Positions 1 through 64,000 of a stretch of DNA of 64,000 bases are shown piece by piece. The stretch spans positions 62,001-126,000 of the forward strand of contig NZ_FWYE01000004.1 of the NCBI RefSeq assembly GCF_900176435.1, in the 5' to 3' direction. Each line of letters starts with the position of its first letter. Positions within the stretch are counted from its first letter, which is position 1. Source of the DNA: Picrophilus oshimae DSM 9789. GTDB lineage: Archaea; Thermoplasmatota; Thermoplasmata; Thermoplasmatales; Thermoplasmataceae. The notes beneath the pieces are model-generated. The model made no database searches. It saw nothing but the letters and a program-made list of their open reading frames with translations, and had not been told where the DNA came from. The position numbers were made by a program, and so were the translations under genes.

Positions 1-339
1 AGGTATGTAAATAATTCTAAAGACCCAATGAATGAAACAATAAAAAATGCAAGGAATACAATAATAATGGAATTCTGCAATTTTATTGCAAACCGCGAGA
101 TGGCATTTAAAAGATATTATTTAATACTAAATAAATGCATTGAGAGATCATCATGGTCTGAAATAAAAAATTACATAGAAAATAATGAAGGAAATATTAT
201 ACCAAACTCCGTTTTAAATAAGATGCTTAACAATCTCATTGATTATTCTTTTATAAAAAAATACGATGAAAAATATGAATTAATAGATAACATGATGAGG
301 TATGCATTTAAGGATAGAATAAAATGCGGAAACATGTAA
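1..339 (+). CDS. C-terminal part of an archaeal ATPase (partial at left edge)
   Basis: The reading frame is open to the left edge, so this is the 3' end of a longer gene; the first ATG in view (position 28) need not be its start. The visible ~112 residues are helical and end in a winged-helix-like stretch with YELIDNMMRYAF. That matches the 'Y.L.DPllR.y' ending common in the archaeal AAA ATPase family (COG1672 type), which has an N-terminal P-loop outside this window. The family's physiological role is poorly defined. The assignment rests on the C-terminal pattern only and is tentative. Confidence 0.5.
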   Translation, partial: RYVNNSKDPMNETIKNARNTIIMEFCNFIANREMAFKRYYLILNKCIERSSWSEIKNYIENNEGNIIPNSVLNKMLNNLIDYSFIKKYDEKYELIDNMMRYAFKDRIKCGNM

Positions 340-470
340 TTTTAAATATTAATGCTGTTATTTAAATTAAAATTCTATATTTTATTTAATCATCATGCAA
401 ATATAAAATCACATCAATCATGTGTTTAAACATGGCCTTTAATGTATAAAATTATGATAAATAATTTATA

Positions 471-887
471 TCATTCCAGATCCTTTATATTATTATATAA
501 ATCATTTATTGTTTTTTTATCTATAAGATCGGAAAGCCAGGTGAAATCAATGCTTTTTAACATTGTTATTATATCATTCCTGTTTGCGCAGTGATTTCTC
601 CATTCATCAAACAGTTTCAATGCCATTTCAGTGTTTCTGTAAATGTTTTTATAACCATGTTCCTCCAATAATCTTGCAACCATAAGCATCTCGCCCTTTG
701 GAACGGCACACCTTGTATCGTTTCTATTATATCCATATTTCATTGCAAGCGATTGCAAAAGCCTTCTAAGTGATTTGTATGCCCTGAAGGCGGCAAGATC
801 TGTAATATTGTTATTTAATCTAATGCATGCAACGCCCGCATCCTTAATGGACATCTCTGCGTATTGCCTTTCAGATCTTATCGGCAT
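471..887 (-). CDS. Hypothetical protein, 138 aa
   Basis: An unrecognised soluble, mostly helical protein with no signal peptide or membrane segment. It has an Arg/Lys-rich middle (FRAYKSLRRLLQSLAMKYGY) and an acidic C-terminus. The ATG at 887 follows an AT-rich spacer of about 140 nt with TATA-like tracts. It stands alone, with its 3' end facing the ATPase tail. The first 80 residues vaguely recall small helical HEPN-like proteins, but I see no RX4-6H motif, so I assign no function. Codon use resembles its neighbours, and I am fairly sure it is a real gene. Confidence 0.6.
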   Translation of the reverse strand: MPIRSERQYAEMSIKDAGVACIRLNNNITDLAAFRAYKSLRRLLQSLAMKYGYNRNDTRCAVPKGEMLMVARLLEEHGYKNIYRNTEMALKLFDEWRNHCANRNDIITMLKSIDFTWLSDLIDKKTINDLYNNIKDLE

Positions 888-1029
888 TATTTAAAAATAC
901 AATTTATCATTTAATATTTTTTTATTTTTAAATTATCATAAAAATATAAATATCAAAATGCGGTTTAAATACATAAAATCATTTTATAATTATTTAAATT
1001 TTGATAAATAAAAAATTAATTATAATTAT

Positions 1030-1764
1030 TTATGGATCAGATACAATATTCACGGGCACTGTAAAGCTAAACTTTGAGTCCTGGTAATGGTTAACATCAA
1101 GGTTTCCTGAGTTGCCAAGGCCTATCCAGATTGTTAATACTGCCGTGCTCCCGGGGTTCATTGATGTGCCAAAGCCGGATGCACTGTATGAGTATATCCA
1201 GCCCGTATCATTGTAAAGATCCCTTGTAAAGTTTGAGGGCGAAACCATATGCGACTCTATTGTTTTGTTATCAGGGTTGTATGGATTGTTTCCGTTTTCC
1301 CTTGGACCAAAGAATATAAAGACATTGCATGATGTTGGTATCTGCTTTATTGAAACCGGGCTTGGTATGGACGCTATAAATCCTACAGTACCATTGTTTA
1401 CAAGTACAAATTGCAGTTCTATATAATCACCTGGCGCAAAATTTGTCGCATTTACTGTGTAGTTAATATTCGTGCTGTACGTATGATAATATGAATCGCC
1501 CAGTGGCAGATTATAAATACCGCTGGATTGATATAATTTAGATCCGTCATATATTGTATAGCCTGCATTATTCGGGCCCATAACCGTAACAGGTGTGTTT
1601 GTTGCATTGCTTCCTATAAGAGTTCCACGGAATTCCCATGATAGGTGCCCTGCCGTGCTGTTTCCTACAATGCCTGATGAACCTGAGAATGCCGAGAAGG
1701 CAAATGCGCCCCCAAGCGCAATCAACATTGGTACAACAAGCAGTACTGCTATCTTTTTATTCAG
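1030..1764 (-). CDS. Secreted or membrane-anchored surface protein with probable CTG start
   Basis: A protein of about 244 aa, rich in Asn/Ser/Thr/Gly and beta-prone segments, with many N-x-S/T sequons (NAT, NYT, NGT, NFT), typical of an exported archaeal surface protein. The first ATG (position 1728) lies inside the hydrophobic segment. Reading upstream in frame adds LNKKIAVLLVVP, which completes a classical signal/anchor: Lys-Lys followed by about 20 hydrophobic residues. No ATG, GTG or TTG precedes the in-frame stop. The best candidate start is a CTG at 1764, preceded four bases upstream by the Shine-Dalgarno-like GGTGA. The substrate or role is unknown; a TasA/camelysin-like or pilin-like wall component is possible. 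The adjacent gene is a TRASH-domain regulator. Confidence 0.55.
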   Translation of the reverse strand: MNKKIAVLLVVPMLIALGGAFAFSAFSGSSGIVGNSTAGHLSWEFRGTLIGSNATNTPVTVMGPNNAGYTIYDGSKLYQSSGIYNLPLGDSYYHTYSTNINYTVNATNFAPGDYIELQFVLVNNGTVGFIASIPSPVSIKQIPTSCNVFIFFGPRENGNNPYNPDNKTIESHMVSPSNFTRDLYNDTGWIYSYSASGFGTSMNPGSTAVLTIWIGLGNSGNLDVNHYQDSKFSFTVPVNIVSDP

Positions 1765-1829
1765 TTTTTCACCTAGTATTAAATCATGGAATTAAAAATA
1801 TATTATAATGAAAACATTGTAAGAACAAA

Positions 1830-2315
1830 TTATATTCTTTCCTTTAAAAACTGTGATTTGCATGTGCTGCAGCAGAAATAATAGATCCTGTTTTTATGCT
1901 CATATGTATGCGATTCTCCTGTTATTACCGAGCCGCAGTAATCGCAATAAACCGATATGCCCGTAATGGCACCGGACCTGTGCCTGGCACCTGCCATATC
2001 TATGGACTCGTAATTTATCCTTGTAAGGTTTTTTAAAACAACAATGTACTTTCCGTTCATTAGCTCATAATATTCAACAATATCTCCTGGATCTATATTA
2101 TCAATCGAATCCGTTTTTACTATATAGTATAGATCGCCATTATTTTTTAAATCAACAGTGTACCTTTCTATGTAATCATCGTTTAACCTTTTTAATATGC
2201 ATGAAACTGTATTCCTGGATATATCAAGCTTTTTTGCTATTTCCGAAATAGAAAGCCTTGAGTTCTCAACGAGAAGCCTTAGCACCCTGGATTCATTCCT
2301 TGAAAGGTTCTTCAT
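1830..2315 (-). CDS. Lrp/AsnC-type HTH regulator with C-terminal TRASH metal-sensing domain
   Basis: A 161-aa one-component regulator. Residues ~1-50 form a winged HTH (LSISEIAKKLDISRNTVSCI). The C-terminal ~40 residues form a TRASH domain with the Cys pattern CDYCG ... YFCCSTCKSQF. In Sulfolobus and Ferroplasma this architecture is the copper-responsive regulator CopT, encoded beside a copper ATPase and a CopZ-like chaperone. Here the upstream neighbours are two MFS carriers 14 nt away on the same strand, so the sensed metal and target genes may differ. It is the last gene of a possible minus-strand operon. Confidence 0.85.
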   Translation of the reverse strand: MKNLSRNESRVLRLLVENSRLSISEIAKKLDISRNTVSCILKRLNDDYIERYTVDLKNNGDLYYIVKTDSIDNIDPGDIVEYYELMNGKYIVVLKNLTRINYESIDMAGARHRSGAITGISVYCDYCGSVITGESHTYEHKNRIYYFCCSTCKSQFLKERI

Positions 2316-2329
2316 GTAATATCATTTAT

Positions 2330-3547
2330 TTAATAATATTTATTTTTTTGGTATAGTTTAAGAAAGATGATTAATGCACCTGTAAAATAAAAAATTGATG
2401 ATATCTGAAACAGATGGCTGTATGACTCAAAGTTCTGGTATTTAAACATATAAAGAACAAGGCCGTATATTAATGGTGATACCGCGGATGCAATACCTGT
2501 TGAAAGAAAGAACACAGACATGAACTGGCCGTGCCTGCCCGCTGGAACAATATAGCTAAGGTATGAGTTTGATATTGAGTAATAGTTTCCAAAGGATATT
2601 CCTATAATTGATCCAAGAATTAAAAAAATTATGAAGTTTCTTGCCATTGAAAGCAAAAATATTGAGATGCCGCCCGCAAGTGGAAACAGGAACAGAAGGA
2701 TTGATTTATCTATTTTGTCTGATAAAACTCCTATGAATGCCGATGCAATCGCGGAAACAATTAAAATAAAAAGACCGGCAATTGCAACAAAGATTGCCGC
2801 GTTGCCTATGCCAAGTGAAAATTTTATGTAATAGTATTCAAAGAATGTAAGTCCAGAGCTGCCGCATATAATCAAAAAATTTGATACGAAAAACCATTTA
2901 AATTCAAGGGAAAACCTGAATTTTATATCGTTTTTAATAATTTTTAAATCGTCATGCCTTATTGTTAAAACTGTTAAAACCGTGGATAATGAAATCGTTA
3001 TAATTATAATAAGTATCGAGATTCTGAGCATTCCGTGGCTGATAAACAATCCCGAAAGACCGAAGCCCATTGCAGTTCCGGTAAGCGTAAAAAAGCCATT
3101 TATACCAGATGATTTTCCCCGCTGATTCTCGGGTATTATATCCCTTATCAAGGGCTGGTATGCCCCATAGGCAAGGTTTGATCCGATCTCAATGACTATA
3201 TAAAGTGCAAAAACAATATAAATATAAAAATAATTAAACATTATTAAAATCAATGATAACAATGATAATAGCGATCCTGCAATTATAAACGGCGTTCTCC
3301 TTCCAATGCCTGTCACTATTTTGTCACTAAAAAATCCAGAAAGATAATTAAATACAATTCCGGTCATTATGCCTGCAAAGCCCACAAGACCGAGAATTAT
3401 GCTCTGCAGCGATCTTGCTATGTAAATTGATATAAGGTATGGCAGTATAAGTGCCTCAAATGATATCCATAGATAGTTATTTCCAAGGTATATTGAATTC
3501 ATGCCAAATATGTATTTTGTACTTTTAAGCACACTTTTTAATTCCAT
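2330..3547 (-). CDS. MFS transporter, paralogue 2 of a tandem pair
   Basis: A 405-aa protein with about 12 hydrophobic segments. The loop between helices 2 and 3 reads SDKIVTGIGRRTPF, a variant of the MFS signature also seen in the GPH/SUT-like sugar carriers. It is clearly homologous to the upstream carrier, sharing NYLWISFE near the N-terminus, GAYQPL and the RGxxSGING segment. Its start overlaps the 3' end of the upstream carrier by 10 nt, so the two are probably translationally coupled. The substrate is unknown; sugar or metal-complex export are both possible given the TRASH regulator that follows 14 nt downstream. Confidence 0.85.
   Translation of the reverse strand: MELKSVLKSTKYIFGMNSIYLGNNYLWISFEALILPYLISIYIARSLQSIILGLVGFAGIMTGIVFNYLSGFFSDKIVTGIGRRTPFIIAGSLLSLLSLILIMFNYFYIYIVFALYIVIEIGSNLAYGAYQPLIRDIIPENQRGKSSGINGFFTLTGTAMGFGLSGLFISHGMLRISILIIIITISLSTVLTVLTIRHDDLKIIKNDIKFRFSLEFKWFFVSNFLIICGSSGLTFFEYYYIKFSLGIGNAAIFVAIAGLFILIVSAIASAFIGVLSDKIDKSILLFLFPLAGGISIFLLSMARNFIIFLILGSIIGISFGNYYSISNSYLSYIVPAGRHGQFMSVFFLSTGIASAVSPLIYGLVLYMFKYQNFESYSHLFQISSIFYFTGALIIFLKLYQKNKYY
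3455..3487. repeat. Direct repeat copy A (33 nt), N-terminal region of the downstream MFS gene
   Basis: Thirty-three bases starting CTCAAATGAT and ending TTATTTCCAAG are identical to those at 4681-4713. They encode the same N-terminal peptide in two otherwise diverged paralogues. Confidence 0.85.
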
Positions 3548-4764
3548 TTATCATTAATAATTTTGCGTTTTAGCATCATTATAAATATAAAGCCGGTAAA
3601 AAGCATCATTCCTGCAGCAAAGAAAACATATGAGAACATGGAATAGGAAACATAATTTAATATTACACCATAGATCAGCGGTGATGCCGAGGATGCACCG
3701 CCGGTTGCAATATTATAATATGCCATGAACTTTCCACCCTCATCATGCGGTGACATATCGCTTGCAAGCGCCTTTGAAACACTGATGAATATGCCATATG
3801 ATGCACCTATTAATGATCCAAACAAAAGGAAAAATGAAAAGACCTGAAATTCAGGTATCAGGAACATGGCAATAGAGCCAAGCGTTGATGAGACCATAAG
3901 TATATAAATTCTGTTCATTTTATCTGAAAGATAACCAAGAATCGCAGATGCCAAGGCAGAGACAATTAACACGAAGATCCCTGCAATCGAAACATAGTAC
4001 GATGGATTCATTGCATGAAGTGCGTATTTAAAGAAGTAAAGCTCAAAGAACGACAGGCCTGAAACACCAGAAAGCACAAAAAATGTTCCGGCGACAAGGT
4101 ATTTGTACTCTTTAAGGCCGTTTTTTAAGCTGAACATATCAATTATTGATGATTTAATATTAAAATTGGTTTTTACATAGACATCGTCGTTCTTTATTGT
4201 TATTGAGGTTATTATTCCGCTTGCAATAAGTACAAGGACAATAATGATTATCGAATAATAATACATTCTATAAGATATAAGAAGGCCTGTTATTCCATAG
4301 CCCATGGCCGAACCTATTAATATGAAGATGCCGTTTATTCCTGATGCTGAGCCCCTTTGATTTTTTTCAACGAGGTCAACAAACAGCGGCTGGTATGCAC
4401 CAACTGCCACATTTGATGATATCTCTATTAATACAAATCCGGCAAGTATTAATATAAAATTCACGGCAATTAACATGTTTATTATCAGGATCATGGAAGA
4501 TAGGATAACGCCAATCATTATGTACGGTGACCTCTTCCCCCAGAGCATGCCAAACCTGTCGCTTATATTTCCAATGAAAAGCGCTGTTAAAATACCTATT
4601 AATGTACCCAAAAATGCTATAATTCCAAGGAAAAGGCTGCTGTTTTTATAATACATTAATTCTACAGGCAGTATATAAGACTCAAATGATATCCATAGAT
4701 AGTTATTTCCAAGATGCACGGCGTTCATTCCGATCAAATAGCCAGGGGTTCTCTTTTTAATCAT
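3538..4764 (-). CDS. MFS transporter, paralogue 1 of a tandem pair
   Basis: A 408-aa polytopic protein (about 12 hydrophobic stretches). The first cytoplasmic loop contains SDRFGMLWGKRSPY, again the 'RTP/RSP' variant of the MFS motif typical of GPH-like carriers. The pair presumably arose by local duplication, since gene order, length and many motifs match the next gene. It lies 44 nt downstream of the glycosyltransferase gene on the same strand. The substrate is unknown. An ATG start with an AT-rich leader is the longest sensible choice. Confidence 0.85.
   Translation of the reverse strand: MIKKRTPGYLIGMNAVHLGNNYLWISFESYILPVELMYYKNSSLFLGIIAFLGTLIGILTALFIGNISDRFGMLWGKRSPYIMIGVILSSMILIINMLIAVNFILILAGFVLIEISSNVAVGAYQPLFVDLVEKNQRGSASGINGIFILIGSAMGYGITGLLISYRMYYYSIIIIVLVLIASGIITSITIKNDDVYVKTNFNIKSSIIDMFSLKNGLKEYKYLVAGTFFVLSGVSGLSFFELYFFKYALHAMNPSYYVSIAGIFVLIVSALASAILGYLSDKMNRIYILMVSSTLGSIAMFLIPEFQVFSFFLLFGSLIGASYGIFISVSKALASDMSPHDEGGKFMAYYNIATGGASSASPLIYGVILNYVSYSMFSYVFFAAGMMLFTGFIFIMMLKRKIINDKWN
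4681..4713. repeat. Direct repeat copy B (33 nt), N-terminal region of the upstream MFS gene
   Basis: Identical to 3455-3487, at a distance of 1226 bp. The surrounding sequence is only loosely similar, which points to recent gene conversion or strong constraint on this peptide. Confidence 0.85.
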
Positions 4765-4808
4765 CGTTGTAAAACCATATTTTTTGTGTTAATATGCTTT
4801 TGTAATTG

Positions 4809-6329
4809 CTAATATTCAATAAAAACCGGTTTATCAATGTTTGATATTCTTGGAGCCCTGTTTATAAAGAATATTGGTATAAAAAATGTGAACTCAAGAA
4901 ATGCCCAGAATGCCGTTATGTAATTGAATAAATCTCCGCGAATGATCAAAAGTATGCCGGATGTAAATAATAAAATCATGAATGCAAACTGTGGCCAGAA
5001 CCTTATCCAGGGCAGCACGCCTCCTGTCCTTGCAGTTGTGAACGGCCTTTTTTTATGCATTACCGTGCTTATTGTTGCGTTTATGCTCAACGGGAACATA
5101 ATTATATTTGCAGCCATGTTTAAAAATATGTATCTTTTTGGAGCTCCCTTTTGAAGCTGCAAAATGGAAAATGCAAGTATTGAAAAAATTGAGTACGGCA
5201 TCCATATTATTATGTAGCCAACGTAATTGAACGATAATACATAGATGCCTAGCAGGGAAAGCGCAGGCGCCAAAAGAAAGATTAAATAGAACCAGCCAAA
5301 GAGATACCATATTGATGTTGCAGTCCAGTCAATTTTCTGTGAAATTTTTGTATTTTTATTCATTATAATGTTTTTAAATATCTTTGGTATTAATGATAAA
5401 GAGCCCCTGGCCCAGCGCCATTGCTGATTTATATAACCCTCCATGGTAACAGGTGCCCTGCCAAAAACAAGCTTTTCATTGTAATAGTATCCGGTCCAGC
5501 CATTTTTTATTAGATTTATTGATGTCGCTATGTCCTCAACGAGATTTTCCTCGTCAAAGCCGTTTACAGATTCAAGTGCACGCCTCCGGTAAACAATGTT
5601 TGTGCCGCATGAAAAAACAGTACCGGCAATGCTCTTACCCTCCATTAAAATATCATAGAATATGAACTGCTGGCCATCTGCCATGTATGCAAGCGCACAG
5701 CTGTCCGTGTTTGCATAGTACTGCGGCACCTGAACAAATCCGGCATCATGATGTTTGTCAAGCAATGATGACACGACTTTTATAAAATCAGGTGCAGGCA
5801 TCTGGTCTATATCTATTACTGCGATGTATTCCTCATTTGTCATTCTTATTGCATTATTTAATGCGCCGGCCTTGTATCCATTTCTATTTTTTCTATGTAT
5901 ATATCTTACATTGATTTTTTTATAAAATTCAAGATTCTTTTCAAAGCTGCCATCCGTTGAATCATCAAGAACATATATATTTGCATTGTACTTTGTATTA
6001 TTTAATATTGCCATAAGGTTTTTCCTGACCATGTTTATATCCTCATTGTATACAGGAACGAGAACAGCGACTTGCCCTGTTGCACCTAAATAATTTAACT
6101 CCTTTGTTTCACTGTAATAATTCATGCTGCGCCTGAAGGCCAGCAACAGTGATAAACTCTGTACTGCAAAGAACAAATTTGCAATCCAGAATAAAACAGA
6201 AAATACGTCATCGGCAATGCTGCCGTGATGAAATATATAAAGATAATAAAAGGATAGAATAATGCCTGAAAAGATAAAAATTAATGTTGCGTATATCAAA
6301 ATTAGAATAAGAACCCTTTTTATGATCAT
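4809..6329 (-). CDS. Membrane glycosyltransferase, family GT2 (cellulose-synthase-like)
   Basis: A 506-aa integral membrane enzyme. Two N-terminal transmembrane helices are followed by a GT-A domain: VPVYNEDI and the nucleotide-sugar site DDSTDGS, the metal-binding DIDQMP (DxD) near residue 165, the ED of LVEDIATS as catalytic base, and the acceptor motif QQWRWARG (QxxRW). Four to five further helices follow. Members polymerise or transfer sugars from UDP- or GDP-sugars across the membrane, making exopolysaccharide or glycolipid. The start overlaps the KaiC-like gene by 4 nt, which suggests co-regulation. The sugar and acceptor cannot be read from sequence. Confidence 0.88.
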   Translation of the reverse strand: MIIKRVLILILIYATLIFIFSGIILSFYYLYIFHHGSIADDVFSVLFWIANLFFAVQSLSLLLAFRRSMNYYSETKELNYLGATGQVAVLVPVYNEDINMVRKNLMAILNNTKYNANIYVLDDSTDGSFEKNLEFYKKINVRYIHRKNRNGYKAGALNNAIRMTNEEYIAVIDIDQMPAPDFIKVVSSLLDKHHDAGFVQVPQYYANTDSCALAYMADGQQFIFYDILMEGKSIAGTVFSCGTNIVYRRRALESVNGFDEENLVEDIATSINLIKNGWTGYYYNEKLVFGRAPVTMEGYINQQWRWARGSLSLIPKIFKNIIMNKNTKISQKIDWTATSIWYLFGWFYLIFLLAPALSLLGIYVLSFNYVGYIIIWMPYSIFSILAFSILQLQKGAPKRYIFLNMAANIIMFPLSINATISTVMHKKRPFTTARTGGVLPWIRFWPQFAFMILLFTSGILLIIRGDLFNYITAFWAFLEFTFFIPIFFINRAPRISNIDKPVFIEY

Positions 6330-7369
6330 TCAACCTCTCTAAAGGTTTTTTCATGTTCCTGCTCAATGCCATTTTTTGTTATTACAAAATAGAATGGTGA
6401 TCCGTCGAAATCTGTGCCACGCATCTTTGCAATGACCATGCGCCTTCTTAAATCGCCATTATAGTTTAAATCGAGTTTTATAATACCTGATACATAGTAT
6501 TCCTCCATGCCATAAATACTTAAATCACTTGCCCGTATCCCTGAGGTTATTAATGTAACTGAACCATCAAATGTTATTGCCTTCATAAACATATTTATAA
6601 AATCATCATCCGGAAATAATAATGGGTTAACAGGATCTATAACTATCCTTCTAATTTTTTCATTTTCAATCATTGATCTTATATCCCCGGCTATTCTTGT
6701 TATGTATTTTCTTGTATTTCCCTTGCCATCAATAATTTCGCCCTTCATTAAACGTATCTGATCAGATATTTCTAAAACCTTTATCATGCCGGATGCATAA
6801 AATTTATTGAAATCAATATTCATGGTGTTCATGTTTGATATGTACTGTTCAGGATAGGTATCCGTGACAATAATAAGCCCCTTTTCCCCAAGACTGGCCC
6901 CGTGGCATAGAAATATCGTTGACAGTATTGTTTTTCCGGTGCCTGCCTTCCCTGATATAAGGTATACATTATTTTTTAAAAATCCACCGCCAAGCCTTTC
7001 ATCAAGTAAATCTATGCCGGTTTCCGCCCTCTCACTGGATGATCCTTTTAACCTTGCATCAACAACCTTTATGTTATATGTCTTTACCAAATTTGATTCG
7101 TCGCTGCTCAGATCACGGTCTATTATTATTGCCCTGTTCTTTATATCGCAGTCCATGCACTTGGCATTGAACAATAATATATCGCTAAGTGCATTCACAT
7201 CATTTATAACCAGAAATGCTATTAATATATCAGGTCCCTTAACTATGTAATCAAATTCATAGATAACACCGGATTTTCCAGTTATGTTATAATTTTCATT
7301 TATATCATATGAGTTATAATTCCCGAACTCTGAAACTGCTTTTTTAATTAAATCCTCTTTTATTATCAT
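6326..7369 (-). CDS. KaiC/RadA-like ATPase (GvpD/KaiC superfamily)
   Basis: A 347-aa protein. The first ~110 residues form an unrecognised alpha/beta domain. From about residue 118 it is KaiC-like: TGIDLLDERLGGGF, Walker A GKAGTGKT near residue 140, a Walker-B-like VIDPVNPLL, and a C-terminal RMVIAKMRG that resembles the KaiC 'KMRGT' motif. Such single-domain KaiC-like proteins in archaea act as ATP-dependent regulators or scaffolds, not clocks. It lies 11 nt below the unknown protein and overlaps the glycosyltransferase start by 4 nt, so a role in controlling polysaccharide synthesis is a plausible inference. Confidence 0.8.
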   Translation of the reverse strand: MIIKEDLIKKAVSEFGNYNSYDINENYNITGKSGVIYEFDYIVKGPDILIAFLVINDVNALSDILLFNAKCMDCDIKNRAIIIDRDLSSDESNLVKTYNIKVVDARLKGSSSERAETGIDLLDERLGGGFLKNNVYLISGKAGTGKTILSTIFLCHGASLGEKGLIIVTDTYPEQYISNMNTMNIDFNKFYASGMIKVLEISDQIRLMKGEIIDGKGNTRKYITRIAGDIRSMIENEKIRRIVIDPVNPLLFPDDDFINMFMKAITFDGSVTLITSGIRASDLSIYGMEEYYVSGIIKLDLNYNGDLRRRMVIAKMRGTDFDGSPFYFVITKNGIEQEHEKTFREVE

Positions 7370-7380
7370 CTGGCATCACT

Positions 7381-8313
7381 TTATATGATATCAAAAACAT
7401 AATCCTGATAATCACCTATGTAGCGTATTGATACAATGTTCTGACCTGTTAAATTATATGATTCAGAAAAAAGTATTCTTAAATACTCGTCAATTCTGTA
7501 ATATGATAAAATGACAGTAAGGTTTATAGAATCCTTATCAACCTTAATAAAGAGATGATCCCTAAATATACCGGCATCGTTGGCTGCCTCCCTTACAGCC
7601 TGAAGCATTCTATTTTCAACAAAGGCCTCATAGATGCCGTCGTCTATTTTATGAACGTCATTTGATTCCCTCATTTCATCGTTTGTGTAGACAAGCATCT
7701 TGAATTTGTTTGATACAGAGTATGCATCAAGAACCTCTGCAATGCTATCATGATTCATCATAAATTCTGATACATAATCATTATTATGTATGGACAATGG
7801 CACATCGTATGAAAGCACTGAAAGCCTTGTTCTCTTGTTTTTATTCCCTATAAGCCATTTTATCCCCTCTGATGGCGTTATTTTTATATTGTTTATTACG
7901 TTCGGTCTTATCATATATTTTGATAATATATCTGTTATTTCCTTTCTGTACCTGCTGCTGAACCTGAATCTTACTGTAAGCATGCCGTTCTCAAGGTCCG
8001 TCTCGGAGAAAACAACAGATCTGATATTTCCAAGCTCCTCAATAAGTTTATACTGTGATTCACTGTACATGTTTTGAATTATCCTGTAATAATTATTAAA
8101 ATCATCATAATCAAAGAAATTCATCATTTCCATGATATTTTTATCATCTGTTTTTGGCACATATGCCCTTATGTAATGGTTTTTTCCATCGTTTTTTATA
8201 AACACGGTTATTGGATTTTTGTATATTTCAGATAATCTTCCTATGGATATATTAACATTATATGAAAATTTACATTTATAATCAAGCTTTTTATCAATAT
8301 CACTTATGTTCAT
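7381..8313 (-). CDS. Hypothetical protein, 310 aa, first gene of the KaiC-glycosyltransferase run
   Basis: A soluble alpha/beta protein without a signal peptide or membrane segments. I recognise no motif. It has two similar-sized halves, each with an alternating strand/helix character. The second half (from about residue 165) begins KRTRLSVLSYDVPLSI and could be a ligand-binding or regulator input domain, as in the N-terminal parts of archaeal bacterio-opsin-activator-like proteins, but no HTH is visible. Only 11 nt separate it from the KaiC-like gene. The ATG at 8313 follows an AT-rich leader. Confidence 0.6.
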   Translation of the reverse strand: MNISDIDKKLDYKCKFSYNVNISIGRLSEIYKNPITVFIKNDGKNHYIRAYVPKTDDKNIMEMMNFFDYDDFNNYYRIIQNMYSESQYKLIEELGNIRSVVFSETDLENGMLTVRFRFSSRYRKEITDILSKYMIRPNVINNIKITPSEGIKWLIGNKNKRTRLSVLSYDVPLSIHNNDYVSEFMMNHDSIAEVLDAYSVSNKFKMLVYTNDEMRESNDVHKIDDGIYEAFVENRMLQAVREAANDAGIFRDHLFIKVDKDSINLTVILSYYRIDEYLRILFSESYNLTGQNIVSIRYIGDYQDYVFDII

Positions 8314-8361
8314 AAAAATATAAACATTTTGTCATATAAATAATTAGTTATTTCATTAAAA

Positions 8362-8478
8362 TTATAAATGGTGATCCATGTCAGCGGCACCCTCGTCTAT
8401 TTCCTCATCGATCTTTTCCTGATAATCGTCTTCCTTCTCCTCGGGCTTTATCTTTTTCTTCTCCTTTTTAATACGCAT
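8362..8478 (-). CDS. Very small highly charged protein, 38 aa
   Basis: A short ORF from ATG 8478 to TAA 8362. Its first half is Lys-rich (MRIKKEKKKIKP) and its second half is acidic (EEIDEGAADMD), ending in DHHL. A TATA-like TTTATAATATTTTA lies directly before the ATG, as in leaderless archaeal genes. It fills the divergent spacer between the unknown 310-aa gene and glgB and opposes glgB. The peptide is low in complexity, so chance is possible; the good promoter and GC-richer body argue for a gene. Confidence 0.4.
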   Translation of the reverse strand: MRIKKEKKKIKPEEKEDDYQEKIDEEIDEGAADMDHHL

Positions 8479-8534
8479 AAAATATTATAAAATGTTATCT
8501 ATTAAACCTTTCCATTAATAAATCAAATTAATAT

Positions 8535-10652
8535 ATGATAAAATTATATAATACATGCATGGATTTTAAATGCTTAAATGATGTTGAATGCAGCCATCCA
8601 GAAAAAATATTAGGTCCACATCTTGAGGATGTTTACATAATAAGGGCGTACATACCAATTGCCAGGGCCGCATTCATATTGATAGATAACAAAAAATATC
8701 AAATGATTGATAATGGCAAGGTTTTTGAATATAGATCAGACAATGAAATAAATGATTATAAAATATTATACATTGATGATTCAGGCTATGAAAAAACGAT
8801 CGATGACCCTTACAGGTTCAGGCCTGAGATCTCTGATTATGATATATATTTATACGGAACAGGAAGATTATTTGAGGCATACAAAACATTTGGTGCTCAT
8901 TTAAAAACCATAAAAGATGTTTCAGGCTGCAACTTTGTTGTGTGGGCTCCATCAGCATTATCAGTTTCAGTGGTTGGAAATTTCAATCACTGGACACCGG
9001 GCATGCATCCAATGATAAATGTAAATGATTCCGGCATCTGGGCGCTTTTTATACCTGGTATAAAAGAAAACGAGGTTTATAAATTTGCAATAAAAACAAA
9101 AAACAATGAAATAAAGATGAAGACTGATCCATTTGCATTTTACACAGAGAAAAGACCAAGAACAGGATCAATTGTAATAAATGATGATTTTCACTGGACA
9201 GATAATTCATTCAAAAGATCCGAAAATGCGTTGTCAATATACGAAATGCATCTTGGCTCATGGAAGAGAAATAACGGTGATTATTACAATTACAGGGAAA
9301 TAGCAGATATGCTTATAGATCATTTAAAAAAAACTGGGTTTAACTGCGTCGAGATCATGCCAGTAATGGAGCATCCACTTGATATTTCATGGGGATACCA
9401 GGTTGTAAACTACTTTGCACCAACATCAAGGTATGGAAAACCAGATGATTTTAAATACCTTGTAAACAGGCTCCATGAGAATAACATTATGGTCATACTC
9501 GACTTTGTGCCAGCGCATTTTCCAGATGATGACTACGGCCTTTACATGTTTGACGGAACACATTTATACGATTATGAGGATCCAAGAATGGGAAGAACAC
9601 CTGACTGGGGAACAAACATCTTTGATTTCGGCAGGAATGGCATCAGGTCTTTTATTGCATCTGCGGCCGTTTTCTGGATTGATAAATACCATGTGGACGG
9701 ATTAAGATTCGATGCTGTGACATCAATGATATACCTGGACTTTGGCAGAAAGCCAGGCGAGTGGATTCCAAATATAAACGGCGGAAACATAAACCTCGAG
9801 GCAGTTTCGCTTTTAAAGGAGATAAATGATTACATACATAATAAATATTATAATGTAATAACTGTGGCGGAGGAATCAAGCACATACCCTGGAATAACAT
9901 CAGAATCAGGGTTAAATTTTAACTACAAATGGAATCTTGGCTGGATGCATGACACACTAGATTTCTTCCATGAGGATCCATTGTACAGAAAATACAGAAT
10001 AAATAATTTAACATTCAGTGTTATGTACATGTACAGCGAGAATTTTATTCTACCAGTATCCCATGATGAGGTTGTCTACGGCAAGGGCTCACTTTACAGA
10101 AAGATGCCAGGAAATAAAAATGAAAAGATTTCCAATGTAAAACTGTTTTTATCATACATGTTTTCATATCCAGGGAAGAAGCTTCTTTTTATGGGCAACG
10201 AATTTGCACAGAAAAATGAATGGAATGTGCTTTCACAGCTTTCATGGAACGATCTTGATGATGGAAAATATGTAATGGAATTAATACACGATTTAAACAA
10301 TTTATACAAAAACGATTTTAATTTTTACAATGATAAAAATTTTTCATGGATAGATTTCAATGATAAAACAAACACTGTTATAAGCTTTAACAGGGGCAAT
10401 GCCGTATGTATTTTCAATTTTACTCCTGTTGAGCGTGAAAACTATGCAATAGGCGTTGATTATCTATCTAGGTATATTGAAATTATAAACACCGATTCAA
10501 AAAAATACAATGGAGGCAACATTTTAAACGAATCCATTTATGCATGTAAGTACCCAATGCACGGGAGAAGATACTCGATAGAAATAGATCTGCCGCCACT
10601 GGCGGCAGTTATTATGGAGCCGGAGGATTTAAATGGATCCAGTGGCAATTGA
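8535..10652 (+). CDS. glgB: 1,4-alpha-glucan branching enzyme (GH13)
   Basis: A 705-aa enzyme that makes alpha-1,6 branches in glycogen-like glucan. The N-terminus shows HPEKILGPH, characteristic of GlgB. A CBM48-type domain (GNFNHW) precedes the (beta/alpha)8 barrel with DFVPAHF, DGLRFDAVTSM (nucleophile Asp393), VAEESS (acid/base Glu446) and VSHDEVVYGK. The length matches bacterial GlgB, not the GH57 branching enzymes usual in archaea. A later ATG at 8559 is an alternative start. The last 20 nt overlap the next gene, so the four-gene run is probably translationally coupled. Branched glucan is the product of the GlgE route encoded here. Confidence 0.95.
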   Translation: MIKLYNTCMDFKCLNDVECSHPEKILGPHLEDVYIIRAYIPIARAAFILIDNKKYQMIDNGKVFEYRSDNEINDYKILYIDDSGYEKTIDDPYRFRPEISDYDIYLYGTGRLFEAYKTFGAHLKTIKDVSGCNFVVWAPSALSVSVVGNFNHWTPGMHPMINVNDSGIWALFIPGIKENEVYKFAIKTKNNEIKMKTDPFAFYTEKRPRTGSIVINDDFHWTDNSFKRSENALSIYEMHLGSWKRNNGDYYNYREIADMLIDHLKKTGFNCVEIMPVMEHPLDISWGYQVVNYFAPTSRYGKPDDFKYLVNRLHENNIMVILDFVPAHFPDDDYGLYMFDGTHLYDYEDPRMGRTPDWGTNIFDFGRNGIRSFIASAAVFWIDKYHVDGLRFDAVTSMIYLDFGRKPGEWIPNINGGNINLEAVSLLKEINDYIHNKYYNVITVAEESSTYPGITSESGLNFNYKWNLGWMHDTLDFFHEDPLYRKYRINNLTFSVMYMYSENFILPVSHDEVVYGKGSLYRKMPGNKNEKISNVKLFLSYMFSYPGKKLLFMGNEFAQKNEWNVLSQLSWNDLDDGKYVMELIHDLNNLYKNDFNFYNDKNFSWIDFNDKTNTVISFNRGNAVCIFNFTPVERENYAIGVDYLSRYIEIINTDSKKYNGGNILNESIYACKYPMHGRRYSIEIDLPPLAAVIMEPEDLNGSSGN

Positions 10653-12525
10653 GAATGTAACACCGGAGATAGAATGCGGAAGGTTTCCGGCAAAGATAGT
10701 TGTAAACAGCAAATTTACGGTGACCGCAGAGGTTTTCAGGGCAGGTCACGACCTTGTTTATCCCGTTTTAATGTACAGGAAATTAAAGAAAAGATGGAGA
10801 TCAGTCGCCATGAAAGGCACCGGCAATGATCTTTATGAGGCATCATTTACACCAGATGAGCCGGGAATATACGAATACAAAATATCGGCCTGGAAGGATT
10901 CATACGGCACTTTAATAAGGAACATAAATGCCTGGCTTGGCTCAAACGAGGATGTTGAACAGGATATAATCGAGGCAATCAATTTAATTAAAGATGCATA
11001 TAAAAGATCCTCAGGGAATGATAAAAAAATTATTAAAAGATACCTTGATGATTTAATCAATTCAGATTTAAATAAAAAGGTCATGATACTAAACGATAAT
11101 AATTTCTCATCTATAATAAAAAAATACCAGAAAAAAATAGATAAAACAGATTACAGAACCTTAAGGCTCATCGCTGACCCAGACTACGGTAGCTACGGTT
11201 CATGGTACGAGCTTTTTCCAAGATCCATTGGTAACTTTAATGATCTAATAAAACATTTAAACTATGTAAAATCGATGAATTTCAATGTTTTATATTTAAC
11301 GCCAATACATCCAATTGGCATTACAAACAGGCGCGGGAAGAATGGATCAAGAATTTCAGATAAAAATGATCCAGGAAGTCCATGGGCCATAGGCAACGAT
11401 TCCGGAGGGCATTACTCGATTAACAGCGACCTTGGCAGCCTTGAGGACTTCAAGAATCTTTTAAGGTCTGCCCGGGAAAAAAACATCATGATAGCCATGG
11501 ACATTGCTCTGCAGTGCTCACCTGATCATCCATATGTAAGGGATCATCCTGAATGGTTTTATCACAGGCCTGACGGTTCAATAAGATACGCGGAGAATCC
11601 GCCAAAAAAATACTATGATATATATCCATTGAACTTTGAAACAAAAAACAAAATGGCATTATGGAACGAGATGAAGAACATATTTTTATACTGGATTTCA
11701 AATGGTGTAAAAATATTCAGGGTAGATAATCCACATACAAAGCCCCTGGACTTCTGGGAGTGGCTTATAAATGATATAAAAAGGGATCATCCGGATGTTG
11801 TGTTTTTATCAGAGGCCTTTACAAGGGAAAATCTTATGTTTGAACTTTCAAAGCGGGGCTTTACAATGTCATATACATATTTTACATGGAAATTAACAAA
11901 GGGCGAGATAACAGAGTATTTCAAAAAGCTTTATTCATATCCATATAATTTCTTCTTCAGGCCGATGCTTTTCACAAACACACCTGATATACTTGGAAGA
12001 GATCTTTCCATGGGGAGAAATGAATTTATAATAAGGTCCGTGCTTGCCTCAACGCTTTCATCCCTGTGGGGCATATACTCAGGATTTGAATTATGCGAGA
12101 ATGACCGCCTTGATGATACAGAGGAATATTTAAACTCTGAGAAGTACGAAATAAAAAGGAGAAATTTTAATAGCGATAATAATATAAAAGATATCATAGC
12201 AAGGTTAAACTCAATAAGAGATGAAATGCCGGCGCTTAGATCTGGAAAAATAAAATTCTGCGAAACGGACAATGATAAGATAATAGCATATGCAAGGTAT
12301 AACAATGAAAACAAAATTCTCGTCGTTTTAAACCTTGATACAATGAATGTTCAATCAGGTTTTATAAGGGTTCCATTGAATGATTTTTCAATGGATTTAA
12401 ATTCCATATACGATGTCCATGATGTTTTAAATAACAATCATTACAAATGGAGTGGTGAGTACAATTATGTCAGGTTAATACCCGGGAAGCGCCAGGCACA
12501 TATAATGGTGATTAAAAATGCTTGA
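10633..12525 (+). CDS. glgE: Alpha-1,4-glucan:maltose-1-phosphate maltosyltransferase (GH13_3)
   Basis: A 630-aa enzyme that extends alpha-1,4-glucan with maltosyl units from maltose 1-phosphate. It has family hallmarks: IENVTPEIECGRFPAK at the N-terminus, TPIHPIGITNRRGKNG, GSPWAIGNDSGGH, and DIALQCSPDHPYV. Asp365 (FRVDNPHTKP) and Glu394 (LSEAFTR) are the nucleophile and acid/base; their 29-residue spacing equals that of Streptomyces GlgE (Asp394/Glu423). An Ig-like N-terminal domain of about 100 residues precedes the barrel. The gene overlaps glgB by 20 nt and treS by 8 nt. Confidence 0.95.
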   Translation: MDPVAIENVTPEIECGRFPAKIVVNSKFTVTAEVFRAGHDLVYPVLMYRKLKKRWRSVAMKGTGNDLYEASFTPDEPGIYEYKISAWKDSYGTLIRNINAWLGSNEDVEQDIIEAINLIKDAYKRSSGNDKKIIKRYLDDLINSDLNKKVMILNDNNFSSIIKKYQKKIDKTDYRTLRLIADPDYGSYGSWYELFPRSIGNFNDLIKHLNYVKSMNFNVLYLTPIHPIGITNRRGKNGSRISDKNDPGSPWAIGNDSGGHYSINSDLGSLEDFKNLLRSAREKNIMIAMDIALQCSPDHPYVRDHPEWFYHRPDGSIRYAENPPKKYYDIYPLNFETKNKMALWNEMKNIFLYWISNGVKIFRVDNPHTKPLDFWEWLINDIKRDHPDVVFLSEAFTRENLMFELSKRGFTMSYTYFTWKLTKGEITEYFKKLYSYPYNFFFRPMLFTNTPDILGRDLSMGRNEFIIRSVLASTLSSLWGIYSGFELCENDRLDDTEEYLNSEKYEIKRRNFNSDNNIKDIIARLNSIRDEMPALRSGKIKFCETDNDKIIAYARYNNENKILVVLNLDTMNVQSGFIRVPLNDFSMDLNSIYDVHDVLNNNHYKWSGEYNYVRLIPGKRQAHIMVIKNA

Positions 12526-14194
12526 TAATAATGGTTTATGGTACCGTGATGCTGTATTTTATGAGGTTCCTGTAAAATCATTCTATGATTCAAACAAAGA
12601 TGGCATAGGCGATTTTAATGGCCTAACAATGAAGCTTGACTATTTAAAAAAGCTTGGTGTTGACGCCTTATGGCTGCTGCCATTCTATAAATCGCCATTG
12701 AAGGACGACGGTTACGATATATCTGATTACTATTCAATACTGCCGGAGTATGGAACAATTGATGATTTTAAAAACTTCATAGATACCGCGCATTCAATGA
12801 ACATAAGAGTAATAGCGGACCTCGTTCTAAACCATGTATCTGACCAGCATCCATGGTTCATTGAATCAAGAAGCAGCATTGATAATCCAAAGAGGGACTG
12901 GTTTATATGGAGCGACACACCAGAAAAATTTAAGGAGGCAAGGATAATATTTATAGATACAGAAAAATCAAACTGGACATATGACCCGGAAACAAAACAG
13001 TATTACTTTCACAGGTTTTACTCATCCCAGCCGGATCTTAACTATGACAATCCTGATGTCAGGAACGAGGTTAAAAAGGTTATAAGGTACTGGCTTGACC
13101 TTGGCCTTGACGGCTTCAGGGCAGATGCGGTTCCATACCTCTTTAAAAGGGAGAATACAAACTGTGAGAATCTGCCAGAAACACACAACTTTTTTAAGGA
13201 AATAAGGAGGATGATGGATGAAGATTACCCTGGAACAATACTTTTAGCAGAGGCAAACCAGTGGCCTACAGAAACAAAGGCATACTTTGGTAACGGCGAT
13301 GAATTTCATATGGCATTCAATTTTCCTTTGATGCCAAGGATCTTTATAGCACTGGCCAGGAGCGATTACTATCCAATAATGGATATAATAAAGCAGACGC
13401 TGCCGATACCTGATAACTGCGACTGGTGCATCTTTCTTAGAAACCATGACGAGCTTACCCTTGAGATGGTCACGGATTCAGAAAGGGATATCATGTACAG
13501 GGAGTACGCAAAGATACCAAAGATGCGTTTAAATCTTGGAATAAGGCGCAGGCTAGCACCGCTTGCTGACAATGATATAAACACAATAGAACTATTAAAC
13601 GCATTAATATTTTCACTGCCCGGCACGCCGATAATATACTATGGCGACGAGATAGGAATGGGCGATAACATATATCTTGGCGATAGAAACGGTGTGAGAA
13701 CGCCAATGCAGTGGTCATATGATAGAAACGCCGGTTTCTCAATGGCAGATTCGGAGCAGCTCTACTCACCGGTGATAACAAATCCTAATTATCATTATGA
13801 AAGCGTGAACGTTGAGGCGGAGCTCAGGCTGAGCTCATCGCTTTTAAACTGGATGATAAAGATTATACATGTTAGAAAGGATTACAAGGAGCTCCTCGGC
13901 CGTGGCTCAATAAAATTTATAGAGCAGGGTAATAAAAGGGTGCTTTCCTATATAAGAGAGTATGAAAACCAGAGGATGCTGTGCCTTTTTAATTTATCAA
14001 GGAATCCAACGTACGTTGAACTAAATTTAAGTGATTACATAGGGCTTAAACCAATAGAGGCCATAACAAAGGCAGCATTTCCAAGGATAAAGGATGATAG
14101 GTATTTCATAACAATGACACCAAGGTCATTCTTCTGGTTTAATTTAATTGTACCTGAAAGGGATGATTCATACGACCTCATTGGAGAAGATTAA
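12518..14194 (+). CDS. treS: Trehalose synthase / maltose alpha-D-glucosyltransferase (GH13_16)
   Basis: A 558-aa enzyme that interconverts maltose and trehalose. The start LWYRDAVFYEVPVKSFYD and the barrel motifs DLVLNHVSDQHPWF, DGFRADAVPYL (Asp203), LLAEANQWP (Glu245) and FLRNHDELTLEM (Asp311) are diagnostic. A trehalose synthase of this size has been characterised from Picrophilus torridus, and this looks like the same protein or a close orthologue. It lacks a fused maltokinase domain; the kinase is the separate overlapping gene downstream. In the GlgE pathway it supplies maltose from trehalose. Confidence 0.95.
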   Translation: MLDNNGLWYRDAVFYEVPVKSFYDSNKDGIGDFNGLTMKLDYLKKLGVDALWLLPFYKSPLKDDGYDISDYYSILPEYGTIDDFKNFIDTAHSMNIRVIADLVLNHVSDQHPWFIESRSSIDNPKRDWFIWSDTPEKFKEARIIFIDTEKSNWTYDPETKQYYFHRFYSSQPDLNYDNPDVRNEVKKVIRYWLDLGLDGFRADAVPYLFKRENTNCENLPETHNFFKEIRRMMDEDYPGTILLAEANQWPTETKAYFGNGDEFHMAFNFPLMPRIFIALARSDYYPIMDIIKQTLPIPDNCDWCIFLRNHDELTLEMVTDSERDIMYREYAKIPKMRLNLGIRRRLAPLADNDINTIELLNALIFSLPGTPIIYYGDEIGMGDNIYLGDRNGVRTPMQWSYDRNAGFSMADSEQLYSPVITNPNYHYESVNVEAELRLSSSLLNWMIKIIHVRKDYKELLGRGSIKFIEQGNKRVLSYIREYENQRMLCLFNLSRNPTYVELNLSDYIGLKPIEAITKAAFPRIKDDRYFITMTPRSFFWFNLIVPERDDSYDLIGED

Positions 14195-15473
14195 TAATAT
14201 AATAGAAAGCGATGAATTTAAAGAGTATTTAAAAAACAGCAGGTGGTTTCAAAATAAAAATGAAGATATAAATGAGATAAAGATACATGATCTCTGCGAA
14301 TTCAATAATATAAACTTTTTGATTTTAAATGTCATTACGGACTCTGGCAATTACCTTTACTATTTTCCAATGATTTTTAATGATGAATACGATGCAGTTC
14401 GTTCAGTTAACTATGCCGAAACAATAATAGATCTTTTCAATAATAATTCAGAATTAAAATGTAATAAAGGAAAAATAAAATTCATTAAAAACGGGAATTT
14501 TAAACTAAAAAATGGGCCATTTTCACAAATAAATGCTGAGCAGAGCAACAGTTCATTCATTATAAAAAATATCATTGTTAAGAATTACAGATACCTGCAA
14601 AATGGAGAGAACCCGGATGTAACAATGATAAATGAGCTCATAAAGAACGGTTTTTATAATGTGCCTGAGCCGTTCGGTCATGCGTTCTATGAATCGGAAT
14701 GTGAAATGATATATATAGTCAATGCCTCAAGGTACATAGAAAATTCATCTGATCTCTGGTCATATTCATTAAATAAAATAAAAAACATGCTTTATAATAA
14801 AAATATAAGTGATGTTAATGATTATATTAATGATCTGTCAAAAATCCTTGGGGGTATAACCGGCAGGATGCATAGGGCACTTTACATCTCAAGGGAAAGG
14901 GATTTTTTACCTGAAATTTCAGATATAAAAGATTTTGAAATGATAATCAAAGAAACCATTGAAAACTTAAGAAGATCAAATCTTTTTGATTCTGATTTTA
15001 TAACATTTTTTAATGACAGGTTTCATAAAATAATAAATGATACTGATATAAAAAGGATTTATAAATTCAGGATACACGGAGATTACCATCTGGGCCAGGT
15101 TTTAATTTCAGATAAATTGTATATTATAGATTTTGAGGGCGAACCCATGAGGGCTCTTTCGGAAAGATCGAAAAAAAGCATACCATTAAGGGATGTTGCA
15201 GGCATGATACGTTCAATAAGCTATTTAATAAATTCATTTGATTTTCTTTCAAATGACATTGATTCAATGGAAAAAAATTCAATGGAAAATTTCATTGAAA
15301 GCTATAAATCATCTATTAAAGACATCATGGATTTTCAAAACGATTTAATCTACATATTTTTAATGCAAAAAGCCTCATATGAACTATTATATGAAATAAG
15401 GAACAGGCCATCATGGGTTAACATACCACTGAATTACATAAAAAAGGTTTACTCTAATTTAAGGTCCTGCTGA
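14163..15473 (+). CDS. mak: Maltokinase (ATP:maltose 1-phosphotransferase)
   Basis: A protein of about 436 aa that phosphorylates maltose to maltose 1-phosphate, the GlgE donor. The C-terminal lobe carries the aminoglycoside-phosphotransferase-like motifs FRIHGDYHLGQVL (catalytic HGDxHxxQ) and IIDFEGEPMRALSERSKKS, then PLRDVAGMIRS, all diagnostic of Mak/Pep2. The N-terminal lobe is poorly conserved, as usual. I chose the ATG at 14163, preceded by GAAAGGG; a TTG at 14148 in the same frame is also possible. The start overlaps treS by 32 nt. Its 3' end overlaps the convergent membrane-protein gene by 20 nt. Confidence 0.92.
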   Translation: MIHTTSLEKINNIIESDEFKEYLKNSRWFQNKNEDINEIKIHDLCEFNNINFLILNVITDSGNYLYYFPMIFNDEYDAVRSVNYAETIIDLFNNNSELKCNKGKIKFIKNGNFKLKNGPFSQINAEQSNSSFIIKNIIVKNYRYLQNGENPDVTMINELIKNGFYNVPEPFGHAFYESECEMIYIVNASRYIENSSDLWSYSLNKIKNMLYNKNISDVNDYINDLSKILGGITGRMHRALYISRERDFLPEISDIKDFEMIIKETIENLRRSNLFDSDFITFFNDRFHKIINDTDIKRIYKFRIHGDYHLGQVLISDKLYIIDFEGEPMRALSERSKKSIPLRDVAGMIRSISYLINSFDFLSNDIDSMEKNSMENFIESYKSSIKDIMDFQNDLIYIFLMQKASYELLYEIRNRPSWVNIPLNYIKKVYSNLRSC

Positions 15474-15828
15474 TTCCAAGCATGACCGCATAGTTGCTTA
15501 TAATTCCAATGGCAATCAGGAAATGTATATATGGCATGTAAATGTCATAAAATCTTAATTTTAACAGTATAAACCCAAGGCCTATAACACCTGTAAACAA
15601 TATCAGGAACATGTTTACATATGAAAGCCTTTTTAATCTAGTATTTCCTGAGATCTTTATTAAAACAATTGAGATTAAAAAGATTAAAATTCCTGTAAAA
15701 ATGTGGATATATAAAAAGTATTTCAACGGTATTCTTACCTGTGATAAATAGAAGCCGGTCATCATTTGAAAAACTATCAAAAAGGATATTAACCAGAGTA
15801 CCTTTTCATATTTGTCCATAAAGATCAT
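15454..15828 (-). CDS. Small four-helix membrane protein
   Basis: A 124-aa protein with four transmembrane helices and little loop. Histidines sit at matching places in helix 2 (FLYIHIFTG) and helix 4 (MPYIHFLIAIG), which is suggestive of a haem b-binding cytochrome b561/CtaA-like fold, but that is inference. It lies 16 nt downstream of an MFS gene on the same strand and probably shares its transcript. The last residues overlap the 3' end of mak. Confidence 0.6.
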   Translation of the reverse strand: MIFMDKYEKVLWLISFLIVFQMMTGFYLSQVRIPLKYFLYIHIFTGILIFLISIVLIKISGNTRLKRLSYVNMFLILFTGVIGLGFILLKLRFYDIYMPYIHFLIAIGIISNYAVMLGISRTLN

Positions 15829-15844
15829 TTAAAAAAAATAAAAT

Positions 15845-17164
15845 TTATCTCTTAATATCATGGCTTATCTTTCTGTCAAGTCCTGACAGGCTTCTTGATC
15901 TTGTTTCAAAGCCCTTTCTCTGCCATAGTATTGTCATTATCAATGACAATATGAATATTGACATTACTGAAGCAGCCGGAATTATAAATGGAAGCGCCCT
16001 GTATGTTAAAAGTATCATGACAAGGCCTGCACCGACCCATACAGTGAATCTTACTATTGAAACGTATGTGCCCCTTTTATAGGTTGGGAATAGCTCAGGC
16101 TCCAGCATTCCACGTGCAGCCCATGTAACCTCTCCAGGTATAAATAAAAGAACCATTAATGCTGTAAGTATCAGGCCATATGTGCTGTGCGTTAATGCCT
16201 CAAAGATCCAGAGTACAGCCCATAGAACAACAAGAAGCCCATATGACATTATTGTAAAGGATTTTCTGTTTAATTTCTCAACAAGAACTAGACCTGTTAT
16301 TATTCCAACGATGGTCATTGTGAATCCGCCGATTATCGGTATGTTATCGGCAAGCCCTGATGAAAAATAGCTGTAACCAACACCGTATGAGAAATATAAA
16401 AATGCAACGTCCTGTGCTATGCCTATTATTATAAGTATCAGGAACCTTAATGGTATGCCAACCTCGGGCTTCACAGGCTCGGCATTGCCGTCCTGCTCCT
16501 GCCATGCATTTTCTATGTCAGTTGTTGATTTTACCGCACGCCATGGTTTGCTCTCCTTTACATAGAACCATGAAAGGCCAAGGGCAATAAGTGGTGCTAT
16601 GAATAGCATTGATATTGCAAGCCTGCTTGTTGCACCAGAGAAATGCAATAATACAGGTATAAAAGTAACGGCAACACCGATGTTTCCAAAATTCTGAACG
16701 ATAACAAGAGACCTGCCGCGAACGCTTGCAGGAACAGATTCAACAATCATTGATAGGGTTGGTGTTTCAAGGCCTATTGCGGCCATTCCAACAAGGATGA
16801 AAGATATTACAAGTGCAATAACATACCTTGATAAAAATGCAAAAATTGCTATACCAATAATAATCATTGCAGATGTAACCATAAAAGAGCCACGTCTGCC
16901 TATTTTATCGGCAAGTGACCCTGAAAATAATGCACCGACGCCACCGGCTATGTAAGGTAAGCTTAGGCCAATGAAGAAATATTTTGCAGGGAGTATTCCA
17001 CCAATGACCGAAACCGGTCCGTAACTCTCGGCAACACCGTAGACAAGCATGCCCATTGCAAGTGCTATTAAAACAGTCCATGGAGACCTTCTTCTGACTT
17101 CATCAGCATTGCCCATAAAATGGCCGGGCAAATCACTATTAATACCATCAGCCTCTTGTGCCAT
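15845..17164 (-). CDS. MFS transporter (sugar/organic acid porter type)
   Basis: A 439-aa protein with 12 predicted helices. The MFS signature GSLADKIGRRGSF sits between helices 2 and 3, and PASVRGRSL follows helix 5. A hydrophilic central loop lies near residues 205-225 (DIENAWQEQDGNAEPVKPE). The second half has WAARGMLEPELFPTYKRGTYVS, the repeat of the signature, as in the proton-coupled metabolite carriers abundant in Picrophilus and Thermoplasma. It resembles the riboswitch-linked carrier at 42826 in this segment (LEPELFPT). The substrate is unknown. It is probably cotranscribed with the small membrane protein 16 nt downstream. Confidence 0.85.
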   Translation of the reverse strand: MAQEADGINSDLPGHFMGNADEVRRRSPWTVLIALAMGMLVYGVAESYGPVSVIGGILPAKYFFIGLSLPYIAGGVGALFSGSLADKIGRRGSFMVTSAMIIIGIAIFAFLSRYVIALVISFILVGMAAIGLETPTLSMIVESVPASVRGRSLVIVQNFGNIGVAVTFIPVLLHFSGATSRLAISMLFIAPLIALGLSWFYVKESKPWRAVKSTTDIENAWQEQDGNAEPVKPEVGIPLRFLILIIIGIAQDVAFLYFSYGVGYSYFSSGLADNIPIIGGFTMTIVGIITGLVLVEKLNRKSFTIMSYGLLVVLWAVLWIFEALTHSTYGLILTALMVLLFIPGEVTWAARGMLEPELFPTYKRGTYVSIVRFTVWVGAGLVMILLTYRALPFIIPAASVMSIFILSLIMTILWQRKGFETRSRSLSGLDRKISHDIKR

Positions 17165-17506
17165 TATGTCCTAATTACAAACTTTATAAAAGACTTTCTC
17201 AAAATTTTTTGTTAAAAAATGTTTGTGTTAAAAATTTTAATGACATTTATTCATATTATAATATTCTTAAATAAATTTAAATATTCTAATATCATAAATG
17301 ATTTATTATTGTAAATTATAAATTCCGGTCATAATTTTTGATTTTACATTAATAAATTGTTTTATTTAAATTGAACGTTTTATTAATCAGGGCATTAACT
17401 TTAATATAAATAATTTCATTTATAAATATATTTGATTTTAATTATAATGTTTTTAAATTAAAATGTTTTAAAAATTATCATATTAAATAAAAATCCAAAA
17501 TTATAT
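17165..17506. other. AT-rich intergenic region, no gene seen
   Basis: About 340 nt of extremely AT-rich sequence between two minus-strand MFS genes. It should hold the promoter of the carrier ending at 15845 and any terminator of the one starting at 18703. I see no convincing ORF, RNA or repeat. Confidence 0.7.
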
Positions 17507-18703
17507 TTAAAATGTGTTTTTATATCTTCTTGTATTTATTCCAAATATTTCATCATCCTTCCAGTATTTTTTTATTATTATCAATACTGATATAACAACA
17601 GGGATTATGAGAATTGCAAATGTTTCCTGAAATCCTATGTATGGTATAATAATTGCGAATAACAATGGAACGATCATAAACAGGCTCATATTGTAAGAAT
17701 AAAAGTATGAATTTATTGCATTCCTTTCCTCAATTGATGATCCCCTTGATATTTCTATGGTTGATATGGGAAATATGGAACCATGCGGTATGCCCAGGAG
17801 CATCATGACTGCAATAAAGGCGTAATAGTTGGGTAAAAATGGGAATAGTATCAATGCCATAATTGTTATTGCTGGAGCAATTATTATTGCATATCTAATA
17901 TTTTTTATTGGTCTTATGCTTAAATATATTCTTGTAAAAAATGAAACCGTAAAAAAGAATACGAATGGCAGATATGCCATAAAACTGCTTACGTGAAATC
18001 TTGTTTCCGCAAAAATTGCAAGAAAAACGGTGAGTGCTGCAAATGGAACATTGTACGTTGTTATTGTAAGAATTGACGTCCATAAACCTTTATTGTGTTT
18101 TACTGATGCACCGTGTTTTTCATTTCTATTTTCAGGGAAGCTAATAAAAAATGATGCTATAAATCCTATTATTCCAATTGGCGCAAAAAATAGAAATATT
18201 GTTCGGTATCCAATTATTGTTAATAAAAACGATTCAAGGGAAGGCCCAAAAACCAGGCTAAGGCTTAAACCCACAGAGTATATGCTTAGCAGCCTTTCCC
18301 TTCCAGTACTATCCGGATACAAACTTGCGGATGTAATTATATTTGGCAGTATTATACCATATGATATTCCTATTAAAAAGGAGATTATAAAAACACTTAT
18401 ATTGTTTGATATATAATATAATATTAAAAATATTGTAAGCATGAAATTAGCAAGGACAAAAATGTATTTTCTTAACTTTGAATTCATTAAGGGATTTAAA
18501 AATGATGTTGCAAGAACCGTTCCAAGATATATTATTGCAGTAACCAGGGCTGTTAGCACATATGAAAAATGAAGGACATATTTAGAAAGCAATGGCACTG
18601 TTGTAACAACCATATTGTTTGTCGATCTCATTGATAGTGCCATTAATATTAATATAATTGAATATAATAAAAACAGATGTTTACTCTTATTTAATTTATT
18701 CAT
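17507..18703 (-). CDS. MFS transporter, 398 aa
   Basis: Twelve predicted helices with short loops. The N-terminal half starts with a Lys-rich segment and helix 1 contains MALSMRSTNNMVVTTVPLL, reminiscent of drug/metabolite:H+ antiporters. Helix 5 carries LSLVFGPSLESFL, a motif-C-like region seen in antiporters. The loop after helix 6 has FPENRNEKHGASVKHNKG. The substrate is unknown and the gene is monocistronic. The coding sequence is AT-rich, in contrast to the decayed gene beyond its start. Confidence 0.8.
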   Translation of the reverse strand: MNKLNKSKHLFLLYSIILILMALSMRSTNNMVVTTVPLLSKYVLHFSYVLTALVTAIIYLGTVLATSFLNPLMNSKLRKYIFVLANFMLTIFLILYYISNNISVFIISFLIGISYGIILPNIITSASLYPDSTGRERLLSIYSVGLSLSLVFGPSLESFLLTIIGYRTIFLFFAPIGIIGFIASFFISFPENRNEKHGASVKHNKGLWTSILTITTYNVPFAALTVFLAIFAETRFHVSSFMAYLPFVFFFTVSFFTRIYLSIRPIKNIRYAIIIAPAITIMALILFPFLPNYYAFIAVMMLLGIPHGSIFPISTIEISRGSSIEERNAINSYFYSYNMSLFMIVPLLFAIIIPYIGFQETFAILIIPVVISVLIIIKKYWKDDEIFGINTRRYKNTF

Positions 18704-18900
18704 AAATCATTATTCAATAACATTATTTATACTATACCATGAATGACAGTGTCTATTAGTAATCCAGGTCCTGTTCAGATGAATGGATTCCAAGAAGTTA
18801 TAATTGATGTTCTCCATTATTAAATGGCAATGTAATATTTATGTTATGTAATAAATTATAATGTTTTATATTAAATCTTCCGGCTCTAAGATTATATTAA

Positions 18901-20189
18901 TTAAATATTTTGGTTACTTTTATTTAACTCTTTTGATATTTTTAATATTGCAGCTCTTGTTGGTGGTATCGGATCATGAATGAATCTCAGAAGTTCGTTT
19001 TTCTTAACTCCAATCATGGAATCCATCTCCCAGAATTCTCTTCCACTCTTTCTAAGGAGCAGACTCCAGATGTACCAGTAAGGATAGAGCCATGGATTTT
19101 GCGCGTATTTTCTCGATATCTCAATTCTATGCAGGATCATGCGATACGAAAGCCTGGTTTTTCCGGTTAAAATTAGCATGGGCTGTCCAATCCTCCTGAA
19201 TTCCCTGATGACAGCCTTAACCCTTACATCAAACAATTCACTCTTAGAAATCGTTGTTTCCTCCCTGACCTCTCTAAAAACAAAGCCAGATATCCCATGC
19301 CTTCCATAACGCTTGAAATCAGCCCAATCCATTTCAACCCATGCCGAGCTTGTAACCTCTACAGGTGAGGTGGCCATATTCGAGGGGGATCTTTTTTGAA
19401 GCAGGTAATAACCGTCTTATGTTTCTATGATTATATGCATTGCGATCCTGTAGGGAATTTCGCATAATTCTCCATCTTTTTCAAATTTTTGTATTGATGG
19501 AAATTTTCCATGCCTGTAAATAAGCTCCCTTGGCGTAACACTCCTGTCCGGGGATATCCATACCGTACTTACATCCGGATTCTGGATTACTGTATATTCA
19601 TCAACCAGATCAGCCTTTGAGACGTAAAACACGTATCTGGATTCATTGCCTTCTGTCCTACTCTCACAGAGGCGGTAGATACATATTTTGTCGTACGGAG
19701 AAAACTCCTTTCTTGAGTATTCTGTATAAAGATTCATAACTCTGTTTCTTGCATTTAAAAATTCATCAGGCATTTTAAACTGATTATTGACTTTAACTGT
19801 TTCAAATGATTCAAGATCTTCACCTTGATTGAACTCCCAAATTACTGAGGCTGGAATTTTATCAAGCTTCCCATTAACATTGAATTCAATTGGCTTTTCC
19901 TGATGGTAAAGCTCGATAAGCTCTGAGCCATCCTTAAATTTTTTCTGTTTTAGCCCATCATCTTTCTCAATATCGTCAAATTTAAGTTCTATACCCGCCT
20001 CGAAAGAGAATATAACTATCAAGTAAGTACACTTATTATAAGTGGAACAACAATTAGAATTGTAATCATAATGATATGTAAAACAGGAAATGCATAAATT
20101 AATAAAACAATTATAATGATAAAAGCCCAAAAAAAGGTCAGTCTGCAAATCCATGCTAATCTAAATAATTTTTCTGTTCTACTGTTCAC
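18901..20189 (-). pseudogene. Decayed membrane-anchored protein with C-terminal Nudix-like domain (frameshift plus in-frame TAA)
   Basis: Three open pieces form one gene. (1) A GTG at 20189 opens a 56-codon frame with two hydrophobic helices (LTFFWAFIIIIVLLIYAF, then HIIMITILIVVPLIISVL) that ends at TGA 20021-20019. (2) A second frame continues YLIVIFSFEAGIELKF through a soluble domain to TAA at 19419-19417. (3) The same frame runs on after that TAA: DGYYLLQKRSPSN, then REVREETTIS, which resembles the Nudix strand ('DG.lLLqkRs') and Nudix box. So there is one frameshift in the helix region and one premature stop. The intact length would be near 430 aa. GC looks higher than in the neighbours, and a tRNA gene lies 335 nt beyond the start, so acquisition by transfer is possible. 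Confidence 0.65.
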
Positions 20190-20524
20190 TTAACTCCATT
20201 TTTCGTTTTTATTAATATTTTTCATTAACTTGAAAAGCTGTTTTATAATAAGCACATCAAATACAAAATATCGAGGATCATTGATATAACAATTGCAGAA
20301 ATCAATACATGGAAATAAAGGTCATTAGAAAAAATGCATTGCAATATTCATAGACGCAATGTTCTATCTCCAAGAAGGGATAGGTCAAATCGATCTGATT
20401 CCTATTTTTATTCAAACATTAATATATCCAAAAATTAATTCTAAAAAGAATAATGGATATATAAATATAACACTGAGGAACCATTAAGACCTTTATAATA
20501 AAACAGAATTAACATGGTTAATAG
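20190..20524. other. Intergenic region between decayed gene and tRNA-Pro
   Basis: About 335 nt with mixed composition. Short open stretches occur on both strands but none is convincing. It includes the promoter area of the decayed gene and the 3' flank of the tRNA. I cannot identify a mobile element, though the location next to a tRNA fits a former integration site. Confidence 0.5.
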
Positions 20525-20597
20525 TGGGTCTGTCCGGATTTGGACCGGAGTTTCCAGCTCCCGAAGCTGGAAGGATTCCAAGCTACCCCACAGACCC
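20525..20597 (-). tRNA. tRNA-Pro (anticodon CGG)
   Basis: The minus strand folds as a complete cloverleaf. The acceptor is GGGTCTG/CAGACCC with discriminator A. The D arm begins with G10 and has GG in its loop. The anticodon stem CCAGC/GCTGG closes loop TTCGGGA, anticodon CGG with T33 and G37. The variable loop is four bases, and the T stem TCCGG/CCGGA closes loop TCCAAAT. No 3' CCA is encoded and there is no intron. The T loop has C where U/pseudouridine 55 is normal. Confidence 0.92.
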
Positions 20598-20671
20598 TTT
20601 ATTGGTTATCATTCACAGATATAAAAGATTTTACAGCAGATATTTATAATATCATTTAATATGTAATAAAA

Positions 20672-20695
20672 AACATATGAAAATATTTTTATGTT
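20672..20695 (+). promoter_or_regulatory. Candidate ArsR operator upstream of arsR
   Basis: An imperfect inverted repeat: outer arms AACATA and TATGTT flank the palindromic core AAAATATTTT, ending 23 nt before the arsR ATG, at the expected promoter position. ArsR proteins bind such AT-rich dyads and autoregulate. In so AT-rich a genome this could be chance. Confidence 0.3.
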
Positions 20696-20718
20696 AATAT
20701 GAAATCCTGGAACGAAAG

Positions 20719-21036
20719 ATGGACCATATAAGTGAAACAACGATCTATAAATTGCTATCAGACGATTTAAGATTAAAAATTGTCAAAATGCTGATTAAAT
20801 CAAACATGAATGTTTCAGAGATAATAGAAAGATGTGGAAAGGATCAGCCACTGATATCGCATAAATTGAAGGAGCTCAGGGAGAATGGAATATTAATAAG
20901 CTACCGTTCAGGCAAGAATATTGTTTACAGGGTATCAGATCCGTATATAAAAAAAATTATAGATACCGTTGAGGCTGCAAGCCTAAGAATAAAACAGGAA
21001 TGCAAATGCGTTGAATGCAATGGTGATAAATCTTGA
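20719..21036 (+). CDS. arsR: ArsR-family winged-helix metalloid repressor
   Basis: A 105-aa winged HTH (LRLKIVKMLIKSNMNVSEII ... QPLISHKLKELRENGIL ... GKNIVYRVSD). The classical CVC metal site in helix alpha-3 is absent. Instead the C-terminus has ECKCVEC, placing Cys95, Cys97 and Cys100 where Acidithiobacillus ArsR has its independently evolved C-terminal As(III) site (Cys95/96/102). The stop codon overlaps the TTG start of arsB by 4 nt, so the two form an operon. Inferred role: derepression of the arsenite pump by As(III)/Sb(III). Confidence 0.85.
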   Translation: MDHISETTIYKLLSDDLRLKIVKMLIKSNMNVSEIIERCGKDQPLISHKLKELRENGILISYRSGKNIVYRVSDPYIKKIIDTVEAASLRIKQECKCVECNGDKS

Positions 21037-22316
21037 GCATTCTCCTTTACCCAGGAATAATAATATTTGTTATTACATTATTTCTGGTATTAAAAAGGCC
21101 AAGAAATTTGGGTATAGGATACTCCGCATTAATAGGCGCTGCCATCTCGCTCATCATCGGTGTATCAACATTAAAGGATGTAATATCTGTCTGGAATATT
21201 GTCTGGAATGCAACATTTACATTTATTGCGGTAATAATAATATCGCTTATACTTGATGAGGCGGGCTTCTTTGAATACATTGCATATAGGATAGCCATAA
21301 TGGCAAAAGGCAGCGTTTTAAAATTATTTTTATTTATAATGCTTCTTGGCTCTGTTATATCCGCAATATTCGCCAATGATGGAACGGCATTAATACTCAC
21401 ACCAATTGTGTATTCAATACTTTTAAGATTCAATTTCTCAGAGAATAAAATAATACCATTCATCATGGCAACAGGATTTATAGCAGATACATCAAGCATG
21501 CCCTTTACTGTTAGCAATCTTGTAAATCTTGTTACAGCCGGATATTTTAACATAACATTTCTTAAATATTCCGAGATAATGATATTACCTGACATTGTAT
21601 CAATAATTGCAAGCATAACTGTCGTTTTTTTATTTTATAGAATGGAATTCAGTGGCAATTACATGATGCCTGATATTGATCCATCGAAGTTTATTAAGGA
21701 TGGATTAATATTTAAACTCGCAGTTCCATTGATAATAATATTAATGCTTTTTTACTTCCTCTCAGGATTTTTTAAAATACCAATATCATTTATAGCAATG
21801 CCATTTGCAGTAATCTTTTATTTACTTGCAAGGCTGGGTAAAAACATAGATGCAAATTATATTATAAAAATAGCACCATGGCAGATCGTTTTATTCTCGC
21901 TTGGTATGTACATAATCGTTTTTGGCATGGGAAGGCAGGGCCTTGATAATATATATACTTATATACTTGAAGTCTTTAATAATTTTCCACCTGTGTTCTC
22001 ATATTTATTCTCCGGGCTCTTCTTTGCATTCAATGCAGCCTTTATGAACAATCTGCCGTCAGTCATGCTTGGGAACCTTGCAATTTCAGGTCTTAACAAT
22101 CCGGGATTGTTAATGTATTCAAATGTGATAGGCAATGACATAGGCCCAAAATTTACACCGATAGGATCCCTTGCAACACTTCTCTGGCTTTATACACTTG
22201 AAAGGAAAAATGCAATAAAAATATCATATAAATATTACATGAAATTTGGAATTATAACAGCGCTCCCGGTTTTATCAATAACACTTGTCTCTCTTTACAT
22301 TTCATTAATAATATGA
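21033..22316 (+). CDS. arsB: ArsB-type arsenite efflux permease
   Basis: A 427-aa, 11-12-helix membrane protein of the ArsB/NhaD ion-transporter superfamily. Motifs include FANDGTALILTPIV, DTSSMPFTVSNLVN, NNLPSVM and GNDIGPKFTPIGSLATLLWL, the last being highly characteristic of ArsB. The start is TTG at 21033, overlapping the arsR stop. It would extrude As(OH)3 in exchange for protons, which fits a carrier that works in a steep proton gradient. No arsA ATPase or arsC reductase is adjacent, so it acts as a stand-alone pump. Confidence 0.92.
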   Translation: MSILLYPGIIIFVITLFLVLKRPRNLGIGYSALIGAAISLIIGVSTLKDVISVWNIVWNATFTFIAVIIISLILDEAGFFEYIAYRIAIMAKGSVLKLFLFIMLLGSVISAIFANDGTALILTPIVYSILLRFNFSENKIIPFIMATGFIADTSSMPFTVSNLVNLVTAGYFNITFLKYSEIMILPDIVSIIASITVVFLFYRMEFSGNYMMPDIDPSKFIKDGLIFKLAVPLIIILMLFYFLSGFFKIPISFIAMPFAVIFYLLARLGKNIDANYIIKIAPWQIVLFSLGMYIIVFGMGRQGLDNIYTYILEVFNNFPPVFSYLFSGLFFAFNAAFMNNLPSVMLGNLAISGLNNPGLLMYSNVIGNDIGPKFTPIGSLATLLWLYTLERKNAIKISYKYYMKFGIITALPVLSITLVSLYISLII

Positions 22317-22360
22317 TTTTCCATGAAAATCTTTATTTAATGATATATAATTAAAGTCAA

Positions 22361-23728
22361 ATGAGATTTTACGATACACTTTCAGGTTCAGTTAAGGAAT
22401 TTAAACCGATGCATAAAAATAGAATAAACATCTTTGTCTGCGGGCCAACAGTTTATGATGACTTTCATCTGGGACATGCCAGGACGTACATATTTTTTGA
22501 TACTATTGTTAAATTCATGAGGAGCATTGGTTATTCCGTTTTTTATCTTCAGAATATAACAGATATAGATGATAAGATAATAAAAAGGGCACACGATGAG
22601 GATAGATCTCCTGAGGAGATAGCCAACAGGTATTTCAATGAGTATTTAAGAATCATGTCTCAGCTCGGCATAGACAGCGTTAATTACTATGCAAGGGCAA
22701 CACTGTACATTGATGAGATCATATCTCAAATAAAGAGGATGATTAAGAAAGGATATGCCTATGAAACCTCTGATGGCGTTTACTTTTGTGTTAGAAAATT
22801 CAGGGACTACGGCGAGCTTTCCAAGCAGAACCTTGATAATATTATAGAGAACGCCAGGGGAGTTTTAAACGAGGATAAAAGAAATCCTGAGGACTTTGTT
22901 TTATGGAAAAAAATGAAGCCGGGAGAGCCGTACTGGGAATCACCGTGGGGAAAGGGCAGGCCTGGCTGGCATATCGAGGATACTGCAATAACTGAAACTT
23001 ACTTTGGTGATGAGTATGATATACACGGCGGTGGCTCCGATTTAATATTTCCACATCATGAGGCCGAGATAGCCCAGATGCGGTCTATAAGCAATAAGAG
23101 GTATCTTGCGCATTACTGGATACATACCGGCATGATAAATGTAAACAGGGAAAAGATGTCAAAGTCTTTAAAAAATTACATAACCATAAAGGATGTATTA
23201 AAGGAATACAAACCAAATGAGCTGAGATTCGCTGTTTTAAACGCAAACTTTAATACATCAATAGAGTTTTCAATGGATTCATTGAACGAATCAAGAGAGG
23301 CATTATCAAGAATAATAAATACATATAGAAAGCTGAAAAAAATCGATTCTGAATCCGGCGATTACATGGTTGATTCAGATTATATAATAAAAAGGTACAT
23401 GGACATAATGTCTGATAACTTTGATACAAGATCTTTAATAAGAGAATTAATGGATTTTGTAACAGATATAAATAAAAACATGGATCATATAAATAAAGAT
23501 ACTGCAGGAAATATAATAAGGATATTCGATTACATAAACTCATTCATGAATATAATACCAGAGGAGAGATCTTTAAATAATAATATAATCGATTCCGTTT
23601 TAAACATAAGATCCAAATTAAGATCCGAGAAAAGGTACGATCTATCAGATTATATAAGAATGGAACTTGAAAAATCAGGGATTCATATAGAGGATAAAAA
23701 TAATAAAACCCAGTGGTGGATCGAATAA
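22361..23728 (+). CDS. cysS: Cysteinyl-tRNA synthetase
   Basis: A 455-aa class Ia synthetase that charges tRNA-Cys in the cytosol. It has the HIGH-type motif FHLGHARTY (about residue 38) following FVCGPTVYDD with the zinc ligand Cys near residue 28, GRPGWHIED, FPHHEAEIAQ and KMSKS at 265-269. The usual zinc ligand Cys in 'WHIECS' is Asp207 here (WHIEDT), while the other ligands (Cys, His, Glu) are present. Length and order are normal. The ATG start is near an AT-rich leader 45 nt after arsB. Confidence 0.95.
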   Translation: MRFYDTLSGSVKEFKPMHKNRINIFVCGPTVYDDFHLGHARTYIFFDTIVKFMRSIGYSVFYLQNITDIDDKIIKRAHDEDRSPEEIANRYFNEYLRIMSQLGIDSVNYYARATLYIDEIISQIKRMIKKGYAYETSDGVYFCVRKFRDYGELSKQNLDNIIENARGVLNEDKRNPEDFVLWKKMKPGEPYWESPWGKGRPGWHIEDTAITETYFGDEYDIHGGGSDLIFPHHEAEIAQMRSISNKRYLAHYWIHTGMINVNREKMSKSLKNYITIKDVLKEYKPNELRFAVLNANFNTSIEFSMDSLNESREALSRIINTYRKLKKIDSESGDYMVDSDYIIKRYMDIMSDNFDTRSLIRELMDFVTDINKNMDHINKDTAGNIIRIFDYINSFMNIIPEERSLNNNIIDSVLNIRSKLRSEKRYDLSDYIRMELEKSGIHIEDKNNKTQWWIE

Positions 23729-23762
23729 CAAAGTAGAAATATCCATTTTGCAATGTATTTTT

Positions 23763-24911
23763 ATGTACATTCCATCTTATAAGGAGGAGCCATTCGAATG
23801 GTATAAATCAATGAGGACGCAGCGGATAGTAAGGGAGGGCAACTCGGTTCATGTTTTTAAATACAATGACGTTGTAACAGTATTATCAAATCATAATGTA
23901 TTCTCATCACAGTTCCGTGACCTGCTCGGCGATGATATTAAAAACGAGCTTGACAGCAGGGCCGCACCAAGCATCCTGATACTTGATCCACCAAGGCACA
24001 CAGAGCTTAGAGGCCTTGTAAGCTCGGCCTTTACCCCAAGAAAGATAGAATCATATGATAATTACATAAGAGAACTTGCAGCGAAAATGATAGAAAATAT
24101 TATAGAAAAGGGTAGATGCGATCTCGTATCAGAGATATCATATCCATTGCCTATCATGGTTATATCAAACATGCTTGGCGTTCCGGAAAAGGATCTAAAA
24201 AAATTCAAGGAATGGTCGGATGCACTTGCAACATCGCTTGGACGTGGCCCTGATTTAAGAACCCAGAGAGAGATGTCAGAATACTTTTTGAATATGATAG
24301 ATAGAAATTCAAATGAAGATAATTTAATATCAAGGCTTTCAAATGTTTCAATAGATGATAAAAAACTCACGGATCAGGAGATAACTGGATTTTCAATACT
24401 ATTGCTGGTTGCCGGAAACGAGACAACAACAAATTTAATAACAAACGCTTTAATTGAACTATCAAATCATCCGGATATCTATAAAGAACTTGTTGATAAT
24501 AATAAAATCGCAGGTGATATTGTTGAGGAAACACTAAGATTCAGATCTCCTGTGCAGTCAACAAGAAGATATGCAAAGTATGATTATCAGATAAACGGTT
24601 TTAATATATACAAAAATGACTTTATCTTTCTTTACCTTGGTTCTGCCAACAGGGACGAGGAAATTTTTAAAGATCCGGATAATTTTAATCCGTTCCGTGA
24701 AAACAAAAGGCACATAGCTTTTGGTAATGGAATACACTTCTGCCTTGGTGCCCCTCTGGCAAGACTTGAATCAAGAATAGTTCTTGAGGAGTTTGCAAAA
24801 CGCATAGAATCATTTAGCATAGAAAGATTAAATCCCGATGATAGAATAGACAGCGATATCATGTACGGCTATAAAAGAGCAATAATAAACGTAAAAAAAA
24901 TTAATCAATAA
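23763..24911 (+). CDS. Cytochrome P450 of the CYP231 type
   Basis: About 382 aa. I-helix LLVAGNETTTNLI, ExxR motif E256-R259 (ETLR) and haem loop FGNGIHFCLGAPLAR with Cys327 as thiolate ligand are intact. There is no N-terminal anchor, so it is soluble. It closely resembles CYP231A2, a P450 of known structure from Picrophilus torridus. I chose the ATG at 23763; an in-frame TTG at 23748 would add five residues. No ferredoxin or reductase gene is adjacent and the natural substrate is unknown. It lies 34 nt after cysS on the same strand. Confidence 0.92.
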   Translation: MYIPSYKEEPFEWYKSMRTQRIVREGNSVHVFKYNDVVTVLSNHNVFSSQFRDLLGDDIKNELDSRAAPSILILDPPRHTELRGLVSSAFTPRKIESYDNYIRELAAKMIENIIEKGRCDLVSEISYPLPIMVISNMLGVPEKDLKKFKEWSDALATSLGRGPDLRTQREMSEYFLNMIDRNSNEDNLISRLSNVSIDDKKLTDQEITGFSILLLVAGNETTTNLITNALIELSNHPDIYKELVDNNKIAGDIVEETLRFRSPVQSTRRYAKYDYQINGFNIYKNDFIFLYLGSANRDEEIFKDPDNFNPFRENKRHIAFGNGIHFCLGAPLARLESRIVLEEFAKRIESFSIERLNPDDRIDSDIMYGYKRAIINVKKINQ

Positions 24912-24952
24912 ATTATAAAAAAATTTTTAAATAGATTAATTATAATATAAAT

Positions 24953-26269
24953 GTGAATGAGGGTTCAATACTAAAAAAACTTGATGCATCTCCAATAAAG
25001 AGATACCATTATTTTATAACAGCGCTTTCAGATGCGGGTTACTTTCTTGACGGCTACGATCTTCTGGTAATAGGACCGGCACTTCTTTTTATTATACCAA
25101 TTTTACATATATCAGTATATATATCTGCATTGATAGGCGTTTCTACAATTATAGGCCAGCTTGTAGGCGGTGCATTCTTTGGAGTCCTGGCAGATCTAAA
25201 TGGAAGAAAATCAATATACCAGTGGGACATGCTCATATTTGCAGTGTTTGCGATTTTAAGCGGTCTGTCGCAAAATGCACTGGAGCTCATCATTTTTAGG
25301 ACACTTCTTGGACTTGCAATAGGTGCAGATTATGCATTAACGCTTTCAATTATAGGTGAGTACAGCCCTGTTAAAGGCCGTGGAAAGCTTCTTGGCACAG
25401 GTTTGATGTCCTGGTGGATAGGCGGTGCCTTTGCAGTCTTTCTTGGCTATTTGCTATACCCATACGGATCATTTTCATGGCGTTATCTGCTTGCCGCAGG
25501 TGCAATACCAGCAATCATCGTTTTAATATTAAGAAGGCGTGTTGAGGAGACACCAAGATTCGCTGTTGAGAAGCACAATGATGGTGAAATAAAGGACATA
25601 GAGGAAAGGATAGGCCTTGATAATGTCAGTTATGCCAATGATGCTTTAGATAATATACCTGTAAATTATCCAAAAAGGGCGTTCTTTACATTTACATCAT
25701 GGTTTTTTAACGACCTTATATTCTATGGTATAGGAATATACACATCAACATTATTACTTGAACTGCATTACAGCACACACAGGGCATCGCTTTCACTCAC
25801 ACTTTATTTATATTTAATAGGTGTTATTGCAACAGTATTCTTTGTTTTTACAGCTGATATACTGGGCAGAAAGAAATGGCAGGAATACACATTCCTTGCC
25901 CAGGGGCTTTCACTATTAATACTTGCATTGTATGCAATAATCATAGGAAGGGCACCACCACTTCTTTTACTGTTCCCTATGTTTGCAATATTTTACTTTG
26001 CAAATGCCGGTGGTACCGGTGAGACCACTGGCATCTTTGTCAGCGAGCTGTTCCCGACAAGGATCAGGACAACGTCCATGGGTGCAGGAACGGCAATAAG
26101 CAGGGTTGGGGCCATTATATCCGCCATTGTTTTCCCAATAACAGTGAATATCTATGGGCCAATACCCATGGAGATACTATTATTTATCGTAGGGCTGCTT
26201 GGATTCTTAATAACATACTTCCTTGGAATAGAAACAAAGAATAAATCACTGGAAAGTCTTGATAGATGA
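24953..26269 (+). CDS. MFS sugar-porter-like transporter
   Basis: A 438-aa, 12-helix carrier. Typical motifs are FLDGYDLLVIGPAL in helix 1, GVLADLNGRKSIYQ, GLAIGADYALTLSIIGEYSP in helix 4, RRRVEETPRF at the central loop and SELFPTRIRTTSMGAGTAISRVGA in the second half. The start is GTG at 24953. The next gene on the strand is a GH31 glucosidase, so import of an alpha-glucoside or its glucose product is a reasonable guess. The second cytoplasmic loop (about residues 215-245) is charged. Confidence 0.85.
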   Translation: MNEGSILKKLDASPIKRYHYFITALSDAGYFLDGYDLLVIGPALLFIIPILHISVYISALIGVSTIIGQLVGGAFFGVLADLNGRKSIYQWDMLIFAVFAILSGLSQNALELIIFRTLLGLAIGADYALTLSIIGEYSPVKGRGKLLGTGLMSWWIGGAFAVFLGYLLYPYGSFSWRYLLAAGAIPAIIVLILRRRVEETPRFAVEKHNDGEIKDIEERIGLDNVSYANDALDNIPVNYPKRAFFTFTSWFFNDLIFYGIGIYTSTLLLELHYSTHRASLSLTLYLYLIGVIATVFFVFTADILGRKKWQEYTFLAQGLSLLILALYAIIIGRAPPLLLLFPMFAIFYFANAGGTGETTGIFVSELFPTRIRTTSMGAGTAISRVGAIISAIVFPITVNIYGPIPMEILLFIVGLLGFLITYFLGIETKNKSLESLDR

Positions 26270-26390
26270 TAATTACATTATAAAAATTATATAAAATAAA
26301 AATCAATTTTAATGAGACCTTTTGAAATATAACTTTAATTCTTTAATTTATAATAGATTAAATTTATTAATACGTTATTTCTTTTCTACC

Positions 26391-28328
26391 ATGAATATAA
26401 AGATTTTAAAATCAGAAAACATTGAAAAATACATAATAAATGACTATAAACCACTAATAAAATACGATGAGAACATAAAATACAATGATGCCAATGTTAA
26501 ACCTGAATTTAACTTCTATGAACTCGATGGATATTCATATTTTGAAAAGAATTTCGACATAAAGGAAAGAATAATAGGTTTTGGCGAAAAGGCAAAGCAT
26601 ATAATCAAAAACAGGGAAAGATTGATTTTTTATAATTATGACCAGGCAGGTTATACCAGAGATTCAGATCCATTGTATGTTTCCGTTCCATTTTTTATAT
26701 CAGTATCAAATAATATAACAGGATATTTTATTAATAATCCATCAAGAATAGAGATTGACATAGGCCTTAAAAATTATAACAAAATCGAGGCAAAAATAGA
26801 CGATAGTGGCTTTGAACTCTTTGTTATACATGGTAATTCCATAGAGGATGTAATAAAAACATTTACTGAAATAACTGGAAGAACCTTTGTACCACCAAGA
26901 TGGGCACTAGGGCACCAGATATCAAGGTATAGCTATTATCCGGATCGAACCGTAATTAATGTTGTTAAGGAATACAGGAAATACATTGATGTCTCTGCAG
27001 TTTACCTTGACATAGATTACATGGACGATTATAAAATATTTACATTTGATAAGGAAAGGTTCCCGGATATAAAAAAATTCAAGGAGGAGCTTAATGCCAT
27101 GGGAACAAGGCTTATTACAATAATAGACCCGGGATTTAAAATAGATCAGCTTTATAAATATTTTATAAATGGAATTGGGAAATATGTTATAAATTCCAAC
27201 AACGAGATCTATATATCAAGGCTCTGGCCTGGCAACTGTGCGTTTTTGAATTTCCTTGATGCCGATTCATACAATTACTGGAAATCATGTGTAAAGGAAT
27301 TTGCTGAAAATGTTGATGGCATCTGGCTGGATATGAATGAACCTGCATTATTCAATGATGAAAGAACAATATCCGGGAGCGCACTTCACTACACAAACAA
27401 TGGTTTTATAAAGCATTCAAAGATTCATAATGCATACTCACTTTTGGAGGCTAAGGCAACATACGAGGCTTTAAAAGAAATTAAAGACGAATTTTTCATA
27501 CTTTCAAGATCAGGATATCCTGGAATACAGAGATATGCAGCAATATGGACAGGCGATAATAAGGCATCCGATGATGATTTAAAGCTTCAGATATCAATGA
27601 TAGTATCAATGAATCTATCAGGAATAATGATATGCGGCTGCGACCTTGGGGGCTTCTTTGGTTATTCATCACCAGAACTGATCTCCAGGTATTATAAGGC
27701 CGCAATGCTGTTTCCATTCTTTAGAAATCATAAGGTAAAGGAGGGTAATGATCAGGAGATATATCTATTACCGGAAAAATACAGAAATGAAATTATCGAA
27801 ACCGTTAATGAAAGGTATAAATTTATAGACTATATTTATTCAATTATAAAATTATCCTCATTGACAGGTGTGCCTGTAATAAGGCCAATTTTTTACAATG
27901 ACCCATATGATGAAACGGCATATTACATAGAGGATGAATACATGCTTGGTGACGTTCTTTATGCGCCGGATATATCAGACACCGAGGTTTATCTGCCATC
28001 CGGAAGATGGATAAACATCACGACTTTTGAGGAATTCAATGGCAAATCATATATAAAAAGAGATAAAAACTCGATATTCATAAAATTAAACTCTGCTGTT
28101 ATTTACGATGGTTCAATAATAATTTATGGTAATGGCGATTTTAAACTTTATTACCCGGATGAACTTTTAATAAAGGCCGGAGAAGATTCTATTATATTTT
28201 CCAGACCTGTAAAAAGCGTTATTATACCATTAAAAAAGGCAAAGGCAACAGGCGATAATATAAAATATGAGTACAATGATAAATATACAAAAATATCCGG
28301 CAATTTAAAAGAAATAAAATTTCAATAA
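26391..28328 (+). CDS. Alpha-glucosidase/alpha-xylosidase, family GH31
   Basis: About 645 aa with no signal peptide, hence cytosolic. GH31 hallmarks: RWALGHQISRYSYYP, the nucleophile motif WLDMNEPALF (Asp314), AAIWTGDNKAS (acid/base Asp389) and a C-terminal beta-sandwich. It is homologous to MalA-type archaeal alpha-glucosidases, though a little shorter at the N-terminus. It would release glucose from maltooligosaccharides, linking to the glucan genes upstream and the sugar carrier just before it. The frame opens with TTG at 26322, but the ATG at 26391 gives the better N-terminus. Confidence 0.9.
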   Translation: MNIKILKSENIEKYIINDYKPLIKYDENIKYNDANVKPEFNFYELDGYSYFEKNFDIKERIIGFGEKAKHIIKNRERLIFYNYDQAGYTRDSDPLYVSVPFFISVSNNITGYFINNPSRIEIDIGLKNYNKIEAKIDDSGFELFVIHGNSIEDVIKTFTEITGRTFVPPRWALGHQISRYSYYPDRTVINVVKEYRKYIDVSAVYLDIDYMDDYKIFTFDKERFPDIKKFKEELNAMGTRLITIIDPGFKIDQLYKYFINGIGKYVINSNNEIYISRLWPGNCAFLNFLDADSYNYWKSCVKEFAENVDGIWLDMNEPALFNDERTISGSALHYTNNGFIKHSKIHNAYSLLEAKATYEALKEIKDEFFILSRSGYPGIQRYAAIWTGDNKASDDDLKLQISMIVSMNLSGIMICGCDLGGFFGYSSPELISRYYKAAMLFPFFRNHKVKEGNDQEIYLLPEKYRNEIIETVNERYKFIDYIYSIIKLSSLTGVPVIRPIFYNDPYDETAYYIEDEYMLGDVLYAPDISDTEVYLPSGRWINITTFEEFNGKSYIKRDKNSIFIKLNSAVIYDGSIIIYGNGDFKLYYPDELLIKAGEDSIIFSRPVKSVIIPLKKAKATGDNIKYEYNDKYTKISGNLKEIKFQ

Positions 28329-28430
28329 TATAATTGTTTTTTAACGATGAAATTGTTTTTATTGAATGTTTTTAATTACCACTTAATGTAATTATAATGT
28401 TTCATTAAATTTCTGTTTTTTTATTAATTC

Positions 28431-28559
28431 TCATGCACCTATTATTGAGTTAATGCTATTATTTGAAATTGCATTGAAGATTAAAATGTGTGAGTTCAAT
28501 TTGCATGCTGCCTCGGAAAGACCGCAATCACTTAATATATTAAATGTAAGGTAGTACAT
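28431..28559 (-). CDS. Possible small ORF, 42 aa
   Basis: ATG 28559 to TGA 28431, preceded directly by TTTATATAAT, a good leaderless promoter. The peptide (MYYLTFNILSDCGLSEAACK at the start, then LNSHILIFNAISNN) has a protein-like mix of residues and better GC content than the flanks. It could be a genuine small protein, the remnant of a larger gene, or chance. I recognise no family. Confidence 0.25.
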   Translation of the reverse strand: MYYLTFNILSDCGLSEAACKLNSHILIFNAISNNSINSIIGA

Positions 28560-28637
28560 ATTATATAAACAAAGATGTGCATTTAAATGTTTGTAATTAT
28601 TTTATATTAACTCTTAATAATTAAATTTTTTAAAACA

Positions 28638-28668
28638 GGACAGGTGCGGAAACAACTTTATTTTATAG
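28638..28668 (+). promoter_or_regulatory. Promoter with shared GGACAGGT box (rhamnonate dehydratase gene)
   Basis: GGACAGGTGCGGAAA (28638-28652) is followed by a TATA-like CTTTATTTTATAG, then the ATG at 28685. GGAAA fits a BRE. The GGACAGGT part recurs at 33379 and, in variant form, before the genes starting at 32411 and 35579. Confidence 0.6.
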
Positions 28669-28684
28669 ATCATTATATTAAAGC

Positions 28685-29800
28685 ATGTCCAAGATCAAAT
28701 CCCTTGAAAGAATCCATGATGAAAATGTCAGTCAGCAGATATTTCCGTACACCAAACCAACAGATTACTATAAAGATATTATTGGAGAGATCTCACCGGC
28801 AGAGGCAGCAATGATAACAAAGATAGTTTTTTTAAAACTAAAAACCGAGTCTGGAGTGGAAAGCTATATATCTGTTACAGAACCTACTTACAATTATATA
28901 GAACAGATTAAAAAATATATTACAATGTTTGATGTATCGGAGATAAGCAAGGCATGGGATTTTTTTTATAGAACAACGCTCCCAACAGGTCGTACCGGCC
29001 TTGCACTTCATGCAATAAGTGCCATAAATCTTCTCATGTATGATGCCTTTGGAAAGGAGGTAAAAAAACCAGTTTATGATTTAATTGGTGGCAGGACAAG
29101 AAAAAGCATAAGGGCGTATGCAAGCCATTTGCACCCTGACAAAATAGAGAATCTCCAGAAAGAGGCAGAAGAATATCTTAATAATGGATATAAAGATATG
29201 AAGATGCGTTTTATAGCATCACCGGCTGATGTATATGCCATAGATAAAAACATAGAGCTTGTAAAGGCGGTAAGGGATGTCATAGGATACTCAATCAACC
29301 TTGCCGGTGATTTCTGGATGTCGCTTAATTACAATTTTGCATATAAAATGCTAAAGGCACTTGAAAAATATGAGCTTGCATGGATTGAGGAGCCGTTGCT
29401 GCCTGATGATTTCAATGGATATAAAAATCTTGTAAAAAAGGTTAATATTAGCATATCTGCAGGGGAGCACCATTACCATGTTTATGACTTTAAAAGGCTA
29501 CTCGACTGTGGTGTGATGATATTGCAGCCAGATGCAACATGGGTCGGTGGTATAACACCAATGAAGAAGATAGCAGGACTCGCAGAGGCATATGGTGCAC
29601 AGGTTATACCGCATGCCGGTAATATATACAACCTGCACTTCATTATATCAGAGCCTGAGGCTGTAACGCCAATTTCTGAATATCTTACACGATATAGGGA
29701 CTGGATGGAGCAGCATATAGTAAATGTACCCAGACCTGTAAGGGCGCATTTTGAATTAAATGATTCTCCTGGTTTTGGGATTAAATATGACCTCGAATAA
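28685..29800 (+). CDS. Enolase-superfamily sugar-acid dehydratase, probably L-rhamnonate dehydratase
   Basis: A 371-aa mandelate-racemase-type enzyme. Visible motifs are KPVYDLIGGRTRKSIRAYAS, YKDMKMRF, metal ligands in AGDFWMS (Asp) and WIEEPLLPDD (Glu), SAGEHHY, ILQPDATWVGGITPMKKIA and the catalytic IPHAGN (His). The 'MKMRF' and 'GEH.Y' signature is that of L-rhamnonate dehydratase, not of gluconate or galactonate dehydratases. The product would be 2-keto-3-deoxy-L-rhamnonate. It overlaps the next gene by 14 nt, and its promoter carries the island-specific box. Confidence 0.82.
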   Translation: MSKIKSLERIHDENVSQQIFPYTKPTDYYKDIIGEISPAEAAMITKIVFLKLKTESGVESYISVTEPTYNYIEQIKKYITMFDVSEISKAWDFFYRTTLPTGRTGLALHAISAINLLMYDAFGKEVKKPVYDLIGGRTRKSIRAYASHLHPDKIENLQKEAEEYLNNGYKDMKMRFIASPADVYAIDKNIELVKAVRDVIGYSINLAGDFWMSLNYNFAYKMLKALEKYELAWIEEPLLPDDFNGYKNLVKKVNISISAGEHHYHVYDFKRLLDCGVMILQPDATWVGGITPMKKIAGLAEAYGAQVIPHAGNIYNLHFIISEPEAVTPISEYLTRYRDWMEQHIVNVPRPVRAHFELNDSPGFGIKYDLE

Positions 29801-30542
29801 ATATAATATAAAGGTATTAAAGGTTGGTGAGTCTGAGGTTCCTGGCCCTGAGGTTTACTGGATGGAATCATTTAATTCCTGGGAAAAGCTGTCATTTCAC
29901 GTACTACTTGCCTATAACGATGACATATCATTTATGATTAATACAGGCATGCCCCTGGATCTAACGTTGAGAAACAATGAGATGATAAAATTTGCTGGCG
30001 AGCGTGCAATTTTTAAGTCTATTGATACACTGGATGTTCTTGCCAGTGCAGGATTTAAACCAGATGATATAGATTTCATTGCATTCACACCTGTACAGGA
30101 CTATACCACAGGCAGGCTGGATGAATTTAAAACCTCAAGGATATTTATATACAGGGATGGATGGATAAAGGATATAGCCGCACCAGAATACAGATATTTC
30201 CATAATAGGGACCTTTTTATTCCAAGGAAGATACTAAGTTATATTTATGGTGATGGCTGGAAAAATGTAATATTCTATGATGATGGATCTGAATTAATAC
30301 CGGGGATAAAAGCAATTAGCGTCAAATGTCATCACAGATCATCAATTGCGTTTTCAATTAATACAAGGAATGGTATTTATATATTTACAGATGCGGCCTT
30401 TAAAATTAACAATATAAATAGAATGAGGCCAATCGGCATAGCAGAGGATATATACGAGTGTCTTGATGCATATGAAAAAATAAAAGGCATTGGTAAGGTA
30501 ATACCAGCTTATGACCCGGCATTTGACAATTTTTATATATAA
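29787..30542 (+). CDS. Metallo-beta-lactamase-fold protein lacking most metal ligands
   Basis: About 251 aa. The overall pattern matches AHL-lactonase-like MBL proteins: MINTGMPLDLT, FTPVQDYTTGRLDEF in place of 'THLHYDHTGGLDEF', VKCHHRSSIAFSI in place of 'GHTPGS', FTDAAF in place of 'GDA', and IPAYDP in place of 'IPGHDP'. Thus the HxHxDH motif reads PxQxYT and the last His is Tyr; only one His and one Asp persist. It is cotranslated with the rhamnonate dehydratase (14-nt overlap). It could be a metal-independent lactonase for rhamnonolactone, a lactone-binding protein or a pseudoenzyme. The ATG at 29787 is preferred over 29760. Confidence 0.75.
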   Translation: MTSNKYNIKVLKVGESEVPGPEVYWMESFNSWEKLSFHVLLAYNDDISFMINTGMPLDLTLRNNEMIKFAGERAIFKSIDTLDVLASAGFKPDDIDFIAFTPVQDYTTGRLDEFKTSRIFIYRDGWIKDIAAPEYRYFHNRDLFIPRKILSYIYGDGWKNVIFYDDGSELIPGIKAISVKCHHRSSIAFSINTRNGIYIFTDAAFKINNINRMRPIGIAEDIYECLDAYEKIKGIGKVIPAYDPAFDNFYI

Positions 30543-30545
30543 AAT

Positions 30546-31403
30546 TTATTTAATGGTATTTTTCAATTTTCCTATCCCTGATATCTCAATTTCTATTACA
30601 TCACCGTGAGTTAACCATGTTCTTTTATCCTCTGGCATTCCAAGTATTACACCCTTAGGTGTTCCTGTAAATATTATATCACCTGGCTCTGGATCAAAGT
30701 ATCTTGATAGATAATCAGCTATTTCTGTAACATTAAATATCATGTCCCGGGTGCTGCCGTTTTGCCTTATATGACCGTTTACCATTGTTTTTATGTTAAG
30801 ATCCTCTGCATTGCCAATTTCATTAACGCATGCTATTAAAGGGCCCAGTGGTGCAAAGGTCTTTAATGCTTTACCCAGTATCCACTGGCTCGTCCTGAAC
30901 TGAAGATCCCTGGCAGAAACATCGTTGCCCACTGTGTAACCAAAAAGTGCATCCCTGTAAGTCCTGCCTGAACCTATTACCATGACAAGTTCCCCCTCAT
31001 AGTCAATTTGATTCACACCTTCTGGAATTAATATATAATCCTCAGGGCCTATAACACTGTTGCTAAATTTTGAAAAAATGGTCGGATCCCTCATCACCTT
31101 TTGCTCTGATTCCCTTGCATGTTCCATATAGTTAACGCCTATGCATATTATCTTTCTTGGGTTTATAACAGGCGAGACTATTTTTACATCCTTAACACTT
31201 AAACTTTTTATCTTATCTTTTGCCTCATTAATTACCTTGTCGACATAATTTTGATCAATCCCGGATGCCAGGATATCATCCGTTATCCTAAATTTTTTAA
31301 ATTCAGGTATAATATAAGAAATTTCATCAAAAGGATAGACTTTCTCGTTGTAAATTATTCCACCAGAGATCCTGTCATTAAAAATAAAATTCAAAATTTT
31401 CAT
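30546..31403 (-). CDS. FAH-family hydrolase, probably 2,4-diketo-3-deoxy-L-rhamnonate hydrolase
   Basis: A 285-aa fumarylacetoacetase-fold enzyme. Motifs: KIICIGVNYMEHARE, the metal-binding DYEGELVMVIG (ExE), GNDVSARDLQ, GKALKTFAPLGP and DIIFTGTPKGV. In the oxidative L-rhamnose route, a family member hydrolyses the diketo-deoxy acid to pyruvate and L-lactate; related FAH enzymes in archaea dehydrate keto-deoxy-pentonates. The gene lies 9 nt below the zinc dehydrogenase on the same strand and converges on the MBL-fold gene 3 nt away. The substrate assignment comes from context. Confidence 0.8.
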   Translation of the reverse strand: MKILNFIFNDRISGGIIYNEKVYPFDEISYIIPEFKKFRITDDILASGIDQNYVDKVINEAKDKIKSLSVKDVKIVSPVINPRKIICIGVNYMEHARESEQKVMRDPTIFSKFSNSVIGPEDYILIPEGVNQIDYEGELVMVIGSGRTYRDALFGYTVGNDVSARDLQFRTSQWILGKALKTFAPLGPLIACVNEIGNAEDLNIKTMVNGHIRQNGSTRDMIFNVTEIADYLSRYFDPEPGDIIFTGTPKGVILGMPEDKRTWLTHGDVIEIEISGIGKLKNTIK

Positions 31404-31412
31404 TTAAACACC

Positions 31413-32411
31413 TCATGGTTTCATTATAATTTTTGAGTATTTTGAATCTGGTGACAGCTCCTCATTAAAAGAGTCTTCACCACTGTCGATGGGCCTTATA
31501 TCATACCATTTTTCCTTTACATTGAGAAAACCATTGTTTATAAGATCAACGGCCCTTCTAAAATCATCATCAGAGTAACAGAACGATCCATGTATATTTA
31601 TCTCATTTCTTATAATATAATTCACCTGAAACTCTGTTTCAGGCTCATGCAGACCAACATAAACTACTCGGCCACCCCTTGCTACTGAGTCAAGTGCAAG
31701 TTTTCTTGTATCTGCTGTTCCGACGGCATCTACAACTATGTCAAAGTCACCCTTTTCTATAACCTCATTTCTGTTGTTCACCTTTTTTGTTGCGCCCCAG
31801 TGCATTGCATGTTCCAGTCTGTAATCGTTTATATCAGCAACCGTTCTTTCTATGGTCCCTGAAATTTCAAGTATCTTCAAGGATAACAGACCTATTGTAC
31901 CGGCACCTATGACCAGGGCTTTATCACCGACGGCAGGATGTGCATGGTTCACAGCCCTTAAGGCTGTCGCCAGCGGCTCAGCAAGGGATGCTTCCGGGAT
32001 ATCTATAATTTCATAGCATGAATATGCAGGTACATTAACATACTCTGCAAAACCGCCAGGATAATCAATACCTATAATCTTCCTTTCAGGACACAGCTGC
32101 CTGTTGCCTGTTCTGCAGTACCTGCACTTTCCACAGGTTACAAGCGGATTCACTGCAACATTTCTATTTAAAAGATAGGAGTCCTTATCAGAACCGGTTT
32201 TTATAACAGTTCCGCTGAATTCATGCCCCATAACAGATGGTGGCTTTCTAAGCTCGTTCTGGCCCACAAATGCCGATAATTCTGAACCGCATATGCCAGC
32301 ATAGTTTACCTTTACAGTTACCCAGCCAGGCTCAGGATTTTCTATACTTTTTTCTTTTAATTCCATCTTTTTTATATCAGTCCATACAAGTGTCTTCGTT
32401 TGCATCGCCAT
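31413..32411 (-). CDS. Zinc-dependent medium-chain dehydrogenase, sugar or keto-deoxy-acid type
   Basis: A 332-aa MDR enzyme. Catalytic zinc motifs are GICGSELSAF and MGHEFSG. The structural zinc cluster CGKCRYCRTGNRQLC is complete, and the Rossmann motif is VIGAGTIGLL. It resembles polyol/threonine dehydrogenases. In this island it could oxidise 2-keto-3-deoxy-L-rhamnonate at C4 before cleavage by the FAH enzyme, or serve as a second sugar dehydrogenase. The two genes form an operon. The promoter, with a variant of the shared box, lies between this start and the end of the upstream regulator gene. Confidence 0.85.
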   Translation of the reverse strand: MAMQTKTLVWTDIKKMELKEKSIENPEPGWVTVKVNYAGICGSELSAFVGQNELRKPPSVMGHEFSGTVIKTGSDKDSYLLNRNVAVNPLVTCGKCRYCRTGNRQLCPERKIIGIDYPGGFAEYVNVPAYSCYEIIDIPEASLAEPLATALRAVNHAHPAVGDKALVIGAGTIGLLSLKILEISGTIERTVADINDYRLEHAMHWGATKKVNNRNEVIEKGDFDIVVDAVGTADTRKLALDSVARGGRVVYVGLHEPETEFQVNYIIRNEINIHGSFCYSDDDFRRAVDLINNGFLNVKEKWYDIRPIDSGEDSFNEELSPDSKYSKIIMKP

Positions 32412-32432
32412 TTAAACAATTTTAACCTAAAT

Positions 32433-32456
32433 AAAAAGATATATTCGGAACCGTCC
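32433..32456 (-). promoter_or_regulatory. Promoter with variant of the shared box (zinc dehydrogenase gene)
   Basis: On the minus strand GGACGGTTCCGAA runs into TATATCTTTTT, about 20 nt before the ATG at 32411. Compared with GGACAGGTnnGGAAA it lacks one base but keeps GGAC, GGT and the purine-rich BRE. It lies in the 50-nt gap after the regulator gene. Confidence 0.5.
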
Positions 32457-32461
32457 AGTAT

Positions 32462-33181
32462 TTATCCTTCTTTAAGTTCATCCATAAGTTTAAAAAGTTT
32501 TATGCTTGATAATGCCTTTGCCTCTGCACTCCTTATATATTCCTGGACTGTGGATTTTGAAAGCCCAAATGAATCTGCAAGCTCCCTAATACCGGTTTTT
32601 CTTGGAATGTCGTAGTAACCGTGGTTGTATGCTTCAACAATGATCTGCATCTCAATTGGTGAGAATGTAAAGTATGGGGCCAGGATATCATAAAAATTTT
32701 TAAGATATTTGGCCCTGAATTCATAGAGGTCGCCAAGTGATTGTAAATCATTTTTTAATTCTTTAACGTTTTCTGATGGTAGAACGGCATATTTTTCCTC
32801 CAATCCGCCCTTGACAATATCAAAGTAAAAGATACTGTTGTAATCATTTAACTTGCCCTGTATCATGCCATCATAATTTTCATAGAGGTCCATAATGTAA
32901 ACAGACCGTTTTAATTCACTTAAATTAAGGCTGGTTACATTTTTTATCGTGCTTTCTTTGTTAAGGCTTCTTAGAAATTCCTTTAAATTATGCTTATTAT
33001 TCACCCTTATCTCAAAGATGCCGTATATAGCATTTTTATCCTTATATGGTAGCAGCTTTAGTGTATGTATTGATATATCATATTTTTCCGTAATTCTACT
33101 CCAGCAGTTTTCATGTTTCATTTTAAAGTATACCATGGAGAACTTTTCATCAAAGCTTCCGGAAGCATACCTAACAATCAT
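32462..33181 (-). CDS. HTH_10 (bacterio-opsin-activator type) transcriptional regulator
   Basis: A 239-aa regulator. The ~175-residue N-terminal part is an unrecognised sensor domain. The C-terminal HTH_10 is clear: LTx-like FSPIEMQIIVEAYNHGYYDIPRKTGIRELADSF, then GLSKSTVQEYIRSAEAKALS. Such proteins are archaeal one-component activators. Its place in the middle of the sugar-acid island, between divergently arranged target promoters that share a box, makes it the obvious candidate to bind that box. No copy of the box precedes its own ATG. Confidence 0.85.
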   Translation of the reverse strand: MIVRYASGSFDEKFSMVYFKMKHENCWSRITEKYDISIHTLKLLPYKDKNAIYGIFEIRVNNKHNLKEFLRSLNKESTIKNVTSLNLSELKRSVYIMDLYENYDGMIQGKLNDYNSIFYFDIVKGGLEEKYAVLPSENVKELKNDLQSLGDLYEFRAKYLKNFYDILAPYFTFSPIEMQIIVEAYNHGYYDIPRKTGIRELADSFGLSKSTVQEYIRSAEAKALSSIKLFKLMDELKEG

Positions 33182-33378
33182 ATATTTAAATATAATTTAT
33201 CATTATTTAATATTTACTACTTTTGTTAACATAAATATTGATTTAAATGAAAAATAAATTTTTATACTTATGCATAATATAAAATATAATTATTAAACAT
33301 TGTTTAAACCCATAGAGAATTTCAGCATCTGGTTAAAAATTTTAGAATATTTTGTTATAAAAAAGTTTCCTGTATTTT

Positions 33379-33406
33379 GGACAGGTTTGGAAATCTCTAT
33401 ATATAG
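33379..33406 (+). promoter_or_regulatory. Promoter with shared GGACAGGT box (MFS sugar carrier gene)
   Basis: GGACAGGTTTGGAAA (33379-33393) is followed directly by TCTCTATATATAG, then the ATG at 33434. It matches 28638-28652 at 13 of 15 positions. Confidence 0.65.
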
Positions 33407-33433
33407 TTTGAATTTAATAATATATCGGTATAT

Positions 33434-34795
33434 ATGGTTGAGAGCAAGACTTATGATGATGCAATGCTATCAGGAACACATTTTAAATGGACATTAATAG
33501 CATCCCTTGGAGATTTTCTTGATGCCGGAATGCTTGCTGGAACCGGAATAACATTATTGGCAATATCATCATTATTACATTTCACAACGTTTGAATCTGG
33601 ACTGCCTGCATTGATATCATTACTTGGTTGTGCCTTTGGTGCACTAACATTTGGAAGACTTGGAGATAAATTTGGAAGGAAGTTCATATACCAGATTGAT
33701 ATGATTCTTTATGCTGTGGCATCCATACTTCTTGCGATTACAGGTATATTCTCTTCAAGAATAGTAAATATAGTATGGTCAATGATTTTCTATGCATTAA
33801 TAGGAATTGCAGTTGGTGCGGATGTTCCAACATCATGGAGCCTTATCACTGAGTTTTCCCCAAAAAACTATCGTGGTAGGCTAATGAGCATTACAACAAT
33901 AATGTGGTATGTCGGTGTTCTTGTTGAGCTTGGTATAGCAATAGCATTGTACAATACGGGCATGATTTTATTCAGGGTGATATGGATCTTTCTTGGAATA
34001 ATTGCGATAATAAGCTGGGCCTTAAGAAGAAGTCTCACCGAATCACCGAGATTTGATATGATGAAAGGCAATAAAAGCGATTTAGAAAGATCTGCAAAAC
34101 TCCTCAATATAAATATAAGCGAGGAGGAAAACAAAAAATTTACAATAAAGAAGTATGCAGAGCTTTTCACAAGGTACGGCTGGTTTCTATTATTTGCATG
34201 GTTTCTTTATTTAATGTGGGGCATACCTGCATCAACATACGGTGAGTTTTTTCCATACATATTCAGCTCACTGCATCTTGTTAGCCTAAGAACAACCTAT
34301 GCCTTCGAGGCCATTTACTTTGGTAGTGCAATTGTGCCAGGACTATTGATATTTTATTATCTTTCAGACAGGATTGGCAGGACGCCTCTTTATTTAATCA
34401 GTGCAGCCATGGCAGCCATATCATTTCTTTTACTGGTATATCCACCATTCCTTAAAAATGTATATGTTCTATTATCATCGTTTCTTCTCTTTGGAATTGG
34501 TCAGGGACTTGGAGTATGGCCCACAACAAGACTATTATCAATGGAGCACTTCCCAACAAGTCTAAGAAATTCAGGCCAGGGTTTTGTCTGGTTTACTATG
34601 AGGTTTGAGGCCGGTATATTTGGACTCTTTACGCCTATAATAGTCGCCATAGGTGTAGAATACATAGGCCTGATATCAGGAATATTCTTTATACTTGCCT
34701 TTACAGTCGTCTTTTTACTTTATATAATAAAACCTGAATATGTAAAAACAGAGAGAAAATCACTTGAAGAAACGTCTTATGATGAGGTTATATAA
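33434..34795 (+). CDS. MFS transporter, candidate L-rhamnose carrier
   Basis: A 453-aa sugar-porter-like protein with 12 helices. FLDAGMLAGTGITLL lies in helix 1, GRLGDKFGRKFIYQ is the signature loop, GIAVGADVPTSWSLITEFSPKNYRGR is in helices 4-5 and RRSLTESPRF before the central loop. The second half has YLSDRIGRTPLY and MEHFPTSLRNSGQG. It is expressed from a promoter with the island box, next to the regulator and the SDR dehydrogenase, so uptake of the island's substrate sugar by proton symport is the natural inference. Confidence 0.85.
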   Translation: MVESKTYDDAMLSGTHFKWTLIASLGDFLDAGMLAGTGITLLAISSLLHFTTFESGLPALISLLGCAFGALTFGRLGDKFGRKFIYQIDMILYAVASILLAITGIFSSRIVNIVWSMIFYALIGIAVGADVPTSWSLITEFSPKNYRGRLMSITTIMWYVGVLVELGIAIALYNTGMILFRVIWIFLGIIAIISWALRRSLTESPRFDMMKGNKSDLERSAKLLNINISEEENKKFTIKKYAELFTRYGWFLLFAWFLYLMWGIPASTYGEFFPYIFSSLHLVSLRTTYAFEAIYFGSAIVPGLLIFYYLSDRIGRTPLYLISAAMAAISFLLLVYPPFLKNVYVLLSSFLLFGIGQGLGVWPTTRLLSMEHFPTSLRNSGQGFVWFTMRFEAGIFGLFTPIIVAIGVEYIGLISGIFFILAFTVVFLLYIIKPEYVKTERKSLEETSYDEVI

Positions 34796-34817
34796 ATTTT
34801 ATTTTAAATAAAATAAT

Positions 34818-35579
34818 TTATTGTAGATTTACAAGCATACCGCCATCCACCAATATTTCAGAGCCATTAACATATGTATTTTCATCAGATACCAAAAAAA
34901 GTGCAGGCCTGGCAATATCCAATGGCTCACCAAGTCTTCCAAGAGGTATTCTTTTTTCCATGTACCTCCTTTTTTCTGTATTAGAAAGATCCTCACGGTT
35001 TATATCTGTTAATATAGTTCCGGGCTCAATTGAATTTACCATTATTCCATGCTCTCCAAGTATTATTGCAAGGGAGTGCATTAATCCATTTAATGCAGAT
35101 TTTGTTGTTGTGTAATGACTTTGATATTTTCCACCAACAATGGCGCTTATTGAACTTATAAAAAGTATCCTTCCATTTGTATTATTTTCTATCATGATTT
35201 TTGCCAGTTCCTGTGTGATAAAGAAGTGGCTCTCAACGTTTACCTTCCAGACCTTTTCAAACAGATCTCTATCTATATCAAAGAAGTCCTTGAAAGGGCA
35301 TATACCAGCATTGTTGATTAATATATCAACTGTTTTGAATTTGCTTTTAATGAAATCAACCAATTCCGGTATTTTATTGATCTCTGATTGGTCTATTTTA
35401 TATTTATATGCCTCTGATCCCTTACTTTTTATATAATTAATCACATCATCTGCAGCCCTGTCACTGCTTGAATAGGTAATTATCACATTGGCTCCATTTT
35501 CTCCAAGTAGCATTGCAATGGCCCTTCCAATACCCCTGGATCCGCCTGTTACAACAGCATTCTTATTTTTAAAATCCAT
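34818..35579 (-). CDS. Short-chain sugar dehydrogenase, probably L-rhamnose 1-dehydrogenase
   Basis: A 253-aa classical SDR. Cofactor motif TGGSRGIGRA, NNAG, ISSISA with the catalytic Ser, and YTTTK (YxxxK) are intact, followed by the PGTI segment and the C-terminal VDGGM. The residue after the Gly-rich loop region (ITYSSS) lacks the acidic residue expected for strict NAD use, so NADP is plausible. An NADP-preferring L-rhamnose dehydrogenase of this family is known from Thermoplasma acidophilum. It would form L-rhamnono-lactone, the first step of the pathway. Confidence 0.82.
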   Translation of the reverse strand: MDFKNKNAVVTGGSRGIGRAIAMLLGENGANVIITYSSSDRAADDVINYIKSKGSEAYKYKIDQSEINKIPELVDFIKSKFKTVDILINNAGICPFKDFFDIDRDLFEKVWKVNVESHFFITQELAKIMIENNTNGRILFISSISAIVGGKYQSHYTTTKSALNGLMHSLAIILGEHGIMVNSIEPGTILTDINREDLSNTEKRRYMEKRIPLGRLGEPLDIARPALFLVSDENTYVNGSEILVDGGMLVNLQ

Positions 35580-35608
35580 GTTCCTCTATATTTAATTAAA
35601 TAATAAAG

Positions 35609-35634
35609 ATATAAATATTTTACAGGACATGTTC
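35609..35634 (-). promoter_or_regulatory. Promoter with variant of the shared box (SDR dehydrogenase gene)
   Basis: On the minus strand GAACATGTCCTGTAAA is followed by ATATTTATAT, 30 nt before the ATG at 35579. The box is near-palindromic (GAACATGTCC). It matches the GGACAGGT element as G(G/A)ACA(G/T)GT at the same distance from TATA. Confidence 0.5.
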
Positions 35635-35838
35635 TTAAAATTTAATGTCATTTATATTTTCCATAAAAATAATAGGTATTTATAATTAATAAAATGCTTA
35701 GAAATTTGATGTTTTCATAGCATTTTAATTATTTACTGGATTTAATTATATATTTTATATATAAATATATATTTTATATTTAACTAAATATAGTATTTGT
35801 ATAATATTTATATATTCATAGGTTATCGATCATCCAAT

Positions 35839-37230
35839 ATGGTAGAGGATCAAAACATATTAAATCAGGCTGATAGGGCACCCACGGGGAGATTCCATTT
35901 AAAGGCCATATTTGTGGCCAGCATGGGTTTCTTTACAGATGCCTACGATTTATTTGCTATATCTACAGCACTGCCATTGATTGTTTCCGCATCCGTCTTT
36001 GATGTAACAAACCATTTTGTTCAGGGACTTGTTGGTGCGGCCGTATTGATTGGAGCCGTCATAGGAGCCCTTACATTCGGCAGGATAGGCGACATACGTG
36101 GCAGGAAATACGTCTATGGAGTTGAAATGGCAATACTGGTAACATTTGCAGTAATCTCGGCATTCTCAGTAAACATCTGGATGCTGATAATCACAAGACT
36201 GCTTCTTGGTATAGGTATAGGCGGAGATTATCCAATAAGCTCAACAATAATGAGCGAGTACTCAAATGTAAAGAGCAGGGGCAAGATGGTTCAGACCGTT
36301 TTTGCAATGCAGGGCTTTGGCCTGCTTCTTGGAGCCGTCATAGGACTTATTGCAATTCACACGATGCCGGTAAACTATGCATGGAGGTTCATGCTTGGAT
36401 TCGGAGCAATACCGGCGGCGTCCGTTATATATCTAAGAAGAAAGATAAAGGAAACACCAAGGTATTCACTGCAGACCAAAGGTGATGTAAAGGCAGCCGC
36501 AGCAGCCGTTGAGGATATAACAGGATCAAAGATAGATGTAAAGGACTCAAATATAAACGTTTCAAAAAAATCCGGAATATTAACAAAATACATTGCGCTT
36601 TTGATAGGAACTGCCGGAAGCTGGTTTTTATTTGATATGGCATTCTATGGAACATCAATAAACAACTCAATAATATTCAATGCAATAGGCTATGGAAGCG
36701 TAACAAATGCTGTTCTATCAGCATCAAACACGGCAATAGGAAATATAATAATAGCGGCAGCATTTGAAATACCTGGATACTGGATAGCATTTGGATTAAT
36801 AGACCGCGTCGGCAGGAAATTTTTACAGTGGATGGGCTTCGGAGTCATGGGAATAATATATCTAATATTTGCACTGGCATTTGCACCGCTTAAGGCAGAT
36901 ATACCATTGTTCATAGGGCTTTATGGATTATCATTCCTGTTCGCAAACATAGGACCTAACTCAACAACGTTTATACTACCAACGGAATTATTCCCAACGC
37001 AGGTTAGAACAACAGCGCATGGTATATCAGCAGGTGCCGGTAAAACAGGTGCTGCAATATTTACATTTGCACTGCCATCAATAGAGGCTGCACTTGGACT
37101 TAAAGGCGTCTTTACACTTCTTACAGGATTTTCATTCATAGCAGTTATTATAACATTGCTGTTCATAAGGGAAACAAAGCAGAAGAGCCTTGAACAGACA
37201 AGCAGGCAGGATTCGGTTATGGCACATTAA
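35839..37230 (+). CDS. MFS transporter of the phosphate:H+ symporter (PHS) type
   Basis: About 463 aa, 12 helices. MGFFTDAYDLFAIST in helix 1 (the 'F.DAYDLF' hallmark of PHS carriers), GRIGDIRGRKYVYGVE, GIGIGGDYPISSTIMSEYSN and FILPTELFPTQVRTTAHGISAGAGKTGA are all typical of the fungal Pho84/archaeal phosphate carrier group. A central hydrophilic loop spans about residues 205-235. I chose the ATG at 35839; the frame extends to 35797 without a better start. It is single, with a strongly AT-rich promoter and no sign of the island box. Confidence 0.85.
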   Translation: MVEDQNILNQADRAPTGRFHLKAIFVASMGFFTDAYDLFAISTALPLIVSASVFDVTNHFVQGLVGAAVLIGAVIGALTFGRIGDIRGRKYVYGVEMAILVTFAVISAFSVNIWMLIITRLLLGIGIGGDYPISSTIMSEYSNVKSRGKMVQTVFAMQGFGLLLGAVIGLIAIHTMPVNYAWRFMLGFGAIPAASVIYLRRKIKETPRYSLQTKGDVKAAAAAVEDITGSKIDVKDSNINVSKKSGILTKYIALLIGTAGSWFLFDMAFYGTSINNSIIFNAIGYGSVTNAVLSASNTAIGNIIIAAAFEIPGYWIAFGLIDRVGRKFLQWMGFGVMGIIYLIFALAFAPLKADIPLFIGLYGLSFLFANIGPNSTTFILPTELFPTQVRTTAHGISAGAGKTGAAIFTFALPSIEAALGLKGVFTLLTGFSFIAVIITLLFIRETKQKSLEQTSRQDSVMAH

Positions 37231-37318
37231 AAATATAAATTTTATAAATATTTTATAAATTTAATATCATATGTTTTATCAATCAAAATATAAATATTAA
37301 CATTAATTATTAATATTA

Positions 37319-37927
37319 ATGTTGAAATTAAAATATGTTTACATAATAACGGGAATTACAATCATTTTTATATGGATTGTTATTATGGCATAGGCCATTG
37401 TAAATCCATGGTTTTCAATTACAAAAAATGCACTGAGTGATCTTGGCGGCGGCAATTTAATAAACAATGGCCATCCTGCACCAGCGCTGCCTGAAATCTA
37501 TAATTTTGGCCTTATAATAGAGGGTATTTTAATAGCATTACTATCATCATTGTTTATTTTATTTTCAGAAAATAAGATTGAGGATGCCGGTTCATCGTTT
37601 TTTATTATATCCGGTTTATTCCTTGCATTAATAGGCATATACCATGAGGGTACATATCCCCATGACTTTGTATCGATATGGTTTTTTATATTATCAAGCA
37701 TATCATATATAACAATAGGGATTGCACTTGTAATTCAGAGGATAAAATATGGCATTGCAATGCTTGTTTTAATACCTGTGTCGTGGTTACTATTTATTAA
37801 AATACCATGGCAGTCCGTTGCTGAAAACGAGATCTTTGGCATAATTATTATAGAGGTCCTTGTAATTCTTTATATGATTTCCATCAGGAATAGACGGTAT
37901 AAATTATATAAAGCTATAAATAAATAA
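37319..37927 (+). pseudogene. DUF998-like membrane protein interrupted by an in-frame TAG
   Basis: Translation from the ATG at 37319 gives LKYVYIITGITIIFIWIVIM (first helix), then TAG at 37391-37393 (codon 25), then in the same frame AIVNPWFSITKNALSDLGGG, the conserved DUF998 start (NALSDLG), and five further helices to 37927. So a single base change separates it from an intact 202-aa protein. Restart at a downstream ATG or GTG would lose helix 1 and the motif. It lies 15 nt before an ABC exporter ATPase gene. Pyrrolysine insertion is unlikely outside methanogens. Confidence 0.7.
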
Positions 37928-37942
37928 TTGCTATATATAATC

Positions 37943-38890
37943 ATGGAATTATTAAAATCTGGGGAACAACCTGATTATGCAGTTTACGCAAAGGATGTTG
38001 TGTTCTCATATGATAATAAAAAGAACGTTGTGGATCATCTAACATTTTCAGTAAAAAAAGGCGAGATCTTTGGTCTGCTTGGTCCAAACGGTGCTGGCAA
38101 AACAACAACAATTAAATTAATGACCACGCTTTTAAGGCCGGTTTCAGGTGAATTAAGGATACTTGGCATGGATTACAGGTCAGGCAATAGGTTAAGATCA
38201 AGGCTTGGCGTTGTTCTTCAGGATGAATCCTTTGATTTTACAACGGTTGAAAGGGCCCTTGATATATATGGATACATATGGGGTGTTCCGAGGAATATAA
38301 GAAAAAAGCGTGTAAATGATTTACTGGAAAAATTTGATCTCTACGATTTTAGAAATAAGAGGATGTGGGACCTTTCAGGAGGCCAGAAGAGAAGGGTCCA
38401 GGTTGCAAGGGAGTTCATGCATGATATGGACCTATTATTCCTGGATGAGCCTACAACAGGTCTTGATCCAATATCAAGAAGAAAGATACTTGACATGATA
38501 AAAGATATGTCAAGAAATGGTCTTACCGTTATATTTACAACGCACATACTTGAAGAGGCCGATTACGTCTGCGATAGAATAGCAATAATGCGCTCCGGCA
38601 AAATTGTTGCAATGGATAAAACAGAGGAATTAAAAAAGAGGTATGCAGGGGCAAAAACCATAGAGATATCATTGAGCAAAAACAGGGACAGGGTTCTCTC
38701 AATGATAAGCACAGGTGAGGTCTCATCTGATGATAATAATGATATAATAGTTACAAAGGATGTTAATAAAACGATATCAGAGATCACCGAGTTAATAAAG
38801 CGGTTTGATGCATCTCTTGAATACATAAATGTAAGATCTGTTTCCCTTGATGATGTGTTCTTTAATACAATAAACGGTGAGGTATCATGA
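37943..38890 (+). CDS. ABC-2 type exporter, ATP-binding subunit
   Basis: About 315 aa. Walker A GPNGAGKTT, Q-loop VVLQDESFDF, signature LSGGQKRRVQ, Walker B LLFLDEPTTGLDP and the H-loop TTHILEE are complete. A C-terminal ~90-residue extension follows, as in DrrA/CcmA/NodI-type ATPases. The ATG at 37943 is preferred over the TTG at 37928. It overlaps the permease gene by 4 nt, and together they form an exporter for a drug, lipid or polysaccharide. Confidence 0.93.
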   Translation: MELLKSGEQPDYAVYAKDVVFSYDNKKNVVDHLTFSVKKGEIFGLLGPNGAGKTTTIKLMTTLLRPVSGELRILGMDYRSGNRLRSRLGVVLQDESFDFTTVERALDIYGYIWGVPRNIRKKRVNDLLEKFDLYDFRNKRMWDLSGGQKRRVQVAREFMHDMDLLFLDEPTTGLDPISRRKILDMIKDMSRNGLTVIFTTHILEEADYVCDRIAIMRSGKIVAMDKTEELKKRYAGAKTIEISLSKNRDRVLSMISTGEVSSDDNNDIIVTKDVNKTISEITELIKRFDASLEYINVRSVSLDDVFFNTINGEVS

Positions 38891-39651
38891 ACCTTGGTAA
38901 GTCATTTAAGCTTATGGTCAGGAACATACTTGTTAATACAGACCCTGGAACATTAATGTTCCTTGTTGCCATGCCTGCAATGTATCTTATCTTTATGGGC
39001 TTTATGTTCGGCGGCCTTATAAATAATATACCAGGATTTAATTATAAGGAATTTTTAACACCGGGAATCATGGGTTTTGACACCGTTTCAGCCGGTGCAA
39101 TAGCCGGTTCACTGCTATGGTCCGATAGAAGATACGGCATGTTCGAGCAAATTTTAACAGCACCATACACAAGATCTGAATATTTGTTTGGCATACTTTA
39201 CGCAACAATATTTTTATCACTTATTGGTTCGGTAATACTTCTTATAATATCACAGGTGCTTGTTATTCATATATACATGAGCGCTGCCGGATTAATATTC
39301 ATGATCGTTAATATCATAATCGGCGGTCTCTTCTGGGGGTTCCTTTTTCTGGCACTGGCGGCAAAAACAAGGTCAAACCAGGCGTATAATAGCATACAGA
39401 TCTTTATAATCTTCTTTGCAGATTTTGCAAGCACTGTTTTTTATCCATTGACGTCAAAAACACCTGCCGCACTTAAATACATGTTTTATATTAATCCGTT
39501 AACATACATAGCCAATGGCATAAGATCAGGGTATTTATCGTCAATAAATTCCGGTACATTAACCGAATTCTTTATATTACTGTCTGAAACAATCATCATG
39601 GGTATAATAGCAATATTATTATACAGAAAGGTAAGGGTGGGCACAACATGA
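38887..39651 (+). CDS. ABC-2 type exporter, permease subunit
   Basis: A 254-aa protein with six helices. An N-terminal cytoplasmic stretch is followed by helix 1, the conserved amphipathic loop FLTPGIMGFDTV, DRRYGMFEQILTAPYTRSEYLFG (the ABC-2 'E-loop' region) and FYPLTSKTPAALKYMFYINPLTYIANGIR near the end. This is the standard ABC-2 membrane pattern (DrrB-like). Its ATG overlaps the stop of the ATPase gene, giving a coupled two-gene exporter; the substrate is unknown. Confidence 0.92.
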   Translation: MNLGKSFKLMVRNILVNTDPGTLMFLVAMPAMYLIFMGFMFGGLINNIPGFNYKEFLTPGIMGFDTVSAGAIAGSLLWSDRRYGMFEQILTAPYTRSEYLFGILYATIFLSLIGSVILLIISQVLVIHIYMSAAGLIFMIVNIIIGGLFWGFLFLALAAKTRSNQAYNSIQIFIIFFADFASTVFYPLTSKTPAALKYMFYINPLTYIANGIRSGYLSSINSGTLTEFFILLSETIIMGIIAILLYRKVRVGTT

Positions 39652-39787
39652 TTCTTAAATGAAAATAATATTAATTTTTAAAAATCAAACAGGTTAATTT
39701 ATTCCATTTTATTATAAATACAATTTTTATAATATTCCAAAAAATGGAAAAGCATATTTTACAGAAATTAATGTCTGACATGGTCTG

Positions 39788-40282
39788 ATGAAATTAACAT
39801 CGCATTATGTGTTTACAGCAGGCATCCTTACATTTATAAATGCGCATTTCATGCCATTTTTTAGGGCGTTTTCTCTATCCGTTATAATATCTTTTATATC
39901 AAATTTTATAATAGATTCGCTGGGCCACAGTCACTCAAAAAATAATAAAATAAATGCAAGGACGCCACTGACACATACATTTGAGAGGAGCATGGCCTGG
40001 GGATCGTTTTCATCATTTATTATAATGGCCTTGGCAATTCTTAACTCTAATATAAATAAACAGTTTTTAATAATGTGCATCGTTTCAGGAATTATATCAG
40101 GGCCAAGCCATATGCTTCTTGATTTATTCACAGAGAAAGGCATATACATAAAAAAGAATAAAAAATGGGTAAGGTTTGCAGTAATGCATTTAAGGTACAA
40201 TAATAAAACGGCAAATGCCATTGCAATAATTACCGGGATAATAATGATCATAATATCATATAAGATGATGTTTTTATTTTAG
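39788..40282 (+). CDS. DUF1286-like membrane protein
   Basis: A 164-aa protein with about four helices. It begins KLTSHYVFTAGILTFIN and has DSLGHSH, RTPLTHTFERS and GPSHMLLDLFTEKG. These conserved His/Asp/Asn clusters recall the YdjM-like metal-dependent membrane hydrolases and the archaeal DUF1286 family, which also occurs in Sulfolobus plasmids and viruses. No function is established. It is monocistronic, 137 nt after the ABC exporter. The last residues form a hydrophobic helix. Confidence 0.7.
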   Translation: MKLTSHYVFTAGILTFINAHFMPFFRAFSLSVIISFISNFIIDSLGHSHSKNNKINARTPLTHTFERSMAWGSFSSFIIMALAILNSNINKQFLIMCIVSGIISGPSHMLLDLFTEKGIYIKKNKKWVRFAVMHLRYNNKTANAIAIITGIIMIIISYKMMFLF

Positions 40283-40339
40283 TAATATATTTAAAATTTT
40301 CAGGGATAATTTATTATATCAGTATTTTAATATTGATTC

Positions 40340-40777
40340 ATGGAAATAAGAATAAGGGCATTTGCTGATGGATCTGAGATACCAAAAAAATACACATGCG
40401 ATGGCGATAATGTATCACCGGAGATAGAGCTAAACCTTGATCCTGGATATTACATGCTATTAATGAATGATCCGGATGCACCGTCTGGAACATTTACACA
40501 CTGGATAATATACAATATTCCTGGTGAGACAAAACTTTTAAAAGAGAACATTGAAAAGAAACCAGATCTTGGTGTGATAATGCAGGGCGATAACGACTTT
40601 GGACATCCCGGATACGGTGGCCCGTGCCCGCCAAGGGGTCATGGTTACCATCATTACCATTTCAATCTCTACAGAACAGATAAAATAATTGAAAGACTCA
40701 ATCCTGAAAGCGTTTACAGTATTGTTGATAAATTACAGCCTGTTGCACATTACATGGGTATTTATAAAAGGGATTAA
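40340..40777 (+). CDS. PEBP / YbhB-YbcL family protein
   Basis: A 145-aa phosphatidylethanolamine-binding-protein fold, cytosolic. Diagnostic segments: IPKKYTCDGDNVSPEIEL, LLMNDPDAPSGTFTHWIIYNIP and GYGGPCPPRGHGYHHYHFNLY. The ligand pocket residues (DPDAP, GxPCPPxGxH) are complete. Physiological function in archaea is unknown; bacterial members are called Raf-kinase-inhibitor-like from fold only. Length is typical for the family. Confidence 0.92.
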   Translation: MEIRIRAFADGSEIPKKYTCDGDNVSPEIELNLDPGYYMLLMNDPDAPSGTFTHWIIYNIPGETKLLKENIEKKPDLGVIMQGDNDFGHPGYGGPCPPRGHGYHHYHFNLYRTDKIIERLNPESVYSIVDKLQPVAHYMGIYKRD

Positions 40778-40996
40778 TCATATTTTATAATTTCATTTCT
40801 TTATATTATATCTTTCATTTTAGTAAAATGGATTTTTATATTAATTTTTAATAATAAATATTAATATGTTATATAATATTTTTTCTTTTTACGTTCTATT
40901 TAATCAAAAAATGAAATATTTTTCTTAAAAATATTTATATATTAAATTCAATTACATTGTTGATTTATTATGTCATTTAAAAAGGATGTGATCTAA

Positions 40997-42622
40997 TTGT
41001 GGAGGCGTGGCATTAGGATTTTCATCGCAATTTTTTTGATGCTGATAATGCTTTTGAGCCTCCTTGTTATTGCAATGCCGGATAATGTTTCTATTAACCA
41101 TAAGAACCATTTTCTAAACAGCTCCGAGATTCAAGATAATTATTATCTAATATCGCTGTCAAACCTGCCCGGCGGACATGGTTTCTACCAGCAGTTTATA
41201 AAAATAAACGATCCGGGCAGCCTTGGTATAAATCAAAATGGAAGCAACATAGAATTCACAGCATTGAATAATACATTATTATATGCATGGATACAATCAT
41301 TAAATAACAATGCAATGACAGTTTTCGTAAAAAATTATAACGATTCCAGCTCAATATTGTTAAAGGTTTTACCATACAGTTCAAACGTTCTCAGCAGCAC
41401 AGGATACACAGGTGAGGCCCCACAGCTTTCAAAGATTTACGGTGAGTACGATAATGGAAGATATGTCTTTCCATTCTACTGCGATTTTAAGGGTAATTCA
41501 TTGAACACAGGCGTTTTTATAAACAACTCTGTTAATTCGCAGGGAAGTTTAATTATCAACAATGGACTTAAATACACACCAACGGGCTCTGAAAACAACT
41601 GTCCATTCATGTATTCAAAAGAAATATTCTCATATGTTACAGTACAGGCATATGGAAATATTTATCCACCGGTTTATACAAACAAACCTTATGACTTCCA
41701 TGGTTATGGCCTGGGTTCAGTATATAACATCAATAAGAATCTTGAGGGCATAGGCCGCTTCTGCGCTCAGACAAACTCACAGGCAGGCATTACAGATCCA
41801 ATCGGTGAGACTGCCGGGCTTAATTATGGGGATTATTTATGGAGCCTTACAATAGGTAAAGATAATTTATATGGGTCACAGTACAATGCCTCAGGGCTGG
41901 TAAACAAAATATCAGAGAAGGATAATGCAATAACACCGGAACCAATAATCTTCTTTGACCAGATAAATTCTGTTAATCCAATAAACTTTACATGGGTAAG
42001 AACACTGACATACCTTCCATCAGGAATGCCAGGATATTTAATATACAACAGTCCGGCGCATTACTTTAGCTTTATGGAGCGTGGTCTGCCCTACGGAACT
42101 CCATGGTACCTGGATGTCTTTGGATCAAAATACCATACAGATGGAAATGTTATATCAATGTGGCTTCCCGGGAATAACTATTCATATAGCATATACACCC
42201 CGGATTATTCAAGGTATATAGCCTATAATCAGTACGGCTCGGTTAATTCAGGAAATTCGAACTCAATAGAGATAAAATTCCTTGAGATCACATACGCGGT
42301 TTACTTTAATGGAACGGGCAGCTGGAATCTCTCAGTTAATGGAAACGGTTACCATGTCTCAGGAAGCATAAAACTTTGCGAGCCCTATGGAAATTATAAT
42401 TATATTGCATATTATAATGGTAACAAAATTTCAGGTAACTACACTGTTAATGGAAACAATGTTTATATCAATCTCCCTGGAAGCCATGGAAATACAATGG
42501 TAAACCAGACCATGGATAATAAGGTTGTAAAATCATCAAATACATATAATATTATAGTCCCGGGAATCTTAATAGTTGTTGCATTGCTTGCATTAACATT
42601 TATTGTTTTAAAACGTAAATAA
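40997..42622 (+). CDS. Large exported surface protein anchored by a C-terminal helix (DUF2341-like)
   Basis: 541 aa. Signal/anchor helix at residues ~5-28, ectodomain rich in Asn, Gly, Tyr and N-x-S/T sequons, and C-terminal helix (IIVPGILIVVALLALTFIVL) followed by KRK. The first ~120 residues resemble DUF2341 (FYQQFIKIND ... NIEFTALNNTLLYAWIQ). At about residue 355 the segment FSFMERGLPYGTPWYLDVFG matches the 'F.E.GLP.GT.W' repeat found in thermopsins and other Thermoplasmatales surface proteins. It is probably an S-layer-associated or binding protein facing the acid medium. There is no protease motif that I can see. Confidence 0.75.
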   Translation: MWRRGIRIFIAIFLMLIMLLSLLVIAMPDNVSINHKNHFLNSSEIQDNYYLISLSNLPGGHGFYQQFIKINDPGSLGINQNGSNIEFTALNNTLLYAWIQSLNNNAMTVFVKNYNDSSSILLKVLPYSSNVLSSTGYTGEAPQLSKIYGEYDNGRYVFPFYCDFKGNSLNTGVFINNSVNSQGSLIINNGLKYTPTGSENNCPFMYSKEIFSYVTVQAYGNIYPPVYTNKPYDFHGYGLGSVYNINKNLEGIGRFCAQTNSQAGITDPIGETAGLNYGDYLWSLTIGKDNLYGSQYNASGLVNKISEKDNAITPEPIIFFDQINSVNPINFTWVRTLTYLPSGMPGYLIYNSPAHYFSFMERGLPYGTPWYLDVFGSKYHTDGNVISMWLPGNNYSYSIYTPDYSRYIAYNQYGSVNSGNSNSIEIKFLEITYAVYFNGTGSWNLSVNGNGYHVSGSIKLCEPYGNYNYIAYYNGNKISGNYTVNGNNVYINLPGSHGNTMVNQTMDNKVVKSSNTYNIIVPGILIVVALLALTFIVLKRK

Positions 42623-42695
42623 ATCTTTTAAAAATATTTTTTTAATATATTTTAGAAGGGTAAAAAGTTTTTATATTACAATTAAATAAATGATT

Positions 42696-42793
42696 GTAGC
42701 AAAAAGCTACCGGGGAGCCATTAATGGCTGAGAGGATCCAAGGGATCGACCCGTGAACCTGATCCGGGTAATACCGGCGGAGGGAGATAGCCA
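42696..42793 (+). promoter_or_regulatory. TPP riboswitch (THI element) with an adjoining 5' hairpin
   Basis: The aptamer core (42706-42791) shows GGGGAGCC, GGCTGAGAGGA, GACCCGTGAACCTGATCCGG, GTAATACCGGCG and AGGGAGA. P1 is GCTA/TAGC. Immediately 5', GTAGC-AAAAA-GCTAC (42696-42710) can form a hairpin that uses the 5' strand of P1, giving an alternative fold. The carrier start codon is 34 nt downstream, preceded by AAAAGGGGA, a possible ribosome binding site. THI elements before MFS carriers are known in Thermoplasma. Confidence 0.95.
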
Positions 42794-42825
42794 ATGGGAT
42801 TCTTGATATATAAAAGGGGATATAA

Positions 42826-44055
42826 ATGCTGAGCAGGAATCAGCGCTTCATGCTGCTTTCCAGCTCGGCAAGCTTTACAATATGGGGGATCATAGCAACA
42901 ATAGGGCCCCTTGCAGCCTCGGGTGCAATAATACATGCACTGCCATTGAAATTAAAGGTTATAATACTTTTAATAGGCCCGATCTTTGCACCTCTTGGAA
43001 ACTTTACAATGGGTTTATTAACAGACATCCTTGGCAGAAAAAGGGTCTTTATAATGACCATGAGTCTTTACGGTATTGGCGTGATAATCATTGCATTTAG
43101 CTATGTATTCTACACACTTTTAATAGGCCTTGTCCTTGCAGAGTTTGGTGTTGGCGGTGAGGAGATGCCATCGTTATCATTAATAGCCGAGGATTCGCCA
43201 TTAAGATCACGTGCAAAATGGTTAACAATTGTATCAGATTTTAACAATATAGGCAGCGCAATAATCACAGGACTTTTTTTAATTGTCTACACATCCATAA
43301 TGGACAGATACGCACTTTTGGTATCCGCATTTATATTAATTGTTATAATGGTGATTGCAAGGGTGAACCTGCCAGAATCGTTTAGATGGCTTAACTCAAG
43401 GGGAAGATTTGACGCTGCAAAAGTGGAGGAGAAAAAATTATACATCGATTCAAACGGAACAAGCACTGGCAAGATCTCTGGAGGGCAGTACCTTGGCAGA
43501 TTTTTATTTCTGGCTGCAATAGGCATATCACAGTATATAACCTTTGGACTGATGGCATATGTAATAGGACCATACGAATTTCCATCAACATACATGGATG
43601 AAATGATAATCTTCGTTGCACTTTTGGGCGCATCCGCTGCTGGTTTTATCGCTGCACCATTGATTTCCAGGGGCAGAAAGGTTTACACTGCATATTCATA
43701 CATTGGCGGCTTTATAAGCACGTTAATAATACTCTTCCTTGTCCCATATTTAAGGAACATGTTCATATTTTTGCCACTGCTTTTTATAAACATGATGATG
43801 AGTGAGTTTGGCTGGGCATCAAGGACAACGCTTGAACCTGAGCTGTTTCCGACAAGGTACCGTGGAACATTTATGGGTATTGTCAGGCTTGCCCCAATGA
43901 TAGGCTATGCAATTTCCGTTGATTTAACAAGCACGTTTACACTTTATCAGTTCATACTATACAATGTAATTCTATGGCTTCTTGGAGCCGTTGCCTCTGT
44001 TCTCTGGCTCATAAAGGGCAATGAGACAAGGGATATAAATATAGATTATGCGTGA
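42826..44055 (+). CDS. MFS transporter under TPP riboswitch control, putative thiamine carrier
   Basis: A 409-aa, 12-helix carrier. Signature loop MGLLTDILGRKRVF, GVGGEEMPSLSLIAEDSPLRSRAKW, NLPESFRWL at the central loop, and TLEPELFPTRYRGTFMGIVRLA in the second half. Riboswitch control by thiamine pyrophosphate strongly implies import of thiamine or a precursor; comparative genomics has proposed such MFS proteins (ThiT1/ThiT2) in Thermoplasma. It stands alone, with an unrelated small gene 30 nt downstream that may share the transcript. Confidence 0.88.
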   Translation: MLSRNQRFMLLSSSASFTIWGIIATIGPLAASGAIIHALPLKLKVIILLIGPIFAPLGNFTMGLLTDILGRKRVFIMTMSLYGIGVIIIAFSYVFYTLLIGLVLAEFGVGGEEMPSLSLIAEDSPLRSRAKWLTIVSDFNNIGSAIITGLFLIVYTSIMDRYALLVSAFILIVIMVIARVNLPESFRWLNSRGRFDAAKVEEKKLYIDSNGTSTGKISGGQYLGRFLFLAAIGISQYITFGLMAYVIGPYEFPSTYMDEMIIFVALLGASAAGFIAAPLISRGRKVYTAYSYIGGFISTLIILFLVPYLRNMFIFLPLLFINMMMSEFGWASRTTLEPELFPTRYRGTFMGIVRLAPMIGYAISVDLTSTFTLYQFILYNVILWLLGAVASVLWLIKGNETRDINIDYA

Positions 44056-44085
44056 ATTTTAAATATTTTTCATTATTTTCTGTCC

Positions 44086-44616
44086 ATGGAAGATATAAAA
44101 AACATAAGGGAATCTATTTTGGAGAGGTTTTCAATGATTGATCCATTTATGGATTCATGCTATACCGTGCCTGGTTCATCAAATATTAAAGGCAATCTTG
44201 AAATAGAGGATGCGGAGATAGATCCTGAAAACATCTTTGTAATAGATAAAAACTACGTAATAACGAGATCCATGGAACCTCCTGTTATATACGTTGATTA
44301 TTCATATATAGGTCCTGAGACAATATACGATGAGAATCCCGAGGAGGTTTTAAAAAGATATGACGTTTTAAGGGATTATAGGGATCCTGCCGTTATACAT
44401 TTCCTGCCTTTTAACTGCAAAAAATCTGTTTTTAAAAGATTATTCTCATCAACGGAGCTGAACGGCATATTAACACTTGAAGATGCAGAAAGGATGGTAT
44501 TAAATGATTATTTTTTAAGGATTTTATCAATGTTTTCATATGAAAAGATTATTACGGACGATGATGATATTAAAAGGCTTTTAATGGATAATGTAAACCT
44601 TGAGTTTATTGATTAA
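44086..44616 (+). CDS. Hypothetical protein, 176 aa
   Basis: A soluble acidic protein of alpha/beta character with no motif I recognise. A central segment (PPVIYVDYSYIGPETIY) is followed by a helical C-terminus with a run of Asp (ITDDDDIKRL). It starts 30 nt after the thiamine-carrier gene, so it may be cotranscribed, and ends close to the convergent hutU. Codon use resembles neighbours, so it is a likely real gene, probably restricted to Thermoplasmatales. Confidence 0.6.
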   Translation: MEDIKNIRESILERFSMIDPFMDSCYTVPGSSNIKGNLEIEDAEIDPENIFVIDKNYVITRSMEPPVIYVDYSYIGPETIYDENPEEVLKRYDVLRDYRDPAVIHFLPFNCKKSVFKRLFSSTELNGILTLEDAERMVLNDYFLRILSMFSYEKIITDDDDIKRLLMDNVNLEFID

Positions 44617-44641
44617 ATAAAAAATTAAATTATAATTTAAT

Positions 44642-46318
44642 TTATGATATACCATAATGACTTGATACATCGGTTTCAACGTTTATGAATGTATTATTTG
44701 ACATGTAATTATTATATGAATTTGCAAGCCATATTCCTATCTGCTCTTCAACTATTGTATTATCTGCTATTACTGTATAATTTACATTCGGCGGCACAGG
44801 TTTTGCCGTGGATGGCATGTAATTGCTGTAAACTGCTATTGCATTCATTTCATTGGCAAGGTTTGTATCGCTTGCATTGTCAAATGGTGGATTGTTTATC
44901 CTTTGAAGGCTGCCCTCCTGTATGTAGTTTCCTATTATTTTATTGTAAAGATCCTTTGCAGCCGCAGCCTGATTGTTTATTATTATTCCGTCCTTCATGG
45001 CCTCCGTTTCCCTGTATGGGGATGCAACAGATCCTGTATCATGATGATCACGGCCTATGGCAACGGGTGCCTCGAGATCACCGTTTTTCACCATGTCATT
45101 TATCATTAAACCTATTCTTTCCCTTTCACCGTACGGTGCATAGCATATCCTTGCAGGCAATCCCTGAAAATGCACATATTCCTTTGCAAGTTTTATCCAG
45201 TCTGTTAAATGCCGATCATCAATGTTTTTTATTATTGCATCATCTATTTTGTATATATCATCAGGATTTCCAGAAAGTGCAACCCATCTGAATGGTCCGG
45301 AGCCTATTGCAAAAAGGTCTCTTATGTATGCAGGTACGTATCCATCTATATCAAAGGCATTTTTCAATCCACCTTCAAGGGCCCTTGTTCTTATGTCATT
45401 GCCATAATCAAAGACTGCGGCACCATGATTTTTAAAATAAATCATCGCATTTACCTCCCTTACAATGGATTCATAGACCCTTCTCTTGAATTCTTCAGGA
45501 TTGTCTTCCCTGAATTTCTGAAAGCTTTTTATGTCATAGCCCTCCGGCACATAGCCAAGGTTTATATCATGGGCCGCTGTTTGGTCCGAAACAATATCAG
45601 GTATTATGTTTCTATTAACAAGCTCATTGTATACCGTTGCTGCGTTGCCAAGCAGGCCTATCGATAAATGTTTACCATTTTTTATTGATTCATCCTTTAA
45701 TTTCAATGCTTCATCGAGTGAATCTGTGTATGTATCAAGGTATTTGTCCCTGAGCCTTCTCCTTATCTTTTCAATGTCTATTTCAACGATTATGCTTGTG
45801 CATCTGTTCATCTTCGCGGCAAGTGTCTGTGCACCGCCCATCTCACCAAGACCGGCAGATAAAAACCATTTACCATCAAGATTATCAGAATGATAAATTT
45901 TCCTTGCCAGCGCATTTAATGTTTCATATGTAACCTGAAGAACACCCTGTGTTCCTATGTATATCCATGATCCAGCGGTCATCTGACCGAACATCGTTAA
46001 TCCTCTTGCCTCAAGATCCCAGAAGATGTCATGGGTTGCCCAGCGTGGAACGATCTGTGCATTAACTATTAAAACCCTTGGCGATTCCCTTGTAGTCCTA
46101 AATATTCCAACGGACTTTCCTGATTGAATCAAAAGTGTCTCGTCGTTTTCAAGTTCTTTCAATGATTCAATAATCTTATCAAATGCCTTCGAGTTTCTTG
46201 CAGCCTTTCCCTTTCCACCGTAAACAATTAAATTTTCAGGATCCTTGGCAACCATTGGATCAAGGTTGTTTATTATCAGTCTCAGGGCGGCCTCCTGGGA
46301 CCAGCCCTTTGTATTCAA
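44642..46318 (-). CDS. hutU: Urocanate hydratase with atypical C-terminus
   Basis: A 558-aa protein. Residues 1-~440 are a clear urocanase: [70 protein letters not shown] (NAD region), LSDQTAAHD-like [20 protein letters not shown] (catalytic Cys region) and [23 protein letters not shown]. After that point the usual C-terminus (with the HHGGGVG loop) is missing. Instead there are ~118 Asn-rich residues that I cannot relate to urocanase, and the other frames do not encode the expected ending. Activity is therefore uncertain. It would convert urocanate to imidazolone propionate in histidine degradation. Confidence 0.8.
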
Positions 46319-46464
46319 TATATTACCATGCGGTGCATGTATATTTTTATGATCAATGTTATTATAAACAATAAATATAGAAAAACATATTTAATAAAAC
46401 AATAAAAAGTTAAAAACTATTTTTATATAACTTTATATAAATGATTGCTATTTGATATTAGTAA

Positions 46465-47085
46465 ATGCATAAAATATATACATTTATATTAATATTTTTC
46501 ATGGCATTCTTTGTTGTTTCAAATTCAATGAATAATATTAGCGTAAGCTCTGTTTCGCCAAATGTATACATGGAATCCGGCTCGAATTATAATAGTGGCG
46601 GGCCCGGAGGGGTGCCTGAAACAGAATTCTATATCTCTGGAATAAACAGTCCCGGGGAGCAGATGAGCACGGGTTTAAACATATTTTTTAACTATTCTGC
46701 ACCTGCCGGTGGCCCTGGAGGCCCCGGAGGACCTGGACCTGGGCCAGGACCTGGGCCGGCACCAAAGACCACCGCAAATAATGTAATAATGATACACAAC
46801 ATTTATTTTTCAAAAAATGTTGAGGTATGCTTTTTGTTCAATGAGCCAGCTTATCTTAGCATATGCTATACAGTAAATGAAATAGGGCATCCATCAGGAG
46901 GCCCTGGGGCTCCACCACCATCCACGCTGAAAAGCGGAACATTATATAATATAACAGGTGAATACATGTGCCTTAGCATGTCGCTTTCATCGAGTAATGA
47001 AGACACATTCCCATTCGCGTTTATAGTTTATTATAATGATAACACAGCAATAGAGTACAGATTTAATATAAATCTTAATGAATAA
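46465..47085 (+). CDS. Exported Gly/Pro-rich protein
   Basis: 206 aa with a signal peptide (residues ~5-20, IYTFILIFFMAFFVVS). A Gly-Pro tract near residues 83-102 (GGPGGPGGPGPGPGPGPAP) resembles a rigid spacer, with a second short one later (GGPGAPPP). Two beta-rich segments flank the tract: one has ISGINSPGEQ, the other has paired Cys (EVCFLFN ... LSICYT). The encoding DNA is locally GC-rich and repetitive. The start has an AT-rich leaderless promoter. It sits between hutU and hutI and overlaps hutI by 11 nt at its 3' end. Function unknown; perhaps a cell-surface linker protein. Confidence 0.6.
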   Translation: MHKIYTFILIFFMAFFVVSNSMNNISVSSVSPNVYMESGSNYNSGGPGGVPETEFYISGINSPGEQMSTGLNIFFNYSAPAGGPGGPGGPGPGPGPGPAPKTTANNVIMIHNIYFSKNVEVCFLFNEPAYLSICYTVNEIGHPSGGPGAPPPSTLKSGTLYNITGEYMCLSMSLSSSNEDTFPFAFIVYYNDNTAIEYRFNINLNE

Positions 47086-48257
47086 GATTAAAGTTATCAA
47101 TGATTTTTATTCCATTAATAAATGAGTATCTTACAAGTCTTGACATATACATATATGGCAGCTTTTTATAATCATCTATATCCAATATTATTAAATCTGC
47201 ATTTTTACCTGTTTCTATTGAACCTGTCGACTCATCGATTTTAAGTGATCTTGCACCATTTATTGTTGCAGCCTTAATGGCATTCTCAAGTGATATATTA
47301 CAGTACCTTACTGCAAGGTATATTGCAAAGATCATATTTGAATTATAGGAGGCTGGTGATGCATCACTTGCTATTGCAACATCTATCTTTTTATTTATAA
47401 ACCTCTGTGCGTTGACATAATTTGAATCCAGGGAAAATGCTGTTACCGGAAGTATCGTTGCAACGGCACCAGAATATTTTATGTAATTTAATTGATCATT
47501 TCTTGTATTTAATAAATGATCAACAGATGTAAAATTAAATCTTTTGCACAGGTCAATACAGCCAATGTTCTGAAGCTCGTCTGCATGCATTTTTAGCTTT
47601 AACCTGGATGATACGCCCGCCTCGAGAATCATCTCGGTAGATTTCCTTGAAAATGCAGCTGCGTCGCAGAATACATCAAGAAAATCAACATCGTTCTTAA
47701 ATGCCGGAATCATATTATTAATAAAATACCCTGCGTAATCATATTCATTGATGTTATCTGGAACAGCATGCGCAAGTAATGTTATCTTAACATTTCTGTA
47801 AATACTTTTTATCCTTTTTATTGCATTTATTAACCTTCTCTCACCATTTATTGTTTTTCCATAGACGCTCTTTATTTCAAGGTATGTTGTGCCATTTAGT
47901 ATGCTCTCATCAACCCTTTTAATGGTTTCATTAAATATTTGATCCTCACCTGAGCTTTCGGTATCATTCATTGTTTTATGTATACCGCCTCCTGAATTAA
48001 GTATATCAAGATAGCTTTGACCGTGGCTTCTCATGTATAGTTCATTCTCCCTTGTGCCCGCATAGGCAAGATGTGTGTGAATCAATAAATCCAGGCATGA
48101 CAACCATATTTGATGCATCAATGGCATCGTCATTGTTTTTATTATCTGTAATATCAGAGATTATATTATTCTCTATTACTATTGATTTATTTTTAATTAA
48201 CTTAAAATTGCCCTCTGAATCAAATGTTATAATCTGGCCTGCGTTTTTTATTATCAC
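47075..48257 (-). pseudogene. hutI: Imidazolonepropionase, frameshifted at a CA repeat
   Basis: The N-terminal frame starts at ATG 48257 and reads AIDASNMVVMPGFIDSHT, then runs out of frame and stops 14 codons later. The other frame supplies HTHLAYAGTRENELYMRSHG and continues as a normal amidohydrolase (GGGIHKTMNDT, LAHAVPD, CDAAAFS, LKMHADEL, TSVDHLL, ASDASPASYN, GKNADLIILD) to 47075. The join needs one more CA in the run at 48072-48079: (CA)4 is present and (CA)5 would restore DSHTHLAYAG. The total length of about 393 aa is normal for HutI. The metal-binding HxH spans the lesion, so the product is dead as written. Sequencing error or phase variation are alternatives. Confidence 0.85.
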
Positions 48258-48344
48258 AAGATAAAATGCTTTTATTTATATTTATATAATTTGTTAAAAA
48301 CATTTCAATAAAAGATTTTTTCTTTATCGTACAATGATTTTAAT

Positions 48345-49242
48345 ATGAGTTTTAATGACCCAAGGGTTTTAAAATTTTCTGAAGTTAATAAAAACAGTGA
48401 AAATCCAGATATTGTTATAACAGGTGTTCCATACGATGGTGTAATTATATCGCATAGAAGGGGTGCAAGATACGGCCCTGAGAGGATAAGAGAGATTATG
48501 AATTCATATTCAAGCTACTGCACCGATCATAACGTTGATCTTAACTCATTGAAAATACTTGATGCTGGGAATATCGATGTTAATTTTATAGATTATAACA
48601 TTGAAAAAATAAAAGATGATTATTATAATATTATAAAAAAATACAATTCAAGGTTCATTGCCATGGGCGGGGATCATTCAATAACAGAGGGACTATTTAA
48701 ATCAGTATGTAAATTAAATAAAAAAACTGGAATGATCCTATTCGATGCACACCATGATATAAGGGATCCATGGAGGGTGAACTCAGGTTCCTGGGGGAAA
48801 TAACATCTTAAAAGATAACGGCGGCTGCCTTGACGGGCGTAATTTTGTCCAGATAGGCGTTCACGGTTTTAAATATTCAAAGTATTATTATAATAAAATT
48901 AATGATTTAAAAATAAGCTATTTCACCGCTTTGAATGTTCTTGATTATGGTATTGACGCCATAATAAAGAAGGCCCTTGAAATTATTGATGCAGATATTA
49001 TATATCTAAGCCTGGATATTGATGTAATTGATCAGGCATATGCACCTGGTGTAAGTGCCGCCTCTCCTGGAGGCCTGACACCAAGGGAAATCTTTAAAGC
49101 AATGTACCTTCTTGGATTAAACAAAAAGGTAAGATTTATGGATTTAACAGAGTACTCGCCACCACTTGATCATGATGACATAACAGGAAGGGTCGCTGCA
49201 GAGGCACTACTTCATTTTATGTGTGGTGCATCTAAATCCTGA
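48345..49242 (+). pseudogene. hutG: Formiminoglutamase (arginase fold), frameshifted at a G run
   Basis: The first frame (48345-48803) reads GVPYDGVIISHRRGARYGPERIR, AMGGDHSITEG and FDAHHDIRDPWRVNSGSWGK, then TAA. The +1 frame continues NNILKDNGGCLDGRNFVQIG, VHGFKYSKYY, YLSLDIDVIDQAYAPGVSAA and GLTPREI to 49242. The lesion is at GGGGG (48793-48797): with four Gs the frame is continuous (SWGNNI). All manganese-binding motifs (GGDHS, DAHHD, SLDIDVID) are present across the two frames, and the joined length is about 299 aa, as expected. It starts 87 nt from the divergent hutI and converges with hutH. Confidence 0.85.
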
Positions 49243-50725
49243 TGCTATTTATAAACTCCATTAAATCATTGTTCATCATTTCAAGGATTTTTTCAATGTC
49301 AATGTATGGTGGCCTGTCATTTTCAAGTTGATCTATCCTTGACCTTATCTTTTTATAAACCATATCTATGAAATTGGATGTATTATACTTTTTAAATTCA
49401 AGTGCCTGCGCGGCTATTAGATACTCTATTGCAATGATACTTTCTATGTTCTCTCTTATTTTTATCAGTTTAAGTGCCGAGTTTGCGCCCATGCTGACGT
49501 GATCCTCCTGATTTGCAGATGTTGGAATTGAATCAGCAGATGCCGGGTGTGATAATATTTTATTCATGTTGCAAAGTGCTGCAGCGGTGTATTGTGGTAT
49601 CATATAACCGGAATTTATTCCATAGTTATTCACAAGGAATGGCGGCAGTCCGCTTAAATTGGTATCGACAAGCCTGGCTATTCTTCTTTCTATCATGTTG
49701 CCAAGATCAGTTAACGCAATGGCCGAAAAATCTGCCGCAAGTGCAACCGGCTCGCCATGGAAGTTCCCTGTTGATATGTAATCGTCGTTGTAAACAAGTG
49801 GATTATCTGTTGCGGAGTTCATCTCTGTATTTGCAACGTTTATTGAATATTTTATTGCATCAAGGACTGCACCGTAGACCTGCGGTATGCATCTAAGCGT
49901 GTATGCATCCTGTATCTTTATCTTATTTGCATTTTTCACGATCTCGCTGTCCTTTAATATAAACCTTAAATTATCCGCTATTGTTATCTGCCCATTGTGT
50001 GGTCTTGATGCTATGGCCCATTCCCTGTATGCCTTATCTGTTCCAGAGAGTGCCTCAAAGGCCATCATCGATGATATTAAGGCGTGCTTGATTAAATTCA
50101 TGGATCTGTAAAGCTCAATGCCAAGTATCCCTGTTATCATTGATGTTCCATTTATTAAGGCAACACCCTCCTTTTCCTTAAATTCATATTTTTCAATGTT
50201 AAATATCCTAAAGACCTCATTTGAATCCCTTACATCATTTTTATACAGCACAGGACCCTCGCCCATGATTGCAAGGCCTATATGTGCAAGCGGTGCAAGA
50301 TCCCCGCTGGCACCAACTGAACCGTACTCAGGAACAATCGGTATTATATCATTATTTAACATGAAAATCAAACGGTCTATAAGATCAATTGATACTCCAG
50401 AGAAACCCTTTAATAGGCTGTTTAACCTGACGGACATTACGGCCCTTACATATTCAGGCTTAAGGTATTTGCCAGTTCCTGATGAGTGGCTTCTTATAAG
50501 ATTCTTCTGGAGCTCGAGCTTCTCATCAACATGCCGGTTGAGAAGGCTGCCAAAGCCAGTTGTAACACCATATATTTCATTTCCAGAGCTTATAATCTTT
50601 TCCAGAGATTTCCTGGATCTTAAAACGTTGTTTTTTGCTGATTCAGATATCTCAATTTTTTCCTTAAGAACAGAGATCCTGTAAAGCTTATTTACATTTA
50701 AATCATCCCCGGAGAGAATTATCAT
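49232..50725 (-). CDS. hutH: Histidine ammonia-lyase
   Basis: A 497-aa enzyme of the aromatic amino-acid lyase family, cytosolic. It converts L-histidine to urocanate. The MIO cofactor forms from Ala-Ser-Gly in GSVGASGDLAPLAHIG; other conserved parts are YGVTTGFGSLLNRHV, NLIRSHSSG, LINGTSMITG, QDAYTLRCIPQV, NSATDNPL, GNFHGEPVA and SANQEDHVSMG. It is complete, in contrast to the other hut genes nearby. It overlaps hutG by 11 nt at the 3' end and is separated from the cobalamin operon by about 37 nt. Confidence 0.96.
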   Translation of the reverse strand: MIILSGDDLNVNKLYRISVLKEKIEISESAKNNVLRSRKSLEKIISSGNEIYGVTTGFGSLLNRHVDEKLELQKNLIRSHSSGTGKYLKPEYVRAVMSVRLNSLLKGFSGVSIDLIDRLIFMLNNDIIPIVPEYGSVGASGDLAPLAHIGLAIMGEGPVLYKNDVRDSNEVFRIFNIEKYEFKEKEGVALINGTSMITGILGIELYRSMNLIKHALISSMMAFEALSGTDKAYREWAIASRPHNGQITIADNLRFILKDSEIVKNANKIKIQDAYTLRCIPQVYGAVLDAIKYSINVANTEMNSATDNPLVYNDDYISTGNFHGEPVALAADFSAIALTDLGNMIERRIARLVDTNLSGLPPFLVNNYGINSGYMIPQYTAAALCNMNKILSHPASADSIPTSANQEDHVSMGANSALKLIKIRENIESIIAIEYLIAAQALEFKKYNTSNFIDMVYKKIRSRIDQLENDRPPYIDIEKILEMMNNDLMEFINSIRI

Positions 50726-50762
50726 AATAAACCATTATAATGTTATATAAATAAAATTTTAA

Positions 50763-52094
50763 TCATACATTATAACATGATCTTACAAACCTTTCCGGTA
50801 TCCTTGGATTTGATGGAAAGTACAGATGCATGTAGCCCGCAAGCAGATTTTTTGTTGAAATGCCATCAGGACCCCTTTCAGTTTTATAGGCATTTGCATT
50901 TACATTCAGCCTTGAATAGTGAAACTCATGGCCTTTTACATGCCAGCCGCCCATCATTAATATATTATTTGACTCTGCTCTTATGTTTCTGTATCCAAGA
51001 ATAAGTGAATCCATGTATGATTCACCGTTTATTATTGAGGCCATTTCATAATATTTGCCGTTTATTTTTATGCCCCTGGAAAGGTACATGTAGCCGCCGC
51101 ATTCTGCAAATACCGGTCTTCCCGAGTTAAAAAATTCCATTATATCCTTTTTTATTGAATAATTATCTGAAAGTCTTTCTGCAAATAGCTCGGGAAAACC
51201 ACCACCTATGTAAATTCCATCCGCCTCTGGAAGCTTATAATCATTTAGCGGGCTGAAATAAACAATCTCTGCACCGTACATTTTTAGCATTTCTATATTA
51301 TCGTAATAATAGAAATTAAATGCCGCATCATATGCAATGGCTATTCTCACCCTATTAACATTTTTTTTAGAGAATAATGCTGATTTAAATGATATATCCC
51401 CTGATTCTTTTGATATTTTAATTAATAGATCCAGATCAACTGACCTTTCAATAATATCGGCTATTTTATCTATTTTACCAGAATTGTCATCCTCCATGGC
51501 CGTTTTTAATCCAAGGTACCTGTCATCAATTTTTAAATCATCTGATCTTTTTACGCAGCCTATTACAGGTATTCCTGTGTATTTTTCAATGGCCGTTCTT
51601 ACTATTGAACAGTGATAATCAGACCCGGCGTTGTTTAGTATAACACCTGAGATCCTCAATCTTTTATCCATTTTAATAAGGCCAAGAATTATGGCAGCGG
51701 CCGTTCTTGCCATTGCGGAAATATCAATTACTATAATAACCGGTGATTTTAAAGTTCTTGCAACCTCTGCCGTGCTTCCCGTATCTTTATCCGGCTGCTT
51801 TCCATCGTATAGTCCCATGACACCCTCTATTATTGAAATATCTGAGCCAGTGGATCTTTTTATAAATATCTCCTTCATTTTTTCCCTGGATGACATCCAT
51901 GTATCGAGATTGCTTGAAAATCTTCCGGTTGCAATGTTATGATATCCTGGATCTATATAATCCGGGCCAACCTTAAAGGGCTGCACCCTTAATCTTCTGG
52001 AAAGGGCACGCATTATACCTATTGATATCGTTGTCTTTCCGGATGAGCTTGAAGGGGCTCCTATTACAATGCTATTTATCCTCATCATTATCAC
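50763..52094 (-). CDS. cbiA: Cobyrinate a,c-diamide synthase
   Basis: A 443-aa glutamine-dependent amidase that converts cobyrinate to its a,c-diamide. The N-terminal dethiobiotin-synthetase-like ATPase has GAPSSSSGKTT, VQPFKVGPDYIDPGYH and EGVMGLYDG. The C-terminal class I amidotransferase-like domain has GIYIGGGFPELFAERLS and the nucleophile motif VFAECGGYMYLS, with the GHEFHYSR His near the end. The first Met codons (52094, 52088, 52085) are alternatives. It overlaps cbiG by 23 nt and is the last gene of the cbi run. Confidence 0.94.
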   Translation of the reverse strand: MIMMRINSIVIGAPSSSSGKTTISIGIMRALSRRLRVQPFKVGPDYIDPGYHNIATGRFSSNLDTWMSSREKMKEIFIKRSTGSDISIIEGVMGLYDGKQPDKDTGSTAEVARTLKSPVIIVIDISAMARTAAAIILGLIKMDKRLRISGVILNNAGSDYHCSIVRTAIEKYTGIPVIGCVKRSDDLKIDDRYLGLKTAMEDDNSGKIDKIADIIERSVDLDLLIKISKESGDISFKSALFSKKNVNRVRIAIAYDAAFNFYYYDNIEMLKMYGAEIVYFSPLNDYKLPEADGIYIGGGFPELFAERLSDNYSIKKDIMEFFNSGRPVFAECGGYMYLSRGIKINGKYYEMASIINGESYMDSLILGYRNIRAESNNILMMGGWHVKGHEFHYSRLNVNANAYKTERGPDGISTKNLLAGYMHLYFPSNPRIPERFVRSCYNV

Positions 52095-53058
52095 TGAATA
52101 TTGATACCGTTACATTTTTAAATACCATCTTTTCAATTAACATTTTTCCATGGTTTGATGATAAATAGGCCGATGCCGTTGAAACTGAATATGCACCGAT
52201 GTATTTATACACATCGCCGTTGATTATGCCCGTGCTGTTAAGTTCTTCATTTTTATAAAAGATTGCATCGCATTTTATTTTTTTTATTAAATCGTTTAAT
52301 GGCGCAGATCCCCTTTTTATATCTATAGTTGCTATGCGCTTAATTGCATTAAATGATGCATTTATGCTCCTTAATGCTGCATCAATAGCGTTAAAAAGAT
52401 TATTATAATCTGCATCACTTGAAAAGCCGATTCCAATGCAAAGATCCCTTTTTAACAGTATTAAATCATTTGGCCCGGGTTTTATATCCCTTCTGGTTAT
52501 TATTATTCTGCCATGAAAATCATCGATGTTTTCCTTAACATTATCAGGAAATCTTAAATTTGAATTGCATTCATCGATTAAAAGCATGTTCTTTCCAGAG
52601 ATAATATCATATGAGATCGATGCAATGTTTCCATTAACAATGATGTTTTTATTTTTTATTATCTCCTCTATTGATTCAACGTTGTTTGCCTCAGATGCCG
52701 TTGTTATCACAGGCTGATTGTTTATGCATTTTGATATAATAACTGATAAATTATTCGCTATTCTATGCCCGGATAAAAGACTTATAGTGAATCTGCCGGC
52801 ATCATCTATAACTATTATACCAGGGTCGGTATACTTGCTTTTTATATACCTTGATATTATTCTTACAACTGCGCCAAGTGCCACCGTGTATATTATTGCA
52901 TCATATTTATTGAAGATCTCCCTGGTTATATCATTAATTGATAAAAAGCCATTGTCTGAGAGCCTCCTGCCCTGATAAATATCAATGTCAATGCATTTTG
53001 ATATGTCTTTTAATATTTTTATGCCATTCTCTGTTATTGCTATGCCGGCAATCCTCAT
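52072..53058 (-). CDS. cbiG: Cobalt-precorrin-5A hydrolase
   Basis: A 328-aa enzyme that opens the delta-lactone of cobalt-precorrin-5A with loss of acetaldehyde in the anaerobic pathway. The N-terminal domain shows YDAIIYTVALGAVVRII and DDAGRFTISLLSGHRIANNL (the CbiG 'SGH.GGAN' motif). The C-terminal domain shows CIGIGFSSDADYNNLFNAID, then IATIDIKRG. It overlaps cbiD by 4 nt and cbiA by 23 nt. The choice of the early cobalt route (CbiG, CbiD) fits an anaerobic-type pathway. Confidence 0.9.
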   Translation of the reverse strand: MRIAGIAITENGIKILKDISKCIDIDIYQGRRLSDNGFLSINDITREIFNKYDAIIYTVALGAVVRIISRYIKSKYTDPGIIVIDDAGRFTISLLSGHRIANNLSVIISKCINNQPVITTASEANNVESIEEIIKNKNIIVNGNIASISYDIISGKNMLLIDECNSNLRFPDNVKENIDDFHGRIIITRRDIKPGPNDLILLKRDLCIGIGFSSDADYNNLFNAIDAALRSINASFNAIKRIATIDIKRGSAPLNDLIKKIKCDAIFYKNEELNSTGIINGDVYKYIGAYSVSTASAYLSSNHGKMLIEKMVFKNVTVSIFSDNDEDK

Positions 53059-54089
53059 GATATCACATTTCCTGACATATCAAATATAATGACATCAATA
53101 TTGATATTAGATATCCTTCTTAAATTGATTTTCGCAAGCTCTGCCATTAATTTAAATAATCCATCATCCGTGAATTCATCAACCAGTGCATTTACTGTAT
53201 TTGAATTTTTTATTATTTCTGCATTTTTTATATTTATGCTTAATGCCATCTTATATATAAAATCAAAGTCCACACCAGAGTTCCTGCTTGATGTATCCTC
53301 CATGCCCCTGGCAAGCTTTGATGCCTTTCCAGGCATGCATGCTATTATAATATTCTTTATGCCATTCTCCGCAGCGCGTCTTACGGAGAAGCCTATAAAA
53401 TCGCCAACGTCTATGCACGGGTACCTGTCATTAAATAATTTTCTCGCGTATTCCTCGGTTCTTGAACCCGTTGTCAGTATCACGGTATCATAATTTGATT
53501 TAATAGCAACACGCATTGCAAGGACTATGCTTGCACGCCACGATGCTGCCGAGTATGGCACAACAATGCCCGTTGTTCCAAGTATTGATATGCCGCCAAT
53601 GATTCCAAGCTTTGGGTTACATGTTTTTAATGCGACCTTATCTCCTCCGGGAGCCGATATTATAATTTTTAATCCTGATGAAATATTCAATTCTGATAGT
53701 GTTTCCATGGCCGTGTTTTTTATCATTCTCATTGGCACCGGATTTATCGCCGCATTGCCTGGTTTTACAGGAAGACCTTCTTTTGTGACGCGGCCTATGC
53801 CCTCACCGCCATCAACGTATATTCCCGAATCGGTAAATGAAACCTTTGAATATATAACAAGCCCTGTTGTAACATCCGGGTCATCCCCGCCATCCTTTAC
53901 AACGGATGCCATTGCATAATCTTCCTTTATCTCAACATCATTTATATTAATTATCGCATTTTTCTTTGATGGTAATTTTACCTCGACACTTTTTAATTTT
54001 CTGCCGGTGGCAAGGGCTATTATTGCAGCCCTGGTTGCTGCGGTTGCACATGTGCCAGTTGTGTATCCATACCTAGGCATGAAGCTCAC
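53055..54089 (-). CDS. cbiD: Cobalt-precorrin-5B C1-methyltransferase
   Basis: A 344-aa SAM-dependent enzyme. RYGYTTGTCATAATRAA at the N-terminus is diagnostic, followed by VKDGGDDPDVTTGL, GGEGIGRVTKEGLPVKPG, AINPVPMRMI, GISILGTTGIVVPYS and GSRTEEYARKLF. The segment GDFIGFSVRRAAENG is also typical. It methylates C1 of the corrin precursor. It overlaps cbiC by 17 nt and cbiG by 4 nt. Confidence 0.95.
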   Translation of the reverse strand: MSFMPRYGYTTGTCATAATRAAIIALATGRKLKSVEVKLPSKKNAIININDVEIKEDYAMASVVKDGGDDPDVTTGLVIYSKVSFTDSGIYVDGGEGIGRVTKEGLPVKPGNAAINPVPMRMIKNTAMETLSELNISSGLKIIISAPGGDKVALKTCNPKLGIIGGISILGTTGIVVPYSAASWRASIVLAMRVAIKSNYDTVILTTGSRTEEYARKLFNDRYPCIDVGDFIGFSVRRAAENGIKNIIIACMPGKASKLARGMEDTSSRNSGVDFDFIYKMALSINIKNAEIIKNSNTVNALVDEFTDDGLFKLMAELAKINLRRISNINIDVIIFDMSGNVIS

Positions 54090-54660
54090 CTATTATTCCA
54101 TTCATTAATGCTGCAGCCATTGGGGAACCACCTTTTCTGGAAATGTTTGTTATCAACGGTATTTCGCAGGATAAAAGATCAATCTTTGATTCAAGTGCTG
54201 ATACAAAGCCGACGGGCGTTGCTATGACAAGCGATGGCCTTAGGCCTTTTTTCACCTCCTCGATCAATGACATAAGTGCTGTTGGCGCATCACCTATAAC
54301 ATAGATTGCATCTTTATAAATTGATGCGGCCTTCTTTATTGAAAGATATGACCTTGAAAGCCCGGTCATTTTTGATTTTAAAAGGACATCGTCGTCATTT
54401 ATTAGGCATACCTTTCTATTATACCTTGTTATCCCTGACATTACCATGTTAACATCTGTTACTATAAACCTGTTTAATCTTAAGGCGTTAATGCCATTAT
54501 TTAATGGATCGTTCTTAAAAACAATCGTTTTAAATACATCAAGATCTCCGGTTGCATGAACCGCACGGGCCTTTATTCTGTTCTCTTTACTATCATCTAT
54601 GCCAAGGCTATTATAGATTATTTCAAGGCTTTTCCTGTAAATTTCCCCTGGATTTAACAT
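54073..54660 (-). CDS. cbiC: Cobalt-precorrin-8 methylmutase
   Basis: A 195-aa enzyme that moves the C11 methyl group to C12 to form cobyrinate. Typical parts are ARAVHATGDLD (with the catalytic His), TDVNMVMSG, VIGDAPTALMSLIEEV and LVIATPVGFVSALESK, then PLITNISRKGGSPMAAALMNGI. Length is normal. It overlaps cbiJ by 38 nt and cbiD by 17 nt, both consistent with tight translational coupling. Confidence 0.95.
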   Translation of the reverse strand: MLNPGEIYRKSLEIIYNSLGIDDSKENRIKARAVHATGDLDVFKTIVFKNDPLNNGINALRLNRFIVTDVNMVMSGITRYNRKVCLINDDDVLLKSKMTGLSRSYLSIKKAASIYKDAIYVIGDAPTALMSLIEEVKKGLRPSLVIATPVGFVSALESKIDLLSCEIPLITNISRKGGSPMAAALMNGIIGELHA

Positions 54661-55387
54661 TGTATACCACTTTTATGATTTCATTAATATCGTTGTAAAC
54701 GTTTTTATATTCCATGTTATCCCTTTTTAATATAAGAATTTTAATACCCTTTTCAAGCGCGGCCTTTATTTTTTCTATGTCACCGTTATCCTTTGTAACG
54801 AGGCATTCTATATTATAATTGTTCATTATTGCAAGCTCTAACTCGTATGTAAATGGGCCCTCCATTGCTATTATATTTTTTTCAGGAATGCCAATATTAA
54901 TTAATCTTTCTATATTTTCAGGCCTTGGAAGGACCCTAATAATAATGTTCTTTTTATCAATTACATTTTTTATATAATCAATATTTTTTATTCCGGTTGT
55001 TATTAGTGCTCGACATTTCATTCTGTTTAAACAATCTGCTATCTCATCATAGCTTGAAAATGTTGATGTGCTTTCATATAATATCGATGGCCTTTCATAT
55101 CTTATATAATCTATACCAAGCTCCTCGGAGACTGTCATTGCGGTTCTGCTTATGCTGTATGCAAATGGATGTGATGCATCTATTATTAAATCTATGTTTT
55201 TCTCCTTTAGTAAATTCATCATTTCATTAATATCAAGAGGGCCCTTTACAGCATCTATGCCAAGATCTGAGAGTTTTTTAATACCCTCATCGGTAACGGC
55301 GCTTGATATAATGTAATTGTCATGCCTCAATCTTTTTATTATAAACCTTGAATCCGATGTTCCATTGATTATGTATATACGCCTCAA
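54623..55387 (-). CDS. cbiJ: Cobalt-precorrin-6A reductase
   Basis: A 254-aa NAD(P)H-dependent reductase and first gene of the run. It has IINGTSDSRFIIKRL at the N-terminus, DLIIDASHPFAYSISRTA (the family hallmark 'DATHPFA'), YIRYERPSI, ITTGIKNI, VRVLP-like IRVLPRPE, IIAMEGPFTYELELAIM and LVTKDNGD (normally 'VTKNSG'). cbiL, cbiH, cbiF, cbiE and cbiT, also needed for the ring, are not in this window. I see no B12 riboswitch in the leader. Confidence 0.92.
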   Translation of the reverse strand: MRRIYIINGTSDSRFIIKRLRHDNYIISSAVTDEGIKKLSDLGIDAVKGPLDINEMMNLLKEKNIDLIIDASHPFAYSISRTAMTVSEELGIDYIRYERPSILYESTSTFSSYDEIADCLNRMKCRALITTGIKNIDYIKNVIDKKNIIIRVLPRPENIERLINIGIPEKNIIAMEGPFTYELELAIMNNYNIECLVTKDNGDIEKIKAALEKGIKILILKRDNMEYKNVYNDINEIIKVVYNVKSRGNLQEKP

Positions 55388-55622
55388 AAATGATACCTCC
55401 CGTATATAAAAGAGACCATTGAAAAGATTAATATTAAAATAAATATAATATTTATTATGAAAATAAAATTGGATATGTTTAAATATTTTTATCCATGATT
55501 TTTTTAAAAGAAATTTTAAATGGCCGATAAATATATTTTAATAAATTTTTTGTATTGTATTTATAAATCATGGATACAGGGTTTATTAAAAAAATATAAT
55601 TAGTTATTATAAATAACCATTT

Positions 55623-56213
55623 ATGGATTACTACATGGAAGGCGAGGAAAAATTTGGAATGTTAACAACGATGTTCTATAATTCAATTGCATGGCGCCTG
55701 CTAAAAAAGTTATATAAATTTTCAATTAACAGGCTTGACGGCCTTTCACCATCAACGATAATGGATATCGGTGCAGGTCCTGGAAGGTTCTCATTAATGG
55801 TTGCAAAAAAATTTCCGGGGGCAAGGATTTACTGCGTTGATCCATCGCCATACATGGTTGAGACCGAAAGGAAGCTGTTTAAAAAGAATAATATCAATGC
55901 AGTGTGCGTGCAGGGTAGCAGCCGTGAGGTGCCATTAAATGAAAAATTTGATTTGATAATAACCTCGCTTTCCTATCACCACTGGCTTGAAAAGGAGAAA
56001 AGCCTTGATTATTTATCATCACTTTTAAATATTAACGGAAGTATCTTCATCTTTGAATTTTTAAGAGAATCTTATAAATCGCCTTTTCAGTTCATGTACC
56101 GTGAGCATTCATTATCAATAAACGATGCAAAGAACATACATTTAAAGAACTGTGAGACCATGATCGATACCGATAAGAATTTTATAGCTGTTAAAATAAC
56201 CAGAACCCTTTAA
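55623..56213 (+). CDS. SAM-dependent methyltransferase
   Basis: A 196-aa class I methyltransferase. Motif I is IMDIGAGPGRFSLMVA and the acidic end of strand 2 is IYCVDPSPYM. The motif IV region FDLIITSLSYHHWLEKEKS has the 'HHW' seen in ubiquinone/menaquinone-type and arsenite methyltransferase relatives. The substrate is unknown. It is divergent from the cbi operon and followed 24 nt later by a regulator of the HxlR type, so a coupled detoxification or metabolism unit is possible. No Cys triad for arsenic methylation is visible. Confidence 0.8.
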   Translation: MDYYMEGEEKFGMLTTMFYNSIAWRLLKKLYKFSINRLDGLSPSTIMDIGAGPGRFSLMVAKKFPGARIYCVDPSPYMVETERKLFKKNNINAVCVQGSSREVPLNEKFDLIITSLSYHHWLEKEKSLDYLSSLLNINGSIFIFEFLRESYKSPFQFMYREHSLSINDAKNIHLKNCETMIDTDKNFIAVKITRTL

Positions 56214-56237
56214 GTAATATTTTATTATATATCATCC

Positions 56238-56555
56238 ATGGAAGCCTGCATGATCGATTACCAGGGTGAAATAATATGCATAGATCCTGGACTGCCGTTG
56301 ATGCATGTGCTTGGTAAAAAATACACAATGCTTATACTTGGTGTTATAGGTAATAATGATACAAGAAAGAACTTTAATGATATATATAAATCGATACCTG
56401 GGGCAAGCAGGAGGATAATAGCAAACAGGCTATCCGAGCTCTTGAGAATGAATGTAATAAAAAGGGTAAACGGCAATGTCACATACTATGAATTAACCGA
56501 TCTTGGTAAAAAAATAAGATCTGGAATAGTATGCTTTCTAAAATCGCTCACATGA
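56238..56555 (+). CDS. HxlR-family winged-helix regulator
   Basis: A 105-aa regulator. The HxlR pattern is seen in ALxLLGGKW-like LMHVLGKKYTMLILGVI, RKNFNDIYKSIPGASRRIIANRLSELLRM and VIKRVNGNVTYYELTDLGKKI. The usual N-terminal Cys appears as EACMIDY. Such proteins respond to electrophiles or quinones in some bacteria. It is probably cotranscribed with the methyltransferase gene 24 nt upstream. The 3' end overlaps the convergent small gene by 8 nt. Confidence 0.88.
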   Translation: MEACMIDYQGEIICIDPGLPLMHVLGKKYTMLILGVIGNNDTRKNFNDIYKSIPGASRRIIANRLSELLRMNVIKRVNGNVTYYELTDLGKKIRSGIVCFLKSLT

Positions 56556-56901
56556 ACATTGATATTCTATTTCTTACATCATCAGATACCTTTTTAAGCG
56601 CAAGATCAATCATCTCAAGGTCCCTCTCCCTTATAAAATCAGGAACCTCTGAGTTTGCCTTCATTCTGAGTTTTATAAAATTTTTTAGATCCTCATCACT
56701 GAATTTCGAGATTATTGACATGTTTGTGACACATAATTTGACATAATTGTCATCGGTAACCTTTCTCAGCTCTATTAAAAAGCTTTTTAACGTATTAACA
56801 ATATCATCGTCATTATAATCTTTTATTGAGTTCAGAACATCTTTCATTTCCCGCTCCATGTCCGGGGGTTTCATCTCCGATATCTCGACTATGCTCTTCA
56901 T
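56548..56901 (-). CDS. Hypothetical helical protein, about 117 aa
   Basis: I take the ATG at 56901 (MKSIVEISEMKPPDMEREMK) as start, because it follows an AT-rich leader with AATTTATTATTAAAAG. The open frame reaches 56988 but the extension is Lys/Asn-rich and looks non-coding. The protein is all helical, charged, without Cys or membrane segments. The repeating pattern of short helices (DVLNSIKDYNDDDIVNTLKS, then FSDEDLKNFIKLRM) suggests a helical-repeat fold. No family is recognised. Confidence 0.55.
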   Translation of the reverse strand: MKSIVEISEMKPPDMEREMKDVLNSIKDYNDDDIVNTLKSFLIELRKVTDDNYVKLCVTNMSIISKFSDEDLKNFIKLRMKANSEVPDFIRERDLEMIDLALKKVSDDVRNRISMFM

Positions 56902-57070
56902 GGCTTTTAATAATAAATTATCTTTAAAATTATTTTTGGTTTTAAAATTATTATATTTATAAATTTTTATTAGAGACCTAAATTTCAATATATTTTAATT
57001 TTTTTTTATTTAATATAATATTTATAATTTTAATGCAAAAACTTTTATTTAAATTAAAAATACGTATTTA

Positions 57071-58162
57071 ATGGAGATTTCGTATTACATTGTTAGAATG
57101 CCCTTAAAAAATCCATTTACAACAAGTTTTGGCACCGATATATACCGGGAATCAATAATATTCAGGTTAAGTGAAAATGGAATAACAGCATATTCAGAAT
57201 GCGTGAGCGATCACGATCCATTCTACAGCTATGAAGATAATACAACAGCAATGCATATAATATCAGAATATCTTATAAAATCTCTTAAGAACCTTCCAGA
57301 ACCGGAGGAATTTTTAAAGAGTGTATCATATATAAAGGGCCATAATATGGCAAAGGCTGCCCTGGAAATGCTTTTATATGATTACCATGCAAGGTTAAAT
57401 AAAAAGAGCCTTGCAGACTATCTTGGGCAAAACAGGGGATATGCAATACCTGGAATATCAATAGGCATCGATAAGATAGATAAAATGCTTGAAAGAATAG
57501 ACGAGGCAGTAAAAATGGGGTATAACAGAATAAAGGTCAAGATAAAAAAGGGGCTTGAGAATGAGATATTAAAAAGCATACGTGATGTTTATCCGGATAT
57601 AAGTTTAAGCGCCGATGCAAATTCTGATTATACTTTTAACGATATTGAATTATTAAAATCACTTGACCGGTACAATCTTGTTTACATAGAGCAGCCCCTC
57701 TGCTACGATGATTTAATATACCATTCAAAACTTTCCAGGGAGATCTCAACACCAATATGCCTTGATGAATCAATAACCTCATCAAAGCGTGCGGAAAAGG
57801 CCTTCGAGATTGGAGCATGCTCTGTAATAAACATAAAACCAGGGCGTGTTTCCGGGCTTACAGAATCAATAAAAATTGCAAGAATAGCCATGGAGAATAA
57901 TGGTCATGCATGGGTTGGCGGCATGCTCGAAACCGGTATAGGCAGGGCCTATAACATGGCCCTGGCGGCAAACAACCTTATAGATTATCCTGGTGATACA
58001 TCACCAAATGCAAGGTATTACAGTGAAGATCTTGTTAAGAATCCGTTTACAATGGATAATGGCATTATAAGCATCGATTTAAAAAGGCCCGGAACCGGTA
58101 TAGACGTGGATTCAAATGCATTGAAAAAATATACAATTGATTCCGGAAAATTTGAGATATAA
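57071..58162 (+). CDS. menC: o-Succinylbenzoate synthase / N-acylamino-acid racemase type enolase-superfamily enzyme
   Basis: A 363-aa enzyme. N-terminal capping domain (MPLKNPFTTSFGT), barrel with the catalytic Lys in RIKVKIKKG (KxK), metal ligands in SADANSDY (Asp), YIEQPL (Glu) and CLDES (Asp), then KPGRVSGLTES and the hallmark WVGGMLETGIGRAYN. This last motif marks the OSBS/NAAAR subgroup. In Thermoplasmatales, which use menaquinone, OSBS activity is the best guess. A dipeptide epimerase or racemase cannot be excluded. No other men gene is visible in the window, though an isochorismatase-like gene lies 1.4 kb away. Confidence 0.78.
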   Translation: MEISYYIVRMPLKNPFTTSFGTDIYRESIIFRLSENGITAYSECVSDHDPFYSYEDNTTAMHIISEYLIKSLKNLPEPEEFLKSVSYIKGHNMAKAALEMLLYDYHARLNKKSLADYLGQNRGYAIPGISIGIDKIDKMLERIDEAVKMGYNRIKVKIKKGLENEILKSIRDVYPDISLSADANSDYTFNDIELLKSLDRYNLVYIEQPLCYDDLIYHSKLSREISTPICLDESITSSKRAEKAFEIGACSVINIKPGRVSGLTESIKIARIAMENNGHAWVGGMLETGIGRAYNMALAANNLIDYPGDTSPNARYYSEDLVKNPFTMDNGIISIDLKRPGTGIDVDSNALKKYTIDSGKFEI

Positions 58163-58241
58163 TTATTAATTTTAATATTTTTAAAGATTAAGCTATCTAT
58201 AGAATTATATATCCTTATGACATTTTCTTATAAGTGATGCA

Positions 58242-59615
58242 ATGGGTTATTTTCAGTACAGACTTTTTACCATTGAAAAGTATAATAACACAATAAGGCG
58301 CCTTAGCCTGATGCCGAGGTATGTTCTTATCGCCCTGATAATCTTTATGACGTTATCATCATTCTTTGTATACATTATAATAATAAGGATACATATATAT
58401 AACAACAATCTTAGGCTAATAACGCTGCTATGGCTCATACCAATGCCATTTATAATAATAAACTTTCTATACTTTTTAAGGCTGCCAGGTGAGGATTTTA
58501 GAATACACAGGGTTATAGGCAGCTGCAGGCCTGTAATATTTCAAATAACAACTCTTGGGTTTAATTACAAATCTGTTATTGAAACTGTAAAATCGGTTGA
58601 TTACTGGTATAATAAACTTTTATCCGAGCATAGAATAGAGTTTGAATCCGAGATCTGGGTGGTTATAGAACCCGATGGCTATAAGAAAAACAAAAGGTAT
58701 TTCTCAGAAATAGAAAAGATGGCAAGGTTTATAGTCGTTCCCGAGGATTATAAAACCTTAAATAAAACCACCGGCAAGGCAAGGGCGCTCCAGTATGCCT
58801 GTGATATTAGAAAAAGGGATGCCTGGATATACCACCAGGACGAGGAGACCATGGTTGGCGAGGATACAATATTGGGCATAGATGAATTTATAAAGACGCA
58901 TAAGACCGGTGTTGGTGTTGGCATAATATTATACCCGCAGAACTTCAACGGCAGGCCATCACAGATGCAGGAGCTATCAAGAAGCTACATGGATATAATG
59001 AGCATATTCTCACAGAGGAGCGAGAGGAACATGCTTGTTGGATTTCACGGATCACATATAATATTATCATCGGATATAGAGGATTCCATAGGCTGGGATT
59101 TTGGCAATAGATCAACCGCAGAGGATTTAAACTTTGAGAATGCTGTTAGAAGGAGATATAAAAACGTTTTTTATTTATTAAAGGGTTTTGCATATGAAAA
59201 GGCAGCGCTCTGCAAGATGGATCAGCTTAGACAGAGGCGCCGCTGGATACGGGGCATAATGGAATCAATTCTAAGAAAGGATATAAGCAGGATCAGAAAA
59301 ACGGTGATGATCTTTCAGCTAATATCATGGTTTTCAGCAGCGCTTTCACTGTTTCTTTTCGTGCTTGTAATAATATACAAATTTTCTATAATAATACCTG
59401 AGCTTGCCTTTTTATCACCATTTATATGGTTTCTCATGTTAATACAGTACTATTCAGGTTACTCCATGCACAGGCAGTACATAAAAAAGCTGAGCATCTA
59501 CGTTTTAATAAAAAACGGATTAATCGGGGCCTTTGTTGATATGATATCGCCCTGGTACGCGATATTAAGGTTAAAATACACACCAAAGAAGGATTTTATA
59601 AAAAAAGATGTTTAG
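58242..59615 (+). CDS. Egghead-like membrane glycosyltransferase (GT2)
   Basis: A 457-aa protein. Two N-terminal helices precede the GT-A domain: RPVIFQITTLGFNYKSVIETVKS, EIWVVIEPDGYK, KTTGKARALQYAC and the DxD-like HQDEETMVGED, then STAEDLNFENAVRRRY (catalytic ED) and the QxxRW-like RQRRRWIRG. Two to three helices follow. This is the pattern of the egghead/BRE-3 family, known for beta-1,4-mannosyl transfer in animals; prokaryotic members are uncharacterised. Its 3' end overlaps the convergent isochorismatase-like gene by 4 nt. Confidence 0.82.
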   Translation: MGYFQYRLFTIEKYNNTIRRLSLMPRYVLIALIIFMTLSSFFVYIIIIRIHIYNNNLRLITLLWLIPMPFIIINFLYFLRLPGEDFRIHRVIGSCRPVIFQITTLGFNYKSVIETVKSVDYWYNKLLSEHRIEFESEIWVVIEPDGYKKNKRYFSEIEKMARFIVVPEDYKTLNKTTGKARALQYACDIRKRDAWIYHQDEETMVGEDTILGIDEFIKTHKTGVGVGIILYPQNFNGRPSQMQELSRSYMDIMSIFSQRSERNMLVGFHGSHIILSSDIEDSIGWDFGNRSTAEDLNFENAVRRRYKNVFYLLKGFAYEKAALCKMDQLRQRRRWIRGIMESILRKDISRIRKTVMIFQLISWFSAALSLFLFVLVIIYKFSIIIPELAFLSPFIWFLMLIQYYSGYSMHRQYIKKLSIYVLIKNGLIGAFVDMISPWYAILRLKYTPKKDFIKKDV

Positions 59616-60265
59616 TATTTTAAATTTTTAATTATATCATCAACGGTTGAAACCATAACAACGCTTGATAAAGACTTTAATGCAGCCTCATGGCCATCCC
59701 TTGATGATGAGGAGCATGCATCAGATGCAACTATTGTGTAGTATCCAAGGTTTCCTGCATCCCTGGCACTTGATTCAACACCGATCTCCGTTGCTATTCC
59801 TGCAAATATAATAGTCTCTATTTTTGCGGCCTTAAGCATGTTGTCAAAGATTGTGCCGATGAATATGCTTGCGGTGTGCTTGTTTAAAACGTAATCGTTC
59901 TCTTTTGGCCTTAATTCATCATATATCTCGGCCTCACTTGATCCTGGTGCCATAAAAACAGGCAATTTCTCAGGATCATCAACATGAAATCTCATCATAT
60001 AGGATGATATCATTGCCGGTGACATGTATTCCTTCGGCAGGGGCGTAATCTTTGTGTAGAGAACCTTCATGCCTGATGCACGTGCTGCCTCTAAAAGCCT
60101 CTTTGCAGAGCTTAAAAACTCGTTTTTATTAAAAACATTGTTTACAAGGCCGTTCTGTACGTCCCACATAACAAGCATTGTGTGCTCCGGGTTTATTATC
60201 TCCTCCATGGTTTCATATATTTTTTTGCTTCCTAAAAGTTTCATGACGTGATATTTTATTAACAT
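59612..60265 (-). CDS. Isochorismatase-superfamily protein with Gly in place of the catalytic Cys
   Basis: A 217-aa Rossmann-like hydrolase. Catalytic Asp in MLVMWDVQNG and Lys in VLNKHTASIF are kept, but the nucleophile position reads GIATEIGVESSARDAG, so the Cys of amidases ('T..CV..TA') is Gly. True isochorismatases (PhzD, EntB), which cleave a vinyl ether, also have Gly there and do not need Cys. That makes amidase (nicotinamidase) activity unlikely. The ATG at 60244 is an alternative start. Close to menC-like and glycosyltransferase genes. Confidence 0.8.
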   Translation of the reverse strand: MLIKYHVMKLLGSKKIYETMEEIINPEHTMLVMWDVQNGLVNNVFNKNEFLSSAKRLLEAARASGMKVLYTKITPLPKEYMSPAMISSYMMRFHVDDPEKLPVFMAPGSSEAEIYDELRPKENDYVLNKHTASIFIGTIFDNMLKAAKIETIIFAGIATEIGVESSARDAGNLGYYTIVASDACSSSSRDGHEAALKSLSSVVMVSTVDDIIKNLKY

Positions 60266-60338
60266 ATATTTTTTTTATGTTTAAATGTTTAAGAAATATT
60301 ATTCGATAGATTATTATTTAACCTTTTTATAAACAATA

Positions 60339-60989
60339 ATGAATATCCCTGGTTTATTATTAAATCCGTTAAAAAATGTATCTGTAAGCTATGCATGGTA
60401 TAATAAACAGAATGGCATAATAAAATGGACATTTATGAATCCAAATAATAAGGAGATCTCATTTATTCTTTTACGCGGAATAAATTACAATAACAATGTA
60501 AGCGACGTTTATCCATTTGGCAATGCATTTTATCCAGTATACTATGAGAACTTTGGGGTTGAATTTGCATTAAGACCTGTGCCATTAAAAAATACGGGCA
60601 TTGAGAGCAACTCACCACCGCTGGCTGTTTTTGAGAATCCTGATGATACAAAATTCGTGGCCTTTCTGTTCACACTCGCACCTGGAGAAACATATGAGAT
60701 GCTTGAGGGTGGCTGGACTGGTATAGAGCCTGGTGGAATAAGCACTGTAACAGCCCATTACATCTCAACAGGAAGATTCTCGATAAAATTTAATACAGAT
60801 CAATGCTCGCTTTACAACAGCGAGGCAAATGAAAACTACCCGTGCCCTGAAAATCCATTAAATGTAAGATCTTCTTTGATGTCATTAAGAAAGATTGTAA
60901 AACCACTGTTCAATGATGATATTACACCAGTGAATCCTGATAACCTGTCATTGAACCAGTTAATATGGTATATTCTTGAACAGCTATAA
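60339..60989 (+). CDS. Conserved-looking hypothetical protein, 216 aa
   Basis: A soluble, beta-rich protein of normal composition without signal peptide. It includes ISFILLRGINYNNNVSDVYP, AFLFTLAPGETYEMLEGGWTG and a Cys pair DQCSLYNSEANENYPC. I recognise no family; the general look is that of a beta-sandwich. It has its own AT-rich promoter and is followed 33 nt later by a methyltransferase gene. Confidence 0.6.
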   Translation: MNIPGLLLNPLKNVSVSYAWYNKQNGIIKWTFMNPNNKEISFILLRGINYNNNVSDVYPFGNAFYPVYYENFGVEFALRPVPLKNTGIESNSPPLAVFENPDDTKFVAFLFTLAPGETYEMLEGGWTGIEPGGISTVTAHYISTGRFSIKFNTDQCSLYNSEANENYPCPENPLNVRSSLMSLRKIVKPLFNDDITPVNPDNLSLNQLIWYILEQL

Positions 60990-61022
60990 AAAAAATAATT
61001 AGCAATAATTATATACATTAAT

Positions 61023-61631
61023 ATGCCCGTTGATTTTGGTATTTATCATCATTCATCCAGGGAGGAATCCGAGAAACTTAGAAATATATCAAAAATTATG
61101 TTCATTGAGGCATTTAAAAAGCTTGGATACAATGGTGATGAGGATATAAATATACTTGATGCGGGTGCGGGCTCAGGCTTTGTTACATATGTCACGGCAT
61201 CGTACTTTAAAAATGCAGAGATAACAGATCTTGATAATTTTTCCGGATCATTAATTGATAACAGCATTGAAAGGCTTGAAAACAATTTAAGGGAGCTTGG
61301 CATTTACAATAGAATAAATATAATAAATGATGATCTTTTAAATATGAAAATCAAGAATAATTTTGACCTTGTTGTTTCAAACCTTGTGCTTCATAATCTT
61401 GGAAGGAGAAGGTTCATAGCATATAAAAATATAAAAATGGCATTGAGGTGCACCGGCCATTTTATAAATGCGGACGGCTTTATAAGAAAGAACATTTTTG
61501 TCGAGCCATTAAAAAAGGATGTTTCAAGGATATCTGATATCTTTGATGTTGAATTTGCCATGGAGCCCTCGGATCAGAAAAAAAATGCTCCGTGGCGCTA
61601 CATACTTGTTTGCATGAGGCCCATCTGCTGA
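61023..61631 (+). CDS. SAM-dependent methyltransferase
   Basis: A 202-aa class I methyltransferase. Motif I ILDAGAGSGFVTYVTASYF, motif II AEITDLDNFSG, motif III IINDDLLNMKI and motif IV FDLVVSNLVLHNLGRRR are all visible. The C-terminus has MALRCTGHFINADGF. The substrate is unknown. It starts with MPVDFGIYHHSSREESEK, a hydrophilic cap. Spacing (33 nt) suggests cotranscription with the upstream unknown gene. Confidence 0.82.
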   Translation: MPVDFGIYHHSSREESEKLRNISKIMFIEAFKKLGYNGDEDINILDAGAGSGFVTYVTASYFKNAEITDLDNFSGSLIDNSIERLENNLRELGIYNRINIINDDLLNMKIKNNFDLVVSNLVLHNLGRRRFIAYKNIKMALRCTGHFINADGFIRKNIFVEPLKKDVSRISDIFDVEFAMEPSDQKKNAPWRYILVCMRPIC

Positions 61632-61821
61632 TCTTACAAAGTTTCGGCTTTTGATCTTCCTGGAATATATAAGGAATTTTAAGTTTTAATTAAAGAAAAA
61701 TAATAATTCAAGGTAATGCTTTTTATAAATTTAATTATAAATTAAAAATATTAATAATTTATATAAAATCGTTTTCAAGAAATATTTTTAAATTATCCAT
61801 CATATTTAATAAAAATTAAAT

Positions 61822-62220
61822 ATGATCTTGCAATTCGAAAATAATATGGACGAGGATCTAGAGAAAATAAAAAGGGCAAGGCTCAATGAGATAATGAATG
61901 AGCTCCAAAACAGGATAAAAACACTAAACGAATCAAATTTCGGGACATTTGTTTCAGAGGGCGTCTCTGTTATAGACTTCTGGGCTCCATGGTGTGCACC
62001 ATGCCATATACTATCACCATTAATAGAGGATCTTGCAGAAAAATATACGAAGGTAAAATTTGGCAAGGTAAACGGTGATGAGAACATGAGACTCTTGTAT
62101 CAGTATAATATAACAGGACTGCCTACTGTTCTATTCTTCAAGAACGGTATGCTTGCAGACAGGTCAGTTGGTGTGGTTCCGGAGAATGTTTTAGAGGAGA
62201 AGTTAAAATGGCTGCTTTGA
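61822..62220 (+). CDS. Thioredoxin with N-terminal helical extension
   Basis: A 132-aa thioredoxin-fold disulfide reductase. The active site is FWAPWCAPCHILSP, with the cis-Pro in ITGLPTVLFFKNG. About 35 extra residues at the N-terminus are charged and helical (MDEDLEKIKRARLNEIMNEL). The ATG at 61822 is nearly leaderless; 61846 is an alternative start. It overlaps the next gene by 13 nt. Cytosolic; the electron donor (a thioredoxin reductase) is not in the window. Confidence 0.94.
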   Translation: MILQFENNMDEDLEKIKRARLNEIMNELQNRIKTLNESNFGTFVSEGVSVIDFWAPWCAPCHILSPLIEDLAEKYTKVKFGKVNGDENMRLLYQYNITGLPTVLFFKNGMLADRSVGVVPENVLEEKLKWLL

Positions 62221-62792
62221 AACTGCTTCTTGGAATAAATGGTTTTAGCTATGGGTACTTTATGCGCTGCACGATGCCTGCAACGGTCAATCTTTTCAAC
62301 ACACACCCAAGGGGTGTTGTTTATAATGAAAACTGTCATGATATAAAAAGCGTCTGGAGAAGAATCATGCATTACAATGATGGTTTTGATATTCCAGATA
62401 AAATAAAAAACAGGCTCTCAATTATAAACATACCAATAGATAATCCAACAATTGGTGATTACTCATCATATTTTAATGAGGATTACAACGTTGAAATAAG
62501 AAATGTCTTCAATAAAATAAATAATGCGGAAACAGATTATACAATAGCATCAGTAAACTCATTGAATATACCGGGAGGCACCGATGTAAAATGCGATATC
62601 TATTCAATGATAGATAACTATCTATATGAAATTATAAATAAGTTCAACGATTTTATCATATTCTCACCATACGGCGATGTAATTGGAGATAAAATTGAGC
62701 CATACGGTGTTTACATATCAACAAGGCCAAGGCCAAACCCACATAAAACAATAAAAATTGATGAGATAATGGATATATTTTTAAATATTTAA
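62208..62792 (+). CDS. Hypothetical protein, 194 aa, coupled to thioredoxin
   Basis: I do not recognise it. The sequence starts MAALKLLLGINGFSYGYFM and includes MPATVNLFNTHPRGVVYNEN, IASVNSLNIPGGTDVKCDI and FSPYGDVIGDKIEPYGVYIS. The second half, with a GGTD...YLYEII...SPYGD arrangement, weakly recalls alkaline-phosphatase-superfamily phosphodiesterases, but metal ligands cannot be assigned. It overlaps thioredoxin by 13 nt, so coexpression is likely. It has two Cys that could be thioredoxin substrates. Confidence 0.6.
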   Translation: MAALKLLLGINGFSYGYFMRCTMPATVNLFNTHPRGVVYNENCHDIKSVWRRIMHYNDGFDIPDKIKNRLSIINIPIDNPTIGDYSSYFNEDYNVEIRNVFNKINNAETDYTIASVNSLNIPGGTDVKCDIYSMIDNYLYEIINKFNDFIIFSPYGDVIGDKIEPYGVYISTRPRPNPHKTIKIDEIMDIFLNI

Positions 62793-62793
62793 T

Positions 62794-63507
62794 CTATCTT
62801 GTTAAAACGTTTAATATTCCCTTTGCTATTAATTTTTCTTTTTCAGATATCTCTGATGCATCCATCTTTTTATTGTTTAAAAGGTTTCCATATGCAAGAT
62901 GAACTGATAGTGCCTTAACGTTCTTTAATCCGGCAATGAGGTAAAGTCCGGCGCCTTCTAGTTCCAGTGCCATATGATTGTCTTTTGCCATCTTTTCTAT
63001 GAATTCCCTTGAATGTGTGAAAAGTGCATCGCTTGTAAAGACCCTGCCCTTAAATGTCTTTATGCCAAGAGATTCAAGCTCGTTGACCGTATTTAACATA
63101 AGATCGTAATCCGGTATCAGTGAATATGAGTATTCATCATTTAGGTACTGCCTGAATGTTCCGCCAAAATTGTATGAGTAGCCCTGCGGTATAACAACGG
63201 AGCCTGGCTCTATTTCCTCCCTTATTGCATTGCACGAGCCGAACCTTATTATACGTCTTGCACCAAGGGATATTAGATCATCTGTTATTAATGATATCGA
63301 TGGAATGCCTATGCCGTGAAAGACCGTGGTTACCTTTTTATTATTGTATTCTCCCTGGTATGATGTATACCCTGCAAATTCAGATACCTTTTCCAGATTG
63401 CCAAGAAAGCTGTTAACGGTTCTCTGCCTTTCCAGATTGCCAACGATTATTACATTCTCGCTAACACTTTTTGCTGTTATTATTGCCATGATAAATAATT
63501 GAATCAT
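62794..63507 (-). CDS. Nucleoside phosphorylase (PNP/UDP family)
   Basis: A 237-aa enzyme that splits nucleosides with phosphate in salvage. Family motifs: IIVGNLERQ (phosphate loop, normally 'GdP.R'), FHGIGIPSISLITDDLISLGARRIIRFGSCNAI (the diagnostic 'G.GiPs..i...EL...G...iirvGtcGal') and MALELEGAGLYLIAGLKN (ribose Glu-Met-Glu region, here LELEG). Base specificity (purine or uridine) cannot be decided by eye. Start at 63507 or, more likely, ATG 63489 (MAIITAKS). Confidence 0.88.
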   Translation of the reverse strand: MIQLFIMAIITAKSVSENVIIVGNLERQRTVNSFLGNLEKVSEFAGYTSYQGEYNNKKVTTVFHGIGIPSISLITDDLISLGARRIIRFGSCNAIREEIEPGSVVIPQGYSYNFGGTFRQYLNDEYSYSLIPDYDLMLNTVNELESLGIKTFKGRVFTSDALFTHSREFIEKMAKDNHMALELEGAGLYLIAGLKNVKALSVHLAYGNLLNNKKMDASEISEKEKLIAKGILNVLTR

Positions 63508-63622
63508 AAAAAAATAATTTTATGAAAACATTAAAGCTACAGCAAAAATTAAAATATTCGCGTGATATTTACATATGAATATTGTTTATCAGCGTGTAAT
63601 TTCAATGAATAAAATTAATGCA

Positions 63623-64000
63623 TTATAATTTTAAATAATGCCTTTTATAGATCTCAATTATTGAATCATATACAATTAATGATGAATAATACCCTGGATC
63701 TGTTAACCTTCCGGCGTATCTAATATCCATGTTAAAATTGTCTATGAATACGTTTACAGTGTCCGTTGATGTTCCTGGAGACCTCAGACCGGTCTTTTTA
63801 TCCATGATATTTAGATCGTTCATTGCCTGTGCCTTTGCCTCAGTTATTGACTGCATCAGGTTTATTGCCGCGGCATCCGATAGCGGCATATCTGTTATAA
63901 CCGCAATGTTTACAGTTCCGTAAAAGTTGTTTCTGTTACCAATGGATAATGCATTTTCAAATCCTGCAGTTATTACTGATTCCATTTTATATTTATCAAT
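63623..64000 (-). CDS. cbiZ: Adenosylcobinamide amidohydrolase, C-terminal part (partial at right edge)
   Basis: The frame is open to the right edge, so the 5' end of the gene is outside; the ATG at 63985 is probably internal. The visible ~125 residues match the CbiZ core: SVITAGFENALSIGN, GTVNIAVITDMPLSDAAAINLMQSITEAKAQAMNDLNI, then SPGTSTDTVNVF and YAGRLTDPG. CbiZ removes aminopropanol from adenosylcobinamide so salvaged cobinamide can enter at adenosylcobyric acid, an archaeal salvage route. It complements the de novo cbi operon 8 kb away. Confidence 0.82.
   Translation of the reverse strand: MDKYKMESVITAGFENALSIGNRNNFYGTVNIAVITDMPLSDAAAINLMQSITEAKAQAMNDLNIMDKKTGLRSPGTSTDTVNVFIDNFNMDIRYAGRLTDPGYYSSLIVYDSIIEIYKRHYLKL

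Follow-up and report, generated by a model that had tools for sequence, protein, structure and literature searches.

A conserved inverted-repeat box at L-rhamnose gene promoters of Picrophilus oshimae and related archaea, with a linked HTH_10 protein as its probable reader

Results

Organization of the rhamnose locus

The locus lies in a 64,000-nt stretch of the Picrophilus oshimae DSM 9789 genome (contig NZ_FWYE01000004.1, positions 62,001 to 126,000), hereafter called the window, to which coordinates refer unless a contig or locus name precedes them. Its genes and boxes are listed in Table 1. The original prediction placed the boxed genes in a sugar-acid island; they do lie in this island, which appears to be more specifically that of an L-rhamnose pathway, with six genes in four presumed units. 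The non-phosphorylative diketo-hydrolase route degrades L-rhamnose to pyruvate and lactate, and the predicted gene functions fit this route: as in the known pathway, a dehydrogenase is present, together with a candidate lactonase, a candidate dehydratase, a second dehydrogenase and a candidate FAH-type hydrolase. The assignment is firmest for the SDR protein encoded at 34818, which exceeds the cut-off of NF041159, the equivalog model of the Thermoplasmatales L-rhamnose 1-dehydrogenase. The dehydratase and the hydrolase stay below the cut-offs of their best NCBIfam models (L-rhamnonate dehydratase, 211 bits vs a cut-off of 393; NF053535, 173 bits vs 500). The candidate lactonase gave no Pfam match, and is a conserved neighbour in about 17 genomes. 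The L-rhamnose dehydrogenase of T. acidophilum has been characterised (Kim et al. 2012, as cited in PMC12028159), and no regulator or operator for the Thermoplasmatales rhamnose pathway was found in the literature searched, many subscription papers excepted.

The gene order implies two operons, presumably dehydratase-lactonase and zinc dehydrogenase-hydrolase, so that the four boxes would control a total of six genes, five for enzymes and one for the transporter, the regulator gene being excluded. Elsewhere in the window, a TPP riboswitch aptamer is found at 42701-42803 on the plus strand (75 bits vs a gathering score of 54.3), with a reading frame downstream at 42826.

Table 1. Boxes and genes of the putative rhamnose island, in window coordinates.
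Feature	Position	Strand	Context or basis
Box 1, GGACAGGTGCGGAAA	28638..28652	+	32 nt to dehydratase start; followed by TATTTTATA
Enolase-superfamily sugar-acid dehydratase, probable L-rhamnonate dehydratase	28685..29800	+	Pfam MR_MLE
Metallo-beta-lactamase-like protein, candidate rhamnonolactone lactonase	29790..30542	+	Weak NCBIfam lactonase match; start codon estimated
FAH-family hydrolase, probable 2,4-didehydro-3-deoxy-L-rhamnonate hydrolase	30546..31403	-	Pfam FAA_hydrolase
Zinc-dependent dehydrogenase, probable 2-keto-3-deoxy-L-rhamnonate dehydrogenase	31413..32411	-	Pfam ADH_N/ADH_zinc_N; pathway position inferred
Box 3, GGACGGTTCCGAATA	32442..32456	-	30 nt to zinc dehydrogenase start
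HTH_10 regulator, 239 aa	32462..33181	-	C-terminal HTH_10, Pfam E=4.1e-17, 62.2 bits vs cut-off 23.1
Box 2, GGACAGGTTTGGAAA	33379..33393	+	40 nt to transporter start
MFS sugar porter, probable L-rhamnose transporter	33434..34795	+	Pfam MFS_1/Sugar_tr; conserved in cluster
L-rhamnose 1-dehydrogenase (SDR)	34818..35579	-	NCBIfam NF041159, 511.9 bits vs cut-off 450
Box 4, GAACATGTCCTGTAA	35620..35634	-	40 nt to rhamnose dehydrogenase start

Position and anatomy of the box

Boxes 1 and 2 were predicted to be near-identical, and 13 of their 15 bases agree. The string GGACAGGTNNGGAAA has two exact matches, those at 28638 and 33379, in the whole genome (1,534,155 bases in 6 contigs), where 0.02 would be expected from base composition. 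Boxes 3 and 4 each differ from this string at 4 of its 13 specified bases, and neither is among the 17 matches (9.7 expected) returned by a scan allowing 3 mismatches, so that the window alone cannot tell these two boxes from noise. The cross-species evidence given below establishes that the minus-strand variants are real, each being one base shorter than first claimed (32456-32442 and 35634-35620). A TATA-like stretch directly follows all four boxes, as had been described, whereas the distance to the start codon, given as 20-41 nt, is 32, 40, 30 and 40 nt when measured from the ends of boxes 1 to 4. The flanking carrier gene at 35839 indeed lacks a box, with a best promoter score of -5.0. The spacing from TATA to ATG suggests that the dehydratase and zinc dehydrogenase transcripts are leaderless.

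The consensus of 36 distinct sites is GGACATGTCCGGAAA, and consists of a 10-bp dyad, GGACA.TGTCC, with a tail toward the TATA element. A3 and T8 are invariant in all sites. At the consensus level, the inverted repeat of positions 1-10 is perfect, and none of 3000 column shuffles was equally symmetric; a second, weaker symmetry is centred on TCCGGA. In individual sites one half is usually degenerate (in box 4 the better half-site is the downstream one), which accounts for the earlier description of the element as a half-dyad, a guess that was correct and that the consensus sharpens. A longer, nearly complete palindrome, GTCCGGAACTGTTCGGAC, occurs at the zinc dehydrogenase promoter of Sysuiplasma, where the box (L212:7846-7865) lies between the divergent zinc dehydrogenase and regulator genes. 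The gap between the box end and the TATA-like run is 0-5 bp for all four window boxes, which brings the tail over the usual position of the BRE; the GGAAA tail is thus likely to touch the BRE, or to share bases with it, immediately before TATA.

Specificity within the genome

The P. oshimae genome was scanned with patterns, and the matches were then scored with a matrix. Of the 68 matches obtained with all patterns, only eight have a TATA-like run and are also followed at promoter distance by a gene start. Three of these are island boxes, with scores of 17-19 bits, and none of the others scores above 11.6; among the 68, a high score thus coincides with these two promoter features in island boxes only, and the expectation that the element is local survives the genome scan. 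The broader pattern GGACRNKTNYGRWWW has 8 matches in this genome and 7 in the T. acidophilum-like genome G097, with 3 in the island in each case and the rest inside reading frames. When GRACANKTNYGGWAA was searched with one mismatch, no non-coding matches appeared in the P. oshimae genome other than boxes 1, 2 and 4.

A global regulon was considered and rejected, as the 41 own-genome matches with at most 2 mismatches and the matches to two broader patterns fall, outside the island, nearly all in reading frames. One match outside both the island and the frames lies within a tRNA gene (L010), another (C5:56243) has no TATA after it, and a third, C1:359678, reads GGACAGCTAAGGACA followed by ATATAAAA, but its position 10 is not a pyrimidine and no gene is evident there. 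The candidate at C2:20346, GTACAGGAATGGAAA, has a good-looking TATA and ATG, and was discarded as it sits within an acetyltransferase-like reading frame. The degenerate pattern RNACMWNTYCSGRWWA, meant for distant genera, was poorly designed and uninformative, and an exact consensus scan of viral contigs gave 28 matches.

Matrix tests

The cross-species sites had initially been picked by eye, and the later tests were therefore designed to avoid circularity. With a matrix built without any Picrophilus site, the four boxes occupy ranks 1-4 among approximately 128,000 window positions, scoring 17.8, 17.1, 16.3 and 15.8 bits, with the next best position at 13.3. Each box has p<=5e-5 relative to 20,000 random 85-bp intergenic-like sequences, and in leave-clade-out scoring the four P. 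oshimae promoters exceed all 52 control promoters of their own clade. The reverse test used a matrix of the four window sites on all four Thermoplasma loci that still have the dehydratase, and placed the dehydratase and zinc dehydrogenase promoters in the top two ranks. In Candidatus Sysuiplasma superficiale (L212), which lies outside the matrix, the top five matches fall at the promoters of the dehydratase, the transporter and the zinc dehydrogenase. Weak signals were obtained for the Thermoplasma transporter promoters, with 7 of 61 controls scoring as high, and for the zinc dehydrogenase promoters of g16/g17 (5 to 12 of 37 controls).

In other genera, the controls with the highest scores were found to belong to further transporters within the cluster or next to it, including the box-bearing MFS transporters of L089 and L094 that were initially counted as controls, and to the lactonase of Ferroplasma acidarmanus, which is separately transcribed and boxed. 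The box has therefore picked out probable regulon members that were not listed beforehand. The same APC-type permease is found in two genera with a box about 41 nt upstream (L088:9849-11276, minus strand; L105:7074-8501, plus strand), which suggests a replacement or additional rhamnose transporter.

Conservation in relatives

The proposal of a shared element had been made dependent on its conservation in orthologous promoters, and the orthologous genes of Thermoplasma, Ferroplasma, other Thermoplasmatales and a further lineage, Sysuiplasma, do have the box in front of TATA. Thermoplasma dehydratase promoters carry GGACAAGTACGGTAA in four genomes and the transporter promoters GGACAGGTATGATAT/C in three, at the same place before TATA. 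At the Thermoplasma zinc dehydrogenase promoters the box, again at this place, reads GGACGGTTCYGATTA or GGACGTTTCCGATTA in four genomes and GGACAGTTCCGATAC in G101, and the counterpart of box 3 is the rank 1-2 match in four Thermoplasma loci. In other genera, the promoters of the dehydratase and transporter genes contain GGACATTTCCGGAAA, GAACCATTCCGGAAA, GTACCTGTCCGGAAA, GGAAATGTCCGGAAA and similar sequences, and that of the rhamnose dehydrogenase gene contains AAACATGTCCTGA. Box 4 is kept in the same-genus genome G095 and in two genomes of genus g5. In genus g2, a box between divergent transporter genes scores in both orientations.

The rhamnose cluster of G101 has collapsed to a chimeric open frame (L085:8700-9797), in which residues 1-201 of the zinc dehydrogenase are fused in frame to residues 74-253 of the rhamnose dehydrogenase; the regulator and the box before the chimera are both retained. 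The same genome has an intergenic GGACATTTCCGGAAA (C1:1051868-1051882, L199) located 41 nt upstream of a pdxS-like gene.

The HTH_10 regulator

Apart from the C-terminal HTH_10 domain, no Pfam or NCBIfam domain was found in the regulator, GAF and PAS/PAC sensor domains included; it is therefore an HTH_10 protein and not a Bat ortholog. The SKS of the recognition helix is invariant across the regulator clade. The structure model has a moderate pLDDT of 77.7 and an alpha/beta N-terminal part, and a fold search with it returned no confident relative in the PDB.

The regulator and dehydratase genes are linked in about 17 of the order's genomes. Among 117 genomes, orthologs of the dehydratase and members of the regulator clade occur together in 17 and alone in 3 and 3, most of the single occurrences belonging to fragmented genomes or to the decayed cluster of G101. 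The corresponding p value, about 1e-14, overstates the strength of the association, since the genomes are related and not independent. This conserved linkage and co-occurrence strengthen the earlier nomination of the HTH_10 protein as the candidate reader, with binding to the box as the predicted interaction. Two further HTH_10 proteins are encoded in the genome. The promoter of the regulator gene itself has no box (score -2.5). A separate conserved block, about GTAGTAAATATTAAATAA, lies in this promoter region (33182-33260); it is common to the same-genus and Thermoplasma genomes, and is unrelated to the box.

Discussion

A model for the box and its alternatives

We propose, with a probability of roughly two in three (0.68), that the box functions as the operator of an L-rhamnose regulon, bound by a dimer of the neighbouring HTH_10 protein that activates transcription with rhamnose or an intermediate. 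According to this model, a homodimer of the protein encoded at 32462-33181 would read the inverted repeat GGACA.TGTCC, with a predicted footprint spanning GGACANNTCC. L-rhamnose or a pathway intermediate, acting as inducer, would cause the dimer to bind the box, and the bound dimer would help to recruit TFB/TBP beside the BRE/TATA elements of four promoters, namely those of dehydratase-lactonase, the transporter, zinc dehydrogenase-hydrolase and rhamnose dehydrogenase. As the regulator promoter is box-free, induction would proceed through the activity of the regulator and not through its level. Direct binding, dimerisation, the ligand and activation are proposed from sequence. The conserved cis-element itself is firm and its reader probable, and the positive sign of the control is what we infer.

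The strongest competitor, though an unlikely one, keeps the same box and the same protein and makes the latter a repressor that covers the BRE and blocks TFB until released by a ligand. In its favour, only 0-5 bp separate the end of the box from the TATA-like run, so that the tail reaches over the usual BRE position, which a repressor could exploit as well, and the T. volcanium-like genome G101 retains the regulator and a box though most of the pathway is lost. However, the greater part of the box, dyad included, is found upstream of the BRE and not over TATA or the start, an arrangement that known TATA-proximal activator sites share, and HTH_10 proteins of known role (Bat) are activators (PMC3184054). 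It is still less probable that the box is read by another protein, be it one of the two other HTH_10 proteins of this genome, which encodes three in all, or an unlinked factor: the boxed genes are linked to, and co-occur with, this HTH_10 clade only, and the boxes are restricted to the island instead of being spread over the genome.

The remaining explanations dispense with a dedicated regulator. The box could be no more than an enlarged BRE, in other words a variant core-promoter element that TFB recognises and that promoters of similar strength have in common. Its position is the one expected of a BRE and its TATA end is purine-rich, but other promoters in the window lack it, BREs are not characterised by a 10-bp inverted repeat, and the box between the divergent transporters of genus g2 scores both ways; we consider this explanation very improbable, and a general BRE was ruled out by the control promoters without the box. 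A chance likeness selected by eye was conceivable at least for boxes 3 and 4, given their 9/13 agreement with the string and their absence from the three-mismatch scan. It is refuted by the genome scan and the cross-genus matrices and deserves next to no credence, as the box is conserved across genera and in the held-out genome, with the low p value of each site.

Comparison with known archaeal regulators

Taken as an analogy, the XylR/Ara-box system of the Sulfolobales is the closest published counterpart. XylR of S. acidocaldarius is an activator with a palindromic promoter element, the Ara-box AACATGTT, and its own gene is under no transcriptional regulation (PMC7264815), much as the regulator described here has a box-free promoter. 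In both systems the gene of an HTH regulator lies beside sugar genes, and a short palindromic box is found at transporter and catabolic gene promoters. The centre ACATGT is common to the Ara-box and to the box described here (GGACATGTCC), a suggestive likeness at the level of the motif. By contrast, XylR acts on pentoses, in another phylum and with an ABC transporter, and the flanks of the two boxes differ, with a GGAAA tail added in the present one. It is conceivable, though rather doubtful, that archaeal phyla far apart from each other use a single DNA-recognition code for their sugar regulators, namely a dyad centred on ACATGT and placed next to the core promoter; an ancient regulator-operator pairing would then have persisted while sugars and targets changed.

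The founding case of HTH_10 is Bat of Halobacterium, which acts through the upstream activator sequence of bop and crtB1 (PMC3184054, PMC2253796). The similarities are an activator with a C-terminal HTH DNA-binding domain and a common upstream sequence that ties together scattered promoters of one process. Bat differs in having GAF and PAS/PAC sensor domains, none of which were found in the present regulator, and in having the partners Brz and Brb; its signal is light and oxygen, whereas a sugar is proposed here.

Significance

The box and its probable regulator are well supported as a new example of a kind already known from XylR/Ara-box and Bat/bop. To our knowledge, archaeal activators with a known DNA site are few, and in the literature searched we found no description of the DNA site of any Thermoplasmatales HTH_10 protein. 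The present analysis contributes a 15-bp operator, its likely reader and a set of targets in about 20 genomes, and points to L-rhamnose as the probable inducer. The box could yield the design of a sugar-inducible promoter for extreme acidophiles, and its fixed position with respect to BRE and TATA may serve as a natural series for the contact between an archaeal regulator and the core promoter.

Follow-up and report, generated by a model that had tools for sequence, protein, structure and literature searches.

A TPP riboswitch of Picrophilus oshimae whose aptamer may double as the ribosome-binding site of a short leader ORF overlapping a transporter gene

The window analyzed here is a 64,000-nucleotide stretch of the Picrophilus oshimae DSM 9789 genome (contig NZ_FWYE01000004.1, positions 62,001 to 126,000 of the forward strand), and all window coordinates are counted from its first letter. 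A cmscan search returned one Rfam match at gathering score within the window, the TPP riboswitch RF00059 at 42701-42803 on the forward strand (75 bits, the gathering score being 54.3; E 5.9e-13; model positions 1-105 of 105). Judged by its sequence, the element is, as an aptamer, an ordinary TPP riboswitch that would be expected to bind TPP, and the match bears out the preliminary description of this DNA, in which it had been named a THI element. The features of the locus are as follows.

42662..42677, + strand: promoter-like region with A-rich AAAAAG at 42662-42667 and a TATA-like box, TTTATATT, at 42670-42677 (sequence, crude consensus scan)
42696..42710, + strand: hairpin GTAGC-AAAAA-GCTAC (sequence, folding energies)
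42701..42803, + strand: TPP riboswitch aptamer, RF00059 (cmscan)
42706..42709, + strand: 5' strand of P1, GCTA (Rfam structure line)
42779..42783, + strand: GGAGG, the 3' end of the aptamer and candidate Shine-Dalgarno (SD) sequence of the leader ORF (Rfam structure line, 16S complementarity)
42788..42791, + strand: 3' strand of P1, TAGC, between the leader-ORF SD and the leader ATG (Rfam structure line, sequence)
42794..42832, + strand: leader ORF of 12 codons, MGFLIYKRGYKC*, with its ATG 10 nt past GGAGG (layout recurs in other leaders)
42826..42832, + strand: ATGCTGA, in which the leader-ORF stop overlaps the transporter start codon (sequence)
42826..44055, + strand: MFS transporter of 409 aa, the putative regulated gene (ORF; Pfam MFS_1, E 4.6e-22)
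42827..42870, + strand: predicted hairpin containing the transporter start codon, with an 8-bp outer stem 42827-42834/42863-42870 (free fold)

According to the Rfam structure line, AGG of GGAGG pairs with CCT at 42758-42760 to form P4. For the transporter substrate, Pfam gives MFS_1, and all NCBIfam models fall below their cut-offs. Immediately upstream of the element lies a 541-aa ORF (window 40997-42622) with no Pfam match; it resembles a surface protein and has a hydrophobic stretch near its C terminus. The same genome (1.53 Mb in 6 contigs) carries a second TPP element, L002 (1501-1603), followed by another MFS gene (1592-2773).

Matches to the RF00059 model were sought in 117 genomes of the order Thermoplasmatales; 84 of these contain one above the cut-off, and 86 contain one at E<=0.001. 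The comparative set consists of all matches listed, 123 TPP elements, every one of which was oriented and parsed; genome groups are coded g1-g32. The genome's own 16S rRNA ends in ...TGGATCACCTCCT, and its 3' end GGATCACCTCC is complementary to GGAGG, so that GGAGG is a perfect SD for the same genome. The 3' end of the aptamer is exactly GGAGG in 103/123 leaders, while the Rfam consensus at this place is GUAGG. The start codon of the main frame lies 5-9 nt past the site in 55/123 leaders, 54 of them with exact GGAGG, which indicates that the site serves as an SD. This direct layout has been described for TPP, preQ1 and SAM-I switches (Barrick and Breaker 2007, PMC2258182), and the L002 gene follows it with a GTG start 7 nt past the aptamer GGAGG. 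The window has a different arrangement, and both layouts therefore occur in one genome.

In the window, the transporter start codon lies 42 nt past GGAGG. The start codon next to GGAGG is instead the leader ATG at 42794, with a comparatively long spacing of 10 nt, and the leader ORF ends with TGA at 42832. Window-like layouts with different peptides are found in the sister species and in three g2 leaders. The layout was assessed in all 68 non-direct leaders by requiring ATG, GTG or TTG 4-10 nt past the site and an ORF end at -3..+20 of the main start, which was set at the earliest ATG that the long frame has within 125 nt, or otherwise at its first start. This layout is present in 39/68 non-direct leaders, where dinucleotide shuffles of the spacer give an expectation of 3.8; when the leader start codon was kept and the remainder shuffled, 9.8 were expected among the 53 leaders possessing one. 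Near-identical rows were taken out before the non-redundant leader-ORF analysis, as they were before the hairpin, TATA-box and synonymous-shuffle analyses described below. With near-copies removed, 32/53 leaders pass, whereas 400 shuffles gave 3.1 on average and never more than 8. Narrower definitions give 29/53 non-redundant leaders against 0.92 expected with ATG only at 5-10 nt, and 17/53 against 0.46 for a tight overlap (0..8) with ATG. Control starts placed 14-20 nt away in 53 leaders gave no excess, either for ATG (0/53; 1.5 expected) or for any start (4/53; 3.9 expected). The stop/start offset equals 1, 4 or 7 nt in 22 of the 39 layout matches. Three of the 39 (L044, L059 and L118) have an aptamer ending in GAAGG or GTAGG and may be matches by chance; all three were left out of the start-openness and synonymous-shuffle tests, and in the tree L044 and L059 carry another label. 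Compared across the order at the level of sequence, an aptamer ending in GGAGG and followed by ATG, a short ORF and a stop overlapping the main start is thus a widespread arrangement.

The layout test was failed by 29/68 non-direct leaders, and these fall into several kinds. Seven belong to g5, five of which have a leader ATG 3 nt past GGAGG and a stop just beyond a GTG main start; in the other two, L077 and L101, the coupled frame has none of the usual leader starts. L009, L020, L025 and L065 would pass if a later start of the main frame were used (offsets 17, 8, 14 and 14, respectively), and three further misses are g14 leaders. The remaining 15 are found in g6, g7, g8, g10, g12 and g19, together with one g4 leader; 14 of them have GAAGG, several have a separate downstream SD, and as a group they look like a conventional platform. 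Six g5 leaders (L101, L115, L120, L121, L124 and L125) carry ACG at both ~9 and ~44 nt past GGAGG, where relatives have ATG at both positions. They appear to use other starts, namely a leader ATG 3 nt past GGAGG (ATT in L101) and a main GTG.

A sequestering pairing downstream of the aptamer is the usual riboswitch design, which speaks for a conventional platform in the window as well, in which an alternative pairing downstream of P1 would sequester the transporter's own ribosome-binding site. Leaders of g6, g7 and g8, and similar GAAGG leaders, do look so: in L087, L099, L092, L098, L112, L119, L048, L060 and the like, GAAGG replaces GGAGG and there is a separate downstream SD, in which GCAGGA can pair with TCCTGC just past the start codon. 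The genes behind these leaders resemble those of ABC binding proteins, and the leaders themselves look like a different, more conventional platform. The GGAGG class, however, retains the leader-ORF layout, and the free fold of the window pairs the transporter start codon with its own coding sequence and not with aptamer bases. We therefore consider a conventional platform highly improbable for the window.

Based on the sequence comparison, we consider it likely that the window element is a TPP-off switch of translation that acts directly on the leader cistron, with the transporter following by coupling. The conserved 3' strand of the aptamer, GGAGG, would double as the SD of the 12-codon leader ORF. 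With TPP bound, P4 and P1 would lock and ribosome loading on the leader ORF would be blocked. Without TPP, the leader ORF would be translated, and a ribosome ending at the TGA that overlaps the transporter ATG would re-initiate there and open the structure around the transporter start codon. In direct translation attenuation (PMC2258182), as described for the same aptamer family, the purine-rich 3' end of the aptamer is likewise the ribosome-binding site and no separate platform is needed, but the start of the regulated gene lies <=15 nt from the aptamer. GGAGG could act as an SD in the same manner; the start within 15 nt is that of the leader ORF (10 nt), whereas the transporter ATG, 42 nt past GGAGG, lies beyond this distance. 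At the transporter start the window has, as pairs coupled by termination-reinitiation do, an upstream stop overlapping the downstream start (ATGCTGA, 42826-42832).

Termination-reinitiation is known at overlapping gene pairs of archaea and bacteria, and has been shown in an archaeon (PMC6728339). Those pairs also have overlapping stop and start codons, and an SD is frequently present where the upstream ORF ends; unlike the present locus they are ordinary genes, and the main text of that paper does not use the term riboswitch (term count 0). A closer parallel is the B12 riboswitch of Mycobacterium tuberculosis ppe2 with its uORF, uPPE2, for which the dependence of the downstream gene on termination-reinitiation was demonstrated experimentally (PMC11260477). 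As reported there, the riboswitch controls a short uORF with an AUGA-type stop/start overlap, as would be the case here. The ligand and aptamer are different, the system is bacterial, and its downstream ORF is described as having no SD; in addition, the ppe2 SD is sequestered by anti-TIR pairing, whereas the SD in the window is the aptamer's own conserved strand. By analogy with ppe2, TPP would shut off the leader ORF and the transporter would follow by termination-reinitiation. A short ORF ahead of a transporter would also permit the leader peptide itself to be the sensor, through attenuation by stalling, the aptamer then providing a second input. The leader peptides, however, vary in sequence and in length (9-42 codons), and it is the start spacing and the stop/start overlap that recur, so that a peptide sensor is the most improbable of the alternatives weighed here.

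Predicted openness of start codons at 60 C was compared between classes. Main starts of the leader-ORF class (36) have a value of 0.42, against 0.81 for the direct class (54; p 6e-10), 0.54 for random coding positions (p 0.007) and 0.73 for the leader starts (p 2e-6); 6/36 are nevertheless at least 0.7 open. Measured against shuffles of synonymous codons, the difference is minor (0.462 v 0.528; p 0.039, one-sided), with 2/34 leaders at p<=0.05, and the direct class has the opposite trend. The structure at the window start codon does not exceed that of synonymous shuffles (p 0.475), and 9/200 shuffles fold as well as the 8-bp stem 42827-42834/42863-42870. In the 10 distinct rows of g2 and g5 orthologues, the proper register of a long start-codon hairpin gives 76% pairing and slid registers give 23-47%; covariation gives it no distinction, with 2 pairs changed on both sides against 0-3 in slid registers. 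The start-codon hairpin was thus rejected as proof of coupling: it is supportive on average, marginal against synonymous shuffles and non-significant in the window.

The main starts frequently have an SD of their own. A match of at least 4 nt precedes 33/39 of them, compared with ~27% of random coding positions, which fits re-initiation, yet also permits independent initiation. The leader ORF could accordingly be incidental, with the transporter initiated independently and TPP control weak or absent. These SD-like sequences agree with such a reading, as does the window's main SD, predicted to be largely open in a short fold. Set against this, the match at the window main start is 3 nt only, and the layout is ~10x commoner than in shuffles and tied to spacing from the aptamer GGAGG. 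On balance we regard an incidental leader ORF as unlikely.

In the preliminary description, control had been placed on the other side of the aptamer: the 5' hairpin would block P1 without TPP, TPP would favour P1, and the switching element would lie 5' of the aptamer. The sequence is as described, with GTAGC at 42696-42700, AAAAA at 42701-42705 and GCTAC at 42706-42710. GCTA (42706-42709) can pair with TAGC (42788-42791), pairs that Rfam puts in P1, and it is thus common to the hairpin and P1. The isolated hairpin 42696-42710 has a folding energy of -4.8 kcal/mol at 37 C and a weak -1.4 kcal/mol at 60 C. When 42694-42840 was folded as a ligand-free ensemble, the outer pair of the hairpin reached a probability of 0.93 at 37 C and 0.35 at 60 C, and the outer pair of P1 one of 0.001 and 0.02, so that the hairpin is predicted to outcompete P1 without ligand. 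An equally good helix reaching the 5' strand of P1/P2 arose in 1/300 flank shuffles for the window and 2/300 for the sister species L007, which retains the hairpin; locally, then, the hairpin is beyond chance. The 3' strand of P1 lies between the leader SD and the ATG, so a 5' switch could even act atop the leader-ORF relay.

Beyond the sister species the evidence turns against it. Of the leaders checked, L007 alone shares the hairpin, with identical GTAGC, and there is thus no covariation. The orthologous leaders L085, L028 and L084 are without it, and no significant helix was found in them at the hairpin position; L028 and L084 offer CCCC or CCCT as partners of P2, which shuffles equal (p 1.0 and 0.46). 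Family-wide, a 5' hairpin reaches p<=0.05 in 7/117 non-identical leaders against an expectation of 5.9, and the best 25 of the 117 leaders scored include no g5 orthologue. A 5' hairpin as a general switching element of TPP leaders is therefore rejected for the family, and we regard the hairpin as a genus-level feature on this comparison.

The position of the transcription start also bears on the 5' hairpin. The best TATA-like box in the 70 nt before P2, found with a crude consensus scan, is 42670-42677 in the window. Initiation ~23 bp past the box, as reported from an archaeal transcriptome (PMC4247193), would give a start near 42700, while a box only 27-28 nt before P2 in 15/118 leaders suggests a shorter box-start distance and a start near 42694-42698. 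The predicted start, ~42694-42701, straddles the 5' arm of the hairpin (42696-42700). An attempt to fix the start from the TATA box was abandoned: in 64/118 leaders the box with the highest score starts 26-34 nt ahead of P2, with the others widely scattered and the window box at -42, and the 56 window ORFs gave a weak calibration. Of the preliminary description, then, the TPP element and the sharing of the hairpin's 3' arm with the 5' strand of P1 stand, while action through a 5' switching element is not supported; we consider it very unlikely. The 3'-side platform of GGAGG, leader ORF and stop/start overlap is far better supported by the sequence comparisons.

A FastTree phylogeny of 120 downstream proteins (L026, L036 and L040 were omitted as too short) requires 9 transitions between the direct, leader-ORF and other states, stateless rows being uncounted. 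Five g5 leaders with an ATG 3 nt past GGAGG were labelled leader-ORF in this tree though they fail the layout test. The clade with the window's transporter (support 87) has the leader-ORF state in 36/50 rows, with 9 direct and 5 unassigned, and the L002 gene sits in an all-direct clade. In the same tree, L103/L105, L008/L076 and L086/L092 are pairs of identical or near-identical downstream proteins from genomes of different genera. These may be mis-binned contigs or recent transfers. Identical leaders likewise turn up in more than one group, so that group counts are possibly inflated.

Class-wide, 167/400 genomes, the order's members among them, pass the RF00059 cut-off. Outside the order, 26 elements were examined and 21 located, and 11/21 have an ORF ending beside or overlapping the main start, a shuffle-uncontrolled count. 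Examples are four elements of g90 and two of g78, with 13 codons and a 4-nt overlap. The 11 matches come from few groups, and 10 of them have no exact GGAGG. Across Thermoplasmatales, and perhaps in other orders of the class, it is reasonably probable that for many TPP switches the platform is translation of a leader cistron, with the aptamer as its ribosome-binding site and the signal passed on through the stop/start overlap and the opening of a start-codon hairpin.

In 2021, the fluoride switch was described as the only natural archaeal riboswitch determined experimentally (PMC8241225). A literature search, with subscription papers mostly outside its reach, found no description of a leader-ORF relay for archaeal TPP switches. 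For a sizeable part of the TPP leaders in a single archaeal order, the layout reported here offers a concrete, testable answer on the mode of action, and it would account for how an aptamer with an SD of its own can control a transporter start at a distance of 42 nt. If true, it would extend the riboswitch-to-uORF relay of M. tuberculosis to archaea and to another ligand.
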